DNA of 57,895 bases from Cyanobium sp. T1B-Tous (GTDB lineage: Bacteria; Cyanobacteriota; Cyanobacteriia; PCC-6307; Cyanobiaceae). Positions 1-57,895 of this stretch are shown here, one piece after another. Both the position numbers and the translations under genes were made by a program. Within the stretch, counting starts at the first letter, position 1; each line of letters begins with the position of its first letter. The stretch is from NCBI RefSeq assembly GCF_024345475.1, contig NZ_JAGQBE010000011.1:1-57895 (forward strand), in the 5' to 3' direction. The notes under the pieces are model-generated. The model did not search any database. It was given only the letters and a program-made list of their open reading frames with translations, and was not told the DNA's origin.

Positions 1-1207
1 AGCCGTCGTTGTTGGACCAGAGGCCCGCCATCTCCTCGCCCAGGGCGATCACACAGGCCCCGGTGAGGGTGGCCAGATCCACCACCGCATCGGGCTCGAG
101 CTTGCAGGCATACACCAGGGCATCGGCCAGGGTGAGCCGCCCCTCGGCATCGGTGTTGTTGATTTCAATCGTTTTGCCGTTGGAGGCGGTCACGATCGCG
201 CCGGGGTGGATGGCCCCGCCGCTGATCATGTTTTCGCAGGCGGCCACGATCATGTGCACCTCCACGCCGGCGGGCTTCAGCTCGGCGATGGCCCGCATGG
301 CCCCCAGCACCGCCGCGCTGCCCCCCATGTCGTACTTCATCATCTCGATCTGGGAGCCGGCGGTTTTGAGGTTGTAGCCGCCGGAATCGAAGGTGAGGCC
401 CTTGCCCACCAGCACCAGCCGGCGGCTGGCCTCACCGGCGGGGCGGTAGGTGAGGTGGATGAATTTCGGCGCCAGATCGGAGCCCTGGGCCACCGCCAGG
501 TAGGAGCCCATGCCCAGGGCCTCGCAGTCGTTGCGCTCCAGCACCCTCAGCTCCAGGCCGAAGTCGTGGGAGATCGCAGCAGCGGTGTCCGCCAGGTGCT
601 GGGGGGTGGCCACGTTGGGTGGGGCCGCCACCAGCTCCCGGGCCAGCTCCACGCCTGCGCAAGTGGCCGACACCGCCGCCAGGGTGGGCTGGGCAACCTC
701 GGCCAGACCGATCAGGCTGACCGTCTCCGGCAGGTTCCGGGGCTCGGGTTCTCCCTTGAAGCGCTGGTCGCTGAACAGGGCCAGGCGGGCGGCCTCGGCC
801 ATGGTCCGGGCTGCGGCGCCGGACTCCAGCCCTGCCAGCGGCATGGCCAGGCCGAGATGGCGGGCCCCGGCGGTGGCGGCGGCCTGGCTGGCGGCGGCGC
901 AGGCCTGGCGCAGGCCTGTGAGGTCAAAGTCGGCCGGGGCCCCCAGGCCCACCAGGATCAGGGTCTGGGGGGCGCCGTCGAGGCGCTCCAGGCTCAGGCA
1001 GGTGCCGGGCTTGGCCTTGAAGCGCCGTTGCTCCAGCCGGCCAGGAAGAGATGGGTCGAGGCGGGCCGCCAGCTGGGCCAGCAGCACCGGCTCGGGTTGC
1101 CCGGCTTCTGGGGTGTCGCTGCCGGCGAACAGGCCGACGGCCAGGCAATCCCCGTCCCACTGGTCCAGAACCGTGGGCAGGGTGTCGGGGATGCAGCGAA
1201 ACTCCAT
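1..1207 (-). CDS. pepA: Leucyl aminopeptidase PepA (3' end outside window)
   Basis: Cytosolic M17 zinc metallopeptidase that removes N-terminal residues in peptide turnover. Translating the minus strand from the ATG at 1207 gives one open frame to the window edge. It carries the M17 signature NTDAEGRL near positions 130-155, and upstream of it the metal-binding stretch GKGLTFDSGGYNLK. About 400 residues are visible of a family length near 490, so the C-terminus is missing. It lies 43 bases downstream of the GIY-YIG gene on the same strand and may share its transcript. No SD-like sequence is evident before the ATG. Confidence 0.95.
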   Translation of the reverse strand, partial: MEFRCIPDTLPTVLDQWDGDCLAVGLFAGSDTPEAGQPEPVLLAQLAARLDPSLPGRLEQRRFKAKPGTCLSLERLDGAPQTLILVGLGAPADFDLTGLRQACAAASQAAATAGARHLGLAMPLAGLESGAAARTMAEAARLALFSDQRFKGEPEPRNLPETVSLIGLAEVAQPTLAAVSATCAGVELARELVAAPPNVATPQHLADTAAAISHDFGLELRVLERNDCEALGMGSYLAVAQGSDLAPKFIHLTYRPAGEASRRLVLVGKGLTFDSGGYNLKTAGSQIEMMKYDMGGSAAVLGAMRAIAELKPAGVEVHMIVAACENMISGGAIHPGAIVTASNGKTIEINNTDAEGRLTLADALVYACKLEPDAVVDLATLTGACVIALGEEMAGLWSNNDG

Positions 1208-1250
1208 GGGCCGGCCGGGGGTGGCGCGATCGTAGCCAGGGCGATCCGGT

Positions 1251-1844
1251 TCACTCCGCCTGGAAGGGCGTGGCCCAGCGGCTGCGGGTTTCCTTGTTGA
1301 AGGGGGGCAGCCAGCGCTGGATCAGCGCCTGCTCGAGGGCCCGCCGTGGCCGGGTGGCCTCGGGTGCATCCAGCCAGAAGCGGATGCTCAGCTGGCAGGT
1401 CAGGCCAGCGGCCAGCAGCGCCTCGCTGTAGGCCGCCAGGTAGGCCTTGCAGTCATGTTCGCCCTTCCAGCGCTGGTCGGCCCGGCCCGTCTCCCCGACG
1501 TAGAGGAGCAGGGGCTGGCCCAGGTTGGCGGGGCGATCAGCCACAAAATAGAGGGCCGCACCCCGCTGGGGAGCCGTGGGCCAGCGCCAGAAGGACAGGG
1601 GTTGGGGCCGCAGCATCAGGGGGTTGGGCGGCTCGGCCTGCCCAGCGGTGGCTGGACCCGGTTCGCCGAACAGGGAGCCCTGCTGAGGGGCGTCGCCCTG
1701 CTCGCTCAGCAGGGGGTGCTGGTGGGCGGCCAGGCGGGCCTGCCACTCCAGCAGCTGGTGGGCCAGCAGCGGAAGCTCCTGGGCTCCGCCCTCCTTCGCG
1801 CCTGTGAGGGCCGATGGGCCGAACAGTTCCCCCTGGCGTGCCAT
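1251..1844 (-). CDS. GIY-YIG nuclease-like protein
   Basis: Probable DNA-acting protein of 197 residues. The C-terminal half carries a GIY-YIG-like core: ALYFV around residues 95-99, LLLYVGET around 111-118, and a glutamate in LEQALIQRWLPPFN near the end that fits the catalytic Glu and terminal Asn of the fold. The N-terminal half is low in recognisable structure but contains two QxxLF pentapeptides (QGELF at 4-8, QGSLF at 55-59) that resemble beta-clamp-binding motifs. The start lies 4 bases after the stop of the helix-hairpin-helix gene, so the two are probably co-transcribed. The substrate is unknown, and nuclease activity is inferred from the motifs only. Confidence 0.72.
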   Translation of the reverse strand: MARQGELFGPSALTGAKEGGAQELPLLAHQLLEWQARLAAHQHPLLSEQGDAPQQGSLFGEPGPATAGQAEPPNPLMLRPQPLSFWRWPTAPQRGAALYFVADRPANLGQPLLLYVGETGRADQRWKGEHDCKAYLAAYSEALLAAGLTCQLSIRFWLDAPEATRPRRALEQALIQRWLPPFNKETRSRWATPFQAE

Positions 1845-1848
1845 GGCC

Positions 1849-2538
1849 CTAGCGGTCCCTGGCGGAGGGCGGCAACACCGGTCCAGCCGGACCGGGCCGG
1901 AACTGAACCCGGCCGATCCAGCTTTCCACCAGCGCGGCCGGCAACTGCAGCCGCTGCTGCAGGTCGGCCAGATCCAGGAAGGGGCCGCGCCCCCGCTCCC
2001 GCAACAGCCGGTTGAGCCGTTCCGCTCCCAGGCCCAGGGGCTCCAGCTCCCGGGCTGGGGCCCGGTTGAGATCGATCCGGCTGGGGGGGCCTGCCGCCAG
2101 GGCGGGTTCGCCGTACCAGCGAAACTCCAGCAGGGGCAGCCAGGCCTGCACCATGGCGTCGGGCAGCTCCAGCACCCGTTGCAGGTCGTCGCTGCCGCTC
2201 AGCTGGACGCCGCCGGCTTGGAGACGCAGCAGCAGGTCCACCTGGGCTGGCTCCAGGCCGGGCAGTCGCAGCCAGTCGGCGGCGGTGGCGCGGTTCACGT
2301 CGAGACGCCAACCCAGGGCGGCGGCGCGCTCCACGGCTGCGGCGTCCTCCAGGCGGAGGTTGGGGTCCTGCTGGAGTTTCAGGGCCAGCAGATCCCGCTC
2401 CACGTGCTCCCGGTGGCGCTCTTCGGCGGGAGCCTCGCCGCAGGAGGGCTGGGGGGGCTGGCGGCTGGGCGCCGGAATCTGGCCAGTGGCCCGCAGCACC
2501 TGACGGGCCAGGGGATCCAACCAGTGCCGCTGGGCCAT
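1849..2538 (-). CDS. ComEA-like helix-hairpin-helix DNA-binding protein
   Basis: Contains two tandem ComEA-type helix-hairpin-helix units, each opening with a D-x-N-R-A motif (LDVNRATAADW and IDLNRAPARELEPL). Such units bind DNA without sequence specificity. No signal peptide or membrane segment is evident, so it is more likely a cytosolic DNA-binding protein than the periplasmic ComEA receptor. I chose the ATG at 2538 because the protein then begins MAQRHWLDPLARQVL. An ATG at 2556 or TTG at 2559 would add a few residues. It directly precedes the GIY-YIG gene, which suggests a joint role in DNA processing. That pairing is inference. Confidence 0.72.
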   Translation of the reverse strand: MAQRHWLDPLARQVLRATGQIPAPSRQPPQPSCGEAPAEERHREHVERDLLALKLQQDPNLRLEDAAAVERAAALGWRLDVNRATAADWLRLPGLEPAQVDLLLRLQAGGVQLSGSDDLQRVLELPDAMVQAWLPLLEFRWYGEPALAAGPPSRIDLNRAPARELEPLGLGAERLNRLLRERGRGPFLDLADLQQRLQLPAALVESWIGRVQFRPGPAGPVLPPSARDR

Positions 2539-2571
2539 GGCGGAGCGCCACCGCATCAAATCCGCCTGAAC

Positions 2572-3285
2572 CTAGCGGGGGTCTTCGTGGTCAGGCCAGT
2601 CGATCAGACCCCAGCGCAGGCCGAGCACGGCGGCGTGGGTGCGGTCGCGGGCCTGGAGCTTGCGGCTGAGATGGCGCAGGTGGGTTTTCACGGTGTCGGG
2701 CGTGACAAACAACTGCTGGCCGATTTCGCCGTTGCTGTCGCCCCGCGCCACCAGGGTCAGCACCTCGCGCTCGCGCTCGCTCAGGGCTTCGAGGGGGCCC
2801 GGGCCAGCCGGACCCTGGCGAAACAGTTCGGTGAGGCTGCGGTCCACGTAAACGCCGCCGCCGCTGATGGCATGCAGGGCGGCCATGGCGCTGCCCAGGC
2901 CGAGGCGGGACTCCACCAGCAGGCCATCACAGCCGGCCGCGATGGCGCGCTGGATCGCCGCCTGGCGGTGCTCCTGGGTGACCAGCAGCAGGGTGTGGAT
3001 TGTTGGCCAGCGTTGTTTGATCTCCTGCACCAGGGCCACCCCCGACCCCTGCTCCAGGGTGTCGCTCAAAAACACCATGGAGGGTTGGTGCCGCTCCACC
3101 AGGGCCAGCCCTGCTGCTTCGCAGGTGGCGGCCCCGACCAGCTGCTCCCGGTCCACCAGGGCGCCCACAAACAGACTCAGCAGGGCCCGGTTGCCGAGGC
3201 AGGTCACCAGCCGGGCCTCGCGCAGCAGGTTGTGGATCTGGCCGGTGTTGCGACGGAGCTGCTCGAGCTTGGGAGTGAAGTCCAT
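2572..3285 (-). CDS. LuxR-family response regulator
   Basis: Transcription factor of 237 residues with an N-terminal receiver-like domain (about 1-145) and a C-terminal LuxR/NarL helix-turn-helix (about 165-230, core LSEREREVLTLVARG and TPDTVKTHLRHLSRKL). The receiver keeps an Asp at the phosphorylation strand (VFLSD) and a Thr (LLLVT). It lacks the usual acidic pair at the first strand and has no Lys where the conserved Lys is expected (LLVES), so phosphorylation may be weak or absent. No sensor kinase gene is nearby. It is divergent from the DUF1825 gene, with 116 bases between the starts. The target genes cannot be read from the sequence. Confidence 0.85.
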   Translation of the reverse strand: MDFTPKLEQLRRNTGQIHNLLREARLVTCLGNRALLSLFVGALVDREQLVGAATCEAAGLALVERHQPSMVFLSDTLEQGSGVALVQEIKQRWPTIHTLLLVTQEHRQAAIQRAIAAGCDGLLVESRLGLGSAMAALHAISGGGVYVDRSLTELFRQGPAGPGPLEALSEREREVLTLVARGDSNGEIGQQLFVTPDTVKTHLRHLSRKLQARDRTHAAVLGLRWGLIDWPDHEDPR

Positions 3286-3401
3286 GGCTGGGGCTCACGG
3301 GCGCCGAGCACTGGTTCCATGCTGGCGGGATTACGTCTATCCGCACTCCCCAGAGGGGCCCTTGGTCACCAGAATCGGACCACCGCAACGCTGCCAGGGT
3401 C

Positions 3402-3725
3402 ATGGCGTTCTTTGAATCCGAGATCGTTCAGGACGAAGCCAAGCGTCTGTTCGGCGACTACCAGCAGCTGATGCAGCTCGGCGGTGAGTACGGCAAGTTC
3501 GATCGCGAGGGCAAGAAGCTCTACATCGAAAAGATGGAAGACATGATGGAGCGCTATCGGGTGTTCATGAAGCGCTTCGAACTCTCCGAGGATTTCCAGG
3601 CCAAGCTCACCGTGGAGCAGCTGCGGACCCAGCTCAGCCAGTTCGGCCTGACGCCCGAAACCATGTTCCAGCAGATGCACCAGACCCTCGAGCGCATGAA
3701 GGGTCAGCTCGATACCCCCGCTTAG
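3402..3725 (+). CDS. DUF1825 family protein
   Basis: Small (107 residues), mostly helical, highly charged protein restricted to cyanobacteria. The sequence begins [20 protein letters not shown] and continues with a long amphipathic region containing [21 protein letters not shown], as in the DUF1825 family. No signal or membrane segment is present. Function is unknown. It lies 47 bases upstream of tyrS on the same strand and may be co-transcribed with it. Confidence 0.87.
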
Positions 3726-3772
3726 CGGCTGCGTACGATCCGGCCACACCGCCACCCAGGGGGCCTGCGCTG

Positions 3773-5080
3773 ATGACCGGATCGCAACCGTCCGCAGTGC
3801 AACCGTCTGCAGTGCAACCGTCCGCCCTGAAGGCCTCCCTGCCGGCCTGGCTGGCCCGGGGTATGGCCGACCTGTTCCCAGCTGGTGCGGCAGCCGAGGA
3901 TCCGGATCAACAGCTCCGTGCCCGGCTCGACCAGGCAGAGCGCCGCGGTGTGCCGTTGCGGGTGAAGCTCGGCATCGACCCCACGGGCTCCGACATCCAC
4001 CTGGGTCACTCGATCCTGTTCCGCAAGCTGCGGGCTTTCCAGGATGCGGGCCACACCGCGGTGCTGATCATCGGCGACTTCACCGCCCGCATTGGGGATC
4101 CCACGGGCAAGAGTGCCACCCGGGTGCAGCTCAGCGCCGCCGAGGTGGAGGCCAATGCGGACACCTATCTCGTGCAGCTGGGCCTGGGGCAGGACCCGGA
4201 GCGGGCCCTGCTTGATTTCCACACCCCCGGTCGGCTGGAGGTGCGCCGCAACAGTGAATGGCTGGCGGGCCTGGATCTGCCCAAGGTGATCGAACTGCTG
4301 GGCACCAGCACCGTGGGTCAGATGCTGGCCAAGGAAGACTTCGCCAATCGCTACGGCTCCGGCACGCCCATTTCCCTGCACGAGTTCCTCTACCCGCTGC
4401 TGCAGGGCTACGACTCGGTGGCCATTGAGGCCGACCTGGAACTCGGCGGCACCGACCAGAAGTTCAATGTGGCCATGGGCCGCGATCTGCAGCGCCATTT
4501 CGGCCAGCGCCCCCAGTTCGGGATGCTCCTGCCGATCCTGCCGGGCCTCGATGGCGTGCAGAAGATGAGCAAGAGCCTGGGCAACACGGTGGGTCTCAGC
4601 GACGACCCTCTCTCGATGTATTCCAAGCTCGAGAAGGTGCCCGATGCGGTGGTGGAGGACTACCTCACCCTGCTCACCAACCTGGACCTGGAGGCGCTGC
4701 CGGCCAACCCCCGCGAGCGCCAGAAGGCGATGGCCCTGGAGATCACCCGCCAGCGCCATGGGGCGGCGGCCGCCAGTGCCGCCCAGGCCGATGCGGCCAG
4801 CTTGGTGGGCGGTGCCCAAGGCGCCGGGGCAGCCGATGCCGAGGTGCCTGAGGCCTCCCTGGCGGCCGTGAATTTCCCGGCCAAGGCCTTCTATCTGCTC
4901 AGCGCCGTGGGCCTCTGTGCCAGCAGCAGCGAGGCCCGCCGCCAGATCCAGGGGGGCGGGGTGAAGCTCGATGGCTTGAAGCTGGCCGATCCCAACCAGG
5001 AGTTCGCCGGCGCCGAGGCCCTCGCCGGCAAGGTGCTGCAGCTGGGCAAGAAGACCTTCCGGCGGCTGGTGCTGGACTGA
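3773..5080 (+). CDS. tyrS: Tyrosyl-tRNA synthetase
   Basis: Class I aminoacyl-tRNA synthetase that charges tRNA-Tyr. The HIGH-type motif is HLGHS (residues about 79-83), the KMSKS motif is intact (KMSKSLGNT, near 264), and a C-terminal S4-like RNA-binding domain covers roughly the last 70 residues. At 435 residues the length is normal for the TyrZ-like long form. The first 19 residues are unusual: the pentapeptide QPSAV occurs three times (the last ending in L), encoded by a 15-bp tandem triplication just after the start codon. The conserved catalytic part begins around [11 protein letters not shown], so this extension is probably dispensable. Confidence 0.97.
3785..3829 (+). repeat. 15-bp in-frame tandem triplication in tyrS 5' end
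   Basis: Three consecutive 15-base units (3785-3799, 3800-3814, 3815-3829) with the pattern CAACCGTCYGCAGTG. The second differs by one base and the third diverges at its end. They encode [10 protein letters not shown] and QPSAL directly after the TyrS initiator region. The structure is that of a replication-slippage minisatellite, and the unit length keeps the frame. Confidence 0.9.
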
Positions 5081-5111
5081 GGGCTCCGGACGAGACCCCA
5101 ACCAGCAGCGC

Positions 5112-5303
5112 TTAGCGGGTGCCGAGCAGGTCGTCCCAGCTCGGGCTCTGGGCCGTTGCCCCATCCGCCACCGCCCCATCACCGCAGCGGCAGGGGATGG
5201 TGATGACGGCATCGCCCCAGGGGTGCCAGGCAGGCAGGGGGCAGCACGGGGCTAGCTCCAGGCTGAGGGACACCGGCAGGGGGGTGGGCTCGGAGAAGGC
5301 CAT
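5112..5303 (-). CDS. Small hypothetical protein between tyrS and pyrF
   Basis: Short reading frame of 63 residues ([13 protein letters not shown] start; C-terminus SWDDLLGTR). Composition is protein-like, with Cys pairs ([17 protein letters not shown]), but I recognise no family. Starting at the ATG at 5303 avoids the pyrF start region. A longer version from 5375 would overlap it. It is convergent with tyrS (31-base gap) and divergent from pyrF. It could be a genuine lineage-specific small protein or chance. Confidence 0.42.
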
Positions 5304-5362
5304 GGCCACGGCTCGCACGGGTCCAGCCTGGGTGGTGGGATCGGCACCTCGATGCAGTGCTG

Positions 5363-6145
5363 ATGCCATCGCCATGTCGCCTGGGCGACGCCCTCCCTAA
5401 CCTGCAATTCAGCTGTCAGCGGCCCTTGCTCGATCCTGCCGATCGGATCATCGTCGCCCTCGACGGCATGGCGCCCGCCCAGGCCCTGGCCCTGGCGCGG
5501 GCCTTGCCGGGCCTGCGCTGGGTGAAGGTGGGCCTGGAGCTGTTCGTGGCCGGCGGGCCGGCCGTGGTGCAGCAGCTGCGCGATCAGGGCCAGCGGGTGT
5601 TCCTCGATCTCAAGTTCCACGACATCCCGGCCACCATGGCCGGTTCCTGCCGCAGCGCGGCGCGGCTGGGGGCTGAGCTGATCACGGTGCATGCCTGTGC
5701 TGGCAGTGAGGCCCTGGCGGCGGCCCAGGCGGCGGCGGTGGAGTCGGCCGCGGCGGCTGGCCTGCCGGCTCCCACCCTGCTGGCGGTGACGGTGCTCACC
5801 AGCTGGGATCCGGCCCGCTTCGCCGGCGAGCTGGCCATCGGCGAGCCCGTGGCCGACTACGTGCCCCGGCTGGCCCAGCTGGCGGCCGGCGCCGGCATCG
5901 GTGGTTGCGTGTGCTCCCCCCTGGAAGTGACGGCCCTGCGGGCGGCCCACCCCGAGCCCTTCGCCCTCGTTACCCCGGGCATTCGCCCGGCTGGGGCGGC
6001 CCTGGGGGATCAGCAGCGGGTGCTCACGCCGGCCCAGGCCCTGGCCGCAGGAGCCAGCCAGTTGGTGATCGGCCGGCCGATCACGGCGGCAGCCGATCCG
6101 GCGGCAGCCTTTGCCGCCTGCTGCCGGGAGCTGGATCCGGGATGA
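5363..6145 (+). CDS. pyrF: Orotidine 5'-phosphate decarboxylase
   Basis: Last step of de novo UMP synthesis (OMP to UMP plus CO2). The catalytic D-x-K-x-x-D array is present as [10 protein letters not shown], the N-terminal strand IIVALDGM is typical of the TIM barrel, and the phosphate-binding end (VIGRPIT) lies near the C-terminus. Candidate starts are GTG 5357 and ATG 5363. I use the ATG. The first 20 or so residues before the ADRIIVALD strand are longer than in many homologues. The stop overlaps the next gene's ATG (ATGA), indicating translational coupling. Confidence 0.95.
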
Positions 6146-7041
6146 GCGGGTTGCGTGCCACCAGCCGCTTCCGCCAGCTGCTGGCGGCGCCGCAGATCCT
6201 GCAAATGCCCTGCTGCCACGACGGGCTCTCGGCCCGGATCCTGGAGCAAGCCGGTTTCGAGGCAATTGCGGCGGCTGGCTACGGGCTGTCGGGAAGCCTG
6301 CTGGGGGCCCCTGATATCGGCTTGCTGAGTGCCAGCGAGATGCTGCAGGCCTACGGCCGGATTTGCCAGGCCGTGGCGATCCCGGTGTTCGTGGATCTGG
6401 ATACGGGCTTCGGCGATGTCAATAACGTGATTCGTGCCGTGCGGGAGGCGGAGCGCGCCGGGGCTGCGGCCCTGTTCATTGAGGACCAGACCTATCCCAA
6501 GCGTTGCGGCCATATGGCCGGCAAGCAGGTGGTGCCGGTGGAGGAGTTCCTGCCCAAGCTGCAGGCGGCCCTCTGGGCCCGGCAGGACCCCGATCTGGTG
6601 ATCACGGCCCGCACCGATGCCGCTGGCGTGCTCGGCCTCGACGAGGCGCTGCGCCGCGCCCGCCTCTACGCAGCGGCCGGTGCCGATCTGGTGTTCGTGG
6701 AAGCCCTGGAGAGCGAGGCGGCCATGCGCGCTGCCAACCAGCTGCTCGCCGAGCTGGGGACTCCCAGCATGGCCAACCTGATTGAAGGCGGCCGCACCCC
6801 GCTGCTCACGGCCGAGGCCCTGCAGGAGATGGGGTATGCGGTGGTGGCCCATCCCTGCGGCTCGGTGTTCACGGCGGCCCAGGCCCTGCAGGACTGGGCC
6901 CAGCACCTGCGTCAGCACGGCACCAGTGCCGGCTTCGAAGGCCGCATGTTGGATTTCGAGCGCTACGCCCTGCTGGTGGGTCTCGACACCATTCGTGCCC
7001 GCCAGGCCGGGTTCAGCGGACCCGCATCACACCACCAGTGA
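6142..7041 (+). CDS. Isocitrate lyase/PEP mutase family protein
   Basis: TIM-barrel enzyme of the ICL/PEPM superfamily (299 residues). It shows the Mg-binding DLDTGFGD segment, an ED in LFIEDQ, the family active-site loop in the form KRCGHMAGK, and ITARTDA. These fit methylisocitrate-lyase, oxaloacetate-decarboxylase or carboxyphosphonoenolpyruvate-mutase-like members. The exact substrate cannot be decided from sequence, and no phosphonate or methylcitrate genes are nearby. The start is the ATG at 6142, overlapping the pyrF stop by 4 bases. The 3' end overlaps the convergent glycosyltransferase gene by 15 bases. Confidence 0.86.
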
Positions 7042-8241
7042 GCCCTGGGGCACCAGCTCGGCGTAGAGCGCTTCGAGGGCGTTGATGTTGCCCTCCAGGG
7101 TGTAGCGCTCCAGGGCCCGCTGGCGGGCGCGGCGGCCCAGCTCGGCGGTGAGGACGGGTTGGTCGCGCAGCACCGGCAACAGGGTGCGCAGCTGGGTGGT
7201 GACCCCCTGGGTGCTGATCACAATGCCGGCGCCCCCTTCGAGCACTTCCCCATCGGCGCCGGCATCGGTGGCGATGCAGGCGGTGCCGCCGGCCATCGCT
7301 TCGAGCAGGGCCAGGCTCAGTCCCTCCACCAGGGAGGGCAGCAGGAACACTTCCGCCAGCTGCTGGAAGGCCACCCGTCGCTCCAGGCTGGGCTCGTAGC
7401 CCCACCACACCAGGTCGGGTTCATCGCCCGTGGCCTGCAGGGCGCTGCGCAGGGGGCCATCGCCCACGATCACCAGCACGCAGCCGGCTGGGCGCACGAG
7501 CCGCCAGGCCTTGATCAGGGCCTCCACGTTTTTCTCGGTGGCCACCCGCCCCATGTAAAGGAAGACGCGCCGGCCGGCAAAGCGCTGGCGCAGCTCCTGC
7601 AGCTCGGGGCTGGGCTGGCCCCCGCCGGGGAGGCTGTCGGGGGCGGGACGCCAGGTGTCGGTGTCGACGCCGTTGGGGATCACCGCCAGCCGCTCGGCCC
7701 GCACGCCCAGGCGCAGCAGCACGTCGGCCTGCAGCTCGGAGAACACGATCACCTTGTCGAATTTGGCCAGGGTCGGGGCGTAGAGCTGGTACGTGAGCTG
7801 CTGGGTGCCGGCGGTGAGGTTGCGCAGGCTGGCGTCAAAGGCGGGATGGAACGTCGCCACCACCGGCAGCCCCAGCTGCTGGCAGAGGTCGGGCAGGCGG
7901 AAGTCCAGGGGGGAGAGGGTGAGGCTGGCGTGCACCAGGTCGGGCTTGAGCCGCTCGAGGGACTCGCGCAGCTCCCGTTGGGCCCCCAGGGAGGGAATCG
8001 TGTACACCTGGGATTTCACCAGGTAAGGCAGGGCCACTTCCGGGCCCCCGCCATTGCTGTCGCCGAGGTTCTCAACCTCTGGCAACACGTCGCCGGAACG
8101 GCCCAGGCTGCCGGCCGGCGTATCGAAGTGGATAAAGCTGATCCCGTGGCCGCGGCTGCGCAGCGCATGGGTGGTGGTCAGTCCGTAGGTGACGTTGCCG
8201 CAGAACGGGGTTTTCTTGCCCAGCCAGGCAATGTGGGCCAC
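7027..8241 (-). CDS. Family 4 glycosyltransferase
   Basis: GT-B-fold transferase of 404 residues. The N-terminal acceptor domain begins MAHIAWLGKKTPFCGN. The C-terminal nucleotide-sugar domain contains VFLYMGRVATEKN and the E-x7-E element EGLSLALLE, followed by AGGTACIATDAG, as expected for retaining GT4 enzymes. Homologous cyanobacterial proteins act in glycolipid or polysaccharide assembly, but the acceptor is not evident here. It is the last gene of the minus-strand run lrtA-deoC-recO-MFS-GT, 27 bases after the MFS stop. Confidence 0.88.
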   Translation of the reverse strand: MAHIAWLGKKTPFCGNVTYGLTTTHALRSRGHGISFIHFDTPAGSLGRSGDVLPEVENLGDSNGGGPEVALPYLVKSQVYTIPSLGAQRELRESLERLKPDLVHASLTLSPLDFRLPDLCQQLGLPVVATFHPAFDASLRNLTAGTQQLTYQLYAPTLAKFDKVIVFSELQADVLLRLGVRAERLAVIPNGVDTDTWRPAPDSLPGGGQPSPELQELRQRFAGRRVFLYMGRVATEKNVEALIKAWRLVRPAGCVLVIVGDGPLRSALQATGDEPDLVWWGYEPSLERRVAFQQLAEVFLLPSLVEGLSLALLEAMAGGTACIATDAGADGEVLEGGAGIVISTQGVTTQLRTLLPVLRDQPVLTAELGRRARQRALERYTLEGNINALEALYAELVPQGSLVV

Positions 8242-8268
8242 CAGGGCTCGCGCGTCCGGGAGACCACG

Positions 8269-9648
8269 CTAACAGCGTTGCCAGGGGCGCTCGAGCAGAG
8301 CGGCAATCAGGGCCACAGCGGCTAGGCCCCAGAGCACCGGCAACAGCCCGTAGCGGCTCACCACCGTGCCCGCCAGCACCAGCGGCAGGCTCAAGGCGAT
8401 GTTGATCAGGTTGTTCTGCAGGCCGAACACCTTGCCCCGCAGCTCCTCCGGCGTCTCCTCCTGGATCGTGGTCTGGGCGGGGATCGCCAGCAGGGCCGAG
8501 CCCACCCCGAGCACGGCGCAGAGCAGCAGGGTGAACACAAGGTTGCCGCGCAGCTGTCCCAGCAGCACCAGACTCCAGGCAATCGTGCCCAGTCCGGTGG
8601 CGGCCAGGTGGCGGCGGTTGAGGCCCTGGCCCAGCTGGGCCACGGCCAGGGCGCCGATGGCCAGGCCCAGGCCGCTCATCGCCAGCAGGGTGCCGAACTG
8701 GGTGGGACCCAGCCTGGGGATGGCCGACGCCAGGCTGATGGCCAGCACGTAGAGGGCCGCCAGCAGGCTGTAGAGCAGCACCAGCTGCACCATGGCGCTG
8801 CGCACCCGGGGGCGCTCCCGCAGCACCTGGACCCCCTCGCCGATTTCCTGCCACACCGAGGTTCGGCTGGGTGGCCGGGGCTCCTCCTGCCAGCGAATCC
8901 GGCTGATGGCCACCGCCGCCATCCCGTAACAGAAGGGCAGCAGCAGGAATTCGCCGCCGTCGATGCCGATCCGCTGCAGGGCCAGATGCAGCAGCCGCAG
9001 GATGGGATCGCCCAGGGCAAATCCCACGATGGTGGCCGCCATGCTGGTGGCCTGGTAGAGGGAATTGGCGGCCAGGAGTTGGTCGCTGGGCACCAGTTGG
9101 GGAATGGCCGCCTGTTCGGCGGGGGCGAAAAACTGGGTGAGCACCGACTCCAGGAAGGTCATCAGCACCAGGCCCCAGTAGCCCCAGCTCAGGCCGAGCC
9201 ACTCCGGCCCCTGCACCAGGCAGAAGGGCGCCAGCAGCACCAGGCCCGCCCGCAGGGCGTTCGAAGCCACCATCACGGCCCGCTTGGGCCAGCGGTCGGC
9301 CCACACCCCAGCCACCGTCCCGAGCACCATGGCCGGGATCGTGTTGGCCACATAGATCCCCGTGGCCAGCAGGGTGATCATCTGGGCCCGGGTTTCGGGC
9401 AGGTCGAGGCGAATCGCCGACGCGGCCTCGGCCAGGGCGGGATTGGCCTCCGGCGTTCCCCGCACCCAGGTCTGGGCGATCAGGAACACCATCAACACGA
9501 TGTAGAACTTGTCGGCCAGTTGGGACAGGATCTGCCCCAGCCACAGGCGCCGGAAATCGGGCAGGGCTAAAACGCCTTGCAGGCCGGTGGCGTGGGAACT
9601 GCCGCTCAAGTTCGCCCGGGCCGCTTCTGGATCGTCATGATGCCGCAA
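8269..9648 (-). CDS. Major facilitator superfamily transporter
   Basis: Integral membrane protein of up to 459 residues with about 12 hydrophobic segments. A motif-A-like loop after TM2 (GVWADRWPKRAVM) and a central cytoplasmic loop (about 215-250) are typical of the MFS. Its overall form resembles EntS-like/permease members. Substrate is unknown. The listed start is TTG 9648, which overlaps recO by 14 bases. A TTG at 9609 (LSGSSH) would remove the overlap. It probably shares a transcript with recO upstream and the glycosyltransferase downstream. Confidence 0.85.
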   Translation of the reverse strand: MRHHDDPEAARANLSGSSHATGLQGVLALPDFRRLWLGQILSQLADKFYIVLMVFLIAQTWVRGTPEANPALAEAASAIRLDLPETRAQMITLLATGIYVANTIPAMVLGTVAGVWADRWPKRAVMVASNALRAGLVLLAPFCLVQGPEWLGLSWGYWGLVLMTFLESVLTQFFAPAEQAAIPQLVPSDQLLAANSLYQATSMAATIVGFALGDPILRLLHLALQRIGIDGGEFLLLPFCYGMAAVAISRIRWQEEPRPPSRTSVWQEIGEGVQVLRERPRVRSAMVQLVLLYSLLAALYVLAISLASAIPRLGPTQFGTLLAMSGLGLAIGALAVAQLGQGLNRRHLAATGLGTIAWSLVLLGQLRGNLVFTLLLCAVLGVGSALLAIPAQTTIQEETPEELRGKVFGLQNNLINIALSLPLVLAGTVVSRYGLLPVLWGLAAVALIAALLERPWQRC

Positions 9649-10429
9649 CCCCGGGGGAGAAGCCGGAGCGCAGCAGCCGAAAGGCCCGGGGACGGCGCTC
9701 GAGGTGTTCCTGGCACCAGTGCTCCACCAGGTCGAGCAGGTGCAGCCACACCGGCAGCGGACCCATCAGCTCGCCATCGCGCCGGCGGGGCAGGTTGGGC
9801 CGCAGCAGCCGTTGCAGCAGGGCCAGCTCCGAGGCATTGAGCACCACCCGGGCTCCCGCCAGGCCGCCGATCACCAGGCCTTCGCTGGGAACGAGGCTGC
9901 AGCGCCAGTCCCAGTTGCCCACGGGGGGCTCCAGCGGCTCGCCGCTGCGGGCGCAACGGCCCAGGGGCAGGGCGTAGCCGCCGAGGGCGAGCAGATGCAC
10001 GCTGCCCTGCACCGCAATGGCCAGGGCCTCCAGGTCGCAGCCCCGCTCCCGCACCAGGACGTCGAGGCGGCCCAGCTGCATCAGCAGGTCGGCCAGCATC
10101 CCCGGGGCGGGGGATTCGCTGGGCACCAGGGCGAGGCACAGTTCGTTCAGGGCCTGGGCGGCGGCCAGGGCCTCCAGCTGCTGGGCCAGGCCGCTGTAGC
10201 TGCGCAGCACCTTCAACTGGCGCACGCGCCGCAGGCCGCTGCGACCGCCCACCTGCAACTGCAGGTGGCTGAGGGGCACGGCGGCGGCCAGGCTGCTGCG
10301 GGGACGGCGCGCCCCCGGCACCGCCAGCCGGATCACCCCTTGGTCTTCGCTCAGCAGGGTGAGCAGGCGGTCGTTTTCGCCGAGGGGCTTGCAGCTCAGG
10401 GCCAAGCCCTCCAGGCTCTGTTCGGGCAC
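9635..10429 (-). CDS. recO: DNA repair protein RecO
   Basis: Recombination mediator that loads RecA on SSB-coated DNA with RecR. It has an N-terminal OB-fold (about 1-85, beginning MPEQSLEGLALSCKPLGENDRLL) followed by an all-helical domain. The length of 264 is normal. The start is GTG at 10429, 8 bases after the deoC stop. The zinc-finger Cys cluster seen in many RecO proteins is poorly developed here (one Cys in GRCARSG, another in WRCSL). The 3' end overlaps the MFS gene. Confidence 0.9.
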   Translation of the reverse strand: MPEQSLEGLALSCKPLGENDRLLTLLSEDQGVIRLAVPGARRPRSSLAAAVPLSHLQLQVGGRSGLRRVRQLKVLRSYSGLAQQLEALAAAQALNELCLALVPSESPAPGMLADLLMQLGRLDVLVRERGCDLEALAIAVQGSVHLLALGGYALPLGRCARSGEPLEPPVGNWDWRCSLVPSEGLVIGGLAGARVVLNASELALLQRLLRPNLPRRRDGELMGPLPVWLHLLDLVEHWCQEHLERRPRAFRLLRSGFSPGVAAS

Positions 10430-10437
10430 CGCTGCGC

Positions 10438-11106
10438 TCAGCTCCGCAGGGCCAGGGCCAGGGCCACACCGCGGCTGGTGCCGAGGCGGGTGGCGCCCGC
10501 TTCCACCAGGGCCAGGGCGTGCTCCAGGTCGGCGATGCCGCCGGAAGCCTTGATGGCCGCCCGGCCCCGGGCCAGCTCCCGCAGCTGCTGCACCTGCTGA
10601 ACGGTCACCGGCGGGCCGAAGCCACTGCCGGTCTTGAGGAAGCGGGCACCGGCATCGATGCTGATCTCCACCAGCAGGGCCAGGGCCTCGGGATCGAGCC
10701 GGCCCACCTCGAGGATCACTTTCACCGGCAGGCCCAGTTCACAGATGGCGGCCAGCTCGTCGTGGATCGGCGTGCTGCGGCGATCCGCCAAGGACCCGAA
10801 ATCGGGCACCACATCGAGTTCATCGGCCCCCGCGGCGGCGGCGGCCTCGGCCTCGGCCTGTTTCACCGCGGCCGGCACCGCGCCGAAGGGAAAGCCCACC
10901 ACGGCGATCAGGCTGGGGCTGGGGCCCTTCCCCTCCCGGGGCAGCTGCTCCCGGGCGGTATCCACCCAGCGGGAGGCCACGCACACCCCGGCAAAGCCGA
11001 AGTGGCGGGCCTCCTCGCAGCACTGGCGGATGGCCGTGCTGCCCTGGTGGGGATCCAGCAGGGCGTGGTCGATCAGGGGGCTGAGGTCGGGCCGGTCGGC
11101 GCTCAC
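10438..11106 (-). CDS. deoC: Deoxyribose-phosphate aldolase
   Basis: Class I aldolase that splits 2-deoxyribose 5-phosphate to acetaldehyde and glyceraldehyde 3-phosphate in deoxynucleoside catabolism. The three key lysine contexts are visible: KVILEVGRL, FLKTGSGFG (Schiff-base Lys) and AIKASGGIAD. At 222 residues it has family length. It starts with GTG at 11106, overlapping the lrtA stop (GTGA), so it is probably translationally coupled to lrtA. Confidence 0.95.
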   Translation of the reverse strand: MSADRPDLSPLIDHALLDPHQGSTAIRQCCEEARHFGFAGVCVASRWVDTAREQLPREGKGPSPSLIAVVGFPFGAVPAAVKQAEAEAAAAAGADELDVVPDFGSLADRRSTPIHDELAAICELGLPVKVILEVGRLDPEALALLVEISIDAGARFLKTGSGFGPPVTVQQVQQLRELARGRAAIKASGGIADLEHALALVEAGATRLGTSRGVALALALRS

Positions 11107-11690
11107 GCGTCCTTGGCCTGGATCACCCCGAAGCCGCCATGGTTGCGGTGATACACCACCTGAATCTGGCCGCTCTCGGCGTCGCGGAACACGTAGAAGT
11201 CGTGGTCGATCAGCTCCAGCTGGTGCAGGGCGTCGTCGAGGCTCATCAGCGGCATGGCGTAGTACTTGCGCCGCACACCCGGGCTGGGCAGCTCGGGTTC
11301 CTTGCCATCCACCAGGCTGCTGCCGGGGGGCGGCAGGGCGGCGGCACCGGCCTCCTCGTCGCGGGCGGAGCGGTGCACGGGCCCCTGGCTCTGCTCTTGG
11401 ATGCGGTCCTTGTAGCGGTGCAGCTGGCGGCTCAGCTTGCTGGCCACCAGGTCGATGCTGGCGTAGAGGTTGTCGCTGCGCTCCTGGGCCCGGATCACGG
11501 TGCCGTTGGCAAACATCGTGACCTCCACCGTCTGCTGGGGAACCCGGGGGTTGCGGGCAACCGAGAGGTGCACGTCGGCCTCCTTGACGAGGCCTTCGAA
11601 GTGGTGGATGGCGCGGGTCAGCTTGGTTTCGGTGTACTCCCGGATGGCCGGGGTGACGTCAAGATTGCGGCCATGGATCAGCAGTTTCAT
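11103..11690 (-). CDS. lrtA: Long-form ribosome hibernation factor (LrtA/HPF)
   Basis: Binds the 30S subunit and dimerises 70S ribosomes during stress. Cyanobacterial lrtA is the classical light-repressed transcript. The 195-residue protein has an N-terminal S30AE/RaiA domain (about 1-100, MKLLIHGRNLDVTPAIREYTE) and a C-terminal dimerisation domain (about 140-195, RRKYYAMPLMSLDDALHQLE), so it is the long form. The ATG at 11690 was chosen over an open frame extending much further upstream because the family begins MKLLIHGRN. It is divergent from lipB, with 54 bases between the starts that must hold both promoters. Confidence 0.95.
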   Translation of the reverse strand: MKLLIHGRNLDVTPAIREYTETKLTRAIHHFEGLVKEADVHLSVARNPRVPQQTVEVTMFANGTVIRAQERSDNLYASIDLVASKLSRQLHRYKDRIQEQSQGPVHRSARDEEAGAAALPPPGSSLVDGKEPELPSPGVRRKYYAMPLMSLDDALHQLELIDHDFYVFRDAESGQIQVVYHRNHGGFGVIQAKDA

Positions 11691-11744
11691 CAGATGGCAA
11701 CCGCCTCCGGTGTTCTGGTGCTCCAACGCTAAGAACGGTTGGTG

Positions 11745-12425
11745 ATGGGCCCCAAGCTCGACGCAATCCTTTTTGAAGCGGCGCAACCGGTGCCGTTTGA
11801 GCGGGCCTGGGCAGCCCAGCGCAGCCTCCAGCAGCGGCTCCTGGCCCACCCCGAGGGGCCGGAGGCGGTGCTGCTGCTCGAGCACGAGCCCTGCTACACC
11901 CTGGGCCGCGGCGCTTCGGAGGCCTTCCTGCGCTTTGATCCCCGTCGCCCGCCCCTGCCGCTGCACCGGATCGACCGCGGCGGGGAGGTGACCCACCACG
12001 CCCCGGGCCAGCTGGTGCTCTACCCGGTGCTCAACCTGCAGCGCCACGGTGCGGATCTGCACCACTACCTGCGGGAGTTGGAGCAGGTGGTGATCGACCT
12101 GCTGGCTGGGCTGGATCTCCAGGGCGAGCGCATCGCCGGACTCACCGGCGTGTGGCTGGAGGGCCGCAAGGTGGCGGCGATCGGCGTCGGGGCGCGCCGT
12201 TGGATCAGCCAGCACGGCCTGGCCCTGAACGTGGATGGCGACCTGGCCGGCTTTGCCGCGGTGGTGCCCTGTGGCCTCAGCGACCGGCCGGTGGGGCGGC
12301 TGGTGGACTGGCGGCCGGAGCTCACCAGTCAGGGCCTGCGTCAGCCGCTGCTGGGGGCCTTCGCCCGGCGGTTCGGGTTGGATCTGCGGCCACCGAACCC
12401 CCAGGAGGGCCTCCAGGGGTGGTAA
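11745..12425 (+). CDS. lipB: Octanoyltransferase LipB
   Basis: Transfers octanoate from ACP to lipoyl domains, the first step of lipoate synthesis. The signature [17 protein letters not shown] is present (family usually HGPGQ), as are the catalytic Cys (VPCGLSD) and Lys (GRKVAAIG). At 226 residues it is of normal length. In-frame TTG (11739) and GTG (11742) precede the chosen ATG. It is followed, with overlap, by an acyl-activating enzyme, and pdhC, whose product needs lipoylation, lies 2.6 kb downstream on the same strand. Confidence 0.95.
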
Positions 12426-14413
12426 CCCTGGGGCCACGCCATTCCCCTGCCGTCGCCGTGGCCCGCGCCGCCTCTCCCGCTGAGATCCACTGGAGCGGCA
12501 GCCGCCGCGACCACCAGGCCCTGGCCCGCCGTGCCGACTGGAGCGGTCTTACCGGCCTGGAGCAGCTCTGGCCCGTGCTGGCCGAACGCCATGGCGACGC
12601 CATCGCCCTAGAGGCCCCCCACGCCGCCACTCCTGAGCAGGTCAGCTACCGCCAGCTGCACCAGCGCATCGAGCAGGCCGCGGCAGCCTTTGCCGGCCTG
12701 GGGGTGGCTGCCGGGGATGTGGTGGCCCTGTTCGCCGAAAACAGCCCCCGCTGGCTCCAAGCCGACCAGGGACTGATGCGGGCCGGTGGCGCCGATGCGG
12801 TGCGGGGCAGTGCCGCTCCGGTGGAGGAGCTGCGCTACATCCTGGAAGACTCCGGCGCCGTGGGCCTGGTGGTGGAGTCGGCCAGGTTGCTGGCAGCCCT
12901 CGCCCTCGACGGAGAGCGATGGGCACGGCTGCGTTTTGTGGTGGTGCTCGAGGGGGAACAGGGCGAGGGAGTGCCACCGGTGCCCTGCCTGGGCTGGGGA
13001 GACCTGCTCGAGCGCGGCGCGGCGGCGTTGGCTTCTGGCTCGCCGGTTCCGCCCCCGCCCGGGGATGGGGCCCGCCTCGCCACGATCCTCTACACCTCTG
13101 GCACCACCGGGCAGCCCAAGGGCGTCCCCCTCAGCCACGCCAACCTGCTGCACCAGCTGCGTCATCTGGGCGTGGCTGTGGCCCCCCGGCCTGGCGATCG
13201 GGTGGTGAGTGTGCTGCCGATCTGGCACTCCTACGAGCGCAGCGCCGAATACTTCCTGCTGGCCTGTGGCTGCCGCCAGACCTACACCACCCTCAAGCAG
13301 CTGCGCGCCGACCTGCAGCGGGTGCGGCCCCACTACCTGATCAGTGTGCCGCGGCTGTGGGAGGCGCTGCTTTCGGGCTTTGACGATGCCCTGGCGGCGA
13401 TGCCGGCGTCGCGCCAGCGGTTGCTGCGGGCCGCCCTGGCCAACAGCCGCGCCTACGGCCAGCGGCGACGTCAGGCCCTGGATCTCACCCTCACCCCGGA
13501 AGCCTTACCGGGCCGCCTCGGGGCGGCTGCGCAGGCGCTGCTGCGCTGGCCCCTGCACCGGCTGGCTGCAGCCCTGTTGTGGCCCAAGGTGCGCCAGCAG
13601 CTGGTGGGCGGGCGGCTGCGCACGGCGATCAGCGGCGGCGGCGCCCTGGCCTTGCACGTGGATGGCTTCTTTGAGGCAATCGGCATCGCGCTGCTGGTGG
13701 GCTACGGCCTCACCGAAACCAGCCCGGTGCTCACCTGCCGCCGCAGCTGGAGCAATCGCCGCGGCAGTGCCGGCCAGCCCCTGCCGGCCACCAGCCTGCG
13801 GATCGTCGATCCGGACACGGGTGCGCTTCTGGCCATCGGCGAGCGGGGACGGGTGCTGGCCTGCGGTCCCCAGGTGATGGCGGGCTACTGGCGCAAGCCG
13901 GAGGCCACCGCGGCGGTGCTGGATGGCGAGGGCTGGTTTGACACGGGTGATCTGGGCCAGTTGCTGCCCGATGGCTCCCTGGTGCTCACCGGCCGGGCCA
14001 AGGACACGATCGTGCTCAGCAGTGGCGAAAACATCGAGCCCGGCCCGCTGGAGGAGGCCCTGGTGGCCAGCCCCCTGATCGAGCAGGTGATGCTGGTGGG
14101 CCAGGACCGCAAACAGCTCGGTGCCCTGCTGGTGCCTCGGGCCGAGGCCCTGGCCGCCTTCGCCGTGGCGGCGGGTCTGGCCCCGGCGTCGGCTCCGGCC
14201 GAGGCAGCCCTGCTGCGCGTCCTCACCCGCGAATGCAATCGGCTGCTGGCCGCCCGCCCGGGCTCCCGGCCCGATGAGCGCCTGGCCGGAGTGGCCCTGG
14301 TGGAGCCCTTCACTCTCGACAACGGCCTGCTCACCCAGACCCTCAAGCAGCGCCGCGATCGCATCGTGGCCCGGGATGGCGAGGCGATTGCGGCCATTTA
14401 TGCGCCCCGTTGA
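12419..14413 (+). CDS. Long-chain acyl-CoA/acyl-ACP synthetase (AMP-binding)
   Basis: Adenylate-forming enzyme activating free fatty acids. In cyanobacteria the homologue (Aas) recycles fatty acids onto ACP. The P-loop-like motif [12 protein letters not shown] (near residue 225), [11 protein letters not shown] and FDTGDLG are all intact. The GTG at 12419 overlaps the lipB stop and gives 664 residues, and a GTG at 12458 is an alternative. The open frame extends further upstream inside lipB but is out of its family there. ACP versus CoA specificity cannot be decided from motifs. Confidence 0.92.
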
Positions 14414-14495
14414 AGGCCCGGCTTTGAGGTGCGGCCAACCGGCCGTTGACCCGGGCCCGCCGCACTGACAGCCTGGGCGCTGCTTTGCATGACCC

Positions 14496-14939
14496 ATGGC
14501 CGACGGCTCCCTGACGATCAAGCGCACGATCACCGTGCGTGCCGTGGTCACGCCCCGCTGGAAGGAAGACGCCGAGCGCGAACTCAGCAACGCCATTGCC
14601 AACGTCGACGGCCAGCTGTCCCAGCTGGAGCAGGAGGGGCAACAGCTGATCGACGAGATCCGCCGCCAGAGTGCCAACCCGCTCGACCCCCGGGTGCAGG
14701 ACCAGGTGGCATCGGTGCAGCAGCAGGTGGCCGCCAAGCGGGCCGAGCTCGAGGAGCAGAAGCGGCAGATGCTTGAGCAGCAGCGCCAGGTGCGGGAGCT
14801 GGAGATGGAGCAGATCGTGGAGCAGGGGCAGATCGAGAGCCTCTGCGAGGTGCGGGTGGGCGACAACCTGGTGGAGAAGCTCCAGGCGGCGGTCCTGGTG
14901 CGCGATGGCGTGATCGAGGCCATCGAAACCGGCGCGTGA
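14496..14939 (+). CDS. YlqD family protein
   Basis: Conserved protein of 147 residues matching the YlqD family. A short N-terminal strand region (SLTIKRTITVRAVVTP) is followed by a long Glu/Gln-rich coiled coil (about residues 25-110) and a small C-terminal strand segment (RVGDNLVEKLQAAVLVRDG). Cytosolic; function unknown. It lies between the acyl-activating enzyme and pdhC on the same strand. Confidence 0.85.
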   Translation: MADGSLTIKRTITVRAVVTPRWKEDAERELSNAIANVDGQLSQLEQEGQQLIDEIRRQSANPLDPRVQDQVASVQQQVAAKRAELEEQKRQMLEQQRQVRELEMEQIVEQGQIESLCEVRVGDNLVEKLQAAVLVRDGVIEAIETGA

Positions 14940-15002
14940 GGCCGGCGCCTGAGCCCTGGCCAGGAGCCACGTAAAATCCGCCCAACTCGCGGCAGACCCC
15001 CG

Positions 15003-16331
15003 TTGGCCACCCACGAAATCTTCATGCCGGCCCTCTCGTCCACCATGACGGAGGGCAAGATCGTGGAGTGGCTGAAGAAGCCCGGCGACAAGGTGGAGCG
15101 CGGTGAGTCGGTGCTCGTCGTCGAGTCCGACAAGGCCGACATGGACGTGGAGTCGTTCAACGAGGGTTTCCTGGCGGCCGTGTTGATGCCCGCCGGCGGC
15201 ACCGCCCCCGTGGGCGAAACCATCGGCCTGATTGTGGAAACCGAGGCCGAGATTGCCGAGGCGGCCGCCAAGACGCCGGCGGCTCCGGCCGCAGCCGCCA
15301 CTCCCGCAGCTGTGGCGGCCGCTGCACCCCCCGTCAGCGCCCCCCCCACTCCTGCGCCGGTGGCGGTTCCCGCACCCGTCGCTGTTGCGGCGCCGGCTCC
15401 CGTGGCCTCCGGCCGGGTGGTGGCCTCTCCCCGCGCCAAGAAGCTGGCGAGCCAGCACGGCGTGGCCCTCGACAGCCTGCGGGGCAGTGGTCCCCACGGC
15501 CGGATCCAGGCGGAGGACGTGGAGCGGGCCCTGGGCCTCACCGTGGCCGTACCCCGGGTGGCGGAAGGCTCTGGTGCTGCCGTGGTGGTCGCTGCCGGTG
15601 CCAACGGGGCCGCGGCGGCCCCCGCTCCTGCCGGTGAGGCCTTCGGGCGACCCGGGGAAAGCGTGGCCTTCAACACCCTTCAGGGGGCGGTGAATCGCAA
15701 CATGGTGGCCAGCCTGGCGGTGCCCTGCTTCCGGGTGGGCTACACGATCACCACCACCAAGCTGGATGCCCTCTACAAGCAGGTGAAGCCCAAGGGCGTC
15801 ACGATGACGGCCCTGCTGGCCAAGGCCGTGGGCGTGGCGCTGGCCCGCCATCCCCAGGTGAACGCGGCCACCAGCGCCGATGGCAGTGCCATGAGCTTCC
15901 CCGCCGCCGTGAACGTGGCGGTGGCCGTGGCCATGGAAGACGGGGGGCTGATCACCCCCGTGCTGGCCAACGCCGACAAGACCGACATCTATTCGATGGC
16001 CCGCACCTGGGCCGATCTGGTGGCCCGGGCCCGCAGCAAACAGCTGCAGCCTGAGGAGTACAGCACCGGCACCTTCACCCTCTCCAACCTGGGCATGTTC
16101 GGCGTCGATCGCTTCGACGCGATCCTGCCTCCGGGCACGGGCGCGATCCTGGCGGTGGCGGCCTCCCGCCCCACCGTGGTGGCCGGCAAGGACGGCTCCA
16201 TGCGCGTGGCCAACCAGATGCAGGTGAACCTCACCTGCGACCACCGCACCATCTACGGCGCCCACGCCGCTGCCTTCCTCAAGGACCTGGCCCAGCTGAT
16301 CGAGACCAACCCGGAGAGCCTGGCGCTCTGA
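15003..16331 (+). CDS. pdhC: Pyruvate dehydrogenase E2 (dihydrolipoamide acetyltransferase)
   Basis: Core of the pyruvate dehydrogenase complex making acetyl-CoA. Domains in order: lipoyl domain (about 1-78, lipoylated Lys in ESDKADM), an Ala/Pro-rich linker, an E3-binding domain (about 138-178, SPRAKKLASQHG), a second linker and the catalytic domain (about 215-442). The C-terminal active-site motif reads DHRTIYG, with Tyr in place of the Asp of HRxxDG, as in the plastid/cyanobacterial type. The start is TTG at 15003 because the family begins MATHEIFMPALSSTM. A TAAAAT -10-like hexamer lies at 14972-14977. Confidence 0.96.
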   Translation: MATHEIFMPALSSTMTEGKIVEWLKKPGDKVERGESVLVVESDKADMDVESFNEGFLAAVLMPAGGTAPVGETIGLIVETEAEIAEAAAKTPAAPAAAATPAAVAAAAPPVSAPPTPAPVAVPAPVAVAAPAPVASGRVVASPRAKKLASQHGVALDSLRGSGPHGRIQAEDVERALGLTVAVPRVAEGSGAAVVVAAGANGAAAAPAPAGEAFGRPGESVAFNTLQGAVNRNMVASLAVPCFRVGYTITTTKLDALYKQVKPKGVTMTALLAKAVGVALARHPQVNAATSADGSAMSFPAAVNVAVAVAMEDGGLITPVLANADKTDIYSMARTWADLVARARSKQLQPEEYSTGTFTLSNLGMFGVDRFDAILPPGTGAILAVAASRPTVVAGKDGSMRVANQMQVNLTCDHRTIYGAHAAAFLKDLAQLIETNPESLAL

Positions 16332-16344
16332 TCTCCTGACCACC

Positions 16345-18210
16345 GTGAACCAGCCTGCAGCCACGGCCCTGTTCCGCAGGCTGCTTGGCAAGCCTCTCCC
16401 CAAAACGGCCGCGGCCTCCGAGCGGCTGCCCAGCCTGCAGGCCCTGCCGATCCTTGCTTCCGATGCCCTGTCGTCGGTGGCCTATGCCACGGAGGCGGCC
16501 CTGGGGGTGTTGGTGTTGGCTGGCAGCCAGGCGCTGCGCTTGTCGCTTCCCATCACCCTGGCGATCGTTGCCCTGATCGCGATCGTGGTGGCGTCCTATC
16601 GCCAGACGATCGAGGCCTACCCCCAGGGCGGTGGCTCCTACGTGGTGGCCCGGGAGAACCTCGGTACCGGCCCCTCCCTGGTGGCGGCGGCGGCCCTGCT
16701 GGTGGATTACACCCTCACGGCGGCGGTGAGTTTGATGGCCGGCACCCAGGCCCTCTCCTCCCTCTGGCCGGCACTGCTGCCCTATGAGGTGCCCCTGGCC
16801 CTGCTGCTGCTCTTGGCGGTGGGCTGGGCCAATCTGCGCGGCCTGCGGGAAGCCGGTCAGGCCTTCAGCCTCCCCACCTACGCCTTTGTGGCGATGGTGG
16901 TGTTGCTGGCGGTGTTCGGTCTCCAAAACCTGGTGGGGGCCCATGGCTTCAGCCCCGATCCCCCCCCGGTCATCCGGGCTGTGGAGCCCCTCGGAGCCTT
17001 TCTGGTGTTGCGGGCCTTCAGCTCCGGTTGTTCGGCCATGACCGGCATCGAGGCGATTGCCAATGGCGTTTCGGTGTTTCGCGAGCCAGCAGCCCGCCGT
17101 GCCCGCGCCACCATGTTGGTGATGGGCCTGATGTTGGGGGCCATGTTCCTGGCCGTGAGTGGCCTGGCCTATCTGTACGGAGTGGCCCCCGATCCCGATC
17201 GCACCGTGCTGGCCCAGGTGGGCCTGCGTGTGTTCGGTGCGGGGAGTGGGCTGTTCTGGGCCCTGCAGATCACCACCCTGCTGATCCTCACCCTGGCGGC
17301 CAACACCGCCTTTGCGGGCTTCCCACGCCTGGCGGCAATGTTGGCCCAGGATCGGTTTCTGCCCCGCCAGATGGGCTGGATCGGCGATCGGCTGGTGTTC
17401 CAGAACGGCATCGCCGTGCTGCTGGCGGCGACGGCGCTGATCATCCTGGTGTGCCGGGGCGACACCACCGTGGCGGTGAACCTCTATGCCCTCGGCGTGT
17501 TCATGGCCTTCACCCTCTCCCAGGTTGGGATGGTGGTGCGCTGGTGGCGCCGGCGCGGTGCTGGTTGGTTCGGGCGGCTCGCCATCAATGCGCTGGGTGC
17601 CCTCACCACCTTCGTGGTGTTGCTGGTGATTGTGGTGAGCAAGTTTGGGGAGGGCGCCTGGACGGTGGTGATTGCCATCCCCCTGCTGGTGTGGCTGCTG
17701 GCCAGCATTCGCAATCGCTATCGCCGCGTCTATGACGCCATCGCCCTGCCGGCTGACTCCAGTGGCAGCCTGGTCCTGCCGGCCCGGCGCGATCCGGTGG
17801 GCAACCGCAGCATCGTCTGGATGGCCTCCCTCTCCCGTCCTTCCCTGGATGCCCTGCGCTACGCGGCCACGGTGTCGGATCAAGTCACCGCGGTGTGGGT
17901 GCGCTCCGAGGGCGACGACATCGACGGGATTCAGCGCGACTGGGGGCGGCTGGTGGGCGAGTCGCCTGGCATCAGCCTGCGGATTCTGGACAGCCCTTAC
18001 GCCTCGTTGATCGATCCGTTTGTGGCGTTTGTGGCCGCCGAAGAGCAGGCCCACCCCGAGGTGAGCCACACCATCGTGATGCCGATGGCGATCCCTCGCT
18101 ACCGCTTTGATTCCCTGCTGCTCAACCAGCGCGGCATCAACATGCACCGGGCCCTCGATGCCAGTGGCAACCGGGTGTTTACCCTCGTGCGCTATTACCT
18201 GCCGGCATGA
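16345..18210 (+). CDS. APC-family permease, KimA-like potassium transporter
   Basis: Polytopic membrane protein of 621 residues: about 12 TM segments up to residue ~455, then a soluble C-terminal domain of about 160 residues. The N-terminal element [16 protein letters not shown] closely resembles the [13 protein letters not shown] signature of the KimA/YdaO branch of the APC superfamily, whose characterised member is a high-affinity K+/H+ symporter inhibited by c-di-AMP. K+ transport is therefore likely but inferred, and other APC substrates are possible. It begins with GTG 13 bases after pdhC. Confidence 0.85.
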
Positions 18211-18226
18211 CCGCCGGACTTCAGCC

Positions 18227-19375
18227 ATGAGCACCCCCGCCGATCGGCGGCTGTCGAGCTACGGCTTCGATCTTCCAGACGCGCGCATCGCCCAGCGCCC
18301 GGTGGAGCCCCGCCATGCCGCCCGCCTGTTGGCGGTGGATCCCCCCGGAGAGGGCCCTGCCCCCCATGCCCGCCATCTGAGCGTGTGGGACCTACAGCAG
18401 GAGCTGCAATCGGGGGATTTGCTGGTGGTGAATGACACCCGGGTGCTGCGGGCCCGCCTGGAGGCGCGCCGGTCCAGTGGCGGCGCCGTGGAACTGCTCG
18501 TGCTCGAGCCCTGGCAGGGAGACCAGGCCTTGCCCCAGGGCAGCGGTCAATGGCTCTGCCTGGCCAAGCCGGCCAAGAAACTCCAGCCGGGCGATTGGAT
18601 TGAGCTGGTGGCCGGCGATCAGCCCCCGCTGCCCGTGCAGGTGCTGGGCAGCGACCCCGCCACCGGCGGTCGCATCGTGCAGTTTCCGGCCGAGTGCGGG
18701 GATGCGGCCGCCCTCGAGCCGCTGCTGGTGCGCTACGGCGCCATTCCCCTGCCGCCCTACATCCACGAGCACGACGCCAGCGACAACGAGCGCTACCAGA
18801 CCCGCTATGCCGCCCGCCCTGGAGCCGTGGCGGCACCCACGGCGGGCCTGCACCTCAGCGACGACTTGCTGGCGGCGATTCGCGGGCGCGGGGTGGAGCT
18901 GGCCACCACCACCCTGCACGTGGGCCTGGGCACCTTCCGGCCGGTGGAAACGGAAGATCTCAGCCAGCTGCAGCTGCACAGCGAGTGGGTGGAGGTGAGC
19001 CCGGAGCTGGTGGCCGCGGTGGCGGCCTGCCGGGCGCGCGGCGGCCGGGTGATCGCCATCGGCACCACCTCGGTGCGCAGCCTGGAGGCGGTGGCCCAGC
19101 TGCATGGCGGTGAGCTCAAGCCCCACACCGGCCCGGTGAACCTGGTGATCCAGCCCGGTTACCGCTTTGCCGTGGTGCAGGGCCTGCTCACCAACTTCCA
19201 CCTGCCCAAGAGCTCCCTGCTGCTGCTGGTGAGTGCCCTGATCGGCCGCGAGCGCCTGTTGGCCCTCTACACCGAGGCGATCGAGCGCCAGTACCGCTTT
19301 TTTTCCTACGGCGATGCCATGTGGATTTCGCCAGAGGCGGTGCTCAGCAGTGCCCAGCCAATGGGATCAGCTTGA
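18227..19375 (+). CDS. queA: S-adenosylmethionine:tRNA ribosyltransferase-isomerase
   Basis: Transfers and isomerises the ribosyl group of SAM onto 7-aminomethyl-7-deazaguanine in tRNA, giving epoxyqueuosine. Typical QueA segments include [49 protein letters not shown] and [13 protein letters not shown]. At 382 residues it is full length. The start is the ATG at 18227. It ends overlapping the convergent exported-protein gene by 9 bases. Confidence 0.96.
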
Positions 19376-20440
19376 GGTCACGCGGGCATGGTGTTCGTCG
19401 CCCTTCGCTGCTGCTGAGGGGTGCCGACGGCTCTCCAGGAGTCGCCAGCCCGCCACCGCCAGCCCACCGCCGAGGGCCAACACCAGCAGGTCGCGCAGCC
19501 AACCTGGCAGCCTGCCGGCCAGGCTTTCGGGAAGGGGAGTGCCTTTGGGGTCGGGCCCATAGGCCACCTGGCAGGCAGCATTGAGCAACTGGGCCTGGGC
19601 GGCCGTGCTGGGCACCTGACCGTCAAGCAGACCCGCTTGGCAGTTCGCCGCCCCCTTGATCGGCGGGCTGCCAGCCACGGCGTAGCTGAAGTCGGCGCCC
19701 GCTGTGCCCACCGAGTCAACGGTGGCGTAATTCAATTGATAGTCGCTATTGGGGACCTCAATGACGGGTGACTGTTGTTCGGAGGCGGCGTTGACCAGGG
19801 CGCTGATCACGTCGGCTCCGGCTAGGGCCGCCAGGCCCCAGCCCGGTGATGCATTGCCCCACCACCCCCAGGTGTCGGGGCCCCAGTTGTACCAGCCATA
19901 TCCCCAGGGACGGTTTCCCCAGTAACCCCCATTGGCCCAGTTGTTGTTCCAGCCGCCGTAGTTGCGGTTGTAGAAGTTGGTCTCGCGGTTGACCTGGCTG
20001 TTGAGGCGATTGGAATCGACATTGCCCCAGCTGCGGTCGCTGCCACCTTGGTTGAAACGGCGGAACTGGTCCGCGGAGATGTTGTGGCCGGTCCAGGAGG
20101 TGCGGCTGCCGGTTCCGAAGGAGGGATGACTGCCGCTGTAGCCCTGATTCAGGTCCCGCTCCATGGGTCGGTCTGTCGGTGCGGCACGCTCGATCGGTGC
20201 TGCCGGCTGAAGCGGTGCTGACTCAACGCGTGGCGCGCTGAAGCGGTACGAGCCACCGCCCCCTCCGCTGAAGCTGCCCCCGCTGAAGCCACCTGAGCTG
20301 AAGCCACCGCCACGAAAAGCTTCACCGCCACCAAAACCGCCGCCGCCGCCACCACCGCCCCGGGCCTCCGCCGTCAGAGGGGCCACACCAGCACCGACCA
20401 GCAAGACAGCACTGAGAGCAAGGGTGGTGGACTTCAACAT
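19367..20440 (-). CDS. Exported Gly/Asn/Trp-rich protein with C-terminal anchor
   Basis: Predicted secreted or surface protein of 357 residues. A signal peptide ([18 protein letters not shown], cleavage near AEA) is followed by a poly-Gly/Ser/Phe segment (about 25-65), then a region rich in Asn, Tyr, Trp and Gly (about 110-175, e.g. [16 protein letters not shown]). A globular region with two Cys follows, and a C-terminal hydrophobic helix (about 322-340) precedes a charged tail. I know no characterised family. The long upstream extension of this frame (to 20731) is discarded in favour of the ATG that starts the signal peptide. It resembles cell-surface proteins more than enzymes. Confidence 0.78.
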
Positions 20441-20550
20441 CCCGAAGATGGCAGACCAGGCCTCTGGATGTTCTGCAGCAGTGAAGACCCTGTCAGCGCC
20501 TCTGGCACGATTGTTGATGTCCCGCGTCCGGCGCGTCCTGGTAGGCCAAC

Positions 20551-20576
20551 AAAAAGCCCCCGGGATCACCGGGGGC
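20551..20576 (-). terminator. Rho-independent terminator after sodB
   Basis: Perfect 8-bp stem GCCCCCGG (20556-20563) with CCGGGGGC (20569-20576) and a 5-base loop, followed on the minus strand by five T residues (20555-20551). It lies 40 bases beyond the sodB stop. Confidence 0.9.
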
Positions 20577-20616
20577 CTTGGCATGGAGGAGCGAACTCCT
20601 CCGTTGCTGCGGACGT

Positions 20617-21216
20617 TCAGGCGGCGGCCAGGTTGGCGGCCACGAAGTCCCAGTTCACCAGCTTCTCGAGGAAGGTGGTCATGTAATCGGGACGGCGGTT
20701 CTGATAGTCGAGGTAGTAGGCGTGCTCCCACACATCCATGGTGAGCAGGGCCTTCTGACCGTGGGCCAGGGGCAGATCGGCGTTGGGGGTCTTGGTGACC
20801 TTCAGGGTGCCGTTGTCGAGCACCAGCCAGGCCCAGCCGCTGCCGAACTGGGTGGCGCCGGCGGCCTTGAACGCCTCGACGAAGGCCTCGAAGCTGCCGA
20901 AGTCAGCGTTGATCTTGTCGGCCAGGGCGCCGGTGGGCTGGCCGCCGCCACCGGGCTTCATGCACTGCCAGTAGAAGCTGTGGTTCCACACCTGGGCGGC
21001 GTTGTTGAACACGCCGGCCTTGCCAGCGTCCCCGGCCACGGCGGTGATGGTGTCCTCGAGGCTCTTGCCGTCCAGGTCGGTTCCTGCCACCAGGTTGTTC
21101 AGGTTGGTGACGTAGGCGGCGTGGTGCTTGCCGTGGTGGAACTCAAGGGTCGAGCGGGAGATGTTGGGCTCGAGCGCATCGAGGCCGTAGGGCAGCGCGG
21201 GCAGCGTATGAGCCAT
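20617..21216 (-). CDS. sodB: Iron superoxide dismutase
   Basis: Converts superoxide to O2 and H2O2. Metal ligands are visible in [16 protein letters not shown] and [13 protein letters not shown]. The segment [10 protein letters not shown] and the pattern around [12 protein letters not shown] suit the Fe type. The length (199) is typical and there is no signal peptide, so it is cytosolic. It is transcribed alone or with the FKBP gene upstream (47-base gap) and ends at a clear terminator. Confidence 0.95.
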
Positions 21217-21263
21217 GAAGGGGGGTAGAGCGAGGGTGCATCTTAACGATCACGCCCCGACCC

Positions 21264-21905
21264 TCAGCCGCCGATGCGCAGCAGTTCCACTTCGAAGGTG
21301 AGGGTGGCATTGGGAGGAATCACGCCGCCGGCTCCCCGCTCGCCATAGGCGAGGTCGGGGGGGATCACCAGCTTGCGCTTGCCGCCCACCTTCATGCCGG
21401 CCACGCCCTCATCCCAGCCCTGGATCACCCGGCCGCCGCCGAGGGGGAAGGAGAAGGGGCCGCGCCCGTAGCTGCTGTCGAATTCGGTGCCGTTGGCCAG
21501 GGTGCCGCGGTAGTTCACCACCACGGTCTGGCCAGCGATGGCCTCGGCGCCGTCACCCACCACCAGGTCGGTGATGCGCAGTCCGCTGGGGGTGGTGCGC
21601 TCCTTGGGGGCATTGAGCTCGCCGCCGAGGCCAGCGGCCTGGGCCAGATCGCCGTTGGAGGCCATGCCGTCGTCGGTTGCCATAACAAAAAGGGTGGGGT
21701 TGGGGTCGTCGGGGTCCAGTTCGAAGCTGCTGGTCACCGCCGGTTGGCTGCGGGGGCTGGCCGGTGCTGGGGTGGCCAGCGCCGCCTCGGCCGTGGCGCC
21801 ACCGGCACTGGCCGCCGCCACGGTGGTGGGGCTCACCAGCTGACTGACCAGGGCCAGCAACAGGCAGGCCACAAACACGGCGGAGCTGATCAGGATGTCG
21901 CGCAT
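21264..21905 (-). CDS. FKBP-type peptidyl-prolyl isomerase, membrane-anchored or exported
   Basis: Proline isomerase/chaperone. The C-terminal ~110 residues are a canonical FKBP domain ([54 protein letters not shown]). The N-terminus is a hydrophobic signal or anchor ([20 protein letters not shown]), followed by an Ala/Pro-rich linker, so it acts in the periplasm or thylakoid lumen. The ATG at 21905 is preferred to a TTG at 21944 that overlaps the preceding gene. It follows the phasin-like gene and precedes sodB. Confidence 0.92.
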
Positions 21906-21940
21906 GGGAACCCGCGGGTTGGCCTGATTCTGCCGCTTGA

Positions 21941-22297
21941 TCAATCGGGAATGTCCAGGTCTTCGGAGACCTCAGCGCCCGGGCGCTGGCGCAGGGCCCT
22001 CTCCAGCCGGTCGATCCGGCCCCGCAGTTCATCCAGTTCCCGCTGACGGGCCAGGCCCAGGTCCTGCAGCAACTGGTCTTTGTTGCGCTCCAGCTGGCGC
22101 TCCGCCTGTTGTTCCAGTTCCGGTGTCTCGCCGCGCAGGGCCTTGAGCACGTCATCCACCAGGGCCGGGGCCTGGCTGGGATCGAGCTTGCCGCTGCGCA
22201 CCCAGGCTTGGGTCACGGTGCGCAGCCGTTCCGACACCAGGGAGGTGGTGCCGAGGCCGCGCAGCAGCAGCTGTTGGAGCGGGTTGTTGGGGTCCAT
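21941..22297 (-). CDS. Phasin-like helical protein
   Basis: Protein of 118 residues beginning [19 protein letters not shown]. It is nearly all helix, with a charged heptad-like region (about 58-105) suggesting a coiled coil. It resembles cyanobacterial proteins annotated as phasins (granule-associated amphipathic proteins), but no polyhydroxyalkanoate genes are present in the window, so granule binding is speculative. It is divergent from lnt (48 bases) and immediately upstream of the FKBP gene. Confidence 0.72.
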
Positions 22298-22345
22298 GGG
22301 CGCAACTGTCCTGCTTCACCCTGGCGCTTCCTACGCTCACCTGCC

Positions 22346-23803
22346 ATGGGCAATGACCGGCTAGGGGGATGGTGGCTAGCGGGGGGTGGTGGCCTGCTGG
22401 CCGGCCTGGCGCTGCCTCCCCTCGGGTGGCCGCCGCTGCTGTGGCTGGCGTTGGCGGGGCTGTGGGCCCTGCCGGGCTCGGCCATCGGGGCCCGCGGCGG
22501 GGTTCTCTGGGGTGGCGCCGCCGTGCTGGTGAGTCACCGCTGGTTGCTGGGCCTCCATCCCCTCGACTGGATCGGCGTGCCCGGTCCCCTGAGCCTGCCC
22601 CTGGCGGGCTCGTTGTTGGCGATCTGCGCCCTGGCCGGCGCGTTGCTGGTGGGCCTGTGGGTGGGGCTGGCTCGCCGCCTGGACCCCCGCCGGCCCAGCA
22701 GTGCCCTGCTGCTGAGCGGGGGCTGGGGCCTGGTGGAGGTGGGGTTGGCCAAGGGCCCCCTGTTCTGGCTGGGGTTGGGGGCGGCGGCCCTGCCCGGCGA
22801 TCGCCCCCTGGCCGGCCTGGCCGCCCTGGGGGGGAGTGGTCTGCTGGCGGCGGTGCAGCTGCTGCTGGGCTGGTGCCTGTGGCGCTGCTGCACGGTGCCC
22901 CAGCGGCGGCGCTGGATTGCCGCCACGGTGGCGGCGGTGCTGCTCAGCCATGGCCTGGGTGCTGCCCTGTTGCTGGCGGCGCCCGCCGAGGGCCGCGAGT
23001 CCGAGCGGGTGCTGGTGCTGCAGCCGGCCATCCCCACCCGCCAGAAGTTTGCGTGGGCCCAGCAGCAACGGCTCCAGCAACGGCTGGCGGCAGCTTTGGT
23101 GGAGGCCCGGCAGCGTGGGGCCACGGTGGTGCTGTTGCCCGAGGGTGCCCTGGGGCTGGAGCCCCAGCTTGCGGATGGTGCCGCCGTGGAGCTGATCAGC
23201 GGCGGCTTCCACTCCCTTGAGCCGGCTGGCGAGCCTGAGCAGCGCAGTGCCTTGTTGCGGTTTGCCCCGGGGGAGCGGCAGGCGAGCAGCTGGCTCGACA
23301 AGCACCGTCTGGTGCCGCTGGGCGAATGGGTGCCCCTGGCCGGGTTGATCCGCTGGAGCGGCCTGTCGGCGGTGGGGGGGCTCCAGCCGGGGGGCCCCTC
23401 CCGGCTGTTGCTGAGGCCAGCCGGGGCCATTGCCGGGGCGATCTGTTACGAGCTCTCCGACGGCGCCGCTCTGGCCACTGCGACCCGGGAGGGCGCGGGC
23501 TGGCTGTTGGCCAGTGCCAACCTCGATCCCTACCCACTGATGCTGCAGCAGCAATTTCAGGCCCTGGCCCAGTTGCGGGCGATCGAGACGGGGCGGTGGC
23601 TGGTGAGCGCGGCCAATACGGGGCCCAGCCTGCTGGTGAATGCCCGGGGCGAGGTGGTGGCCTCGCTCCCTTCGGAGCGGGCCGCCACCGGGGTGTTTGA
23701 CCTGCCCCGCCTGCAGGGCCTCACGCCCTACGACCGCTGGGGTGAGGCCCCGCTGCTGTTGCTGCTGGCAGGGGCAGGTGTGCGGCGCTGGCGTTACTCC
23801 TAG
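22346..23803 (+). CDS. lnt: Apolipoprotein N-acyltransferase
   Basis: Adds the third acyl chain to the N-terminal Cys of lipoproteins. About eight hydrophobic segments fill residues 1-220, followed by a nitrilase-type domain. The catalytic triad is in place: Glu266 (LLPEGAL), Lys319 (DKHRLVPLGEW) and Cys367 (AICYELSDG), with spacings close to the E. coli enzyme. At 485 residues it is of usual size. The ATG at 22346 is chosen because earlier in-frame codons lie in the divergent phasin-like gene. Its candidate substrates include the small lipoprotein encoded at 31.6 kb. Confidence 0.92.
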   Translation: MGNDRLGGWWLAGGGGLLAGLALPPLGWPPLLWLALAGLWALPGSAIGARGGVLWGGAAVLVSHRWLLGLHPLDWIGVPGPLSLPLAGSLLAICALAGALLVGLWVGLARRLDPRRPSSALLLSGGWGLVEVGLAKGPLFWLGLGAAALPGDRPLAGLAALGGSGLLAAVQLLLGWCLWRCCTVPQRRRWIAATVAAVLLSHGLGAALLLAAPAEGRESERVLVLQPAIPTRQKFAWAQQQRLQQRLAAALVEARQRGATVVLLPEGALGLEPQLADGAAVELISGGFHSLEPAGEPEQRSALLRFAPGERQASSWLDKHRLVPLGEWVPLAGLIRWSGLSAVGGLQPGGPSRLLLRPAGAIAGAICYELSDGAALATATREGAGWLLASANLDPYPLMLQQQFQALAQLRAIETGRWLVSAANTGPSLLVNARGEVVASLPSERAATGVFDLPRLQGLTPYDRWGEAPLLLLLAGAGVRRWRYS

Positions 23804-23834
23804 CTTGACCTCAGCACAAGCACCTGGGCTTGCA

Positions 23835-24479
23835 ATGGGTTTGCCGCCGGATCAGTCAGAGCGCCCGCTCAATCTCGAGCTTGAGATTGCGACGGCTGAG
23901 GGGGATGGCACCACCTTGCGCCGCCGGATCACGGTGAAGCGCTTTCGCCTCAGCCCGTGCGGCACCGCCGTGACCCTGGGGGCCCACTGCCACCACCGGG
24001 GTGACTTTCAGGACTTTGACTCCGCGGCGATCCTCCAGTGCCTGGATCCGGAATCGGCCGCGGTGGTGGATGACCTGCCGGCCTTTCTCTGGTCTTGCTA
24101 CAGCGGCTCCCGCCAGGGGCGGCTTGAAGGGCTGATCGCTCAGTTCGCCGACGAGCTGGCGGTGCTGCTCCATCTGGGCCGGGCCGATGGGGTGTTGCAG
24201 ACCCAGGAGAAGCAGCGCATCGCCGCCTACCTGGTGGAACGGGCCGGTGCGGCCAGCCCTCCGGCGGCGGAGATCGCGCCCCAGCTCAGCTGGCTGGAGA
24301 GCCCCTCGGAGGAGCGGTTCCACGCGGCGTTGGAGCAGCTCGCCAGCCTGGATCCGGCTCTGCGGCGTCGCTTGGTGGAGATCGGCCGGGAGGTGGTGGA
24401 CGTCAAAACCTCTCGCGATGGCCTGGAACAGCCCCGCTTGGATGCCCTGGTTTCGGCCCTGCTGCCGGGTTGCGGCTGA
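23835..24479 (+). CDS. Conserved hypothetical protein with TerB-like C-terminal region
   Basis: Unknown function, 214 residues. The N-terminal ~75 residues form a beta-rich segment (RRITVKRFRLSPCG, LGAHCHHRGDFQDF) resembling WYL-like small barrels. The middle (ADELAVLLHLGRADGVLQTQEKQRIAAYL) resembles the acidic helical core of TerB/DjlA-like domains. Both assignments are by pattern only. Its last 77 bases overlap the convergent cytochrome-like gene, an unusually long 3' overlap. It follows lnt by 31 bases. Confidence 0.7.
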   Translation: MGLPPDQSERPLNLELEIATAEGDGTTLRRRITVKRFRLSPCGTAVTLGAHCHHRGDFQDFDSAAILQCLDPESAAVVDDLPAFLWSCYSGSRQGRLEGLIAQFADELAVLLHLGRADGVLQTQEKQRIAAYLVERAGAASPPAAEIAPQLSWLESPSEERFHAALEQLASLDPALRRRLVEIGREVVDVKTSRDGLEQPRLDALVSALLPGCG

Positions 24480-24942
24480 AATCTGCGCTCAGCATCGATT
24501 GGGCCAGGCGCCAGCCGCCGAGCCGCAGCACGCCCCAGAGGTGGCTCGCGACGGCTGCGCCGATCAACAGCCAGGCCAGCAGGTGCACGCCGTAAGCGAG
24601 GTGATGGAGCTGGCCCGTGCGCGGCCAGTCCTCCCGCATCAACTTGCCGCTGCCGATGGCCAGAGCCAGGGCGAGCAGGGGGATGGCATTGGTGGGTCGC
24701 TGCAGCCGCCGGCGTCCTTTGGTGAGGGCATAGGCCGTCAGCAGGACGGCCAGGGGCAAGAGCACCACGCCGAAGCTGCCGTGGAGGTCAACCCAGTTGC
24801 CCGGCACGGTGAGAGGCAACCGTCCCCAGCGGCCGTCGTAGGTGCTGTAAACCACGAATCCACTCAGCCAGCAGCCCAGCACGGCCAAGGCCGTGGTGCC
24901 ATGCAGAACGCGCAGCAGGGCGGGTGGGGTTGGACGAGCCAT
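24403..24942 (-). CDS. Cytochrome b561/DUF4405-like membrane protein
   Basis: Protein of 179 residues with four hydrophobic segments and paired histidines at helix positions suited to b-type haem (LHGTTALAVLGCW, WVDLHGSFGVVLL, HHLAYGVHLLAW, VASHLWGVL). It resembles small di-haem cytochrome b561-type electron carriers. The ATG at 24942 excludes an upstream out-of-family extension. It is the last gene of a minus-strand run DUF2811-crcB-crcB-cytochrome and overlaps the convergent TerB-like gene by 77 bases. Partner and redox role are unknown. Confidence 0.78.
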   Translation of the reverse strand: MARPTPPALLRVLHGTTALAVLGCWLSGFVVYSTYDGRWGRLPLTVPGNWVDLHGSFGVVLLPLAVLLTAYALTKGRRRLQRPTNAIPLLALALAIGSGKLMREDWPRTGQLHHLAYGVHLLAWLLIGAAVASHLWGVLRLGGWRLAQSMLSADFSRNPAAGPKPGHPSGAVPGHRERF

Positions 24943-24958
24943 GGGCTCCTGGTTGGGG

Positions 24959-25384
24959 TCAGCGGGCTGGTGGGGAGTCTGGCCGCCACCGCCCGAGGGC
25001 GTGTCCCAGGGCCACCAGCACCAGGCCGCCCAGCAGGCTGGCCACCAGCACCACCAGGCTGTCCCAGACCTCACCGCCCCGCAGGGCGCGGGCCAGTTGC
25101 AGCATCCAGGAGGAGAAGGTGGTGAGGGATCCGCAGAAGCCGATGCCCGCCCACAGCATCAGCCGCCTGCGCCGGGCCGACTGGGCCAGCACCAGGCCCA
25201 GCAGCAGGCAGCCCACCATGTTGGCGACGAAGTCGGCCTCCACCAAGCCGCGCAGGCCGCCCACTCCCGCCGTGCCGAGCCCCTCGAGGCGCCAGCGCAG
25301 CAGGGCCCCCGGGATGGCACCGGCGGCCACCAGGGCCAGGTCACGCAGGTCACCGTGCAGGCTTCGGGAGGGCGTGGCGCTCAT
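24959..25384 (-). CDS. crcB: Fluoride channel CrcB/Fluc, subunit 1
   Basis: Small four-TM protein (141 residues) that exports fluoride as a dimer. The signature GFCGSLTTFSSW is intact and an Asn in the second helix (ANMVGC) corresponds to the conserved pore Asn. It overlaps the preceding paralogue by 4 bases (ATGA). Two adjacent, non-identical subunits suggest a heterodimer, as in other bacteria with paired genes. Confidence 0.92.
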   Translation of the reverse strand: MSATPSRSLHGDLRDLALVAAGAIPGALLRWRLEGLGTAGVGGLRGLVEADFVANMVGCLLLGLVLAQSARRRRLMLWAGIGFCGSLTTFSSWMLQLARALRGGEVWDSLVVLVASLLGGLVLVALGHALGRWRPDSPPAR

Positions 25385-25770
25385 GTCACGGCCCCCAGGG
25401 ACAGGCCCGTCAGCATCGCCAGCAGGCCCCCGCCCACGGAGCCGCCTGCCAGCACGGCGGCCTCTCGCCAGTGGCCTGCCACCAGTTCGGCCCGCAGTTC
25501 GGCGCTGAACGTGGAGAAGGTGCTGAAGCTGCCCAGAAAGCCCGTGCCAATCAACAGCAGCACCCGGCGGGACGCCTCACCACAGCTCTGTTCCAGGCCC
25601 ACCATCAGGCCGAGGGCGAAACAGGCGATCAGGTTCACGCCGAAGGTGCCCCAGTGGCGGCGGGGCAGAACCGGCTCCAGGTGATCCACCACCCGGAAGC
25701 GGAGCCAGGCTCCGGGCACGGCGCCGATGGCCACCAGCAGGGCCTCGCTGCCGGGTGCTCCTGCGGCCAT
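25381..25770 (-). CDS. crcB: Fluoride channel CrcB/Fluc, subunit 2
   Basis: Second Fluc protein (129 residues, four TM). Conserved elements are GAWLRFRV near the N-terminus, the pore Asn in FGVNLIACFALG and the TM3 break GTGFLGSFSTFSTFS. It is translationally coupled to the downstream copy and starts 3 bases before the DUF2811 stop region. I looked for a fluoride riboswitch upstream of the run and found none. Confidence 0.92.
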   Translation of the reverse strand: MAAGAPGSEALLVAIGAVPGAWLRFRVVDHLEPVLPRRHWGTFGVNLIACFALGLMVGLEQSCGEASRRVLLLIGTGFLGSFSTFSTFSAELRAELVAGHWREAAVLAGGSVGGGLLAMLTGLSLGAVT

Positions 25771-25773
25771 GGT

Positions 25774-26025
25774 TCAGCGCTGAGGCGAGGTCAGTGTGCC
25801 GCTCGGATCCTGGCGGCGGAAGAGGCCGTCGAGGTAGTGACGGGCCACGGCGCGGTCCTGGCAGCCGTGCTGAAACAGAAAACCGGCCAGGGCGGCCTGC
25901 ATCAGACGGTATTGATCCCATTGGGGATGCAGGCGGACAAACTCCCGCATCGCGTCGTACAGGTCTTCCGGAAACTGGTTTTCGACCGAGACGGAGTTGG
26001 GGGCGTGGTCCGGGATCTGCAGCAT
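25774..26025 (-). CDS. DUF2811 family protein
   Basis: Small cytosolic cyanobacterial protein (83 residues from the ATG at 26025; an ATG at 26052 is possible). The core FPEDLYDAMREFVRLHPQWD followed by QYRLMQAALAGFLFQHG matches DUF2811. Function is unknown. It is the first gene of the minus-strand run with the fluoride channels. Confidence 0.82.
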   Translation of the reverse strand: MLQIPDHAPNSVSVENQFPEDLYDAMREFVRLHPQWDQYRLMQAALAGFLFQHGCQDRAVARHYLDGLFRRQDPSGTLTSPQR

Positions 26026-26400
26026 GGAGGCAACGGCCTGGGGGCCCCCCATCAGGCCATGGTCCGGCCCCTGGCGTCAAAGGGGGCTCCAGCGCTTGAG
26101 TCCGGCAAGACCCACGGGCTCGCGGACCGGCCCAACGGCACTTTCAGGCTTTTCTGCCGCCGGGCCCGGCCTCGGAAGTCGGCCGGGTCGAAGCGTCAAG
26201 GGGCGGGTCCGTTTTCCCCATCTCCGGCTGAAAGGAGGGGAGGGCGCGGCCCTTTCCCGATGGGGCTCCTGTGGAAAAGGCATCCCGAAACTGGGGAGAA
26301 GGCAACCGGATTGGGGAAAAGATCACTGCTCAGCAGTGGTGATCAATCCCAGGCGGGCCTGCAGCAGCGCTCATCACCGGGCCACCTCCCTTCACGATCT
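26026..26400. other. Non-coding stretch between DUF2811 and hli
   Basis: About 375 bases with no reading frame I can support on either strand. The open frames here lack family features and codon pattern. It must hold the promoter of the DUF2811-crcB run (minus) and the upstream regulatory region of hli (plus). Short GC-rich inverted segments occur (around 26155-26200) but none has the form of a terminator or known riboswitch. Confidence 0.6.
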
Positions 26401-26426
26401 GTTACGATCATTTCAAGTTTCGTAAC
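26401..26426 (+). promoter_or_regulatory. Inverted repeat with HLR1-like half sites before hli
   Basis: GTTACGA (26401-26407) and TCGTAAC (26420-26426) form a perfect 7-bp inverted repeat with a 12-base spacer, 13 bases before the hli ATG. The same stretch read as direct hexamers (GTTACG, then TTTCAA with the right spacing) partly matches the HLR1 element bound by RpaB in cyanobacterial high-light genes (5/6 and 4/6). It could be an operator or a leader hairpin. Confidence 0.45.
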
Positions 26427-26438
26427 TCACGAACATCC

Positions 26439-26582
26439 ATGGCTGAATCCACCACCCGCTTCGGCTTTGTGGCCTTCGCTGAAACCTGGAATGGTCGTCT
26501 GGCCATGCTGGGCTTCGTCATCGGTCTGGGCACCGAGCTGCTCACCGGTCAGGGCATCCTCGGCCAGATCGGCCTGGGCTGA
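26439..26582 (+). CDS. hli: High-light-inducible protein (Hli/Scp)
   Basis: Single-helix chlorophyll-binding protein of 47 residues of the extended LHC family. The motif ExxNxRxAMxGF appears as ETWNGRLAMLGFVIG, forming the one thylakoid membrane helix. The N-terminus is short (MAESTTRFGFVAFA), as in picocyanobacterial Hli proteins. These bind chlorophyll and carotenoid, protect photosystem assembly and are induced by high light. It is followed by a strong terminator and preceded by an inverted repeat. It is shorter than 60 codons and easily missed. It lies 845 bases upstream of the OCP operon. Confidence 0.93.
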   Translation: MAESTTRFGFVAFAETWNGRLAMLGFVIGLGTELLTGQGILGQIGLG

Positions 26583-26621
26583 TCCGGCTCGGCACTGAAA
26601 CCTGAGCCAAGCTCCTCAAGA

Positions 26622-26666
26622 GCACGAAAGACCCGGACGGTTCACCCCGCCCGGGTCTTTTTGTGC
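26622..26666 (+). terminator. Rho-independent terminator after hli
   Basis: AAAGACCCGG (26627-26636) pairs with CCGGGTCTTT (26651-26660) and a T-run follows. Flanking GCAC/GTGC (26622-26625, 26663-26666) can extend the stem. It sits between convergent hli and the methyltransferase gene and may serve both strands. Confidence 0.9.
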
Positions 26667-26685
26667 GGACCGTCCGCGGGCAGGG

Positions 26686-27333
26686 TCAGGGTTTCGTGGC
26701 GATCACCGCAAAGAAGGGGTCGCCCTTGCCGCCAATCCAGCCCAGCACTCCAGGGGCCGGGGTCTCTTCGGCCACCAGCTGGGGCGTGGGCCAGCCCTGG
26801 GCGGTGAGCACCTCCGCCACGTAGGCCAGGTGGTCCCGGTCGCTGCCGTCGGTCCAGATCTGGGGCGCCTTCTGAAAAAACATGCGGTTGCTGAAGGCCA
26901 CGATCACCTCCCCCCTGGGGCGCACCACCCGCAACAGCTCGGCCGCCACCGCTTCCGGTTGTTGCAGGTACTGCCAGCCGGCCACGATCAGCACGGCATC
27001 GACGCTGTGATCGGCCAGGGGGAGCTGCTGGGTGGTGTTGAGGTTCTGCAGCCAGTGCCGATCCAGGCGCGGGTTGGCTGAGAGCTCCTCGGCGTTGAGG
27101 CCATGGCCGATCACCTCCTGGTAGGTGATGTCTTCGGGCAGATGGCTGACCCAGCTGCTCATCAGGTCCAGCACCACGGCGCAGGCTGGGATCCGTTCGC
27201 GGTAGAGCTGGGTCAGCCGGGCCCGGAAGCTGGCGTCCAGGTGGTGCACGAAGCGCGGCTCGGCGTAGAACAGGCTGTCGTCGGAGCGATCCAGCTTGTC
27301 CCGCTCGGCTGGACTCAACACGGTCACGGCCAT
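26686..27333 (-). CDS. SAM-dependent methyltransferase (class I)
   Basis: Protein of 215 residues with a Rossmann-type methyltransferase core: motif I region ACAVVLDLMSSWVSHLP (less glycine-rich than usual), an acidic-end strand, SVDAVLIVAGWQYL and LLRVVRPRGEVIVAFSNRMF. The last is characteristic of the Methyltransf_11 type. The substrate is unknown. It is divergent from ocp with 93 bases between the starts, so the two may share regulation. It is convergent with hli. Confidence 0.82.
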   Translation of the reverse strand: MAVTVLSPAERDKLDRSDDSLFYAEPRFVHHLDASFRARLTQLYRERIPACAVVLDLMSSWVSHLPEDITYQEVIGHGLNAEELSANPRLDRHWLQNLNTTQQLPLADHSVDAVLIVAGWQYLQQPEAVAAELLRVVRPRGEVIVAFSNRMFFQKAPQIWTDGSDRDHLAYVAEVLTAQGWPTPQLVAEETPAPGVLGWIGGKGDPFFAVIATKP

Positions 27334-27426
27334 GGCACAGCAGCGGTAGTTGCGGATCGCATTATCAGACGACGTGGCTAGGGGCTAGAGTTTGCAAATC
27401 TCCTTAACAATTGGGGCCATCCGCGC

Positions 27427-28380
27427 ATGTTCACGCTTGAGAAAGCCACCCAGATCTTTCCCGACACCCTTTCGGCCGATGTGGTGCCGGCGATCACGGC
27501 CCGCTTCCAGCTGCTCAATGCCGAGGATCAGCTGGCCCTGATCTGGTACGCCTACCTCGAGATGGGCAACACGATCACGGTGGCCGCCCCCGGCGCGGCG
27601 CGCATGCAGTTCGCCGAGCCCGTGCTCAACCAGATCAAGGCGATGAACTTCGCCGAGCAAAGCCAGGTGATGTGCGATCTCGCCAACCGCACCGACACCC
27701 AGATCGCCCGCACCTACTCCTGCTGGTCGGTGAACATCAAGCTGGGCTTCTGGTATCAGCTGGGCGAATGGATGGCCGCCGGTCTGGTGGCGCCGATCCC
27801 CGAGGGCTACCAGCTGTCGGCCAACGCCTCGGCCGTGCTGAGCTCCGTGAAAGGTGTGGACCAGGGCCAGCAGATCACGCTGCTGCGTAACTTCGTGGTG
27901 GACATGGGCTACGACCCCGCCAAGGGCGAAGGCCAGCGGGTGATGGAGCCGATCGCCGCTCCCACGCCGGAGGAGCAACGCAAGCGCGTGTTCATCGAGG
28001 GGGTGATCAACCCCACGGTGAACAGCTACATGGACCTGCTCAACGCCAACGACTTCGACAACCTGATCGAACTGTTCCTGGCCGACGGCGCCCTGCAGCC
28101 TCCCTTCCAGAAGCCGATCGTGGGCCGGGACGCCATCCTGCGCTTCTTCCGCGAAGACTGCCAGAACCTGCAGCTGCTGCCTGAGCGCGGTTTTGCCGAA
28201 CCCACCGAGGGCGATTTCACCCAGATCAAGGTCACGGGCAAGGTGCAGACCCCCTGGTTCGGCGCCGGCATCGGCATGAACGTGGCCTGGCGCTTCCTGC
28301 TCAACCCCGAGGGCAAGATCTACTTCGTGGCCATCGACCTGCTGGCCTCCCCCGCCGAGCTGCTGAAGTTCGGCCGTTGA
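27427..28380 (+). CDS. ocp: Orange carotenoid protein
   Basis: Blue-light-activated quencher of phycobilisome energy. The N-terminal helical carotenoid domain (about 1-160), linker (about 161-190) and C-terminal NTF2-like domain (about 191-317) are complete. Carotenoid contacts Tyr43, Trp109, Tyr201 and Trp288 (Synechocystis 44, 110, 201, 288) and Arg154 (R155) are present. The partner of the interdomain salt bridge, Glu244 in Synechocystis, is Asp244 here (FFREDCQN). Residues around the keto group, YMDLLN and MNVAWRF, are typical of photoactive OCP. It heads an operon with crtW and frp, and its stop overlaps the crtW start. Confidence 0.97.
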   Translation: MFTLEKATQIFPDTLSADVVPAITARFQLLNAEDQLALIWYAYLEMGNTITVAAPGAARMQFAEPVLNQIKAMNFAEQSQVMCDLANRTDTQIARTYSCWSVNIKLGFWYQLGEWMAAGLVAPIPEGYQLSANASAVLSSVKGVDQGQQITLLRNFVVDMGYDPAKGEGQRVMEPIAAPTPEEQRKRVFIEGVINPTVNSYMDLLNANDFDNLIELFLADGALQPPFQKPIVGRDAILRFFREDCQNLQLLPERGFAEPTEGDFTQIKVTGKVQTPWFGAGIGMNVAWRFLLNPEGKIYFVAIDLLASPAELLKFGR

Positions 28381-29159
28381 GCGGAAGTCCCAATCGGACT
28401 GGCCTCTCTGGCTTGAGCAGCACCACCCGCCGGGGACTGCTGCTCACCGCCCTCATCCTGCTGGGCTGGCTGATCTCCCTGATCGGCCTGCTCCAGCTGG
28501 ACCTCGGCCAGCTTCCAGGGCCCTTGGTGGTGCCTGTGGTGCTCGGGGCCGTGTTGATCCGCACCCTGCTGCAGACGGGCCTGTTCATCGTCGGCCACGA
28601 CGCCATGCACCGGGTGTTGTTGTCTGAATCCCTGGGCTGGAATGATCGCCTCGGAACCCTTTCTCTGGCCTTGTATGCCGCCTTGCCCTACGGCCGGTGT
28701 CGGGCCAACCACCAGCGCCATCACCGCTTCACGGCCAGCGGCAAGGATCCCGATTTCCATGGCGATGTTGCTGCCGGCGTGTTGGGTTGGTACAGCCGGT
28801 TCATGGCCGGCTATCTGACCGTTGGCCAGATGGCCCTCCTGCTGGCCGCCTGGGGGTTGCTGGCCCTGATCGCCCGCGGGTTCACTCCCCTGGGCGGGTG
28901 GAACGTGCTGCTGTTCTGCACCCTGCCGTTGCTGCTCAGTTCGCTACAGCTCTTCCTGGTGGGCACCTATTTGCCCCACCGCGGTCAGCGCTCTCCCCAG
29001 CCCCAGGCGAGGCCCCACAGCCTCGATCTGCCCGCCTGGCTCTCGCTGCTGGCTTGCTACCACTTCGGCTATCACCGGGAGCACCACGACCGCCCCGATC
29101 TGGCCTGGTTCCAGCTGCCCCGCCAGCGCCGCCGCTCTGTTCCCCTCGCGCCGGCCTGA
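28377..29159 (+). CDS. crtW: Beta-carotene ketolase CrtW
   Basis: Membrane di-iron oxygenase that adds 4-keto groups to beta-carotene, giving echinenone/canthaxanthin, the OCP ligand class. The histidine clusters are all present: GHDAMH, NHQRHH and YHFGYHREHH, set among about four hydrophobic helices. At 260 residues it is of normal size. The start TTG at 28377 overlaps the ocp stop (TTGA). A further in-frame TTG lies about 12 codons on. The placement directly after ocp links pigment supply to its receptor. Confidence 0.92.
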   Translation: MSGSPNRTGLSGLSSTTRRGLLLTALILLGWLISLIGLLQLDLGQLPGPLVVPVVLGAVLIRTLLQTGLFIVGHDAMHRVLLSESLGWNDRLGTLSLALYAALPYGRCRANHQRHHRFTASGKDPDFHGDVAAGVLGWYSRFMAGYLTVGQMALLLAAWGLLALIARGFTPLGGWNVLLFCTLPLLLSSLQLFLVGTYLPHRGQRSPQPQARPHSLDLPAWLSLLACYHFGYHREHHDRPDLAWFQLPRQRRRSVPLAPA

Positions 29160-29193
29160 CACCCCGACTAGCGTCACTGCCAAGGAAATCGCC

Positions 29194-29553
29194 ATGGAAG
29201 GTTCAACCGAGATGGCTACAGCGATGATGGACACCATGCTCGAAGGCTGGACCGAACCAGAACAGGCCGTGGCTCGGGAGGCGTTTGATCGGGCCTACAG
29301 CCGCGCCGTTGACCAGCTGGTGGCCACGGTGCGGGCCCGGGCCGTGGAGCTGAGCTCCGCCGACTCGGTGTGGCAGCTGCATGACTTCCTCAGCATCGAG
29401 CGCCACACCATCGAAGGGCGTTTCGATTTCCGGCTCGACGGCATCCTGTTTGTGTTCGCCAGTCTGGTGAAGGAGAGCCTGCTTCAGATCGACGAACTGG
29501 CCGGCCTCGATGCCGAGAAGCTGGCCAAGATTGCCGCGATGTCGCGCTTCTAG
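29194..29553 (+). CDS. frp: Fluorescence recovery protein
   Basis: Small helical dimer that binds active OCP, detaches it from the phycobilisome and speeds its return to the orange form. The key segment WQLHDFLSIERHTIEGRFD aligns with Synechocystis FRP, placing Trp60, His63, Asp64 and Arg70 at the functional positions W50, H53, D54 and R60 there. It has 119 residues with an extra ~10 at the N-terminus. An AAGGAA stretch lies before the ATG. As third gene of ocp-crtW-frp it completes the on/off cycle. Confidence 0.94.
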   Translation: MEGSTEMATAMMDTMLEGWTEPEQAVAREAFDRAYSRAVDQLVATVRARAVELSSADSVWQLHDFLSIERHTIEGRFDFRLDGILFVFASLVKESLLQIDELAGLDAEKLAKIAAMSRF

Positions 29554-29557
29554 GGCC

Positions 29558-29794
29558 TCAGCTCACCGAAGGATCGCCCGTTCGATCCCGTTGTTCAGGC
29601 TGGGGAGACGGAGAACTGGGGCTGGGAAGCGGAGCAGGACCCTGCAGCACCGGCAACAGGCTGTTGAGGCCCAGCATCACGAAAGACAGGGCTCCCACCA
29701 GGGCGAGCAGCCGCAGGAGCCAGGGGCGCCCCCGATCGACGGGCCAGTCGTCCTCGTCGTGGCGGTTGATCCCGGGGCGTGGTGACTTGTTCAG
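29558..29794 (-). CDS. Possible small membrane protein overlapping the Rrf2 stop
   Basis: Open frame with strongly protein-like content: a charged N-terminus (NRHDEDDWPVDRGRPW), one hydrophobic helix (LLRLLALVGALSFVMLGLN) and a Pro/Ser-rich tail ending GDPSVS. There is no ATG, GTG or TTG before the helix. The best upstream candidate is CTG at 29794, overlapping the Rrf2 stop codon, and a GTG at 29698 would start inside the helix. It may use a non-standard start coupled to the Rrf2 gene or may be a degraded gene. Convergent with frp. Confidence 0.42.
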   Translation of the reverse strand: MNKSPRPGINRHDEDDWPVDRGRPWLLRLLALVGALSFVMLGLNSLLPVLQGPAPLPSPSSPSPQPEQRDRTGDPSVS

Positions 29795-30222
29795 ATGTAG
29801 AACATGGGAATGGGTTGTCGCAGCGCTTCCCGCTCACGCAGCAGCTGGGCCAGGGTTGTGGCGGAGAGAACGCTTGCCTTGGCCTGTTCGACCTTCTGGT
29901 CGAGTGCTGTCAGCACCATGAACGCACTGTTGTTGCGGTCTCCTTGGTGCTCGCTGCCGCTGGCACCATCGAGGTAGGCCATCACTTCCGCCACCGTGAT
30001 GTGGGCTGGGTCTTTGGTGAGCTGGAAGCCGCCGCGGGGCCCCCGAATGCTGTTCAGCAGCCCGGCTTTGCGCAGGCTGGTGAGCATCTGCTCCAGATAG
30101 CGTTCCGGGATTCCATGGCGGCGGCTGATTTCTCCTGTCTGCACCAGGGTTCCTGACGCGTAGGCTTCGGCCAGATCAATCAGGGCCACCAGTCCGTAGG
30201 CGGTTTTGGCGCTGAAGCCCAT
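29791..30222 (-). CDS. Rrf2-family transcriptional regulator
   Basis: Winged-helix regulator of 143 residues (MGFSAKTAYGLVALIDLAEAY; IRGPRGGFQLTKDPAHITVAEV). It contains no cysteine at all, so it cannot carry the Fe-S cluster of IscR/NsrR. It is closer to CymR-type Rrf2 proteins that act through partner or metabolite signals. There is no cysteine-metabolism gene beside it. Upstream on the same strand, 67 bases away, is a small membrane protein gene. Confidence 0.9.
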   Translation of the reverse strand: MGFSAKTAYGLVALIDLAEAYASGTLVQTGEISRRHGIPERYLEQMLTSLRKAGLLNSIRGPRGGFQLTKDPAHITVAEVMAYLDGASGSEHQGDRNNSAFMVLTALDQKVEQAKASVLSATTLAQLLREREALRQPIPMFYI

Positions 30223-30289
30223 GGATCAGGACAGGGTCAATACAAGTGTGACAGGGGGGCGCTCAGGGTTGGTGTCCTGCTGCCCCTGG

Positions 30290-30586
30290 TCAACTGATCG
30301 GCCGAACGCGCTTGACCGCCAGGCCCGCTTCGGTGGCCGTCACCCCAGCCAGGAGCAGTAGGCCGACCAACCCCACCAGTTGGTTCTGGGCTTCCGCGGC
30401 AGCCTCGGCGTTCTGCGCCAAGAGGGCACCGGCAACGAACCAGCTGGTTGCCAGGGCTGAGGTGATCCAGTAGGCCTTCCAGCGCCGCTGGTAGAGGTAG
30501 CCGGCCCCCAGGCCCGGCACCACATTGAGGACAACCGCCACCCAACCGGCCGAGGCGGCAAGGATCTGTTCTCGGGTTGGGGTCAT
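30290..30586 (-). CDS. Small conserved membrane protein
   Basis: Protein of 98 residues with about three hydrophobic helices: residues 10-32 (SAGWVAVVLNVVPGLGAGYLY), 38-58 and 68-88. The sequence NVVPGLGAGYLYQRRWKAYW resembles the Gly-rich first helix plus loop of small cyanobacterial TM2-like proteins. Function is unknown. It precedes the Rrf2 gene on the same strand. Confidence 0.72.
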   Translation of the reverse strand: MTPTREQILAASAGWVAVVLNVVPGLGAGYLYQRRWKAYWITSALATSWFVAGALLAQNAEAAAEAQNQLVGLVGLLLLAGVTATEAGLAVKRVRPIS

Positions 30587-30725
30587 GGATTGAACCAGTC
30601 AAACCCATTCTAGCAACAGGAGTTTGTGCGTTCCCACCTGCACTCACCCGCTACCAACGCGGCAGAGGAGGAATCACAGAAAAGCGATGACGCCTGTGCT
30701 GCCCATTGCGGCCTCGGTCTTTGAA

Positions 30726-31055
30726 TTATTGCGCGCTCAACTTTTTCTTGAGGGCATCGCAAATTCTTTCGCGGTACTCGTGCAAGTCGGAGACCGAAGC
30801 AAGATCCACGAGCGCTGGATCCACGTCGTCGTGAAACTCAACTTTTTTGTTGCCGCCAAAAAAGTGAAATCTCACAATGGACTTTAGGGTGTCCTGGTCC
30901 AATACAATGTCGAAATGGGTTTTCGAGTCCCTTTCGGTGAGCCTGGTTGGGTCAATGACGGTTGAGCATATGTCCCTGACAATGCGCAGCCCCTCAATTT
31001 CTTCGGAGGTGGTCTCTATCCTTAGGTCCATCGTGGTTCCAGTTATGAAGCGCAC
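30726..31055 (-). CDS. Remnant resembling the C-terminal part of HsdR-N-type restriction proteins
   Basis: Frame of up to 109 residues (ATG at 31031 more likely than GTG 31055). ETTSEEIEGLRIVRDI, then a conserved arginine-aspartate step, FDIVLDQD, IVRFHFFGG and a C-terminal helix match from memory the last ~100 residues of proteins with a type I restriction HsdR-N domain, where this part follows the nuclease core. The catalytic part is absent: a stop codon lies just upstream in frame. The DNA is clearly AT-richer than its surroundings, pointing to horizontal origin. It is either a truncated leftover or a stand-alone module. Confidence 0.6.
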   Translation of the reverse strand: MRFITGTTMDLRIETTSEEIEGLRIVRDICSTVIDPTRLTERDSKTHFDIVLDQDTLKSIVRFHFFGGNKKVEFHDDVDPALVDLASVSDLHEYRERICDALKKKLSAQ

Positions 31056-31211
31056 GCTAGCGCTAAATTCAGCGTCTTTCTAATCTTTTTAAGGACTGTC
31101 ACCGGGCTATCTTGGTGGTATGCACTGCAGGATGGTCGTGAAGAGCAACCCGTGGGCATTCGGGCAGTACCCACCCACCAAGCGATGTCAGAGGGCGCAG
31201 CAAGCAGCGTG

Positions 31212-31388
31212 ATGAGCAACCCCCTCTGGATGCTGGTGCCTTGGTTGGTCTTTGCCCTTGCAGCAGGAATCAAGTTTTGGCGTCTGACCTCCCTGTTCCG
31301 CAAACACCTGCTGGGCATCCCCTCGAGAACCGAACGCTTGAGGCAGATGCTGGAGCGGATCTGGGAGAAGGATCAGCAGGTGGTGTGA
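31212..31388 (+). CDS. Membrane microprotein A of three-gene cassette
   Basis: 58 residues: an N-terminal membrane helix (about 5-22, WMLVPWLVFALAAGIKFW) and a basic, helical tail ending LRQMLERIWEKDQQVV. The next gene encodes a sister protein of the same layout (shared F-R-K/R, LERIW-x-K and final Q). The ATG at 31212 is chosen because it makes the two equal in length. An ATG at 31185 or GTG at 31152 is possible. The stop TGA overlaps the next ATG (TGATG). Function is unknown and I recognise no family. Confidence 0.68.
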   Translation: MSNPLWMLVPWLVFALAAGIKFWRLTSLFRKHLLGIPSRTERLRQMLERIWEKDQQVV

Positions 31389-31567
31389 TGGAGCACATCA
31401 ACTGGGGGTACCTCCAACTGGGCCTGGTGGCCCTGGCGTTTGGCGGTCTTCAGGTGTGGTGGATCAGCAGCGTGTTCAGGCGACGCGACCTGGCACGACC
31501 CTTGAGCGATGGGGAGTTCCGCAAGTCCCTGGAGCGGATCTGGACGAAGCGTTCTCAGCAGGAATGA
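31388..31567 (+). CDS. Membrane microprotein B of three-gene cassette
   Basis: 59 residues, one membrane helix (about 6-26, WGYLQLGLVALAFGGLQVWW) and a cytosolic tail FRKSLERIWTKRSQQE that repeats the pattern of microprotein A (RQMLERIWEKDQQ). The two are probably tandem duplicates that have diverged. It is coupled to its neighbours on both sides (TGATG with A, ATGA with the lipoprotein gene). Confidence 0.72.
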   Translation: MEHINWGYLQLGLVALAFGGLQVWWISSVFRRRDLARPLSDGEFRKSLERIWTKRSQQE

Positions 31568-31818
31568 CGCGGTTTGCCCTGTGCCTTGGGTTGCTGTTGC
31601 TGGGGGGATGCGTCATCCAGGCAGGCGAGTCGGGATCCAGTGCCTGCAGGGATGGCGGCAGCGCTTGCGCTGCCGCCGAAACGCCACCGGGAATGCGCCA
31701 AGTGCTCAAAGGTCACAGGATCCTTAGGGTCCGCTGGATCGAGAAGAGCAACAAGGAATCAGGGGCACCAGACATCGGCCTGAGGGCGGAGTGGGAACCC
31801 GTCACCGAGAGGCGTTAA
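31564..31818 (+). CDS. Small lipoprotein of three-gene cassette
   Basis: 84 residues with a lipoprotein signal: basic n-region, hydrophobic LCLGLLLL and lipobox LGGC (Cys16). The mature part has two further Cys (ACRDGG, SACAAA), a linker and a beta-like segment HRILRVRWIEKSNKE. No family was recognised. The start overlaps the microprotein B stop (ATGA). The cassette would place two inner-membrane microproteins next to a lipoprotein, suggesting an envelope complex; this is inference. A perfect 10-bp hairpin lies inside the gene. Confidence 0.7.
   Translation: MTRFALCLGLLLLGGCVIQAGESGSSACRDGGSACAAAETPPGMRQVLKGHRILRVRWIEKSNKESGAPDIGLRAEWEPVTERR
31654..31677. repeat. Perfect 10-bp inverted repeat inside lipoprotein gene
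   Basis: GGCGGCAGCG (31654-31663) and CGCTGCCGCC (31668-31677) with a 4-base loop CTTG. Very stable as RNA hairpin. It encodes the GGSACAA part of the linker and has no T-run, so it is not a normal terminator. Confidence 0.85.
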
Positions 31819-31996
31819 CAGCGGCTCCACGGTGGTGGATCGAAGTCCCGTTCGGCATGCAAGGGGCATCAGTCCTCAACGCGCTCCCACAGGCTTTCTG
31901 GGTGCCCCAACTCTTGCGCCCAATCGTGCGCCAAAACCGTCCTACGGGGCTTCTCCGTGAGCCTCTGCCCCCCCTGCCTCATCTGCGCTAAACATC

Positions 31997-32023
31997 AAAA
32001 AACCCAGGCCAGGCCTGGGTTTT
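31997..32023 (-). terminator. Terminator between tRNA-Ala and lipoprotein cassette
   Basis: AACCCAGGCC (32001-32010) pairs with GGCCTGGGTT (32012-32021) around a single-base loop, flanked by A-run and T-run, so it can act in both directions. On the minus strand it ends the tRNA transcript with six T residues. On the plus strand it may end the 31.2-31.8 kb cassette. Confidence 0.85.
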
Positions 32024-32028
32024 AAGGA

Positions 32029-32101
32029 TGGAGCCAAGCGGATTCGAACCGCTGACCCCCTGCATGCCATGCAGGTGCTCTACCAGCTGAGCTATGGCCC
32101 C
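32029..32101 (-). tRNA. tRNA-Ala(GGC)
   Basis: 73-nt cloverleaf without encoded CCA. The acceptor GGGGCCA pairs with TGGCTCC and shows the G3-U70 pair diagnostic of tRNA-Ala. The anticodon stem CCTGC/GCAGG encloses loop ATGGCAT with anticodon GGC (reads GCC). The T-loop is GGTTCGAATCC. Its 3' end points toward the AT-rich accessory genes at 30.7-31.8 kb. Confidence 0.96.
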
Positions 32102-32189
32102 GATAGGACGCGTTGGCAACGAACCGCTGGTCGATTCGCTTGGCCCTGGGGCCTTGCCTGGCGCTGAGTGAGCTTACAACGCCGTGGGG

Positions 32190-32807
32190 TCAGACCTGGC
32201 GCCAGACGGCCACCAGCTTGCCCTGCACGGTCACCTGGTCGGCGGGAAGCACGATCGGGTCGTAGGCGGGGTTCGCGGCCTCGAGGGTCACCGTGGCCCC
32301 GTTGCGATGAAAGTGTTTGAGGGTGGTGCCACTGCCGGGCACCAGGGCGCTCACGATCGTGCCGGCCTTGAGGCGACTGGGGTCGGGCACGGGCTCCAGC
32401 AGCACCACGTCGCCATCGGCGATGTGGGCATCCACCATCGAGTCGCCATTCACGGTGAGGGCGAACAGGCCGCGGGTGTCGAGCACGGGTGCCAGGTCGA
32501 GGTGTTCCTGCACGTCGTCGAAGGTTTCCACCAGGCCCCCGGCGGCCACGGCGCCCAGCACCGGGATGCCCCCGGCCATGCCCCCCAGCAGCTGCAGGGT
32601 GCGGGCCTGGCCTTCCTGCCAGGTGATCCAGCCCTTTTGCTGGAGGTGGCGCAACCGGCTCTGGATCGGGGCCGGGGAGCGCAGGCCCATCGCCTCCATC
32701 ATCTGGCGGATGGAGGGGCTGTGGCGGTGGGCGCCGATGTAGTCAGCCAGCCAGTCGTACAGCTCCTGTTGGGCCGTGGTGAGCAGTTGCTGTTCGGGCA
32801 CCGGCAA
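32190..32807 (-). CDS. lexA: LexA repressor/autoprotease
   Basis: Repressor with an N-terminal winged helix (about 1-70, SPSIRQMMEAMGLRSPAPIQSR) and a C-terminal S24 peptidase domain. The self-cleavage site Ala89-Gly90 (LGAVAAGG) and the dyad Ser123 (GDSMVDAH) and Lys164 (TTLKHF) are present, so the protein should be cleavable, unlike some cyanobacterial LexA proteins that lack these residues. The outermost start is TTG 32807, with GTG 32801 an alternative. No clear LexA box is seen upstream. The SRAP gene, a typical SOS-linked partner, is 3 kb away. Confidence 0.95.
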   Translation of the reverse strand: MPVPEQQLLTTAQQELYDWLADYIGAHRHSPSIRQMMEAMGLRSPAPIQSRLRHLQQKGWITWQEGQARTLQLLGGMAGGIPVLGAVAAGGLVETFDDVQEHLDLAPVLDTRGLFALTVNGDSMVDAHIADGDVVLLEPVPDPSRLKAGTIVSALVPGSGTTLKHFHRNGATVTLEAANPAYDPIVLPADQVTVQGKLVAVWRQV

Positions 32808-32875
32808 TACAGATGAACCACTGCCCCAGTTTTGCCAGGTCGCCCGCGCTTTGTCCAGCCCAGGCCGGCATGGCC

Positions 32876-33826
32876 CTAGCCGCTCAGCAGCGCGGCCAGC
32901 AGGGCCTGCTGGGCATGGAGGCGGTTTTCGGCCTGGTCGAAGATGCGGCTGGCGCTGCCTTCCATTGCGCCGGCACTGATTTCCAGCCCCCGGTAGGCCG
33001 GCAGGCAGTGCAGCACGATCGCCCGCGGATCGGCCTCGGCCAGCAGCTCCTCATTCAGGCACCAGCCGGCGAAGGCCCGTTCCCGCTCGGCCTTTTCTTC
33101 TTCCTGCCCCATCGAGGCCCACACATCGGTGTAGAGGGCGTGGGCGCCGCGCACGGCCGCCACCGGCTCATGCACCACCTCCACGCTGCTGCCGTGGGCG
33201 GCCGCCAGGGTGCGGGACTGCTCGAGCACGGTCCCATCGGGCTCGAAGCCCACCGGACAGCCGATGCGCACGTTCACCCCCAGCAGGGCGCCGCACAGCA
33301 TCAGCGAGTGGGCCACGTTGTTGCCGTCTCCCACGTAGGCCAGGGTGAGCCCGCTGATCTCGCCGAAGGCCTCCTGCAGGGTGAGAAAGTCCGCCAGGGC
33401 CTGGCAGGGGTGCTCCAGATCGGTGAGGGCATTGATCACGGGGATCGAAGCCCAGTGGGCATAGTCCGCCAACTCCTCCTGGGCGAAGGTGCGGATGGCC
33501 AGGGCATCCACGTAGCGGCTCAGCACCCGGGCGGTGTCGGCCACCGGCTCGCCTCGGCCCACCTGGGTCACCTGGGGGTTGAGGTCGAGGGTTTGGCCGC
33601 CCAGGCGGGCCATGGCCACCGTGAAGCTCACCCGGGTGCGGGTGGAGGCTTTGCTGAAGATCAGGCCGAGGGTCTTGCCGCCCAGATCCACCCTCTGGCG
33701 CCCGGCCTTGAGGTCGGCGGCCAGCTGCAGCAGGGCCAGGGTCTGCTCGGAATTCAGGTCGGCGGAGGAGAGGAGATCCCGGCCGTGGAGCTCTGCCAGG
33801 GCCGGGTATCCGTTGATGGCAGCCAT
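32876..33826 (-). CDS. argF: Ornithine carbamoyltransferase
   Basis: Arginine biosynthesis: ornithine plus carbamoyl phosphate to citrulline. Carbamoyl-phosphate motif STRTR (FSKASTRTRVSF), HPCQALAD and ornithine loop HCLPA are intact. Length 316 is typical for the trimeric enzyme. It lies between ftsH and lexA on the same strand. Confidence 0.96.
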   Translation of the reverse strand: MAAINGYPALAELHGRDLLSSADLNSEQTLALLQLAADLKAGRQRVDLGGKTLGLIFSKASTRTRVSFTVAMARLGGQTLDLNPQVTQVGRGEPVADTARVLSRYVDALAIRTFAQEELADYAHWASIPVINALTDLEHPCQALADFLTLQEAFGEISGLTLAYVGDGNNVAHSLMLCGALLGVNVRIGCPVGFEPDGTVLEQSRTLAAAHGSSVEVVHEPVAAVRGAHALYTDVWASMGQEEEKAERERAFAGWCLNEELLAEADPRAIVLHCLPAYRGLEISAGAMEGSASRIFDQAENRLHAQQALLAALLSG

Positions 33827-33880
33827 CGCTGCAGCTCTAAAGAACCCTTATCCGCGATCAGGGGCCCCGGCGTCAAGGGT

Positions 33881-35761
33881 TCAGGCCGCCACCTGCACCT
33901 GCTCGGGCAGCACGCTGCTGGCCAGCAGCTCTTTGAGGTTGTCTCCCTCGATCACCTCTTTTTCCAGGATCTGCTGGGAGATGCTCTCCAGCAGCTCACG
34001 GTTGTGGCGCAGGATGGCCAGCGCTTTGTCGTGGGCGTTATCCACCAGGGTGCGCACCTCCTTGTCGATCGCCTGCGCCGTGGCATCGCTGACGGAGCGG
34101 CGGGGGTTGTTGCCGCCGCCGAGGAAACGGCTGCCGCCCTGCTTGTCGTAGGCCAGGGGGCCGAGGGTTTCACTCATGCCGAAGGTGCCCACCATCTGCT
34201 CGGCGATATCGGTGGCGCGTTGCAGGTCGTTGGCGGCACCGGTGGTGACTGCGCCGAACACGATCTCCTCGGCGCTGCGGCCGCCCAGCAGAGTGGCGAT
34301 CTGGCCTTCGAGGTCTTCCTTGGAGTTGAGGAAGCGCTCTTCGGTGGGTAGCTGCAGGGTGTAGCCCAGGGCGCTCATGCCGCGGGGCACGATCGAGATC
34401 TTGGCCACCTTGCTGCCGCCAGGCATCAGGTGCCCCACGATCGCGTGGCCCACCTCGTGGTACGCCACCACCCTCTTCTCATCGGGCTGGAGCACCCGGC
34501 TCTTCTTCTCCAGGCCAGCCACAACGCGCTCGATGGCCTCGTTGAGGTCGGCCTGTTCCACCTCGGTGCGGTAGGCGCGCGCGGCCAGCAGGGCCGCTTC
34601 ATTCACCAGGTTGGCCAGATCGGCTCCGGCGAAGCCACTGGTGGCCTGGGCGATCTTGTCGACGTCGACACTGGGGGAGAGCTTCACCTTCTTGGCGTAG
34701 ATCTCCAGGATCAACTTGCGGCCCGAGAGGTCGGGGCGGTCCACCAACACCTGGCGGTCGAAGCGGCCGGGACGCAGCAGCGCCGCATCGAGGGTTTCGG
34801 GCTGGTTGGTGGCGGCCAGCACGATCACCGGCTTGTCCTGACCGGTGAAGCCATCCATTTCCGTGAGCAGCTGGTTGAGCGTCTGCTCCCGCTCGTCGTT
34901 GCCCCCCACCACGCCCATCGAGCCGGAGCGGCTCTTGCCGATGGCGTCGAGTTCGTCGATGAAAATGATGCAGGGAGCCTTCTTCTTGGCCTCTTCAAAC
35001 AGGTCGCGCACCCGGGCGGCGCCGGCGCCGACGAACAGCTCCACGAACTCCGAGCCGGAAATGATGAAGAAGGGCACCTCCGCCTCGCCCGCCACGGCCT
35101 TGGAGAGCAGGGTTTTGCCGGTGCCGGGAGGGCCCACCAGCAGCACGCCCTTGGGAATGCGGGCGCCGATGGCCGCATAGCGCTCGGGTTTTTTGAGGAA
35201 GTCGACGATCTCGGCGAGTTCGGCCTTGGCCTCATCCACACCGGCCACGTCGGCGAAGGTGACCCGGGATTCCTCATCGGGCACATACACCTTGGCCTTG
35301 CTCTTGGTGAAGCTCAGGGCGCCCTGGGCACCGCCGCCCATCTGGCGGCGGGCGAAGAACTGCAGCACCAGGATGAAGATCAGCGGCGGCACCACCCAGC
35401 TCAGGGCCGTGGTGATGAAGCTGGGCTTCTGGGGCGGTGCGGCGGCGAATTCCACCCCGTGCTGCTCCAGCCGCTGGGGCAGATCCATGTCGAAGATCGG
35501 CGTGGTGGAGAGCACGGTGGGGGCACCCTCCGCCTCGGGCTCCTTGAGCTCGTAGCGGATCTGGTCGGAGGTGATGTAGGCGCGCTTGACGTTGCTGCTG
35601 TTCACCTGGTCGATGAACAGCGAATAGGGCACCCGCGGCACTTGGGCGGCCGGGTTGGGCAGGAAGTTGCTGAACAGCAGCAGCACGCCGAAGCCGATCA
35701 ACACCAGGTTGATGATCCCGAAGCGGCGGTTGGGGCGGTTGTCGTCCTGGCGGATCGCCAT
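33881..35761 (-). CDS. ftsH: ATP-dependent zinc protease FtsH
   Basis: Membrane AAA+ protease of 626 residues. TM1 is about 17-34 and TM2 about 115-135. Walker A GPPGTGKT is at 210-217 with Walker B IIFIDE, SRH region [17 protein letters not shown], and zinc site HEVGH at 435-439. Sequence features fit the cyanobacterial FtsH1/FtsH3 type (essential; FtsH3 pairs with FtsH1 or FtsH2) rather than certain identification of one. It degrades damaged membrane and regulatory proteins. Divergent from the SRAP gene with 99 bases between. Confidence 0.95.
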
Positions 35762-35860
35762 GGTGCGGCAGCCAAAGGTGAGACCAAACTAGGGCTGCCG
35801 TTCCCGGCTTCGATCCGACGGGGGGTTGGGAGAACCGAACGCAGCCCCACGATTGCTGCC

Positions 35861-36499
35861 ATGTGTGGTCGCTTTTCTCTTACCGCCGAGCTTGCGGGTT
35901 TGCTGCCGCGCCTGCAGGGGCCCTTGCCGCCGGGGCTGCGCACCCACTACGCGCCCCGCTCTGAGGTGTGCCCGGGCGAGCCCCTGCTGATCCAGTGCCA
36001 GGAGAACGGCCAGCTGCAGGTGGCCCTGGCCCTGTGGGGCCTGCTGCCCGAGTGGGTCAAGGACCCAGCCACGGCCCACCGCCCCCTGCATGCCCGCGCC
36101 GAAACCGTGGCGCTCAAGCCGAGTTTCCGCGGCGCCTGGCGCCACCGTCGCTGCCTGATCCCGGCCGATGCCTTTTGGGAGAAGGGGCGCTGGCTCCGCC
36201 GCCGCGATGGCGACCTCTTCTGGCTGGCCGGTCTGTGGGAGCGCTGGATCGGCCCCGATGGCAGCGAGCTGGACACGTGCTGCGTGCTCACCACAGCCCC
36301 CAATGCCCTGCTGGCCCCGATCCACCGGCGCATGCCGGTGGTGATTCCCGCGGGCCTGGAGGAAGCCTGGCTCGAGCCTGCCGACGGCCCGGGCCTGCGG
36401 GCCCTCGAGCCCCTGCTGCTGCCCTGGGACCCGGGCGACTGGCAAGCCGATGGCGCGCCGTTGTGGCTAGACCAGCCCCAGTTGGAGCTGGACATTTGA
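35861..36499 (+). CDS. SRAP/HMCES abasic-site-shielding protein
   Basis: SOS-response-associated peptidase family (YedK/HMCES), 212 residues. Cys2 (MCGRF) is exposed after Met removal and forms a thiazolidine crosslink with abasic sites in single-stranded DNA. Further active-site elements HARAET, LIPADAFWE and the His in IHRRMPVVI are present. An open frame continues far upstream on this strand but the family starts at MCGRF. The stop overlaps the TTG start of a Nif11-like gene. Proximity to lexA is consistent with DNA-damage function. Confidence 0.95.
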   Translation: MCGRFSLTAELAGLLPRLQGPLPPGLRTHYAPRSEVCPGEPLLIQCQENGQLQVALALWGLLPEWVKDPATAHRPLHARAETVALKPSFRGAWRHRRCLIPADAFWEKGRWLRRRDGDLFWLAGLWERWIGPDGSELDTCCVLTTAPNALLAPIHRRMPVVIPAGLEEAWLEPADGPGLRALEPLLLPWDPGDWQADGAPLWLDQPQLELDI

Positions 36500-36741
36500 G
36501 CCTCGAGCAACTGGATGCCTTCCTGCTGCATGCCCGGCAGACCCCGGCGCTGGCGGCCCAATTGGCGGAGCCCCTGGAGTTGCCGGCCTTCCTCGACCTG
36601 GCCCGCGGCGCTGGCTACAGCCTCGATGAGGCGGATGTGATCGCCGCGCAGCAGCGGCAGGAGGCCAGCCTCAGCGATGCGGAGCTGCAGGAGCGGGCCG
36701 GAGTGGAAGGTCGGCGGTTGCGCAATTTCATCCTCGCCTGA
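36496..36741 (+). CDS. Nif11-like domain protein
   Basis: 81 residues. MSLEQLDAFLLHARQTPAL and FLDLARGAGYSLDEADV match the Nif11 family, known both as a nitrogen-fixation-linked protein and as leader part of RiPP precursors. Here the C-terminus (ERAGVEGRRLRNFILA) has no Gly-Gly site and no Cys-rich core, so it is not an obvious peptide precursor, and no modification enzyme is nearby. It starts with TTG overlapping the SRAP stop (TTGA), implying translation coupled to SRAP. Confidence 0.75.
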   Translation: MSLEQLDAFLLHARQTPALAAQLAEPLELPAFLDLARGAGYSLDEADVIAAQQRQEASLSDAELQERAGVEGRRLRNFILA

Positions 36742-36748
36742 GTCCCCC

Positions 36749-37240
36749 ATGGCGGCAGCCGCCGAGCGGGTCTGCGACTATCCACGTCCGCCGGCGTTGG
36801 TGGAGAGCGCTGCCCACGTGCGGGTGGAGGCCCTCGGCCAGCTGCTTGCCGACACCCACCGCAGCCTGCGGGTGCTGGAAACCTTCCATCCGCCCACCGT
36901 CTACCTGCCACCCGAGGCGGTGCGGCAGGAGTTGTTGCAGCCCAGCGCCGGTGCCAGCTTCTGTGAGTGGAAGGGGGTGGCCCGCTACTTCGATGTGGTG
37001 GTGGATCCGGGCGCACCGGCCGAGCGGCGGCTGCGGCGGGCGGTGTGGACCTACCCCGAGCCCTCGGCGGCCTTTGGGGCGCTGGCCGGCTGGCTGGCGG
37101 TGTATCCAGCCCTGATGGACGGCTGCTGGCTCGATGGCGAGCGGGTGACCCCCCAGCCGGGCGGGTTTTACGGCGGCTGGATCACCTCGGCGGTGGCAGG
37201 GCCCTTCAAGGGCGATCCGCTGCATCCGGAGCTGGTCTGA
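36749..37240 (+). CDS. DUF427 domain protein
   Basis: 163 residues. The fold signature is visible as RVLETFHPPTVYLPPEAV followed by FCEWKGVARYFDVVV and WTYPEP, typical of DUF427 (small beta-tent proteins). Function is unknown. It follows the Nif11-like gene by 7 bases and overlaps the convergent ribD by 35 bases. Confidence 0.86.
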   Translation: MAAAAERVCDYPRPPALVESAAHVRVEALGQLLADTHRSLRVLETFHPPTVYLPPEAVRQELLQPSAGASFCEWKGVARYFDVVVDPGAPAERRLRRAVWTYPEPSAAFGALAGWLAVYPALMDGCWLDGERVTPQPGGFYGGWITSAVAGPFKGDPLHPELV

Positions 37241-38336
37241 GCCGCCACAGCCAGTCGTCGCCGAGGGCCTCGGGCGCCAGGGTCTGCCAGCTGGGCACCT
37301 GGGCCATGGTGGTGAACCCCAGCTCGCCCAGGGGCGTGCGGGCGGCCAGGCCACCCATCAGTTTGGGCGCGATCACCGCAGCCACCTCCTGCACGCAGCC
37401 CTCGCGCAGGGCCGCTGCGGCCAGTTCAGGGCCGCACTCCCACAGCACCTGGTTGCAGCCGCGCTCGGCCAGGGCCTCCAGCAGCAGCCTGGGGCTGCAC
37501 TGGGGTAGCTCCAGGCTCTGCAGGCCGGGATGGGCCGCGCCCAGGGCCGCGAGCTGCTGGCGGGCCTCCTGAGGCGCTTCGGGGCCATGGACCACCAGGG
37601 TGGCGGCGCTGGCCTGATCCCAGAGCTGGGCGCTGGCCGGCAGGTCCAGGCTGCGGCTGAGCACCACCCGCAGGGGCTCGGGTTGGCGCTGGCCGCGGCT
37701 GGTGAGTAGGGGATCGTCGCTGCGCACGGTGCCGCCGCCCACGATCACCGCATCGCAGGTGGCCCGCAGTCGGTGCACCCAGGTGCGGGCCTCAGCGCCG
37801 CTGATCCATTGGCTGGCACCGTTGCTCAGGGCGGTGCGGCCGTCGATGCCCATGGCCCACTTGAGGAGGCCCAGGGGCCGGCCGGTGGCGATGCGGTGGC
37901 AGAAGGGGCGATTGAGGGCGCGGGCTTCGGCTTCCGCCACGCCGCAGATCACCGTGATGCCGGCGGCCCGGAGCTGCGCCAGCCCGCCTCCGGCCACCTG
38001 GGGGTTGGGATCGGCCATGGCCACCACCACCCGGGTGATGCCCGCGGCGATCACCGCCTCGCTGCAGGGGGGCGTGCGGCCGTGGTGGCAGCAGGGCTCC
38101 AGGGTCACCAGCAGGGTGCCGCCCCGGGCCCGTTCTCCGGCCTGGGCCAGGGCGCCCACCTCGGCGTGGGGTTCACCGGCCCGGGCGTGGTAGCCCTCCC
38201 CCACCAGCACTCCGCAGGCATCGAGCACCACGGCTCCCACCAGGGGGTTGGGGCTCGTGCGGCCGGCGCCGAGGGCGGCGAGCTGCAGGGCCCGCAGCAT
38301 CCAGGGACGCCAGGGCCTTGGGACAGGGGGTGACAC
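37206..38336 (-). CDS. ribD: Bifunctional riboflavin deaminase/reductase RibD
   Basis: Second and third steps of riboflavin synthesis. The N-terminal deaminase domain (about 1-145) holds the zinc ligands PHAEV and EPCCHHGRTPPC. The C-terminal reductase domain has LKWAMGIDGRTA and VGGGTVRSDDPLL. I prefer GTG 38336 (MSPPVPRPWRPWML); TTG 38360 and ATG 38300 are alternatives. ribF lies elsewhere in the window. Confidence 0.95.
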   Translation of the reverse strand: MSPPVPRPWRPWMLRALQLAALGAGRTSPNPLVGAVVLDACGVLVGEGYHARAGEPHAEVGALAQAGERARGGTLLVTLEPCCHHGRTPPCSEAVIAAGITRVVVAMADPNPQVAGGGLAQLRAAGITVICGVAEAEARALNRPFCHRIATGRPLGLLKWAMGIDGRTALSNGASQWISGAEARTWVHRLRATCDAVIVGGGTVRSDDPLLTSRGQRQPEPLRVVLSRSLDLPASAQLWDQASAATLVVHGPEAPQEARQQLAALGAAHPGLQSLELPQCSPRLLLEALAERGCNQVLWECGPELAAAALREGCVQEVAAVIAPKLMGGLAARTPLGELGFTTMAQVPSWQTLAPEALGDDWLWRLRPAPDAADRP

Positions 38337-38374
38337 TGAAGAGCGTGGAAGAGCAACCAATAGAGCGGGAAAAT

Positions 38375-38587
38375 CTAAGGGAGATACCAGTCGTCCCCGT
38401 GGGATGTTGGATCCATCCGTTGTCTGCCTGAATTCATCATTTCCGTGTAAGACAGTGCCCTGGGGCGTTCCTGATCCAAAGAGATTGATCTCAGATCTTC
38501 GGCTTGAGGCTGAGCCCTCCCGGTCAGGAGTTTCCTCACCATCCAGCCGATGGTCAACGACAAACCAAGCCCGACCAGCATGCTCAT
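38375..38587 (-). CDS. Small membrane-anchored hypothetical protein
   Basis: 70 residues: N-terminal hydrophobic helix (MSMLVGLGLSLTIGWMV), basic stop (RKLLTGR) and a polar tail ending HGDDWYLP. No family recognised. The start at 38587 drops a longer frame that runs through the next gene region without protein character. It sits 61 bases downstream of another single-helix protein gene on the same strand. Third-position GC is lower than in neighbouring genes. Confidence 0.58.
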   Translation of the reverse strand: MSMLVGLGLSLTIGWMVRKLLTGRAQPQAEDLRSISLDQERPRALSYTEMMNSGRQRMDPTSHGDDWYLP

Positions 38588-38648
38588 GGCTGCATGATGG
38601 CGGAGAGACGCGTCAGTGCAATCTCGAGGATGGGCCAGTGTCGAGACG

Positions 38649-38948
38649 TCACGGCGCAGATGCCGGAGGTTTGGTCTCGTCTGCCACTGGAACAGGCGGC
38701 AGCGGGGGCGGATCTTGCAGAGGCGCCGAAGGCGGGGCTGGCAGAGAGGGCGTTGTGGGGGGCTGAGATTGGGGACTCTGGACGCCATTCCCCCGTCCCT
38801 TGAGTTCTTTTTGCAACGTCTCAATTAAAAGCCGCTGATCTTTGATTTGCCCATCCATTCCATCGAAGTATCTCACGGCAGCAACGGCTGCAACCGCAAT
38901 GGTTGTCAGGCTTGCAACAACCGCGATGCTCTTGGAAAAGCTAACCAT
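38649..38948 (-). CDS. Single-helix protein with proline-rich tail
   Basis: 99 residues: N-terminal membrane helix (SIAVVASLTTIAVAAVAAV, about 7-25), a short charged coil (QIKDQRLLIETLQKELKG) and a Pro/Ala/Ser-rich C-terminus of about 45 residues. Topology suggests an anchored protein with an extended soluble tail. A perfect AGGAGG lies 8 bases before the ATG, rare in this window. No family recognised. Probably co-transcribed with the following 70-residue membrane protein gene. Confidence 0.65.
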   Translation of the reverse strand: MVSFSKSIAVVASLTTIAVAAVAAVRYFDGMDGQIKDQRLLIETLQKELKGRGNGVQSPQSQPPTTPSLPAPPSAPLQDPPPLPPVPVADETKPPASAP

Positions 38949-38956
38949 GCTGCCAT

Positions 38957-38962
38957 CCTCCT
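38957..38962 (-). promoter_or_regulatory. Strong Shine-Dalgarno AGGAGG
   Basis: Complete AGGAGG with 8-base spacing to the ATG at 38948. It fixes the start of that gene against an out-of-frame ATG between them. Most genes in this window show weak or no SD. Confidence 0.8.
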
Positions 38963-39079
38963 GCCCAATGTTGTCGTGATTTTATCTTGATCAATTCAGT
39001 CATGCCTGTTGGGGTTGTGCGCTGGCCTGATTGATCCGCGTTGCGTTTGAGAGGGGTTGTTGTTGGCAATCCTGGCTGG

Positions 39080-39568
39080 CTAAGCCATCGGCAGGCTGCG
39101 CCATTCGGCCACCACGAACGGCGGCACCGGCAGTTCCACGAACACCCCGGGCAGAACCAGGCGCAGGGGCCGATCCTGGTGCAGGTCGGCCAGCAGGGGG
39201 GCCAGGTCGAATTCGGCCGCGGCGGCGCGGCCGTCTGCGGCCAGCTGGGGGTTGGCCAGGGTGACATCGGCCAGCGCCCAGTGGAAGCGACCGCTCTGCA
39301 CCTGCAGGGCGGTGGGGTGGTCAAGCCGCACCTTGCCGGGGTAGCCCACAATCCGCAGCTTCAGCGGCCCACCCGGGGGACCCTCGCGGTAGGCCACCAC
39401 CTGCCAGCTCTGGTAGTCGAGGTCGCGCAGGCTCTCGAGGCTGCGCACCACCGGGGTGCCGTTTTCGTCGTTGTGGGCATGCACCAGGGCCTGGGCGGCG
39501 GTGGGGTGGCCCAGCCACAGGGCCAGGGCCAGCACCGGGGCGAGCAGCAGGGAGAGCAGCGGCTTCAT
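39080..39568 (-). CDS. DUF3122 exported protein
   Basis: 162 residues with a signal peptide (MKPLLSLLLAPVLALALWLG, cleavage near AQA) and the DUF3122 core RSLESLRDLDYQSWQVVAYR, LRIVGYPGKVRLDHP and FHWALADV. A cyanobacterial periplasmic/lumenal protein of unknown role. Its ATG overlaps the stop of the GH116 gene (ATGA), implying coupled expression. Confidence 0.85.
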   Translation of the reverse strand: MKPLLSLLLAPVLALALWLGHPTAAQALVHAHNDENGTPVVRSLESLRDLDYQSWQVVAYREGPPGGPLKLRIVGYPGKVRLDHPTALQVQSGRFHWALADVTLANPQLAADGRAAAAEFDLAPLLADLHQDRPLRLVLPGVFVELPVPPFVVAEWRSLPMA

Positions 39569-42093
39569 GGCTGGCGCTCCGCCCCGGGAATCGCTTGCCA
39601 GTTGGTGTGGGTGGCCCACACCGCCCAGATCGCCATCGCCCGCAGGTAGTGGCAGGCGCGGAAGGTGTTCACCGCCGTGATCGCTTCCGGGGTGCGGAAC
39701 TGCAGGCCGCCGGCGTACACCTGCTCCACCACCGCTCCAGTGATGGCGAAGGCGGTGCCGGTCTCGCCCATCAGGCGGTAGTAGGCCGCCAGGCCGAAGT
39801 TGATGCCGGTCCACACCTCCAGGGGGTGGGTGCCGTTGGGATCGAGCGGGGTGCCGTCGCGGCGCAGGCCGTTGGCCACGCCGAGCTGGCCCCCTCGGAA
39901 GCCCTCGAAGCAGGCCTCCTTCACGGCCTGGAGGGAGCTGCGGGCCCGCTCGTCAGCCACCACGGCGGGCAGGCCCAGCAGGCGGGCGTAGAAGTCGCCG
40001 CAGAGCTGGTCGGCCATCACCACCGGCGTGCCGCTCTCGGCATCGATGTTGTAGTACTCGCCGTTCCACAGCAGGGCATCGAAGTTGGCGCGCGATTGCT
40101 CCAGCCAGCTGCCGAACTCCCGCTGCTCCCCGCTCGTGTCGAGCCCCAGATCCAGCTGGAGCCGTTGGGCCATGGCCAGGGCCGCCTCCAGGGCTGCGAT
40201 CCAGAGGGCGCCGCAGTAGGCACTCACCCCCTTGAGGGGCCAATCGTCGAAGGTCTGGTCGGGGGCACCGCCGTTATCGGGCAGGCCGTCGTCGTTGGCG
40301 TCGAAGGTTTTCAGGTAGCGCAGGGCCTGCACCGCCGCCGGCCAGCAGTCCGCCAGGAAACGCAGGTCTTCGCCGCTGGGGGCCAGCTTGAAGGTGCGCC
40401 ACACCTGCAGCACGAAATCGCTGGCCAGGTCCTTCCAGAGGTTGCAGTCCTGGTAGGCGGTGTAGTTGGTGGCATCCCAGGGCCGCTCATTCGGCGCGCC
40501 CAGGTCGTGGGGGGTGGCGCCGGCCAGCTTGCGGGCGGCCTCCACCCGGCCCTTGCCCTGGGTGAAGTACCAGCCGATGGGCCGGGGTGTGGCATCGGCG
40601 GCGGGGATGGCGCGGGCGAAGCTGCGCAGCACGCTCTTGTCGAGCTCGGGCCAGAGCTGCAGCAGGGCAAAGGAGCCGTAGAGCCGCACGTCGAGGCTCT
40701 CGTACCAGGCGTAGTCGAGGCACTCGAGCACCCCGAAACGGCCCACGGGATCCTCGGGGCTGGCGGCGCTCCAGAGGCTGCCCCCGCTGGCCAGGTCGTA
40801 GAGCTCGTTGAACAGGGCCATGCGCAGCGGCTCCGGCAGGTCGGCGCGTTCCAGCACCGGCCGCTGCCAGGCCTCGATCTGGGCGCGCCAGTCGCGCCAG
40901 TCGCGCAGGGCCTCGGCGGCGATGGCGGCGGCGTTGTCGCCACTGCTGCCGAACACATCGGTGTAGCGGCGCAGGGCCCGGGTGCCGGTGGCAAAGGCCG
41001 TCACCGGCAGATCCCAGCTGATCACCAGGGGGATTTCAAGGCTCTGTCCGGGCTCCAGCTGGCATCGCACCGCCAGGGCCGCGCTGGCCGGACCCTGGTC
41101 CGCGCTGCGGCGGTCGTTGTTGCTGTCGGGAATGGAGCCATCGCGGGCGAAGGGCTCCCACAGCTCGGCGCCACTGCCGCTGGGATCCCAGCGGCTGCAG
41201 CGCTGGATGCTCAGGCCCGGGTGGCGCTCGATTAGGCCGGCATCAGTGGCGAGGCACCACTGGCCCTGGCCCTCGGCCACCGGCGTGGAGCGCTCCCCTT
41301 CCAGCAGCACCCCCTGGAGGCCCGGTTGGTCCACCCAGCGGTTGCGCTGGCCCTGGCTGCGGCCGATGGCCGGCACGTAGTTGTGCTCCGGGCTGCCGTC
41401 GTCGCGGAACTCCACCGCTGCGGTGGGGTCGGTGTTGGTGAACCAGCCCGTGGTGTTGCGCCAGCTCAGTAGCAGCGAGAGGTCGAGCGGGCGGTTGGTG
41501 GGGTTGGTGAGCGTCCATACGAACACCGCCACCGGGTAGCTGGTGCGTTGGTAGTCGCCCGGCAGGATCGGGCTGAACGCCTCGTAGCGCACCTCGGCGT
41601 TGAACACGCCCGTGTACTGGGTGCTGCTCAGGGGATAGCGGGCGGCATAGGTGCCGGTGGTCTGGTCGGGGGTGCTGGCGGGGTACCAGCTCCAGGCGCT
41701 GAGGGGCTCGCCCGCCTCGGGCCGGGAGGCGTCCACCGGGGGCTTCACCGCCAGGGCGTGGGCCCGGCTCTGCTCGCCGTCGCTCTCGAACAGGGCGAAT
41801 TGGCAGTCGGGCAGGGTGCCGAACCAGTGCTCCCCACCATCGAGGTGCCACAGGTTGAAGGAGCCGTCGGTGCCGCGGCCGATGCAGCCGGCGCCGAAGC
41901 CCCCCAGGGGCATGCCGTGGTTGGGCCCGTCGTCGAGGTTGCTGGCGTAGCGCACCGTGTAGGGCTGCTCCCAGCCCAGGCCGAAGGGCCGGCTCCAGCT
42001 GGCGGCGGGGGCCTGGCCGCCAGCGGCGCCTGCCCGTGGGGACCCTTTGCCCTTCAGCAGCGTGGTCAGGGCAGAGAGGCCGAAGCGCGCCAT
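39565..42093 (-). CDS. GH116 family beta-glucosidase (GBA2-like glucosylceramidase)
   Basis: 842 residues, two-domain GH116 layout: N-terminal beta-sandwich (about 40-390, GMPLGGFGAGCIGRGTDG) and C-terminal (alpha/alpha)6 barrel. FNELYDLASGG contains the Glu expected as nucleophile, and PDQTFDDWPLKG the Asp expected as acid/base by comparison with the GBA2/TxGH116 families. The N-terminus is not a clear signal peptide, so it is likely cytosolic or membrane-associated. The natural substrate in a cyanobacterium is unknown; glucolipids or soluble beta-glucosides are options. Confidence 0.9.
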   Translation of the reverse strand: MARFGLSALTTLLKGKGSPRAGAAGGQAPAASWSRPFGLGWEQPYTVRYASNLDDGPNHGMPLGGFGAGCIGRGTDGSFNLWHLDGGEHWFGTLPDCQFALFESDGEQSRAHALAVKPPVDASRPEAGEPLSAWSWYPASTPDQTTGTYAARYPLSSTQYTGVFNAEVRYEAFSPILPGDYQRTSYPVAVFVWTLTNPTNRPLDLSLLLSWRNTTGWFTNTDPTAAVEFRDDGSPEHNYVPAIGRSQGQRNRWVDQPGLQGVLLEGERSTPVAEGQGQWCLATDAGLIERHPGLSIQRCSRWDPSGSGAELWEPFARDGSIPDSNNDRRSADQGPASAALAVRCQLEPGQSLEIPLVISWDLPVTAFATGTRALRRYTDVFGSSGDNAAAIAAEALRDWRDWRAQIEAWQRPVLERADLPEPLRMALFNELYDLASGGSLWSAASPEDPVGRFGVLECLDYAWYESLDVRLYGSFALLQLWPELDKSVLRSFARAIPAADATPRPIGWYFTQGKGRVEAARKLAGATPHDLGAPNERPWDATNYTAYQDCNLWKDLASDFVLQVWRTFKLAPSGEDLRFLADCWPAAVQALRYLKTFDANDDGLPDNGGAPDQTFDDWPLKGVSAYCGALWIAALEAALAMAQRLQLDLGLDTSGEQREFGSWLEQSRANFDALLWNGEYYNIDAESGTPVVMADQLCGDFYARLLGLPAVVADERARSSLQAVKEACFEGFRGGQLGVANGLRRDGTPLDPNGTHPLEVWTGINFGLAAYYRLMGETGTAFAITGAVVEQVYAGGLQFRTPEAITAVNTFRACHYLRAMAIWAVWATHTNWQAIPGAERQP

Positions 42094-42120
42094 GGGGCCA
42101 GAAAAGATGCGCCCAGCTTG

Positions 42121-42363
42121 TCAGAGGTCGCTGGCTTGGGACTGGAAGCCGCCGTTCACCTCCTGGTCCACCAGGGCATCGAGGGTGACGGCCGAGCGCA
42201 CCAGGGCCTGGTAGCGCTGCACCACCCGGCGGTTGCGCTCGATCCAAGTGCCGGGATCGCCGCTGGGCAGGCCCGTGCCGTCACCGGCCAGCAGCTCCAG
42301 GTCGCTCTGTTGGGCCAGCAGGGCCAGCACCAGGTCGTGAATCCGCTGGCGGCGGTCGCTCAT
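42121..42363 (-). CDS. Small conserved-looking hypothetical protein
   Basis: 80 residues (MSDRRQRIHDLVLALLAQQ start), helical, acidic, soluble. The internal stretch WIERNRRVVQRYQALVRSAVTLDALV suggests a helical bundle. No known family. ATG 42363 is preferred to 42396. It lies 27 bases upstream of the GH116 gene on the same strand. Confidence 0.62.
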   Translation of the reverse strand: MSDRRQRIHDLVLALLAQQSDLELLAGDGTGLPSGDPGTWIERNRRVVQRYQALVRSAVTLDALVDQEVNGGFQSQASDL

Positions 42364-42434
42364 GGCCAGGCCGGGGGGCACGTGGCTAAGCATCATGGCT
42401 CCAGTGACCGTGGGGCGCCCTGGCGGAGCTGGCC

Positions 42435-43730
42435 GTGTTGGAGGTGATCGGCACCGATGCCGGGGGCTTGGCGGGCCTGGCTCCCCGCAGCCTGGAGCTC
42501 CTGCGCCGGGCCGGGCTGGTGCTGGCGCCGGCGCGCCTGCTGGGGACGTTGGAGCCCTGGTGGCGGGCCGAGCAGGCGGTGGGTCGGATCCCGGCGGAGT
42601 GCCCCTGTCCCCAGCTCCTGGCCAGCGACCGGCCGGAGCAGATCGTTGGGCCCGTGGAGGACGCGCTCGCCGCTGGCCGGCCGGCGGTGCTGCTGGCCAG
42701 CGGAGATCCCCTCTGGTTTGGCATTGGCCGGCTGCTGCTGCAGCACTTCGGCGCGGCGCGGCTGCGTTTCCAGCCGGCCCCCAGCTCGCTGCAGCTGGCC
42801 TTCGCCCGCCTCGGCCGCCCTTGGCAGGACGCCAGCTGGATCAGCCTGCATGGCCGCGACCCCGAGCCGCTGGCGGCGGCCCTGCAGAAACGGCCTGCCG
42901 CCCTGGCCGTGCTCACCGACCCAGGCCGCGGTGGTGCTGAGGAGGTGCGGCGGATCCTGGCGGCCTCTGGCCTGGAGGCGGCCTACGCCTTCTGGCTGGG
43001 CGAGCGGCTCGGCCACCCCGAGGAGCGGGTGCAGCGGTTGGCCCCCGGCGAACCCTTGCCCGTCGATTGCGACCCCCTGCATTTGGTGCTGCTGATCGCC
43101 GAGCCACCGCCGCCGCCTGCGGACCCGGCCGCCCTGCCCCTGTTTGGCCTCGACGACGGCCTGTTCCTGCAGCACGACGACCGCCCGGGCCTGATGACCA
43201 AGCGGGAGGTGCGCATCCAGCTGCTGGCCGATCTGGAGTTGCCTGCGGCCGGCGTGCTCTGGGACGTGGGCGCGGGCGTGGGGTCGGTGGGCCTGGAGGC
43301 CCTGCGGCTGCGGCCTGGCCTGGCCCTCTGGGCGCTGGAGGCCCGGGGCGGCTCGGCGGCGCTGATCACCGCCAATGCCGAGCGGCTCGGGGTGCGGCCG
43401 GCGGGGATCCAGGAGGGCCGGGCGCCCGAGGCCCTGGCCCAACTTCCCGATCCCGACCGGGTGCTGATCGGCGGCGGCGGCCGCGAGCGGGCGGCCGTGC
43501 TGGCGGCGGTGCTGCAGCGCCTGCGGCCCGGTGGCGTGGTGGTGATCCCGCTGGCCACGCTGGAGGCCCTGGCGGAGTTGCGGCCCCTGCTGGAGCAGGC
43601 CGGCTGCCGGGTGGCGGTGGCCCAACACCAGGCCTGGCGCGGCGCCCCCCTGGCCGACGGCACCCGCCTGGCGCCGCTCAATCCGGTGCTGGTGCTGAAG
43701 GGGGTCTTGCCGGCGGCCGCCCTGGGGTGA
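42435..43730 (+). CDS. cobL: Precorrin-6Y C5,15-methyltransferase (decarboxylating), CbiE-CbiT fusion
   Basis: Cobamide corrin-ring synthesis. N-terminal CbiE tetrapyrrole methylase (about 1-215; VIGTDAGGLAGLAP, LLASGDPLWFG) and C-terminal CbiT (about 240-431; TKREVRIQLLADLEL, WDVGAGVGSVGLEA). The fusion is typical of cyanobacterial CobL. Starts with GTG at 42435. Its last 53 bases overlap the convergent DUF192 gene. No other cobamide genes are in the window. Confidence 0.93.
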   Translation: MLEVIGTDAGGLAGLAPRSLELLRRAGLVLAPARLLGTLEPWWRAEQAVGRIPAECPCPQLLASDRPEQIVGPVEDALAAGRPAVLLASGDPLWFGIGRLLLQHFGAARLRFQPAPSSLQLAFARLGRPWQDASWISLHGRDPEPLAAALQKRPAALAVLTDPGRGGAEEVRRILAASGLEAAYAFWLGERLGHPEERVQRLAPGEPLPVDCDPLHLVLLIAEPPPPPADPAALPLFGLDDGLFLQHDDRPGLMTKREVRIQLLADLELPAAGVLWDVGAGVGSVGLEALRLRPGLALWALEARGGSAALITANAERLGVRPAGIQEGRAPEALAQLPDPDRVLIGGGGRERAAVLAAVLQRLRPGGVVVIPLATLEALAELRPLLEQAGCRVAVAQHQAWRGAPLADGTRLAPLNPVLVLKGVLPAAALG

Positions 43731-44190
43731 TGGTCACTGGCTCAATCCCCACCGGGCTGCCCACCGCGATCCCGAGGGCTTCGGCCTGGCCGGCGGCCAG
43801 TTCCAGCACCCCATCCACCTCCTGGTCTGGTCCGTAGCTGCGGCAGGGCAGCCGCAGGCAGGGGGTGGTGTGGGCCTCGATGGCCACCACCCGACCGCCC
43901 CGCACGAACAGCATGTCGAGGGGCTCGGGGGTGCGGTGCATCCAGAAGCGCGCCAGTGAGGGCGGGCTGTAGGGGAACCACATGCCCCGCAGGGGCGGCA
44001 GGGCGGGCCGCAGTTGCAGGCCCTTGCTCTGCCGTTCGGGGGTGTCGGCCACCTCCAGGGCGATGCAGCGGTTGGGGGTCAGGCACCACTGGGCCGTGAC
44101 CGGCAGCCACTGGGGCGGTGGCGTGAAGCCGCACAGCAGCAGGGCCATCCCGGGAAGGGCCAGGCCCGCCCCCAGGGCACGGGGGGCCAT
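43678..44190 (-). CDS. DUF192 exported protein
   Basis: 170 residues with a hydrophobic signal (about 5-24) and a DUF192 core: SKGLQLRPALPPLRGMWF, FWMHRTPEPLDMLFV and VVAIEAHTTPC. Periplasmic or lumenal; function unknown. Its ATG overlaps the stop of the OmpR-type regulator (TGATG). The Pro-rich tail extends into cobL on the other strand (53-base overlap). Confidence 0.85.
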   Translation of the reverse strand: MAPRALGAGLALPGMALLLCGFTPPPQWLPVTAQWCLTPNRCIALEVADTPERQSKGLQLRPALPPLRGMWFPYSPPSLARFWMHRTPEPLDMLFVRGGRVVAIEAHTTPCLRLPCRSYGPDQEVDGVLELAAGQAEALGIAVGSPVGIEPVTITPGRPPARPPSAPAPD

Positions 44191-44855
44191 CAGCTGCGGC
44201 CCTCCAGCTGGGGCAGGCGCTCGCTGAGGCAGTAGCCCTGGCCGCGAATCGTGTGGATCAGCCGCCGTTCGCCGCCCTCCTCCAGCTTCTGGCGCAGATA
44301 GCGCACGTACACCTCGATCACATTGCTGGTGGTGGCCTGATCGTCGTTCCACACCTGGCGCAGGATCAGATCCCGGCTCACCACGGTGCCCTTGCGCTCC
44401 AGCAGCAGCAGGAGCAGCTGGTATTCCCGCGAGGTCAGCCCCACGGGCCGGGGCCCCCGTTTCACCTGGCGGGTGCTCGGGTTCACCACCAGGTCGCCCA
44501 CCTGCAGCAACTGGGCGGGCACATTGGCGCGGCGGGTGAGATCGAGGTGCAGCCGCAGCCGCATCAACAGATCGCTGGGGCCGAGGCTGGAGAGCCAGAA
44601 GTCGTCGGCGCCGGAGCTGAGGCAGTGCACCCGGGCCTCCACGGTGTCATCGCCCACGTCCAGCAGCAGGGGCACGTTGCCCCACCGGGCCCGCAATGCG
44701 GCGATGCGGCCGGCCTCCCCCGCCGACAGCAGCACCGCATCCGGCCCCCCCTCCGGGCCCTGGCCCTCGCTGCTGCAGGCGTAGCCGGAGGCCTCCAGCC
44801 GGGCGGCCAGGGCCTCGGCCTCCGGGCCCAGCAGCAGGATCTGGGGGTCGCTCAT
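44190..44855 (-). CDS. OmpR-type winged-helix regulator with degenerate receiver
   Basis: 221 residues. The C-terminal domain (about 120-212) is a clear OmpR/PhoB DNA-binding domain ([42 protein letters not shown]). The N-terminal half has the length and pattern of a receiver, but the phospho-acceptor site reads [10 protein letters not shown] with Ser where Asp is required. The first-strand acidic pair is missing (ILLLGPEAE) and the late Lys is absent. It therefore probably works without aspartyl phosphorylation. It is coupled to nadK upstream (ATGA) and to DUF192 downstream. Confidence 0.88.
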
Positions 44856-45769
44856 GGCGCCGTGCCGTTGCCGGGCTTGGCCACGTGGGGCAGGCCCCAG
44901 CCCAACTTGTTGCGCAGCACCTGGAAGAACTCGTGGTCGGCCAGGCGCACAAACCGCACCGGCTGCTCACTGCGGCGCACCAGCACCCGATCCTCCGGCC
45001 AGATGTAACAGCCGGCGCTGCCATCCACCACCATCATCAGCCGCTCCGGCGTCGCGGGAAACACGGTTACCGGCTCCCGGTCGCTGAACACCAGAGCCCG
45101 CGACGCCAGGGAGTGGGGCGCGATCGGGGTGAGCTGCAGCACCGGGCAGTCGGGGGTGATCACCGGGCCGCCGGCGCTGAGGGCATAGGCGGTGGAGCCC
45201 GTGGGCGTGGCGAGGATCACGCCGTCGGCGGCGATGTCCACCGGGGCGTGGCGGCCGATGGCGATCTCGAAATGGCACATCGAGGTGAGCGGCTCGCGGT
45301 GCAGGGCCATCTCGTTGAGGCACAGCACCTCCCAGCGCCGCTGGTCGCCGCGCATCACGCTGACGATCAGCATCGTGCGTTCCTCCACCGTCCACTCGCC
45401 GGTGAGCACCTGGTCGAGCGCGGCCTCCAGCTGGTGCAGGTAGGCCTCGGCCAGAAAGCCCAGATGGCCGGTGTTGACCGTGAGAATCGGCACGCCGATC
45501 GGGGCGGTCTGGCGGGCGGCGGAGAGCACGGTGCCGTCGCCGCCGAGCACCACCGCCAGGCTGAGGTCGCGATCGAAATCCGCCGGCACGCAGGCGGCGT
45601 AGCCGCGGGTGCGCAGGTGCTGGTCGGGGTTGGCGAAACCCACCATGCCGCCCGAACTGCTCACCCGCACCACGCCATAGCCGGCCGCACTGAAGCGGGC
45701 CTCAATGGCATCGGCGGTGGCCAGGGCCAGGTCCTTGCCGTCATTCACGATCAGTCCGACGCGGGGCAC
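44852..45769 (-). CDS. nadK: NAD kinase
   Basis: Phosphorylates NAD to NADP. GGDGT ([13 protein letters not shown]), NEMAL and the conserved [21 protein letters not shown] are intact. 305 residues. GTG start at 45769. The product supplies NADP for photosynthetic electron transport. Co-directional and overlapping with the regulator downstream. Confidence 0.95.
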
Positions 45770-45824
45770 CGACCGGAAGGCGGGGATCTGCGTGAGTTTA
45801 TGGGGCCCTTCTCAAACCGCTTCC

Positions 45825-46832
45825 TTAAAACTGCTCAAGGAAACGCAGATCGCTGGTGTACAGGCGGCGGATGTCGTCGATGCCGTGGCGCACCATGCAG
45901 AAACGCTCGACGCCCAGGCCGGCGGCGAAGCCACTCCAGCGCTCGGGATCGAGTCCCATGCCCGTCAGCACGGCGGGGTCGACCATGCCGCAGCCCATCA
46001 CCTCCAGCCAGCGGCCGCGCCACTGCACATCCACCTCGGCGCTGGGTTCGGTGAAGGGGAAGTAGCTGGCCCGGAAGCGCACCGGCAGGTCGCCGAAGAA
46101 CTGCTGCAGGAAGGCGGTGACGGTGCCGCGCAGGTGGCTGAAATCCAGACCCTCATCAATGGCCAGCACCTCCACCTGGTGGAACACCGGCGAGTGGGTG
46201 GCATCCACCGCATCCCGGCGATACACGCGGCCCGGGGCAATCACCCGCACCGGGGGTGGGTTGTTCTCCAGGTAGCGGATCTGCACCGGTGAGGTGTGGG
46301 TGCGCAGCAGGCGACCGTCCTCCAGGTAGAAGGTGTCCTGCATGTCCCGGGCCGGATGGTGCTCCGGGATGTTGAGGGCGGTGAAGTTGTAGTAGTCGGT
46401 TTCGATCTCGGGGCCTTCCGACACCCGGTAACCCAGGCCGGAAAAGATATCGACGATCTCCTCGATCGTGCTGATCAACGGGTGGCGGTGCCCCGGCGGC
46501 GTGTAGCTGCAGGGGGCGGTGACATCCAGGCTCTCGCGGGCGATCCGCTCGGCCATCGCCGCGCTGTTGACCGCCGTGAGCCGTTCGCCCAGCAGCGCCT
46601 GCACCTGCTCCTTGAGCACGTTGGCCCGCTGGCCGATCAACGGCCGCTCGTCGCCGGGCAGTTTGCCCATGGCCCCGAGCACGCCCGAGAGGCGCCCTTT
46701 CTTGCCGAGGAGCCCCACCCGCAGCTGTTCGAGCTCGGCGGCGGAGGTGGCGGCAGAGATCTCAGCCGCGGCCTGGGTTTCCAGCTCCTGAAGCTGGTCG
46801 GTGAGCTGCTGCAGGGACACGGTGGCGCTCAC
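45825..46832 (-). CDS. pheS: Phenylalanyl-tRNA synthetase alpha subunit
   Basis: Class II synthetase alpha subunit, 335 residues. N-terminal coiled coil (about 1-90) for tRNA binding, motif 2 region ([28 protein letters not shown]) and motif 3 ([18 protein letters not shown]). GTG start at 46832. pheT is not in the window, as is usual for cyanobacteria. Divergent from surE with 57 bases between. Confidence 0.96.
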
Positions 46833-46889
46833 GGCAGGGGCTGAGGGAATGGCGACTGTAAGGAGCCGCCCCAGTTACCTTGCGGCGAG

Positions 46890-47711
46890 ATGGCGCTGGG
46901 CCCGATGGCACCGCTCAGGATCCTGATCAGCAACGACGATGGGGTGTTCGCCGAAGGCATCCGCACCCTGGCCAACGCCGCCCTGGCCCGCGGCCACCAG
47001 GTGAGTGTGGTCTGTCCGGATCAGGAGCGCTCCGCCACCGGCCATGGACTCACCCTGCACACCCCCATCCGGGCGGAGCGGGCCGATGAGCTGTTCGACG
47101 ATGGGGTGCAGGCTTGGGCCTGCAGCGGCACCCCCTCGGACTGCGTCAAGCTCGCCCTCTTTTCCTTGCTGGACGAGTGGCCGGATCTGGTGCTCTCCGG
47201 CATCAACCACGGCCCCAACCTGGGCACGGACGTGATCTACTCCGGCACCGTGAGCGCCGCGATGGAAGGCACGATCGAGGGCTTGCCAGCGCTGGCTGTC
47301 AGCAGTGCCGACTTCCAGTGGCGCCAGTTCGCCCCGGCGGCCCGGTTAGCCCTCGATGTGGCCGAGCAGATGCTGGCCGAGGGCTGGCCCGAGAACATGT
47401 TGCTCAACCTCAACGTGCCGCCCAGGCCCGCCGAAGCGATCGGGCCCCTGCGCTGGTGCCGCTCGGCGGTGCGCCGCTACACCGACCAGTTCGAGCAGCG
47501 GGTGGACCCCCGCGGCCACACCTACTACTGGCTGGCTGGCGAGGTGGTCAACGACCTGGAGGCCCAGGTGTCGGGGCCGGCGGCCTGGCCCACCGATGTG
47601 GCCCAGATCAATGGCGGCGGGGCGGCGCTCACCCCGCTCCAACCCGATATTTTCTGGCGTGGTGTCACCCGCGACCTGCCGGAATTGGCGTCGATGCAGC
47701 CCGACCACTAA
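46890..47711 (+). CDS. surE: 5'/3'-nucleotidase SurE
   Basis: Metal-dependent phosphatase on nucleoside monophosphates. Catalytic NDDG ([13 protein letters not shown]), [18 protein letters not shown] and [19 protein letters not shown] are all present. 273 residues. The ATG at 46905 is possible instead of 46890. Convergent with DUF3611 (7-base gap). Confidence 0.95.
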
Positions 47712-47718
47712 CGCGTGA

Positions 47719-48300
47719 TCAGGCCGAGCGGTAGATCCGCTGCAGCAACCAGAGGCTGATCCACAGGCCGATCAGGTGGGCGAACAGCACCTGGGTGTTG
47801 CCCAGCACCGAGAGCATTTCGATCGAGGTGATCGGCAACCCCACCACCCGCCCGGCTGCTCCGGGGGTGGCCTGGATCTGGGCGCCGAAGAACCCCGGCA
47901 CCTGCTGGGAGGCCTGCACAAACAGGCTGCCCGCCAGCGACTGGTAGCCCACCACGGCCAGGGTGATGCCAACCAGGTCGGCCAGCACCCCGCGCTTGAT
48001 CAGCCGGGCCGTTTCCCCCTTGCTGGGGTGCACGGGACTGGCCAGGGCGCGGCCGCAGCGCACCACCAGCCAGCTCTGCCAGATGCACCAGAGCAGCAGC
48101 AGGAAGGCCAGGCTGGTGAGCGAAATGCCGGGCCCCAGGCCCAGGGCCCGGGATGAATTGGCTGCCAGCCGGCCGCCGATGTTGTTGAACAGCTGCACCC
48201 CAACCACCACCACCCCCAGCACCACCTGGGCCCAGAAGCGCACCCAGCCCATGCGCCGCAGGGCCGCGGCGATCAGCTGCAGGTCGAGGCGGTCAGCCAT
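47719..48300 (-). CDS. DUF3611 membrane protein
   Basis: 193 residues with four hydrophobic helices (about 18-42, 58-80, 105-127 and 163-187), a short basic N-terminus (MADRLDLQLIAAALRRMGWVRFW) and the loop GRALASPVHPSKGETARLIKRG. This matches DUF3611, found in cyanobacteria and plastids. Function is unknown. Divergent from ribF. Confidence 0.85.
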   Translation of the reverse strand: MADRLDLQLIAAALRRMGWVRFWAQVVLGVVVVGVQLFNNIGGRLAANSSRALGLGPGISLTSLAFLLLLWCIWQSWLVVRCGRALASPVHPSKGETARLIKRGVLADLVGITLAVVGYQSLAGSLFVQASQQVPGFFGAQIQATPGAAGRVVGLPITSIEMLSVLGNTQVLFAHLIGLWISLWLLQRIYRSA

Positions 48301-48333
48301 CCAGCCATTTTGGTGAGGTGCCCCAAAGGTGCC

Positions 48334-49362
48334 ATGGGAGGATCGATTTGGCTCCCGTTGCCTTTGGGTTCCGTAGCGTTGATACCCCTGCGATCACCCC
48401 AGGAGGCGCGGCGGCCCACGGCCATTGCCCTCGGCAGTTTTGACGGCCTGCACCAGGGCCACCGCCGCGTGATCGCGGCCGTCACCGGCGCGGCCTTGGA
48501 GGGAGCCGGGGCAACCCCCACGGTGGTGAGCTTCTGGCCCCATCCCCGCGAGGTGCTGCACGGGGAGGCGCGGCTGCGGCTGGATCTGCCCGCCGAGAAG
48601 CTGCACCTGCTCGAGCCCCTGGGCATTCAGCAGCTGGTGCTGGTGCCCTTCACCACCGAGCTGGCGGCCCTGAGCCCCGAGGCCTTCGTGGAGCAGGTGC
48701 TGGTGGGCCAGCTGCAAGCCCAGCGCATCGCGGTGGGCGACAACTTCCGCTTCGGGGTGGGCCGCAGCGGCGACAGCCAGGCCCTGGCGGCCATCGGCGC
48801 GCGCCACGGCATCGCCGTGCAGGTGCTTCCGATGCTCTGGGATGGCCCGGAGCGGGTCAGCAGCAGTCGGATTCGCCGGGCCCTGGCGGCGGGGGATGTG
48901 GCCGAGGCCCGGCGCCTGCTGGAGCGGCCCTATCGCTTCAGCGGCCGGGTGGTGCGGGGCCGCGGCCTCGGCCGGGAACTGGGCTGGCCCACCGCCAACC
49001 TGCAGGTGGATGGGCGCAAGTTTCTGCCCCTGGAGGGGGTGTATGCCGCCTCTGTTTCGGTGGCGGGTGGACCGATGTTGCCGGCGGTGATGAACCTGGG
49101 CCCCCAGCCCACGGTGGATCCGCTGGCTCCCTCGGCGGTGGAGGTGCACCTGCTGGATCGGCGGGTGGAGCTGGTGGGGGTGGAGCTGGTGGTGGAGCCG
49201 CTGCAGTTGTTGCGCCGCCAGCAGACCTTCGCCAGCTTTGAGGAGCTGAGCGCCCAGATCGCCCTCGATGCCGACCGGGCCCGGGCCCTAGGCGCCGGGG
49301 TAGGCGTGGGTCAGGCCCCAGCCAATGAAGGTGGCGATCCCGCCGAGCAGCAGAATCCCTGA
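48334..49362 (+). CDS. ribF: Riboflavin kinase/FAD synthetase RibF
   Basis: Makes FMN and FAD. N-terminal nucleotidyltransferase: GSFDGLHQGHRRVI, SFWPHPREVL, VGDNFRFG and SSSRIRRAL. C-terminal flavokinase: VVRGRGLGRELGWPTANL, GVYAASV. The start is uncertain: ATG 48334 or TTG 48379 (MIPLRSP), the second closer to the conserved domain. The 3' end overlaps a small membrane protein gene on the other strand by 75 bases. Confidence 0.94.
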   Translation: MGGSIWLPLPLGSVALIPLRSPQEARRPTAIALGSFDGLHQGHRRVIAAVTGAALEGAGATPTVVSFWPHPREVLHGEARLRLDLPAEKLHLLEPLGIQQLVLVPFTTELAALSPEAFVEQVLVGQLQAQRIAVGDNFRFGVGRSGDSQALAAIGARHGIAVQVLPMLWDGPERVSSSRIRRALAAGDVAEARRLLERPYRFSGRVVRGRGLGRELGWPTANLQVDGRKFLPLEGVYAASVSVAGGPMLPAVMNLGPQPTVDPLAPSAVEVHLLDRRVELVGVELVVEPLQLLRRQQTFASFEELSAQIALDADRARALGAGVGVGQAPANEGGDPAEQQNP

Positions 49363-49425
49363 AACCAGCACGAGCATCGGGCTGTCGGAGTTGCCCTGGT
49401 CGGCTCCGCCCGGTTCGCCTGCCAT
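49288..49425 (-). CDS. 45-residue single-helix membrane protein
   Basis: Starts MAGEPGGADQGNSDSPM, then one membrane helix (about 17-36, LVLVSGILLLGGIATFIGW) and a short tail GLTHAYPGA. The layout resembles small thylakoid proteins of cyanobacteria. No named family. More than half of it lies antisense over the end of ribF, yet the hydropathy pattern and clean ATG support it. Divergent from thiE by 13 bases. Confidence 0.68.
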   Translation of the reverse strand: MAGEPGGADQGNSDSPMLVLVSGILLLGGIATFIGWGLTHAYPGA

Positions 49426-49438
49426 TGGCCCCTGCGCG

Positions 49439-50530
49439 ATGGATCCCAACCTAATCAGCCTGGCCCCCGAGGGCCTAGATGACCCGGCTCGCGATCGCCT
49501 GATCGACGCCAACCTCGACCGGGCCCGGGAGGGGCTGCGGGTGTTGGAGGACTGGGCCCGCTTCGGTTTGGATCGGCGCGACCTGGTGGTGCGCACCAAG
49601 GACATGCGCCAGCGGTTGGGCCGGCTGCATCGGGACGCCTACAAATTCGCCCGCCATACGGCCACCGACCCGGCCGCTGGCCTCGGCCATCCGGCCCAGG
49701 CGGAGCGCCGCAGCCCCAGCGCCGTGGTGGGGGCCAATGCGGGCCGGGTGCAGGAGGCCCTGCGGGTGCTGGAGGAATTTGGACGCTGCAGCGATCCGGA
49801 GCTGGCGGAGGAGGCCGCCGCCCTGCGCTACCTGCTCTACGACCTGGAAGTCGACCTGCTGCAGGCCTGCCGTCTGGCCACGGGGGGGGAGGGTCGCCGG
49901 GAGCTCCTGGCCCGTTGCCGCCTGTATCTGGTCACTTCGCCGGTGCCCGATCTGGAGGGGGTGGTGGCCGCCGCCCTGGGGGCTGGCGTGCGCCTGGTGC
50001 AATACCGCGCCAAAGAAGCTGCCGGCCTCGACGACCTGCAGAAACTCAGCCAGGCAAGGGCCCTGCGCCAGCTCTGCGCGGCCCATGGCGCCCTGTTTCT
50101 GGTCAACGACCGCATCGACATCGCCCTGGCCGTGGAGGCCGACGGGGTGCACCTGGGCCAGGGGGATCTGCCGCCGGCGCTGGCGCGCCAGCTGCTGGGC
50201 CCGGATCGGCTGATTGGCCGCAGCACCCATGCCCTCGCCCAGCTGCAGCAGGCCGTCACCGAGGGCTGTGATTACGTCGGCGTCGGGCCCGTGCATGCCA
50301 CCCCCACCAAGCCCGGGCGGGAGCCGGTGGGGCTCGACTACGTGCGCCAGGCCGCGGCGGCCAGCCCGATCCCCTTCTTCGCCATCGGCGGGGTGGAGGC
50401 CAGCAACCTGGCGGCGGTGCGGGCCGCCGGTGCCGATCGGGTGGCGGTGGTGCGGGCGATCACCGAGGCGGTGGATCCGGCCGCTGCCGCTGCGGCGTTG
50501 CTCGCAGCCCTGGAGGCTCCCCCGCTGTGA
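49439..50530 (+). CDS. thiE: Thiamine-phosphate synthase ThiE with cyanobacterial N-terminal domain
   Basis: Joins the thiazole and pyrimidine moieties of thiamine. The C-terminal ~200 residues are canonical ThiE (LYLVTSPVPDLEG, VQYRAKEA, FLVNDRIDIALAVEADGVHLGQGDLP, VGPVHATPTKPG, AIGGV). The N-terminal ~150 residues are a helical domain (RLIDANLDRAREGLRVLEDW) common in cyanobacterial ThiE. 363 residues from the ATG at 49439. The stop overlaps the GTG of thiS. Confidence 0.95.
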   Translation: MDPNLISLAPEGLDDPARDRLIDANLDRAREGLRVLEDWARFGLDRRDLVVRTKDMRQRLGRLHRDAYKFARHTATDPAAGLGHPAQAERRSPSAVVGANAGRVQEALRVLEEFGRCSDPELAEEAAALRYLLYDLEVDLLQACRLATGGEGRRELLARCRLYLVTSPVPDLEGVVAAALGAGVRLVQYRAKEAAGLDDLQKLSQARALRQLCAAHGALFLVNDRIDIALAVEADGVHLGQGDLPPALARQLLGPDRLIGRSTHALAQLQQAVTEGCDYVGVGPVHATPTKPGREPVGLDYVRQAAAASPIPFFAIGGVEASNLAAVRAAGADRVAVVRAITEAVDPAAAAAALLAALEAPPL

Positions 50531-50733
50531 TCAGCCTGCAGGTGAATGGGGAGCCGCGCCGCTGCTCCGCAGGACTCAACTTGGAGCAGGTGCTCGCGGA
50601 ACTGGGCTACCAGCCCCGACTCGTGGTGGTGGAGTTCAACGGCACGATCCTGCCCCGCCAGGCCTGGCCTGCCCAGATTGTGGGGGAATCCGATGTGCTG
50701 GAGGTCGTCACCATCGTGGGTGGCGGTTCCTAG
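50527..50733 (+). CDS. thiS: Sulfur carrier protein ThiS
   Basis: Ubiquitin-like carrier for thiazole synthesis, 68 residues (MISLQVNGEPRRCS; VVVEFNGTILPR; C-terminus VTIVGGGS). The C-terminal Gly-Gly is followed by one extra Gly-Ser rather than being the true end, so either the GG within GGGS is used after trimming or the terminal residues differ from the E. coli type. GTG start, coupled to thiE. Confidence 0.92.
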   Translation: MISLQVNGEPRRCSAGLNLEQVLAELGYQPRLVVVEFNGTILPRQAWPAQIVGESDVLEVVTIVGGGS

Positions 50734-50758
50734 ATTCCAGCCACTTGCTTGCGGAGCC

Positions 50759-51745
50759 TTGGCGCTTCCGACCCGTCCCACCTGCGGACCCAGCCTGACC
50801 CTGCGGCGATGCCTCAGCTGGCTGGCCGTGCCGGTGCTGGCCCTCACCTTGTTGGTGGTGCACCCAAGCCCCAGCTGGGCTGCCAGTGGCGGTCGCATCG
50901 GTGGCGGCAGCTTCCGATCGGCTCCCTCGATGCCCCGCAGCTACGGCGGCGGCGGTTATGGCGGCGGGTACAACGGCGGCTACCGCGGTGGCTATGGGGG
51001 TGGGGGCGGCATCGGCTTTCCCTTCCTGATTCCGATCTTCGGGTTTGGTGGGGGCGGCCTGTTCGGCTTCCTGGTGCTGATGGCGGTGGTGGGCCTGCTG
51101 CTCAATGCCGTGCGCGGTGGCGGCGGCCAGGGGCCTGCCCTGGGGAGTGGCCGTGGCGGTGAGCTCGTGGGCGGCGGCCGCCCCGATGGTCCGGTGACGA
51201 TCAGCCAGGTGCAGGTGGGACTGCTCGCCTCAGCCCGCGACCTGCAGACCGATCTGCGTCGTCTGGCCGGCAGTTCCGACACCAGTCGCTCAGCGGGGCT
51301 CCAGGTGCTGCTGCAGGAAACCACCCTGGCCCTGCTGCGCCATCCCGATCTCTGGGTGTACGCCAATGGCGAGGTGGGCCAGGTGCCCTTTGCCAGCGCC
51401 GAAGCCACCTTCAACCGCCTGTCGATGGCCGAGCGCAGCAAGCTGCAGCGGGAGGTGACCAGCAACGTGGCCGGTCAGCGCTACAGCGATGCCAGCGTCG
51501 CCGCCGGCGACAGCGATGCCAGCAGTGACTTCATCGCCGTGACCCTGCTGGTGGCCAGCCGCAACCGCATCAACTTCAAAGGAGTCGGCAATGCCGACCA
51601 ACTGCGGGACTCGCTCCAACAGCTGGGCGCCGTGGGTGCCGACAACCTGTTGGCGATCGAGGTGATCTGGCAGCCCGAAGGGGCCGGTGAAGTGCTCAGC
51701 ACCGAAGAGCTGCTTACCGCCTATCCCCAGCTGCAGCACCTCTAG
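50759..51745 (+). CDS. DUF1517 membrane protein
   Basis: 328 residues from TTG 50759: signal/anchor (WLAVPVLALTLLVVHPSPSW), a Gly/Tyr/Ser-rich stretch (about 48-80, GGGGYGGGYNGGYRGG), a second hydrophobic helix (about 88-118) and a soluble C-terminal domain (about 145-328, ISQVQVGLLASARDLQTDLRRL; LLAIEVIWQPEGAGEVLST) characteristic of DUF1517. Probably anchored in the thylakoid or plasma membrane. Function unknown. No ATG/GTG suits the N-terminus, so a TTG start is assumed. Confidence 0.85.
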   Translation: MALPTRPTCGPSLTLRRCLSWLAVPVLALTLLVVHPSPSWAASGGRIGGGSFRSAPSMPRSYGGGGYGGGYNGGYRGGYGGGGGIGFPFLIPIFGFGGGGLFGFLVLMAVVGLLLNAVRGGGGQGPALGSGRGGELVGGGRPDGPVTISQVQVGLLASARDLQTDLRRLAGSSDTSRSAGLQVLLQETTLALLRHPDLWVYANGEVGQVPFASAEATFNRLSMAERSKLQREVTSNVAGQRYSDASVAAGDSDASSDFIAVTLLVASRNRINFKGVGNADQLRDSLQQLGAVGADNLLAIEVIWQPEGAGEVLSTEELLTAYPQLQHL

Positions 51746-51861
51746 CCCTGCGGCAGCAGCAGTCCTGGCGCGAGTCGCAAACGGCCCGGGGAGACTGCTC
51801 CTGGGGCCCTTGCGGACACCCCGCCGGCTTCCCACACTGCGCGTCACTGCCGGTTGCACCG

Positions 51862-52020
51862 ATGGGTCGTCGCTCGCCGTCCTGGGTGAACACCCCCGTG
51901 CTTCTGCAGGCGATCGAGCGCTACGAGCAGGGCCGCCTGCCGCGCTCCATGCAGCTCTGGATTCAGACCTTGCTGGAGATCGACCAGCCCCCTACGACTC
52001 CCTTGCGGCCCGGCTGCTGA
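51862..52020 (+). CDS. 52-residue hypothetical protein
   Basis: Short frame reading MGRRSPSWVNTPVLL, then IERYEQGRLPRSMQLWIQ, ending TPLRPGC. Codon use (GC-rich third positions) and an amphipathic central helix look genuine, and the length is below common ORF cut-offs. No family known. Its last 29 bases overlap the convergent larB gene. It follows the DUF1517 gene by 116 bases. Confidence 0.6.
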   Translation: MGRRSPSWVNTPVLLQAIERYEQGRLPRSMQLWIQTLLEIDQPPTTPLRPGC

Positions 52021-52693
52021 GGATGCGTAGCGCGGCCATGGCAGCCCCATAGCCGTTGTCGATGTTCACCACCGTGAGGCCGGGGGCGCAACTGGCCAGC
52101 ATGCCGTTCAGGGCCGCCGCGCCGCCGGCGCTCACCCCGTAGCCCACGGCCACCGGCACGCCGATCACCGGCTGGGGCAATAGCCCCGCCAGCACGGTGG
52201 GCAGGGCCCCCTCCATGCCGGCGCAGGCGATCAGCACCGTGGCGCTGCGCAGCTCTTCGAGCCGATCCAGCAGCCGGTGCAGGCCCGCCACGCCCACATC
52301 CAGCACCAGCTCGGTGGCGATGCCGTGGCAGGCCAGGGCCAGTTGGGCTTCGGCCGCCACCGGCAGATCGCTGGTGCCCGCGCCCAGCACGGCCACCCGG
52401 CCCCGGCTGGGATCCGGTGAGGGCAGGTTGCCGGCGGTGAGGCAGCGGGCCTCGGGGTGGTGCCGCAATTGGAGCTCCCTGGCCGGCTCCAGCAGCGCCG
52501 CGACGGCGTTTGCCTTCTCCGGGGAGACGCGGGTGGCGAGGCCCAGTTCCCTGGCTGCATGCAGGGCCTCGAAGATCCGGGCGATCTGCTCGGCACTCTT
52601 GTGCTCCCCCCAGATCGCCTCCACCATCCCCAGCCGCTGGCGGCGATCGAGATCGAGCCGGTGCTCGGTGTTGTTCCCGGTGTTGGTGCTCAT
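51992..52693 (-). CDS. larB: LarB/CpmA family protein (PurE-like)
   Basis: 233 residues. The C-terminal half is PurE-like (VAVLGAGTSDLPVAAEAQLA, LIACAGMEGALPTVLAGL, PVAVGYGVSAGGAAALNGML), as in LarB, which carboxylates and hydrolyses nicotinate adenine dinucleotide for the nickel-pincer cofactor. The same family in Synechococcus elongatus is CpmA, a circadian output modifier. larC, larE and larA are absent from the window, so the role here is open. Confidence 0.9.
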   Translation of the reverse strand: MSTNTGNNTEHRLDLDRRQRLGMVEAIWGEHKSAEQIARIFEALHAARELGLATRVSPEKANAVAALLEPARELQLRHHPEARCLTAGNLPSPDPSRGRVAVLGAGTSDLPVAAEAQLALACHGIATELVLDVGVAGLHRLLDRLEELRSATVLIACAGMEGALPTVLAGLLPQPVIGVPVAVGYGVSAGGAAALNGMLASCAPGLTVVNIDNGYGAAMAALRILSSRAARES

Positions 52694-52709
52694 GGCGCTT
52701 CCCGTGGGG

Positions 52710-53531
52710 TCATGTCCGCTCCCACACCAGTTCCACCAATGCCGGCGTCACCCACAGGCTGGCCTGCTGCTGGGCCAGCTGGAGCTCGGCCTCCAGGGCG
52801 GCCTGTTCTTCGGGGCTCCAGCGGCCAGCAGCGCTGAGCTGGGCCGGGTAGCTGGCGAGGAAATCCTGCAGCCAGCGGGCCTTGGGGTGATCGCTGGGGG
52901 AGCAGGCCATCAGGCTGGAGCTGTGCAGCAGCCGGAAGCCGCGGGCCTCGAGCAACGCCGGCAGCCGTTGGGCCACATCCGGGTCACCGCCGTGGTCGCG
53001 CCAGTGCTGGATGCAGCGCTCCACGAACACGGCCAGCTGACGGCCCTGGGGATAGAGGCCGAAGGTGTTCCACTGCACGTACTCGTGCAGCACCAGCCGG
53101 CCGCCCGGCCGCAGGGCCTGGCTCACCAGATCCACCCAGGGCTCGAGCCGCGGCAGAAACATCGCCACCCAGCGGCACCAGGCCCCGTCCCAGGTGGCCG
53201 CATGCAGCTCCGCGGCCGCCAGGGCCAGGTCGTGCTGCAGGGTGCGCAGCTGGGGCGCCTGGCCCTGGCGCAGCTGCTCTTCAAGGTGCTCCAGGTAGGC
53301 CGACGCATTGTCGATCGCCAGCACCTGGCCGCCGGGCCCCACCCGCTCGGCCAGTTCAAGGCTGGCGAAGCCGGGGCCGCAGCCGAGGTCGAGCAGCCGC
53401 TGGCCTGGGCCGAAACCGGCCCGATCCCAGGAGGCGAGCATGGCGTCGCGCCAGGTGGCGTGCTGGCGCTGTAGGCGAGCGCGTTCCTCGGCGTGGCTGC
53501 CGAGCACGTAGCTGGCCGCGGCGGCGCTCAT
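52710..53531 (-). CDS. SAM-dependent methyltransferase
   Basis: 273 residues with a classical class I methyltransferase core: motif I LLDLGCGPGFASLELA, acidic end VLAIDN, and post-motif ALRPGGRLVLHEYVQWNTFG. The C-terminal ~90 residues are helical. Substrate unknown. It overlaps the TIGR03792 gene by 4 bases (ATGA) and lies 16 bases upstream of larB. Confidence 0.87.
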   Translation of the reverse strand: MSAAAASYVLGSHAEERARLQRQHATWRDAMLASWDRAGFGPGQRLLDLGCGPGFASLELAERVGPGGQVLAIDNASAYLEHLEEQLRQGQAPQLRTLQHDLALAAAELHAATWDGAWCRWVAMFLPRLEPWVDLVSQALRPGGRLVLHEYVQWNTFGLYPQGRQLAVFVERCIQHWRDHGGDPDVAQRLPALLEARGFRLLHSSSLMACSPSDHPKARWLQDFLASYPAQLSAAGRWSPEEQAALEAELQLAQQQASLWVTPALVELVWERT

Positions 53532-53989
53532 GGCGTCAGCAGCTCACCTTCGAACACGAGTGGGAAGGGATTGCCGTCGCTCTCGCGGCTGCCGGTGGCG
53601 GCGCGGGCCAGCCGCTCAAAGCGCTCCTGCACCGCCTGCACCTCCGCCTCGGGAATCGCTTTCCAGTGGTCCCGATCGGCCCAGCGGATCAGCAGGGTGC
53701 CCTCCTCGGTGGCCGGGTCCCACAGCAGCTGGCGATCCAGGAAACCCTGTTGCTGGGCGAGCCAGGGCTCCCAGCTGCCCTGCTCGGCGCTGATCCAGGC
53801 CTGGCGGGCCTCGGCCGGCACCTTCAGCCGCAGGTGCTCCACCACCACCACGTCGTAGGAGCCATCGGGCTCGGCAAAGGCCGCCCGCACCGGCGCGGCA
53901 TGGCTGGAGAGCAGCAGCACCAGCGTCACCCCCTGAATCAACAGCAGTCCGATCAGGCTAGAAACCCGGCGCCAGCGAAGGGGGGTCAT
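53528..53989 (-). CDS. TIGR03792 family cyanobacterial protein
   Basis: 153 residues. N-terminal signal or anchor (about 8-30, [19 protein letters not shown]), then a compact alpha-beta domain ([55 protein letters not shown]) with the ferredoxin-like look of antibiotic-monooxygenase-type folds. Function unknown. Coupled by ATGA overlaps to ispF upstream and the methyltransferase downstream. Confidence 0.85.
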
Positions 53990-54471
53990 GGCTTCTGCAG
54001 CAGGGCTACGGCGTGGCAGGAAATGCCCTCCTCCCGTCCTTCGGCGCCCAGTTGTTCGTTGGTGGTGGCCTTGACGCCCACCTGGTCTGGATCGAGGCCC
54101 ATCCGGCTGGCGATGGCAGCGCGCATGGCTGGGATGTGGGGTTTGAGCTTGGGGCGTTCGGCCACCACCACCGTGTCCAGGTTCACCACGCTCCAGCCCC
54201 GCTCCATCACCAGGGCCACCACCTGTTCCAGGAGCTCCAGGCTGTCGGCCCCCCTCCAGCGGGAGTCATCCGGCGGAAAGTAGAGGCCGATGTCCCCCAG
54301 GGAGAGGGCGCCCAGCAGGGCATCCATCACGGCATGCACCAGCACGTCGGCATCGCTGTGGCCATCCAGCCCCAGGCCGGCGGGGTGCTCCAGCCGTTGG
54401 CCGCCCAGGATCAGCGGCCGCCCCGGCACGAGGCGGTGGATGTCGTAGCCGTTGCCGATGCGGAGTTGCAT
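53986..54471 (-). CDS. ispF: 2-C-methyl-D-erythritol 2,4-cyclodiphosphate synthase
   Basis: MEP isoprenoid pathway, which supplies carotenoid and chlorophyll side chains. Metal ligands in GYDIHRL (Asp, His) and [22 protein letters not shown], plus KATTNEQLG near the end. 161 residues. It leads a coupled minus-strand run ispF-TIGR03792-methyltransferase. Confidence 0.96.
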
Positions 54472-54490
54472 CTGCCCCTGATGTCTGGTC

Positions 54491-54916
54491 TCAGTCTCCC
54501 CCAGGCTCCATCACCTGCAGCTGGTTGCCGGCGCGGCCCATCACGGTCACCCAGCTGCCCGGGGGCAGGGGCTGGCCGCCCTTCAGGTTGACGGCGCTCC
54601 AGCTCTGGCCTTGCCAGCGCACCCGGCCCGTATCCCCCTCGGCAAAGCCGCTGATCACCTCCGCCGTCTCTGCCGGCGCCAGGCTGCGGTGGCGTTGCCG
54701 CCCTGACCAGCGCCGCAGGCCCAGCACCCCTACAGCGGTGAGACCCACCAGCAATCCCAGCTGCAGCAAGGGCGGCAGGGGCCACCACACCGTGGCCAGC
54801 GACAGCCCCAGGGCCACCACCGCCGCGGGCAGCAGGCCGTCCACGTCGGCGCCCACCAGGCCCAGCCCCAGCAGGCCGCAGGCCAGCAGCAGCCAGAGGA
54901 TCGGGACTGGAGCCAT
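54491..54916 (-). CDS. NfeD family protein (short form)
   Basis: 141 residues: two to three hydrophobic segments (about 5-22, 27-47, 50-68) then a small OB-fold-like domain ([34 protein letters not shown]). Short NfeD proteins pair with SPFH/stomatin proteins in membranes. The SPFH gene lies back-to-back, 65 bases away, rather than in the same operon. Confidence 0.87.
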
Positions 54917-54981
54917 GGCAGGGGCTGTTGGTTCAGCCCACCCATGCTGCCTAGCCTGAGCGCCCTGCGTGCAGATGTTCC

Positions 54982-55863
54982 GTGGAAGCCCTGCTCTCCC
55001 TGCCCGCCCTGGTGCTGATGGCCCTGCTGGGGGTGAGCAGCGTCAAGGTCACCAGCGGCGGCCAGTCGCGTCTGGTGGAGCGGCTCGGCAAGTACGACCG
55101 CCAGCTGCAGCCGGGCCTGTCGCTGGTGCTGCCGGTGCTGGAGAAGGTGGTGAGCCACGAATCGCTCAAGGAGCGGGTGCTCGACATCCCACCCCAGCAG
55201 TGCATCACCCGCGACAACGTCGGCATCGAGGTGGATGCGGTGGTGTACTGGCAGCTGCTGGAGCACGCCCGCGCCTACTACGCCGTCGACAACCTGCAGG
55301 CGGCGATGGTGAACCTGGTGCTCACCCAGATCCGGGCCGAGATGGGCAAGCTCGACCTCGACCAGACCTTCACCACCCGCAGCGAGGTGAATGAGACGTT
55401 GCTCCAGGAGCTGGATCAGGCCACCGATCCCTGGGGCGTGAAGGTGACGCGGGTGGAGCTGCGCGACATCCAGCCCTCCCGTGGGGTGCAGCAGGCGATG
55501 GAGCAGCAGATGACGGCCGAGCGGGAGAAGCGGGCGGCGATCCTGCGCTCCGAGGGCGAGCGCGACTCCCAGGTGAATGCGGCTAGGGGCCGGGCTGAAG
55601 CCCTGTTGCTGGACGCTGAAGCCCAGGCCAAGCAGCAAACCCTGCTGGCCCAGGCCCGCGCCGATGCCGCCACCCGGTTGGCCGAAGCGATTGGTGGCAA
55701 CCCGGCCGCGGCCGAAGCGCTGCGCCTGCTGCTGGCCAGCGACTGGATGGCCATGGGCGAGCAGATGGCCCAGGCCCCCGGCGGCAGCGTGTTGATGGTG
55801 GATCCCCAGAGCCCGGCGGCCCTGCTTACGGCCCTGCGGAATCTGCAGCAGGGTCAGGGCTGA
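54982..55863 (+). CDS. SPFH/stomatin-like membrane protein
   Basis: 293 residues. N-terminal membrane hairpin (about 4-22), SPFH domain (VERLGKYDRQLQPGLSLVLPVLE; VDAVVYWQLLEHARAYYAVDN) and a long Ala/Glu/Arg-rich coiled coil (about 170-240) as in paraslipin/stomatin (QmcA-type) scaffolds. GTG start at 54982. Divergent from nfeD, its usual partner. Confidence 0.92.
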   Translation: MEALLSLPALVLMALLGVSSVKVTSGGQSRLVERLGKYDRQLQPGLSLVLPVLEKVVSHESLKERVLDIPPQQCITRDNVGIEVDAVVYWQLLEHARAYYAVDNLQAAMVNLVLTQIRAEMGKLDLDQTFTTRSEVNETLLQELDQATDPWGVKVTRVELRDIQPSRGVQQAMEQQMTAEREKRAAILRSEGERDSQVNAARGRAEALLLDAEAQAKQQTLLAQARADAATRLAEAIGGNPAAAEALRLLLASDWMAMGEQMAQAPGGSVLMVDPQSPAALLTALRNLQQGQG

Positions 55864-55908
55864 GGCGGGAGTCTCTCGGCGCCGTGGATGGCACCCGGTG
55901 GGTGCCCG

Positions 55909-56610
55909 CTACTGCTGGGCCTGCTGCTGCTCCCGCCAGCGGGCGAACAGATCGGGCCGGCGCTCAGCGGTGCGCTGTTGTTGCTGTTCGGTGCGCCAGC
56001 GGGCGATGGCGCCATGGTCGCCGCTGCGCAGCACCGCTGGCACCTCCAGCTCGCGGAAGCTGGCGGGGCGGGTGTAGTGGGGATGCTCCAGCAGCAGGGT
56101 GCTGTGGCTCTCCTCCTCCAGACAAGCCTCGGTGCCCACGGTGCCCGGCAGCAGTCGCACCACGCCGTTGATGATCACCGCCGCCGGCAGCTCGCCGCCG
56201 GTGAGCACGAAATCGCCGATCGACACCTCCTCATCGGCGAGGCTGCGGATGCGCTCGTCGAAGCCCTCGTAGTGGCCGCAGATCAGCACCAGCTGGTCGG
56301 CCTCGGTGGCCCAGCGGCGCAGGTCGGCCTGCTCCAGCGGCTTGCCCTGGGGGCTCATCAGCAGCACCCGCCGCCGCGGCAACACCGGAATTGCCTCCAC
56401 CGCGGCAAACACCGGCTCGGGTTTGAGCACCATGCCGGCGCCGCCGCCGTAGGGCTCGTCGTCCACCTTGCGGTACTTGTCGGTGGCGAAATCGCGGGGG
56501 TTGTGGGTGTGCAGCGCGGCGATGCCAGCCGCAAAGGCCCGGCCGATCACCCCCAGCCCCAGCAGCGGCGCGAAGGCCTCCGGGGCCAGGCTCACCACAT
56601 CGAGTCTCAT
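55909..56610 (-). CDS. trmD: tRNA (guanine37-N1)-methyltransferase
   Basis: Methylates G37 of tRNAs to keep the reading frame. SPOUT-fold elements GGGAGMVLKPEPV, LICGHYEGFDERI and EVSIGDFVLTGGELPA (trefoil knot) are intact. 233 residues. It follows the CpcS-type lyase gene by only 4 bases on the minus strand. Confidence 0.96.
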   Translation of the reverse strand: MRLDVVSLAPEAFAPLLGLGVIGRAFAAGIAALHTHNPRDFATDKYRKVDDEPYGGGAGMVLKPEPVFAAVEAIPVLPRRRVLLMSPQGKPLEQADLRRWATEADQLVLICGHYEGFDERIRSLADEEVSIGDFVLTGGELPAAVIINGVVRLLPGTVGTEACLEEESHSTLLLEHPHYTRPASFRELEVPAVLRSGDHGAIARWRTEQQQQRTAERRPDLFARWREQQQAQQ

Positions 56611-56614
56611 GGGC

Positions 56615-57127
56615 TCAGTTGGCGGCTGCGGCGGGCCGGCTCACCCGGCGGATCTCGGAGCTGAAGCTGGCCCGATCCGGGAGGCCATCGGCCCCGGTCA
56701 CCACGGTGCTGCGCAGGCGCAGGTTGGGCTTGGTGAACCAGATGCGCTCGCGCACCTCCCGGCCTTCGGCGGTGATCACCAGCTCCAGGCTGCCGTCGGG
56801 CCAGAGCTGCCAGCGGCCCTGCTGGGTGCCATTGCGAAACGCCCCATCCCCACTGAACTGCAGCTCTTGGGTGCCGCCATCCTTCGGACCCACCCTCAGA
56901 CCACCGGCGCCAGTGGGGGCCTCGGGCTCCAGAAAGGCCACCACCAGTTCGCCCCGCTCGCTGTTGTGCCAGACGTCGCTGTCTTCCGCGTCGAGGTCTT
57001 CGCCGGTGCTCACCGCGCCCAGGGTGAACTGGCTGCGCAGGCTCATCCATTCGCCGGCGCAGTGGCGCAGGAAGGCGCCGATCTCCTCGGGGGGGAAGGG
57101 GGCGGTGTCGGTGCTGGGCTCGGTCAT
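56615..57127 (-). CDS. Phycobiliprotein lyase, CpcS/CpeS family
   Basis: 170 residues of the lipocalin-like bilin lyase family. Family features: FLRHCAGEWMSLRSQF near the N-terminus, strands RGELVVAFLE and GRWQLWPDGSLELVI, and VRERIWFTKPNLRLRSTVV near the end. Such lyases attach phycocyanobilin or related bilins to Cys of phycobiliproteins. Which subunit it serves cannot be told. It shows that the host has phycobilisomes, consistent with OCP and FRP. Confidence 0.82.
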   Translation of the reverse strand: MTEPSTDTAPFPPEEIGAFLRHCAGEWMSLRSQFTLGAVSTGEDLDAEDSDVWHNSERGELVVAFLEPEAPTGAGGLRVGPKDGGTQELQFSGDGAFRNGTQQGRWQLWPDGSLELVITAEGREVRERIWFTKPNLRLRSTVVTGADGLPDRASFSSEIRRVSRPAAAAN

Positions 57128-57140
57128 GGGGACGATTCTC

Positions 57141-57581
57141 TCAGTCGCCAGGACTCGCGTTGCCCACCCAAACCACCTGGGCCCCGTAGCCGCTGAGGAT
57201 GCGATCGGCCGTGAGCAGGGTGAGCTCCGCCTGGATGGCCTGGGCCACCAGCAGCCGGTCGAAGGGGTCGCGATGGATCCAGGGCAGGTGCTGCACCGCC
57301 AGACAGTGTTCAGGCGCGATTCCCAGTTCCTGAAGCCCCTGCTGTTTCAGTCCGTCACGCAACTGAGTGGCGTCGACGAGGAATTGGGGTTTGCCGAGGG
57401 AGGTTTTGATCGCCACTTCCCAAAGGCTCAAAACGCTGTAGAGCAACGGCAAGCGGCGATCACTGAGGTTTCCACGCAACGCTGCCGGTAGGCGTTCCGG
57501 GGAGATGGCCAGCCAGAGCAGCAGCTGGGTGTCGAGCAGTTGCGGGCTCAAATTCGGTTGGCTTGAGCTGGCTGTTTCCAT
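57141..57581 (-). CDS. PIN-domain toxin (VapC-like)
   Basis: 146 residues with the acidic PIN active site: Asp17 (QLLDTQLLLWL), Glu in LWEVAIK, Asp in DPFDRLLVAQA and Asp in LTADRIL. A probable Mg-dependent ribonuclease toxin of a type II module. Its ATG overlaps the antitoxin stop (TGATG). A start slightly downstream is possible but would break the coupling. The RNA target is unknown. Confidence 0.9.
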   Translation of the reverse strand: METASSSQPNLSPQLLDTQLLLWLAISPERLPAALRGNLSDRRLPLLYSVLSLWEVAIKTSLGKPQFLVDATQLRDGLKQQGLQELGIAPEHCLAVQHLPWIHRDPFDRLLVAQAIQAELTLLTADRILSGYGAQVVWVGNASPGD

Positions 57582-57808
57582 CAGCCGAACATCGATTCGA
57601 TGTCCTCCTGGAAGTCGGCTTTGAGGTCGCAGTCCAGAACAGCAGACCCCTGCAGAAAGCCGAGTTCGCGCTGGCGAGGGGTCTCATCCACCGGCACCAG
57701 ACGCACTAGGGCCTTGCCGGCCCGGGCGATCACCACCTCCTCGCCATCGAGTGCCTGCTCCACGTAGCGGGAGAGATGGGTCTTGGCGTCGTGGAGGTTG
57801 ACCTGCAT
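57581..57808 (-). CDS. Phd/YefM-type antitoxin
   Basis: 75 residues: N-terminal DNA-binding domain (MQVNLHDAKTHLSRYVEQALDGEEVVIARAGKA split over the Phd fold), C-terminal acidic tail (FQEDIESMFG) that would bind the toxin. First gene of the pair, with a perfect 14-bp inverted repeat starting 3 bases upstream of its ATG, a likely operator for autorepression. Confidence 0.9.
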   Translation of the reverse strand: MQVNLHDAKTHLSRYVEQALDGEEVVIARAGKALVRLVPVDETPRQRELGFLQGSAVLDCDLKADFQEDIESMFG

Positions 57809-57810
57809 TC

Positions 57811-57844
57811 GCTCAGCTTAGCCGGCAAAGCGGCTAAGCTGAGC
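57811..57844. promoter_or_regulatory. Perfect 14-bp inverted repeat upstream of the toxin-antitoxin pair
   Basis: GCTCAGCTTAGCCG (57811-57824), loop GCAAAG, CGGCTAAGCTGAGC (57831-57844). It lies between the stop of the partial gene and the antitoxin ATG. There is no T-run on the minus strand, so an operator is more likely than a terminator. Confidence 0.8.
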
Positions 57845-57847
57845 TGC

Positions 57848-57895
57848 CTAGTCGCCCCGGTAGCCCAGTTCGCTCAGGCGCGCGGCGCTGCGGCG
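57848..57895 (-). CDS. C-terminal end of a gene running in from the right (possibly Era GTPase)
   Basis: The last 15 codons before a TAG stop read RRSAARLSELGYRGD. The ending LxELGYxxx resembles the C-terminus of the Era GTPase, and an era/trmD neighbourhood is plausible in picocyanobacteria, but 15 residues cannot prove it. The stop is 39 bases before the antitoxin start. Confidence 0.45.
   Translation of the reverse strand, partial: RRSAARLSELGYRGD

Follow-up and report, generated by a model that had tools for sequence, protein, structure and literature searches.

Phage morons are accessory gene cassettes that sit between genes adjoining each other in a related phage, have a promoter and a terminator of their own and are expressed in the lysogen. 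Superinfection-exclusion proteins include small lipoproteins and small membrane proteins encoded on mobile phage DNA, of which SieA of P22 is reportedly a membrane-protein example. Spanin pairs of the Rz/Rz1 type bring together an i-spanin, whose C-terminal domain is periplasmic, and a lipoprotein specified by an overlapping gene. In PMC3952083, Ltp is described as a lipoprotein of S. thermophilus phages that acts in superinfection exclusion, and PMC10872708 gives tycheposons as elements of 4–200 kb with a tyrosine recombinase. The cassette described here, which comprises two membrane microproteins, A and B, and a lipoprotein, C, appears by analogy to be like a moron or a superinfection-exclusion cassette in its working. 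Ltp would be the nearest kind of lipoprotein to C, by role only. The cassette departs from the exclusion proteins in joining a membrane-protein pair and a lipoprotein in one operon, in the absence of C from the phage blocks found, and in sequence, since A, B and C match no known exclusion or defence protein in PADLOC, Pfam or PHROGs.

The cassette lies in the window, the whole stretch of 57,895 nucleotides of Cyanobium sp. T1B-Tous DNA that was analysed, where we distinguish the following features:

30600–32027, no strand: variable block of 1,428 bp, with 42 bp in its place in genome G014; GC content 57.6% versus 69.4% for the window
30610–30675 (approximate limits), forward strand: probable N-terminal remnant of an upstream zinc-finger gene, ZF; weak match to query positions 19–40, E 6e-4
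30726–31055, reverse strand: open reading frame of family c22, flanked by the ZF remnants; found close to B in L096 and L110 as well
31120–31212, forward strand: C-terminal remnant of ZF, a 30-aa frame matching profile positions 66–95 (E 2.4e-6), whose stop overlaps the start of A by TGATG
31212–31388, forward strand: gene A, 58 aa, single-pass membrane microprotein, predicted N-out/C-in
31388–31567, forward strand: gene B, 59 aa, sister microprotein with an LQxWW signature; TGATG overlap with A
31564–31818, forward strand: gene C, 84-aa lipoprotein with lipobox LGGC and conserved C28 and C35; ATGA overlap with B
31999–32023, reverse strand: terminator-like hairpin behind the tRNA, a consensus match only
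32029–32101, reverse strand: tRNA-Ala(GGC), whose 3′ end abuts the block

The initial annotation had described three tiny genes joined by TGATG and ATGA overlaps, and re-translation yielded the same coordinates and junctions; the lipobox LGGC that it read in the third gene is likewise present. A and B are, as it had held, sister single-helix proteins: a search of their own genome aligns them over 45 aa at 43% (E 9.6e-5), and both end in a tail of LERIWxK followed by Q. The LERIW motif in the two tails (window 31350–31370 and 31529–31549) is identical at 19 of 21 nucleotides, which may offer the sister genes a point at which to recombine. Purifying selection acts on all three genes, with a pooled pN/pS of 0.40 for A (91 pairs), 0.32 for B (120 pairs) and 0.49 for C (66 pairs); relative to G014, A has changed at 7 of 133 nonsynonymous and 17 of 41 synonymous sites. 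The presence of homologues of all three in other genera, the purifying selection and the recurrence of the overlaps in other genomes confirm A, B and C as genuine genes rather than products of chance. The initial annotation had named a lack of homologues and of selection, or homologues that never occur together, as what would overturn it; homologues, selection and co-occurrence are what we find. No sigma-70-like promoter was found in 30500–32200, and the tRNA was the only match in an Rfam search. The helix is followed by basic residues (K/R) in 42 of 42 A rows and 82 of 83 B rows, so that a positive-inside count predicts an N-out/C-in arrangement for both. The predicted structures of C and ZF are poor, each with a mean pLDDT of 58.8 and with only a β hairpin at 52–79 in the former and the finger in the latter near 80, and were left out of the functional reasoning.

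We searched 350 genomes of the same family with profiles built from 23 rows of A, 24 of B and 5 of C. At a cut-off of E ≤ 1e-3 the profiles find A in 154, B in 245 and C in 18 of these genomes; the A and B profiles cross-match and stricter cut-offs were thus set for them, under which the listed best E-values give A in 125 genomes (E ≤ 1e-12) and B in 224 (E ≤ 1e-8). Among 197 relatives, the genomes that belong to other families yield A as a marginal match only (best E 0.007) and no B at E ≤ 0.01. A scan of named genomes found 80 B loci, nearly all in Synechococcus, Cyanobium, Vulcanococcus or Prochlorococcus; two 16-residue B matches in Puniceicoccales from that scan look like chance. In a tree of 125 A and B rows a single branch parts the two families (SH-aLRT 100, for 56 columns with quick support only and with A/B labels taken from the same profiles). 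Judging by their sequences, A and B are old paralogues, limited to the picocyanobacterial family in these scans. The phage collection holds no match to A, B or C; among the viral contigs, too, none was found with C. An origin of B on plasmids or lytic phages was dropped, no match having been found. At one locus (L096:9866–11439) a transposase-like ORF separates the two halves of a split B gene. From Prochlorococcus-type to Cyanobium-type genomes, B repeatedly has a small single-helix gene of family c8 as its neighbour (L110, L114, L135 and L149).

Such a distribution bears on a possible explanation that is almost as likely as the phage exclusion we come to prefer below, namely that A and B have a household role in a picocyanobacterial membrane complex, as core accessory subunits or as its regulators, with extra copies moved by recombination and phage capture, C as a passenger and no phage role. 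A role of this kind suits A and B better than that of optional cargo, because B is near-universal in the family, small Prochlorococcus-type genomes included, and A is common at the counts just given. It also agrees with the purifying selection, with the separation of A and B into two old clades, and with the neighbours, such as c8, that B keeps from Prochlorococcus to Cyanobium-like genomes. It sits less easily with the variety of coupled partners (ZF, LprI-like, HNH, TPR-sulfotransferase and C), with the place of ZF-A in phage head blocks and with the fact that several genera have C overlapping A or B.

From the overlaps the initial annotation had deduced strict coupling, fixed stoichiometry and a single complex, and it had proposed a profile search for co-occurrence and linkage. 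That search does bring out linkage. A and B overlap in at least 16 genomes of six genera, including G014, where B is truncated, and in 7 of the 18 C-bearing genomes, in four genera, C comes immediately after A or B, overlapping its neighbour in six. C follows B in the window, G290, G298 and G306 (where C itself is cut short) and follows A in G265 and G276 (overlapping) and in G227 (14 nt after a broken A); in the other C-bearing genomes it lies 0.7–4 kb from A/B or is unlinked. The 15 genomes with a strong C (E < 1e-10) all carry A (E ≤ 1e-12), and 12 of them carry B (E ≤ 1e-8). A TGATG junction stands ahead of 17 of 43 A genes and 42 of 101 B genes, with TAATG ahead of 10 more B genes, where our own rough expectation for such a start junction is about 1 in 16. 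Strict coupling, a fixed stoichiometry and a single three-part complex are not supported: A, B and C each also occur alone, C is missing from most genomes with A and B, and A and B may stand apart, by 383 nt in L259, by 903 nt with an HNH gene between them in L121, and by 662 nt in L124, where A lies behind B with a nuclease gene between. That the linkage of A, B and C is real yet modular, each member being solitary elsewhere, is well supported. A first view of C as unlinked to A and B, taken from four strong C homologues in 197 relatives, was overturned by the coupling seen in 7 of 18 genomes in the 350-genome profile scan.

The partners of A and B are varied. In L124:5712–7041 and L125:5468–6512 B is flanked by an LprI-like gene on one side and a staphylococcal-nuclease/Excalibur gene on the other, each overlapping the next head to tail, the LprI match being under the Pfam cut-off, and in L122:6041–7998 an ATGA overlap joins A to a 591-aa TPR-sulfotransferase gene. 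One explanation of such couplings, which we regard as unlikely, is that A/B-type proteins escort the export or quality control of a small exported protein encoded next to them (C, the LprI-like protein or a secreted nuclease), the loci being escort–client cassettes. The overlaps of B with the LprI-like and SNase/Excalibur genes in L124 and L125, the position of C directly after A or B in 7 of 18 genomes and the secreted look of the neighbours of A in L117, L139 and L147 would all be expected of such cassettes. Many coupled partners, by contrast, are non-exported (ZF, HNH, a response regulator and the TPR protein), most copies lie without an exported neighbour, and the LprI identification has the sub-threshold standing just mentioned.

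The initial annotation overlooked that the unit reaches upstream to a split ZF gene, and that this DNA is modular, with copies both in prophage-like blocks and next to tRNA genes. ZF itself is, by its motifs, a putative small DNA-binding-like zinc-finger gene that extends the A-B-C unit upstream. It has about 95 codons, overlaps the start of A or B by TGATG in several genomes, and encodes a conserved N-terminal half, QNLRGQ...RGIDPSRRELVGER, followed by a C-x2-C-x13-H-x5-C finger. We found it in 31 of the 350 genomes, directly ahead of A or B in 17 of the 31, several of these being remnants; G265 and G276 have a complete overlapping row ZF-A-C. Against Pfam, ZF yields only YhfH, under the cut-off and in one row (E 0.045), and no nuclease domain, for which reason an identity as a homing endonuclease was dropped. 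In the phage collection its matches are marginal only, to hypothetical proteins of S-PM2 (beside F-CphI) and S-SRM01. The hypothetical protein S-PM2p178, encoded next to the homing endonuclease F-CphI (PMC6083498), has a C-terminal part similar to the N-terminal half of ZF (37% over 46 aa, E 0.03), and a second phage protein matches that half at 42% over 36 aa (E 0.003). The similarity to S-PM2p178 is marginal, and ZF differs in adding the finger and in showing no nuclease domain. S-PM2p178 overlaps F-CphI between psbA and psbD (L326:2024–2653) and may be an unannotated member of the homing element.

A relative of a phage scaffold protein lies beside ZF in eight genomes, six of which have A there too, and among the IMG/VR contigs found with ZF the scaffold gene adjoins in five of five, with A present in four. 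We call these blocks prophage-like, going by their phage-type structural genes. Their gene order is HTH, scaffold, p2859, ZF, A, a reverse 61-aa ORF and the major head protein. PHROGs names the scaffold and major head proteins in contig L244, and terminase, sigma factor, portal and tail fibre in genomic block L285, which has relatives of the scaffold and major head proteins too. In cyanophage PSS2 the scaffold and head genes adjoin without the insert; p2859-ZF-A thus parts scaffold and major head genes that are contiguous in that phage, as an inserted moron would. The window copy differs from a moron in that it forms no such insertion and no phage gene is seen near the cassette, and most A/B copies differ in being chromosomal, outside phage blocks. 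The 61-aa ORF between A and the major head gene (L244:3752–3937 and equivalents) is conserved in most blocks and runs antisense to the head operon. Elsewhere in the window's own genome, L145 (G000:C94; 901–987 and 6359–7054) has a phage scaffold relative, 71% identical to its L244 counterpart, with a B fragment 5 kb away from it.

These blocks also bear on a very unlikely alternative, a lysis or toxin module in which A/B would be a pore or toxin and C an o-spanin-like partner or an antidote. Tiny hydrophobic proteins whose genes overlap a lipoprotein gene, and ZF-A in a phage late-gene block, are what such a module might look like, and C has the overlapping gene of an Rz1-like lipoprotein. The predicted topology of A and B is, however, the opposite of that of an i-spanin, the C terminus being placed inside in all 42 A rows and in all but one of the 83 B rows, and for this reason the spanin reading was set low; the toxin reading was set low because B is near-universal. 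Moreover, the phage blocks found lack C, many hosts keep A or B as a single gene, and the position is in a head block with no lysis gene recognised alongside.

The second kind of site is represented by the window itself. G014, the closest of the eight relatives examined (LexA 98% identical), matches the window at 92–95% around the cassette, and four further relatives of the same genus have about 2–6 kb of unmatched DNA in the tRNA-Ala slot, which in one of them (L316) includes an AbiEi/AbiEii pair. In another genus (L127) A-B lies 869 nt from the same tRNA. A tRNA is found within 1 kb of 9 of the 29 units with at least two members or with C, broken ones included, whereas the figures are 3 of 95 for single-gene units of A or B and 1 of 26 for ZF units; the Fisher p of 9e-5 is optimistic, as related genomes share sites and the units are partly non-independent. 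Genes for type I methylases occur close to A-B in L113 and L121 and close to the broken B copies in L096; the defence neighbours were chosen by eye. The window block resembles tycheposons and other tRNA-anchored islands of picocyanobacteria in being variable DNA at a tRNA end. It differs from tycheposons, as these are described in PMC10872708, in measuring only 1.4 kb and in having no recombinase, no ORF of the block being long enough to encode one. No integrase and no attachment repeats were found at the block, nor did a repeat search find a tRNA-derived flanking repeat. On its other edge lies c21 (30290–30586), which in three distant genomes of another genus (L117, L139 and L147) likewise adjoins A in divergent orientation. 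Consequently, c21 and A may be long-standing neighbours, and the cassette may have been lost in G014 instead of gained in the window.

Prophage-like carriage, tRNA slots and neighbouring defence genes together make a carrier-protecting envelope function our first choice. We tentatively posit that A, B and C are modular prophage or island cargo, most likely an envelope module that protects its carrier, perhaps by phage exclusion. They would be the surviving intact genes of a small modular operon, ZF-A-B-C, that travels as cargo on changeable picocyanobacterial DNA, both within the head-gene region of prophage-like blocks, in the form ZF-A, and in slots next to tRNA genes, here tRNA-Ala. A and B would be single-pass inner-membrane proteins, paired with each other and with the tail in the cytoplasm; C would be exported, lipidated and act with them from the periplasmic side. 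Jointly they would alter the envelope to the gain of the carrier, for which the exclusion of other phages, or resistance to them, is the most likely means. Two DNA-binding-like modules are seen in ZF, and no nuclease motif is recognised there; this gene, broken here, might regulate the operon or stem from a homing element. Of the functions guessed at earlier (sensor, pore, lysis or defence), the genomic context thus seems to favour defence or exclusion, whereas spanin-type lysis is disfavoured by the predicted N-out/C-in arrangement. Counter to a cargo reading, most A/B genes are single and away from tRNAs, with the 3 of 95 noted above lying near one. A broader formulation, which we consider rather improbable, is an undescribed envelope gatekeeping system common to picocyanobacteria and their temperate phages, in which A/B would form an N-out/C-in gate, C would sense or block on the periplasmic side and a ZF derived from a homing element would control expression, host B being ancestral and prophages and tRNA islands carrying variants directed against competitors.

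The initial annotation knew of no described system of this form, and the databases bear it out: Pfam and NCBIfam return no match to A, B or C at E ≤ 10, PADLOC likewise none at E ≤ 10, PHROGs a single chance-level match to B (E 0.28), and the PDB no relative better than E 0.12 for the B and C profiles. In the literature searches no paper was recognised as a description of these proteins. B-type genes are thus present in about two-thirds of 350 picocyanobacterial genomes, and yet no curated family covers A, B or C; ZF is likewise uncovered by the curated families of Pfam and PHROGs. Even if A and B have a household role, a near-universal uncharacterised membrane microprotein merits a knockout. 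If the exclusion reading is true, the cassette would be a concrete, testable envelope defence common to host and temperate phage, in hosts that are among the most abundant photosynthetic organisms.
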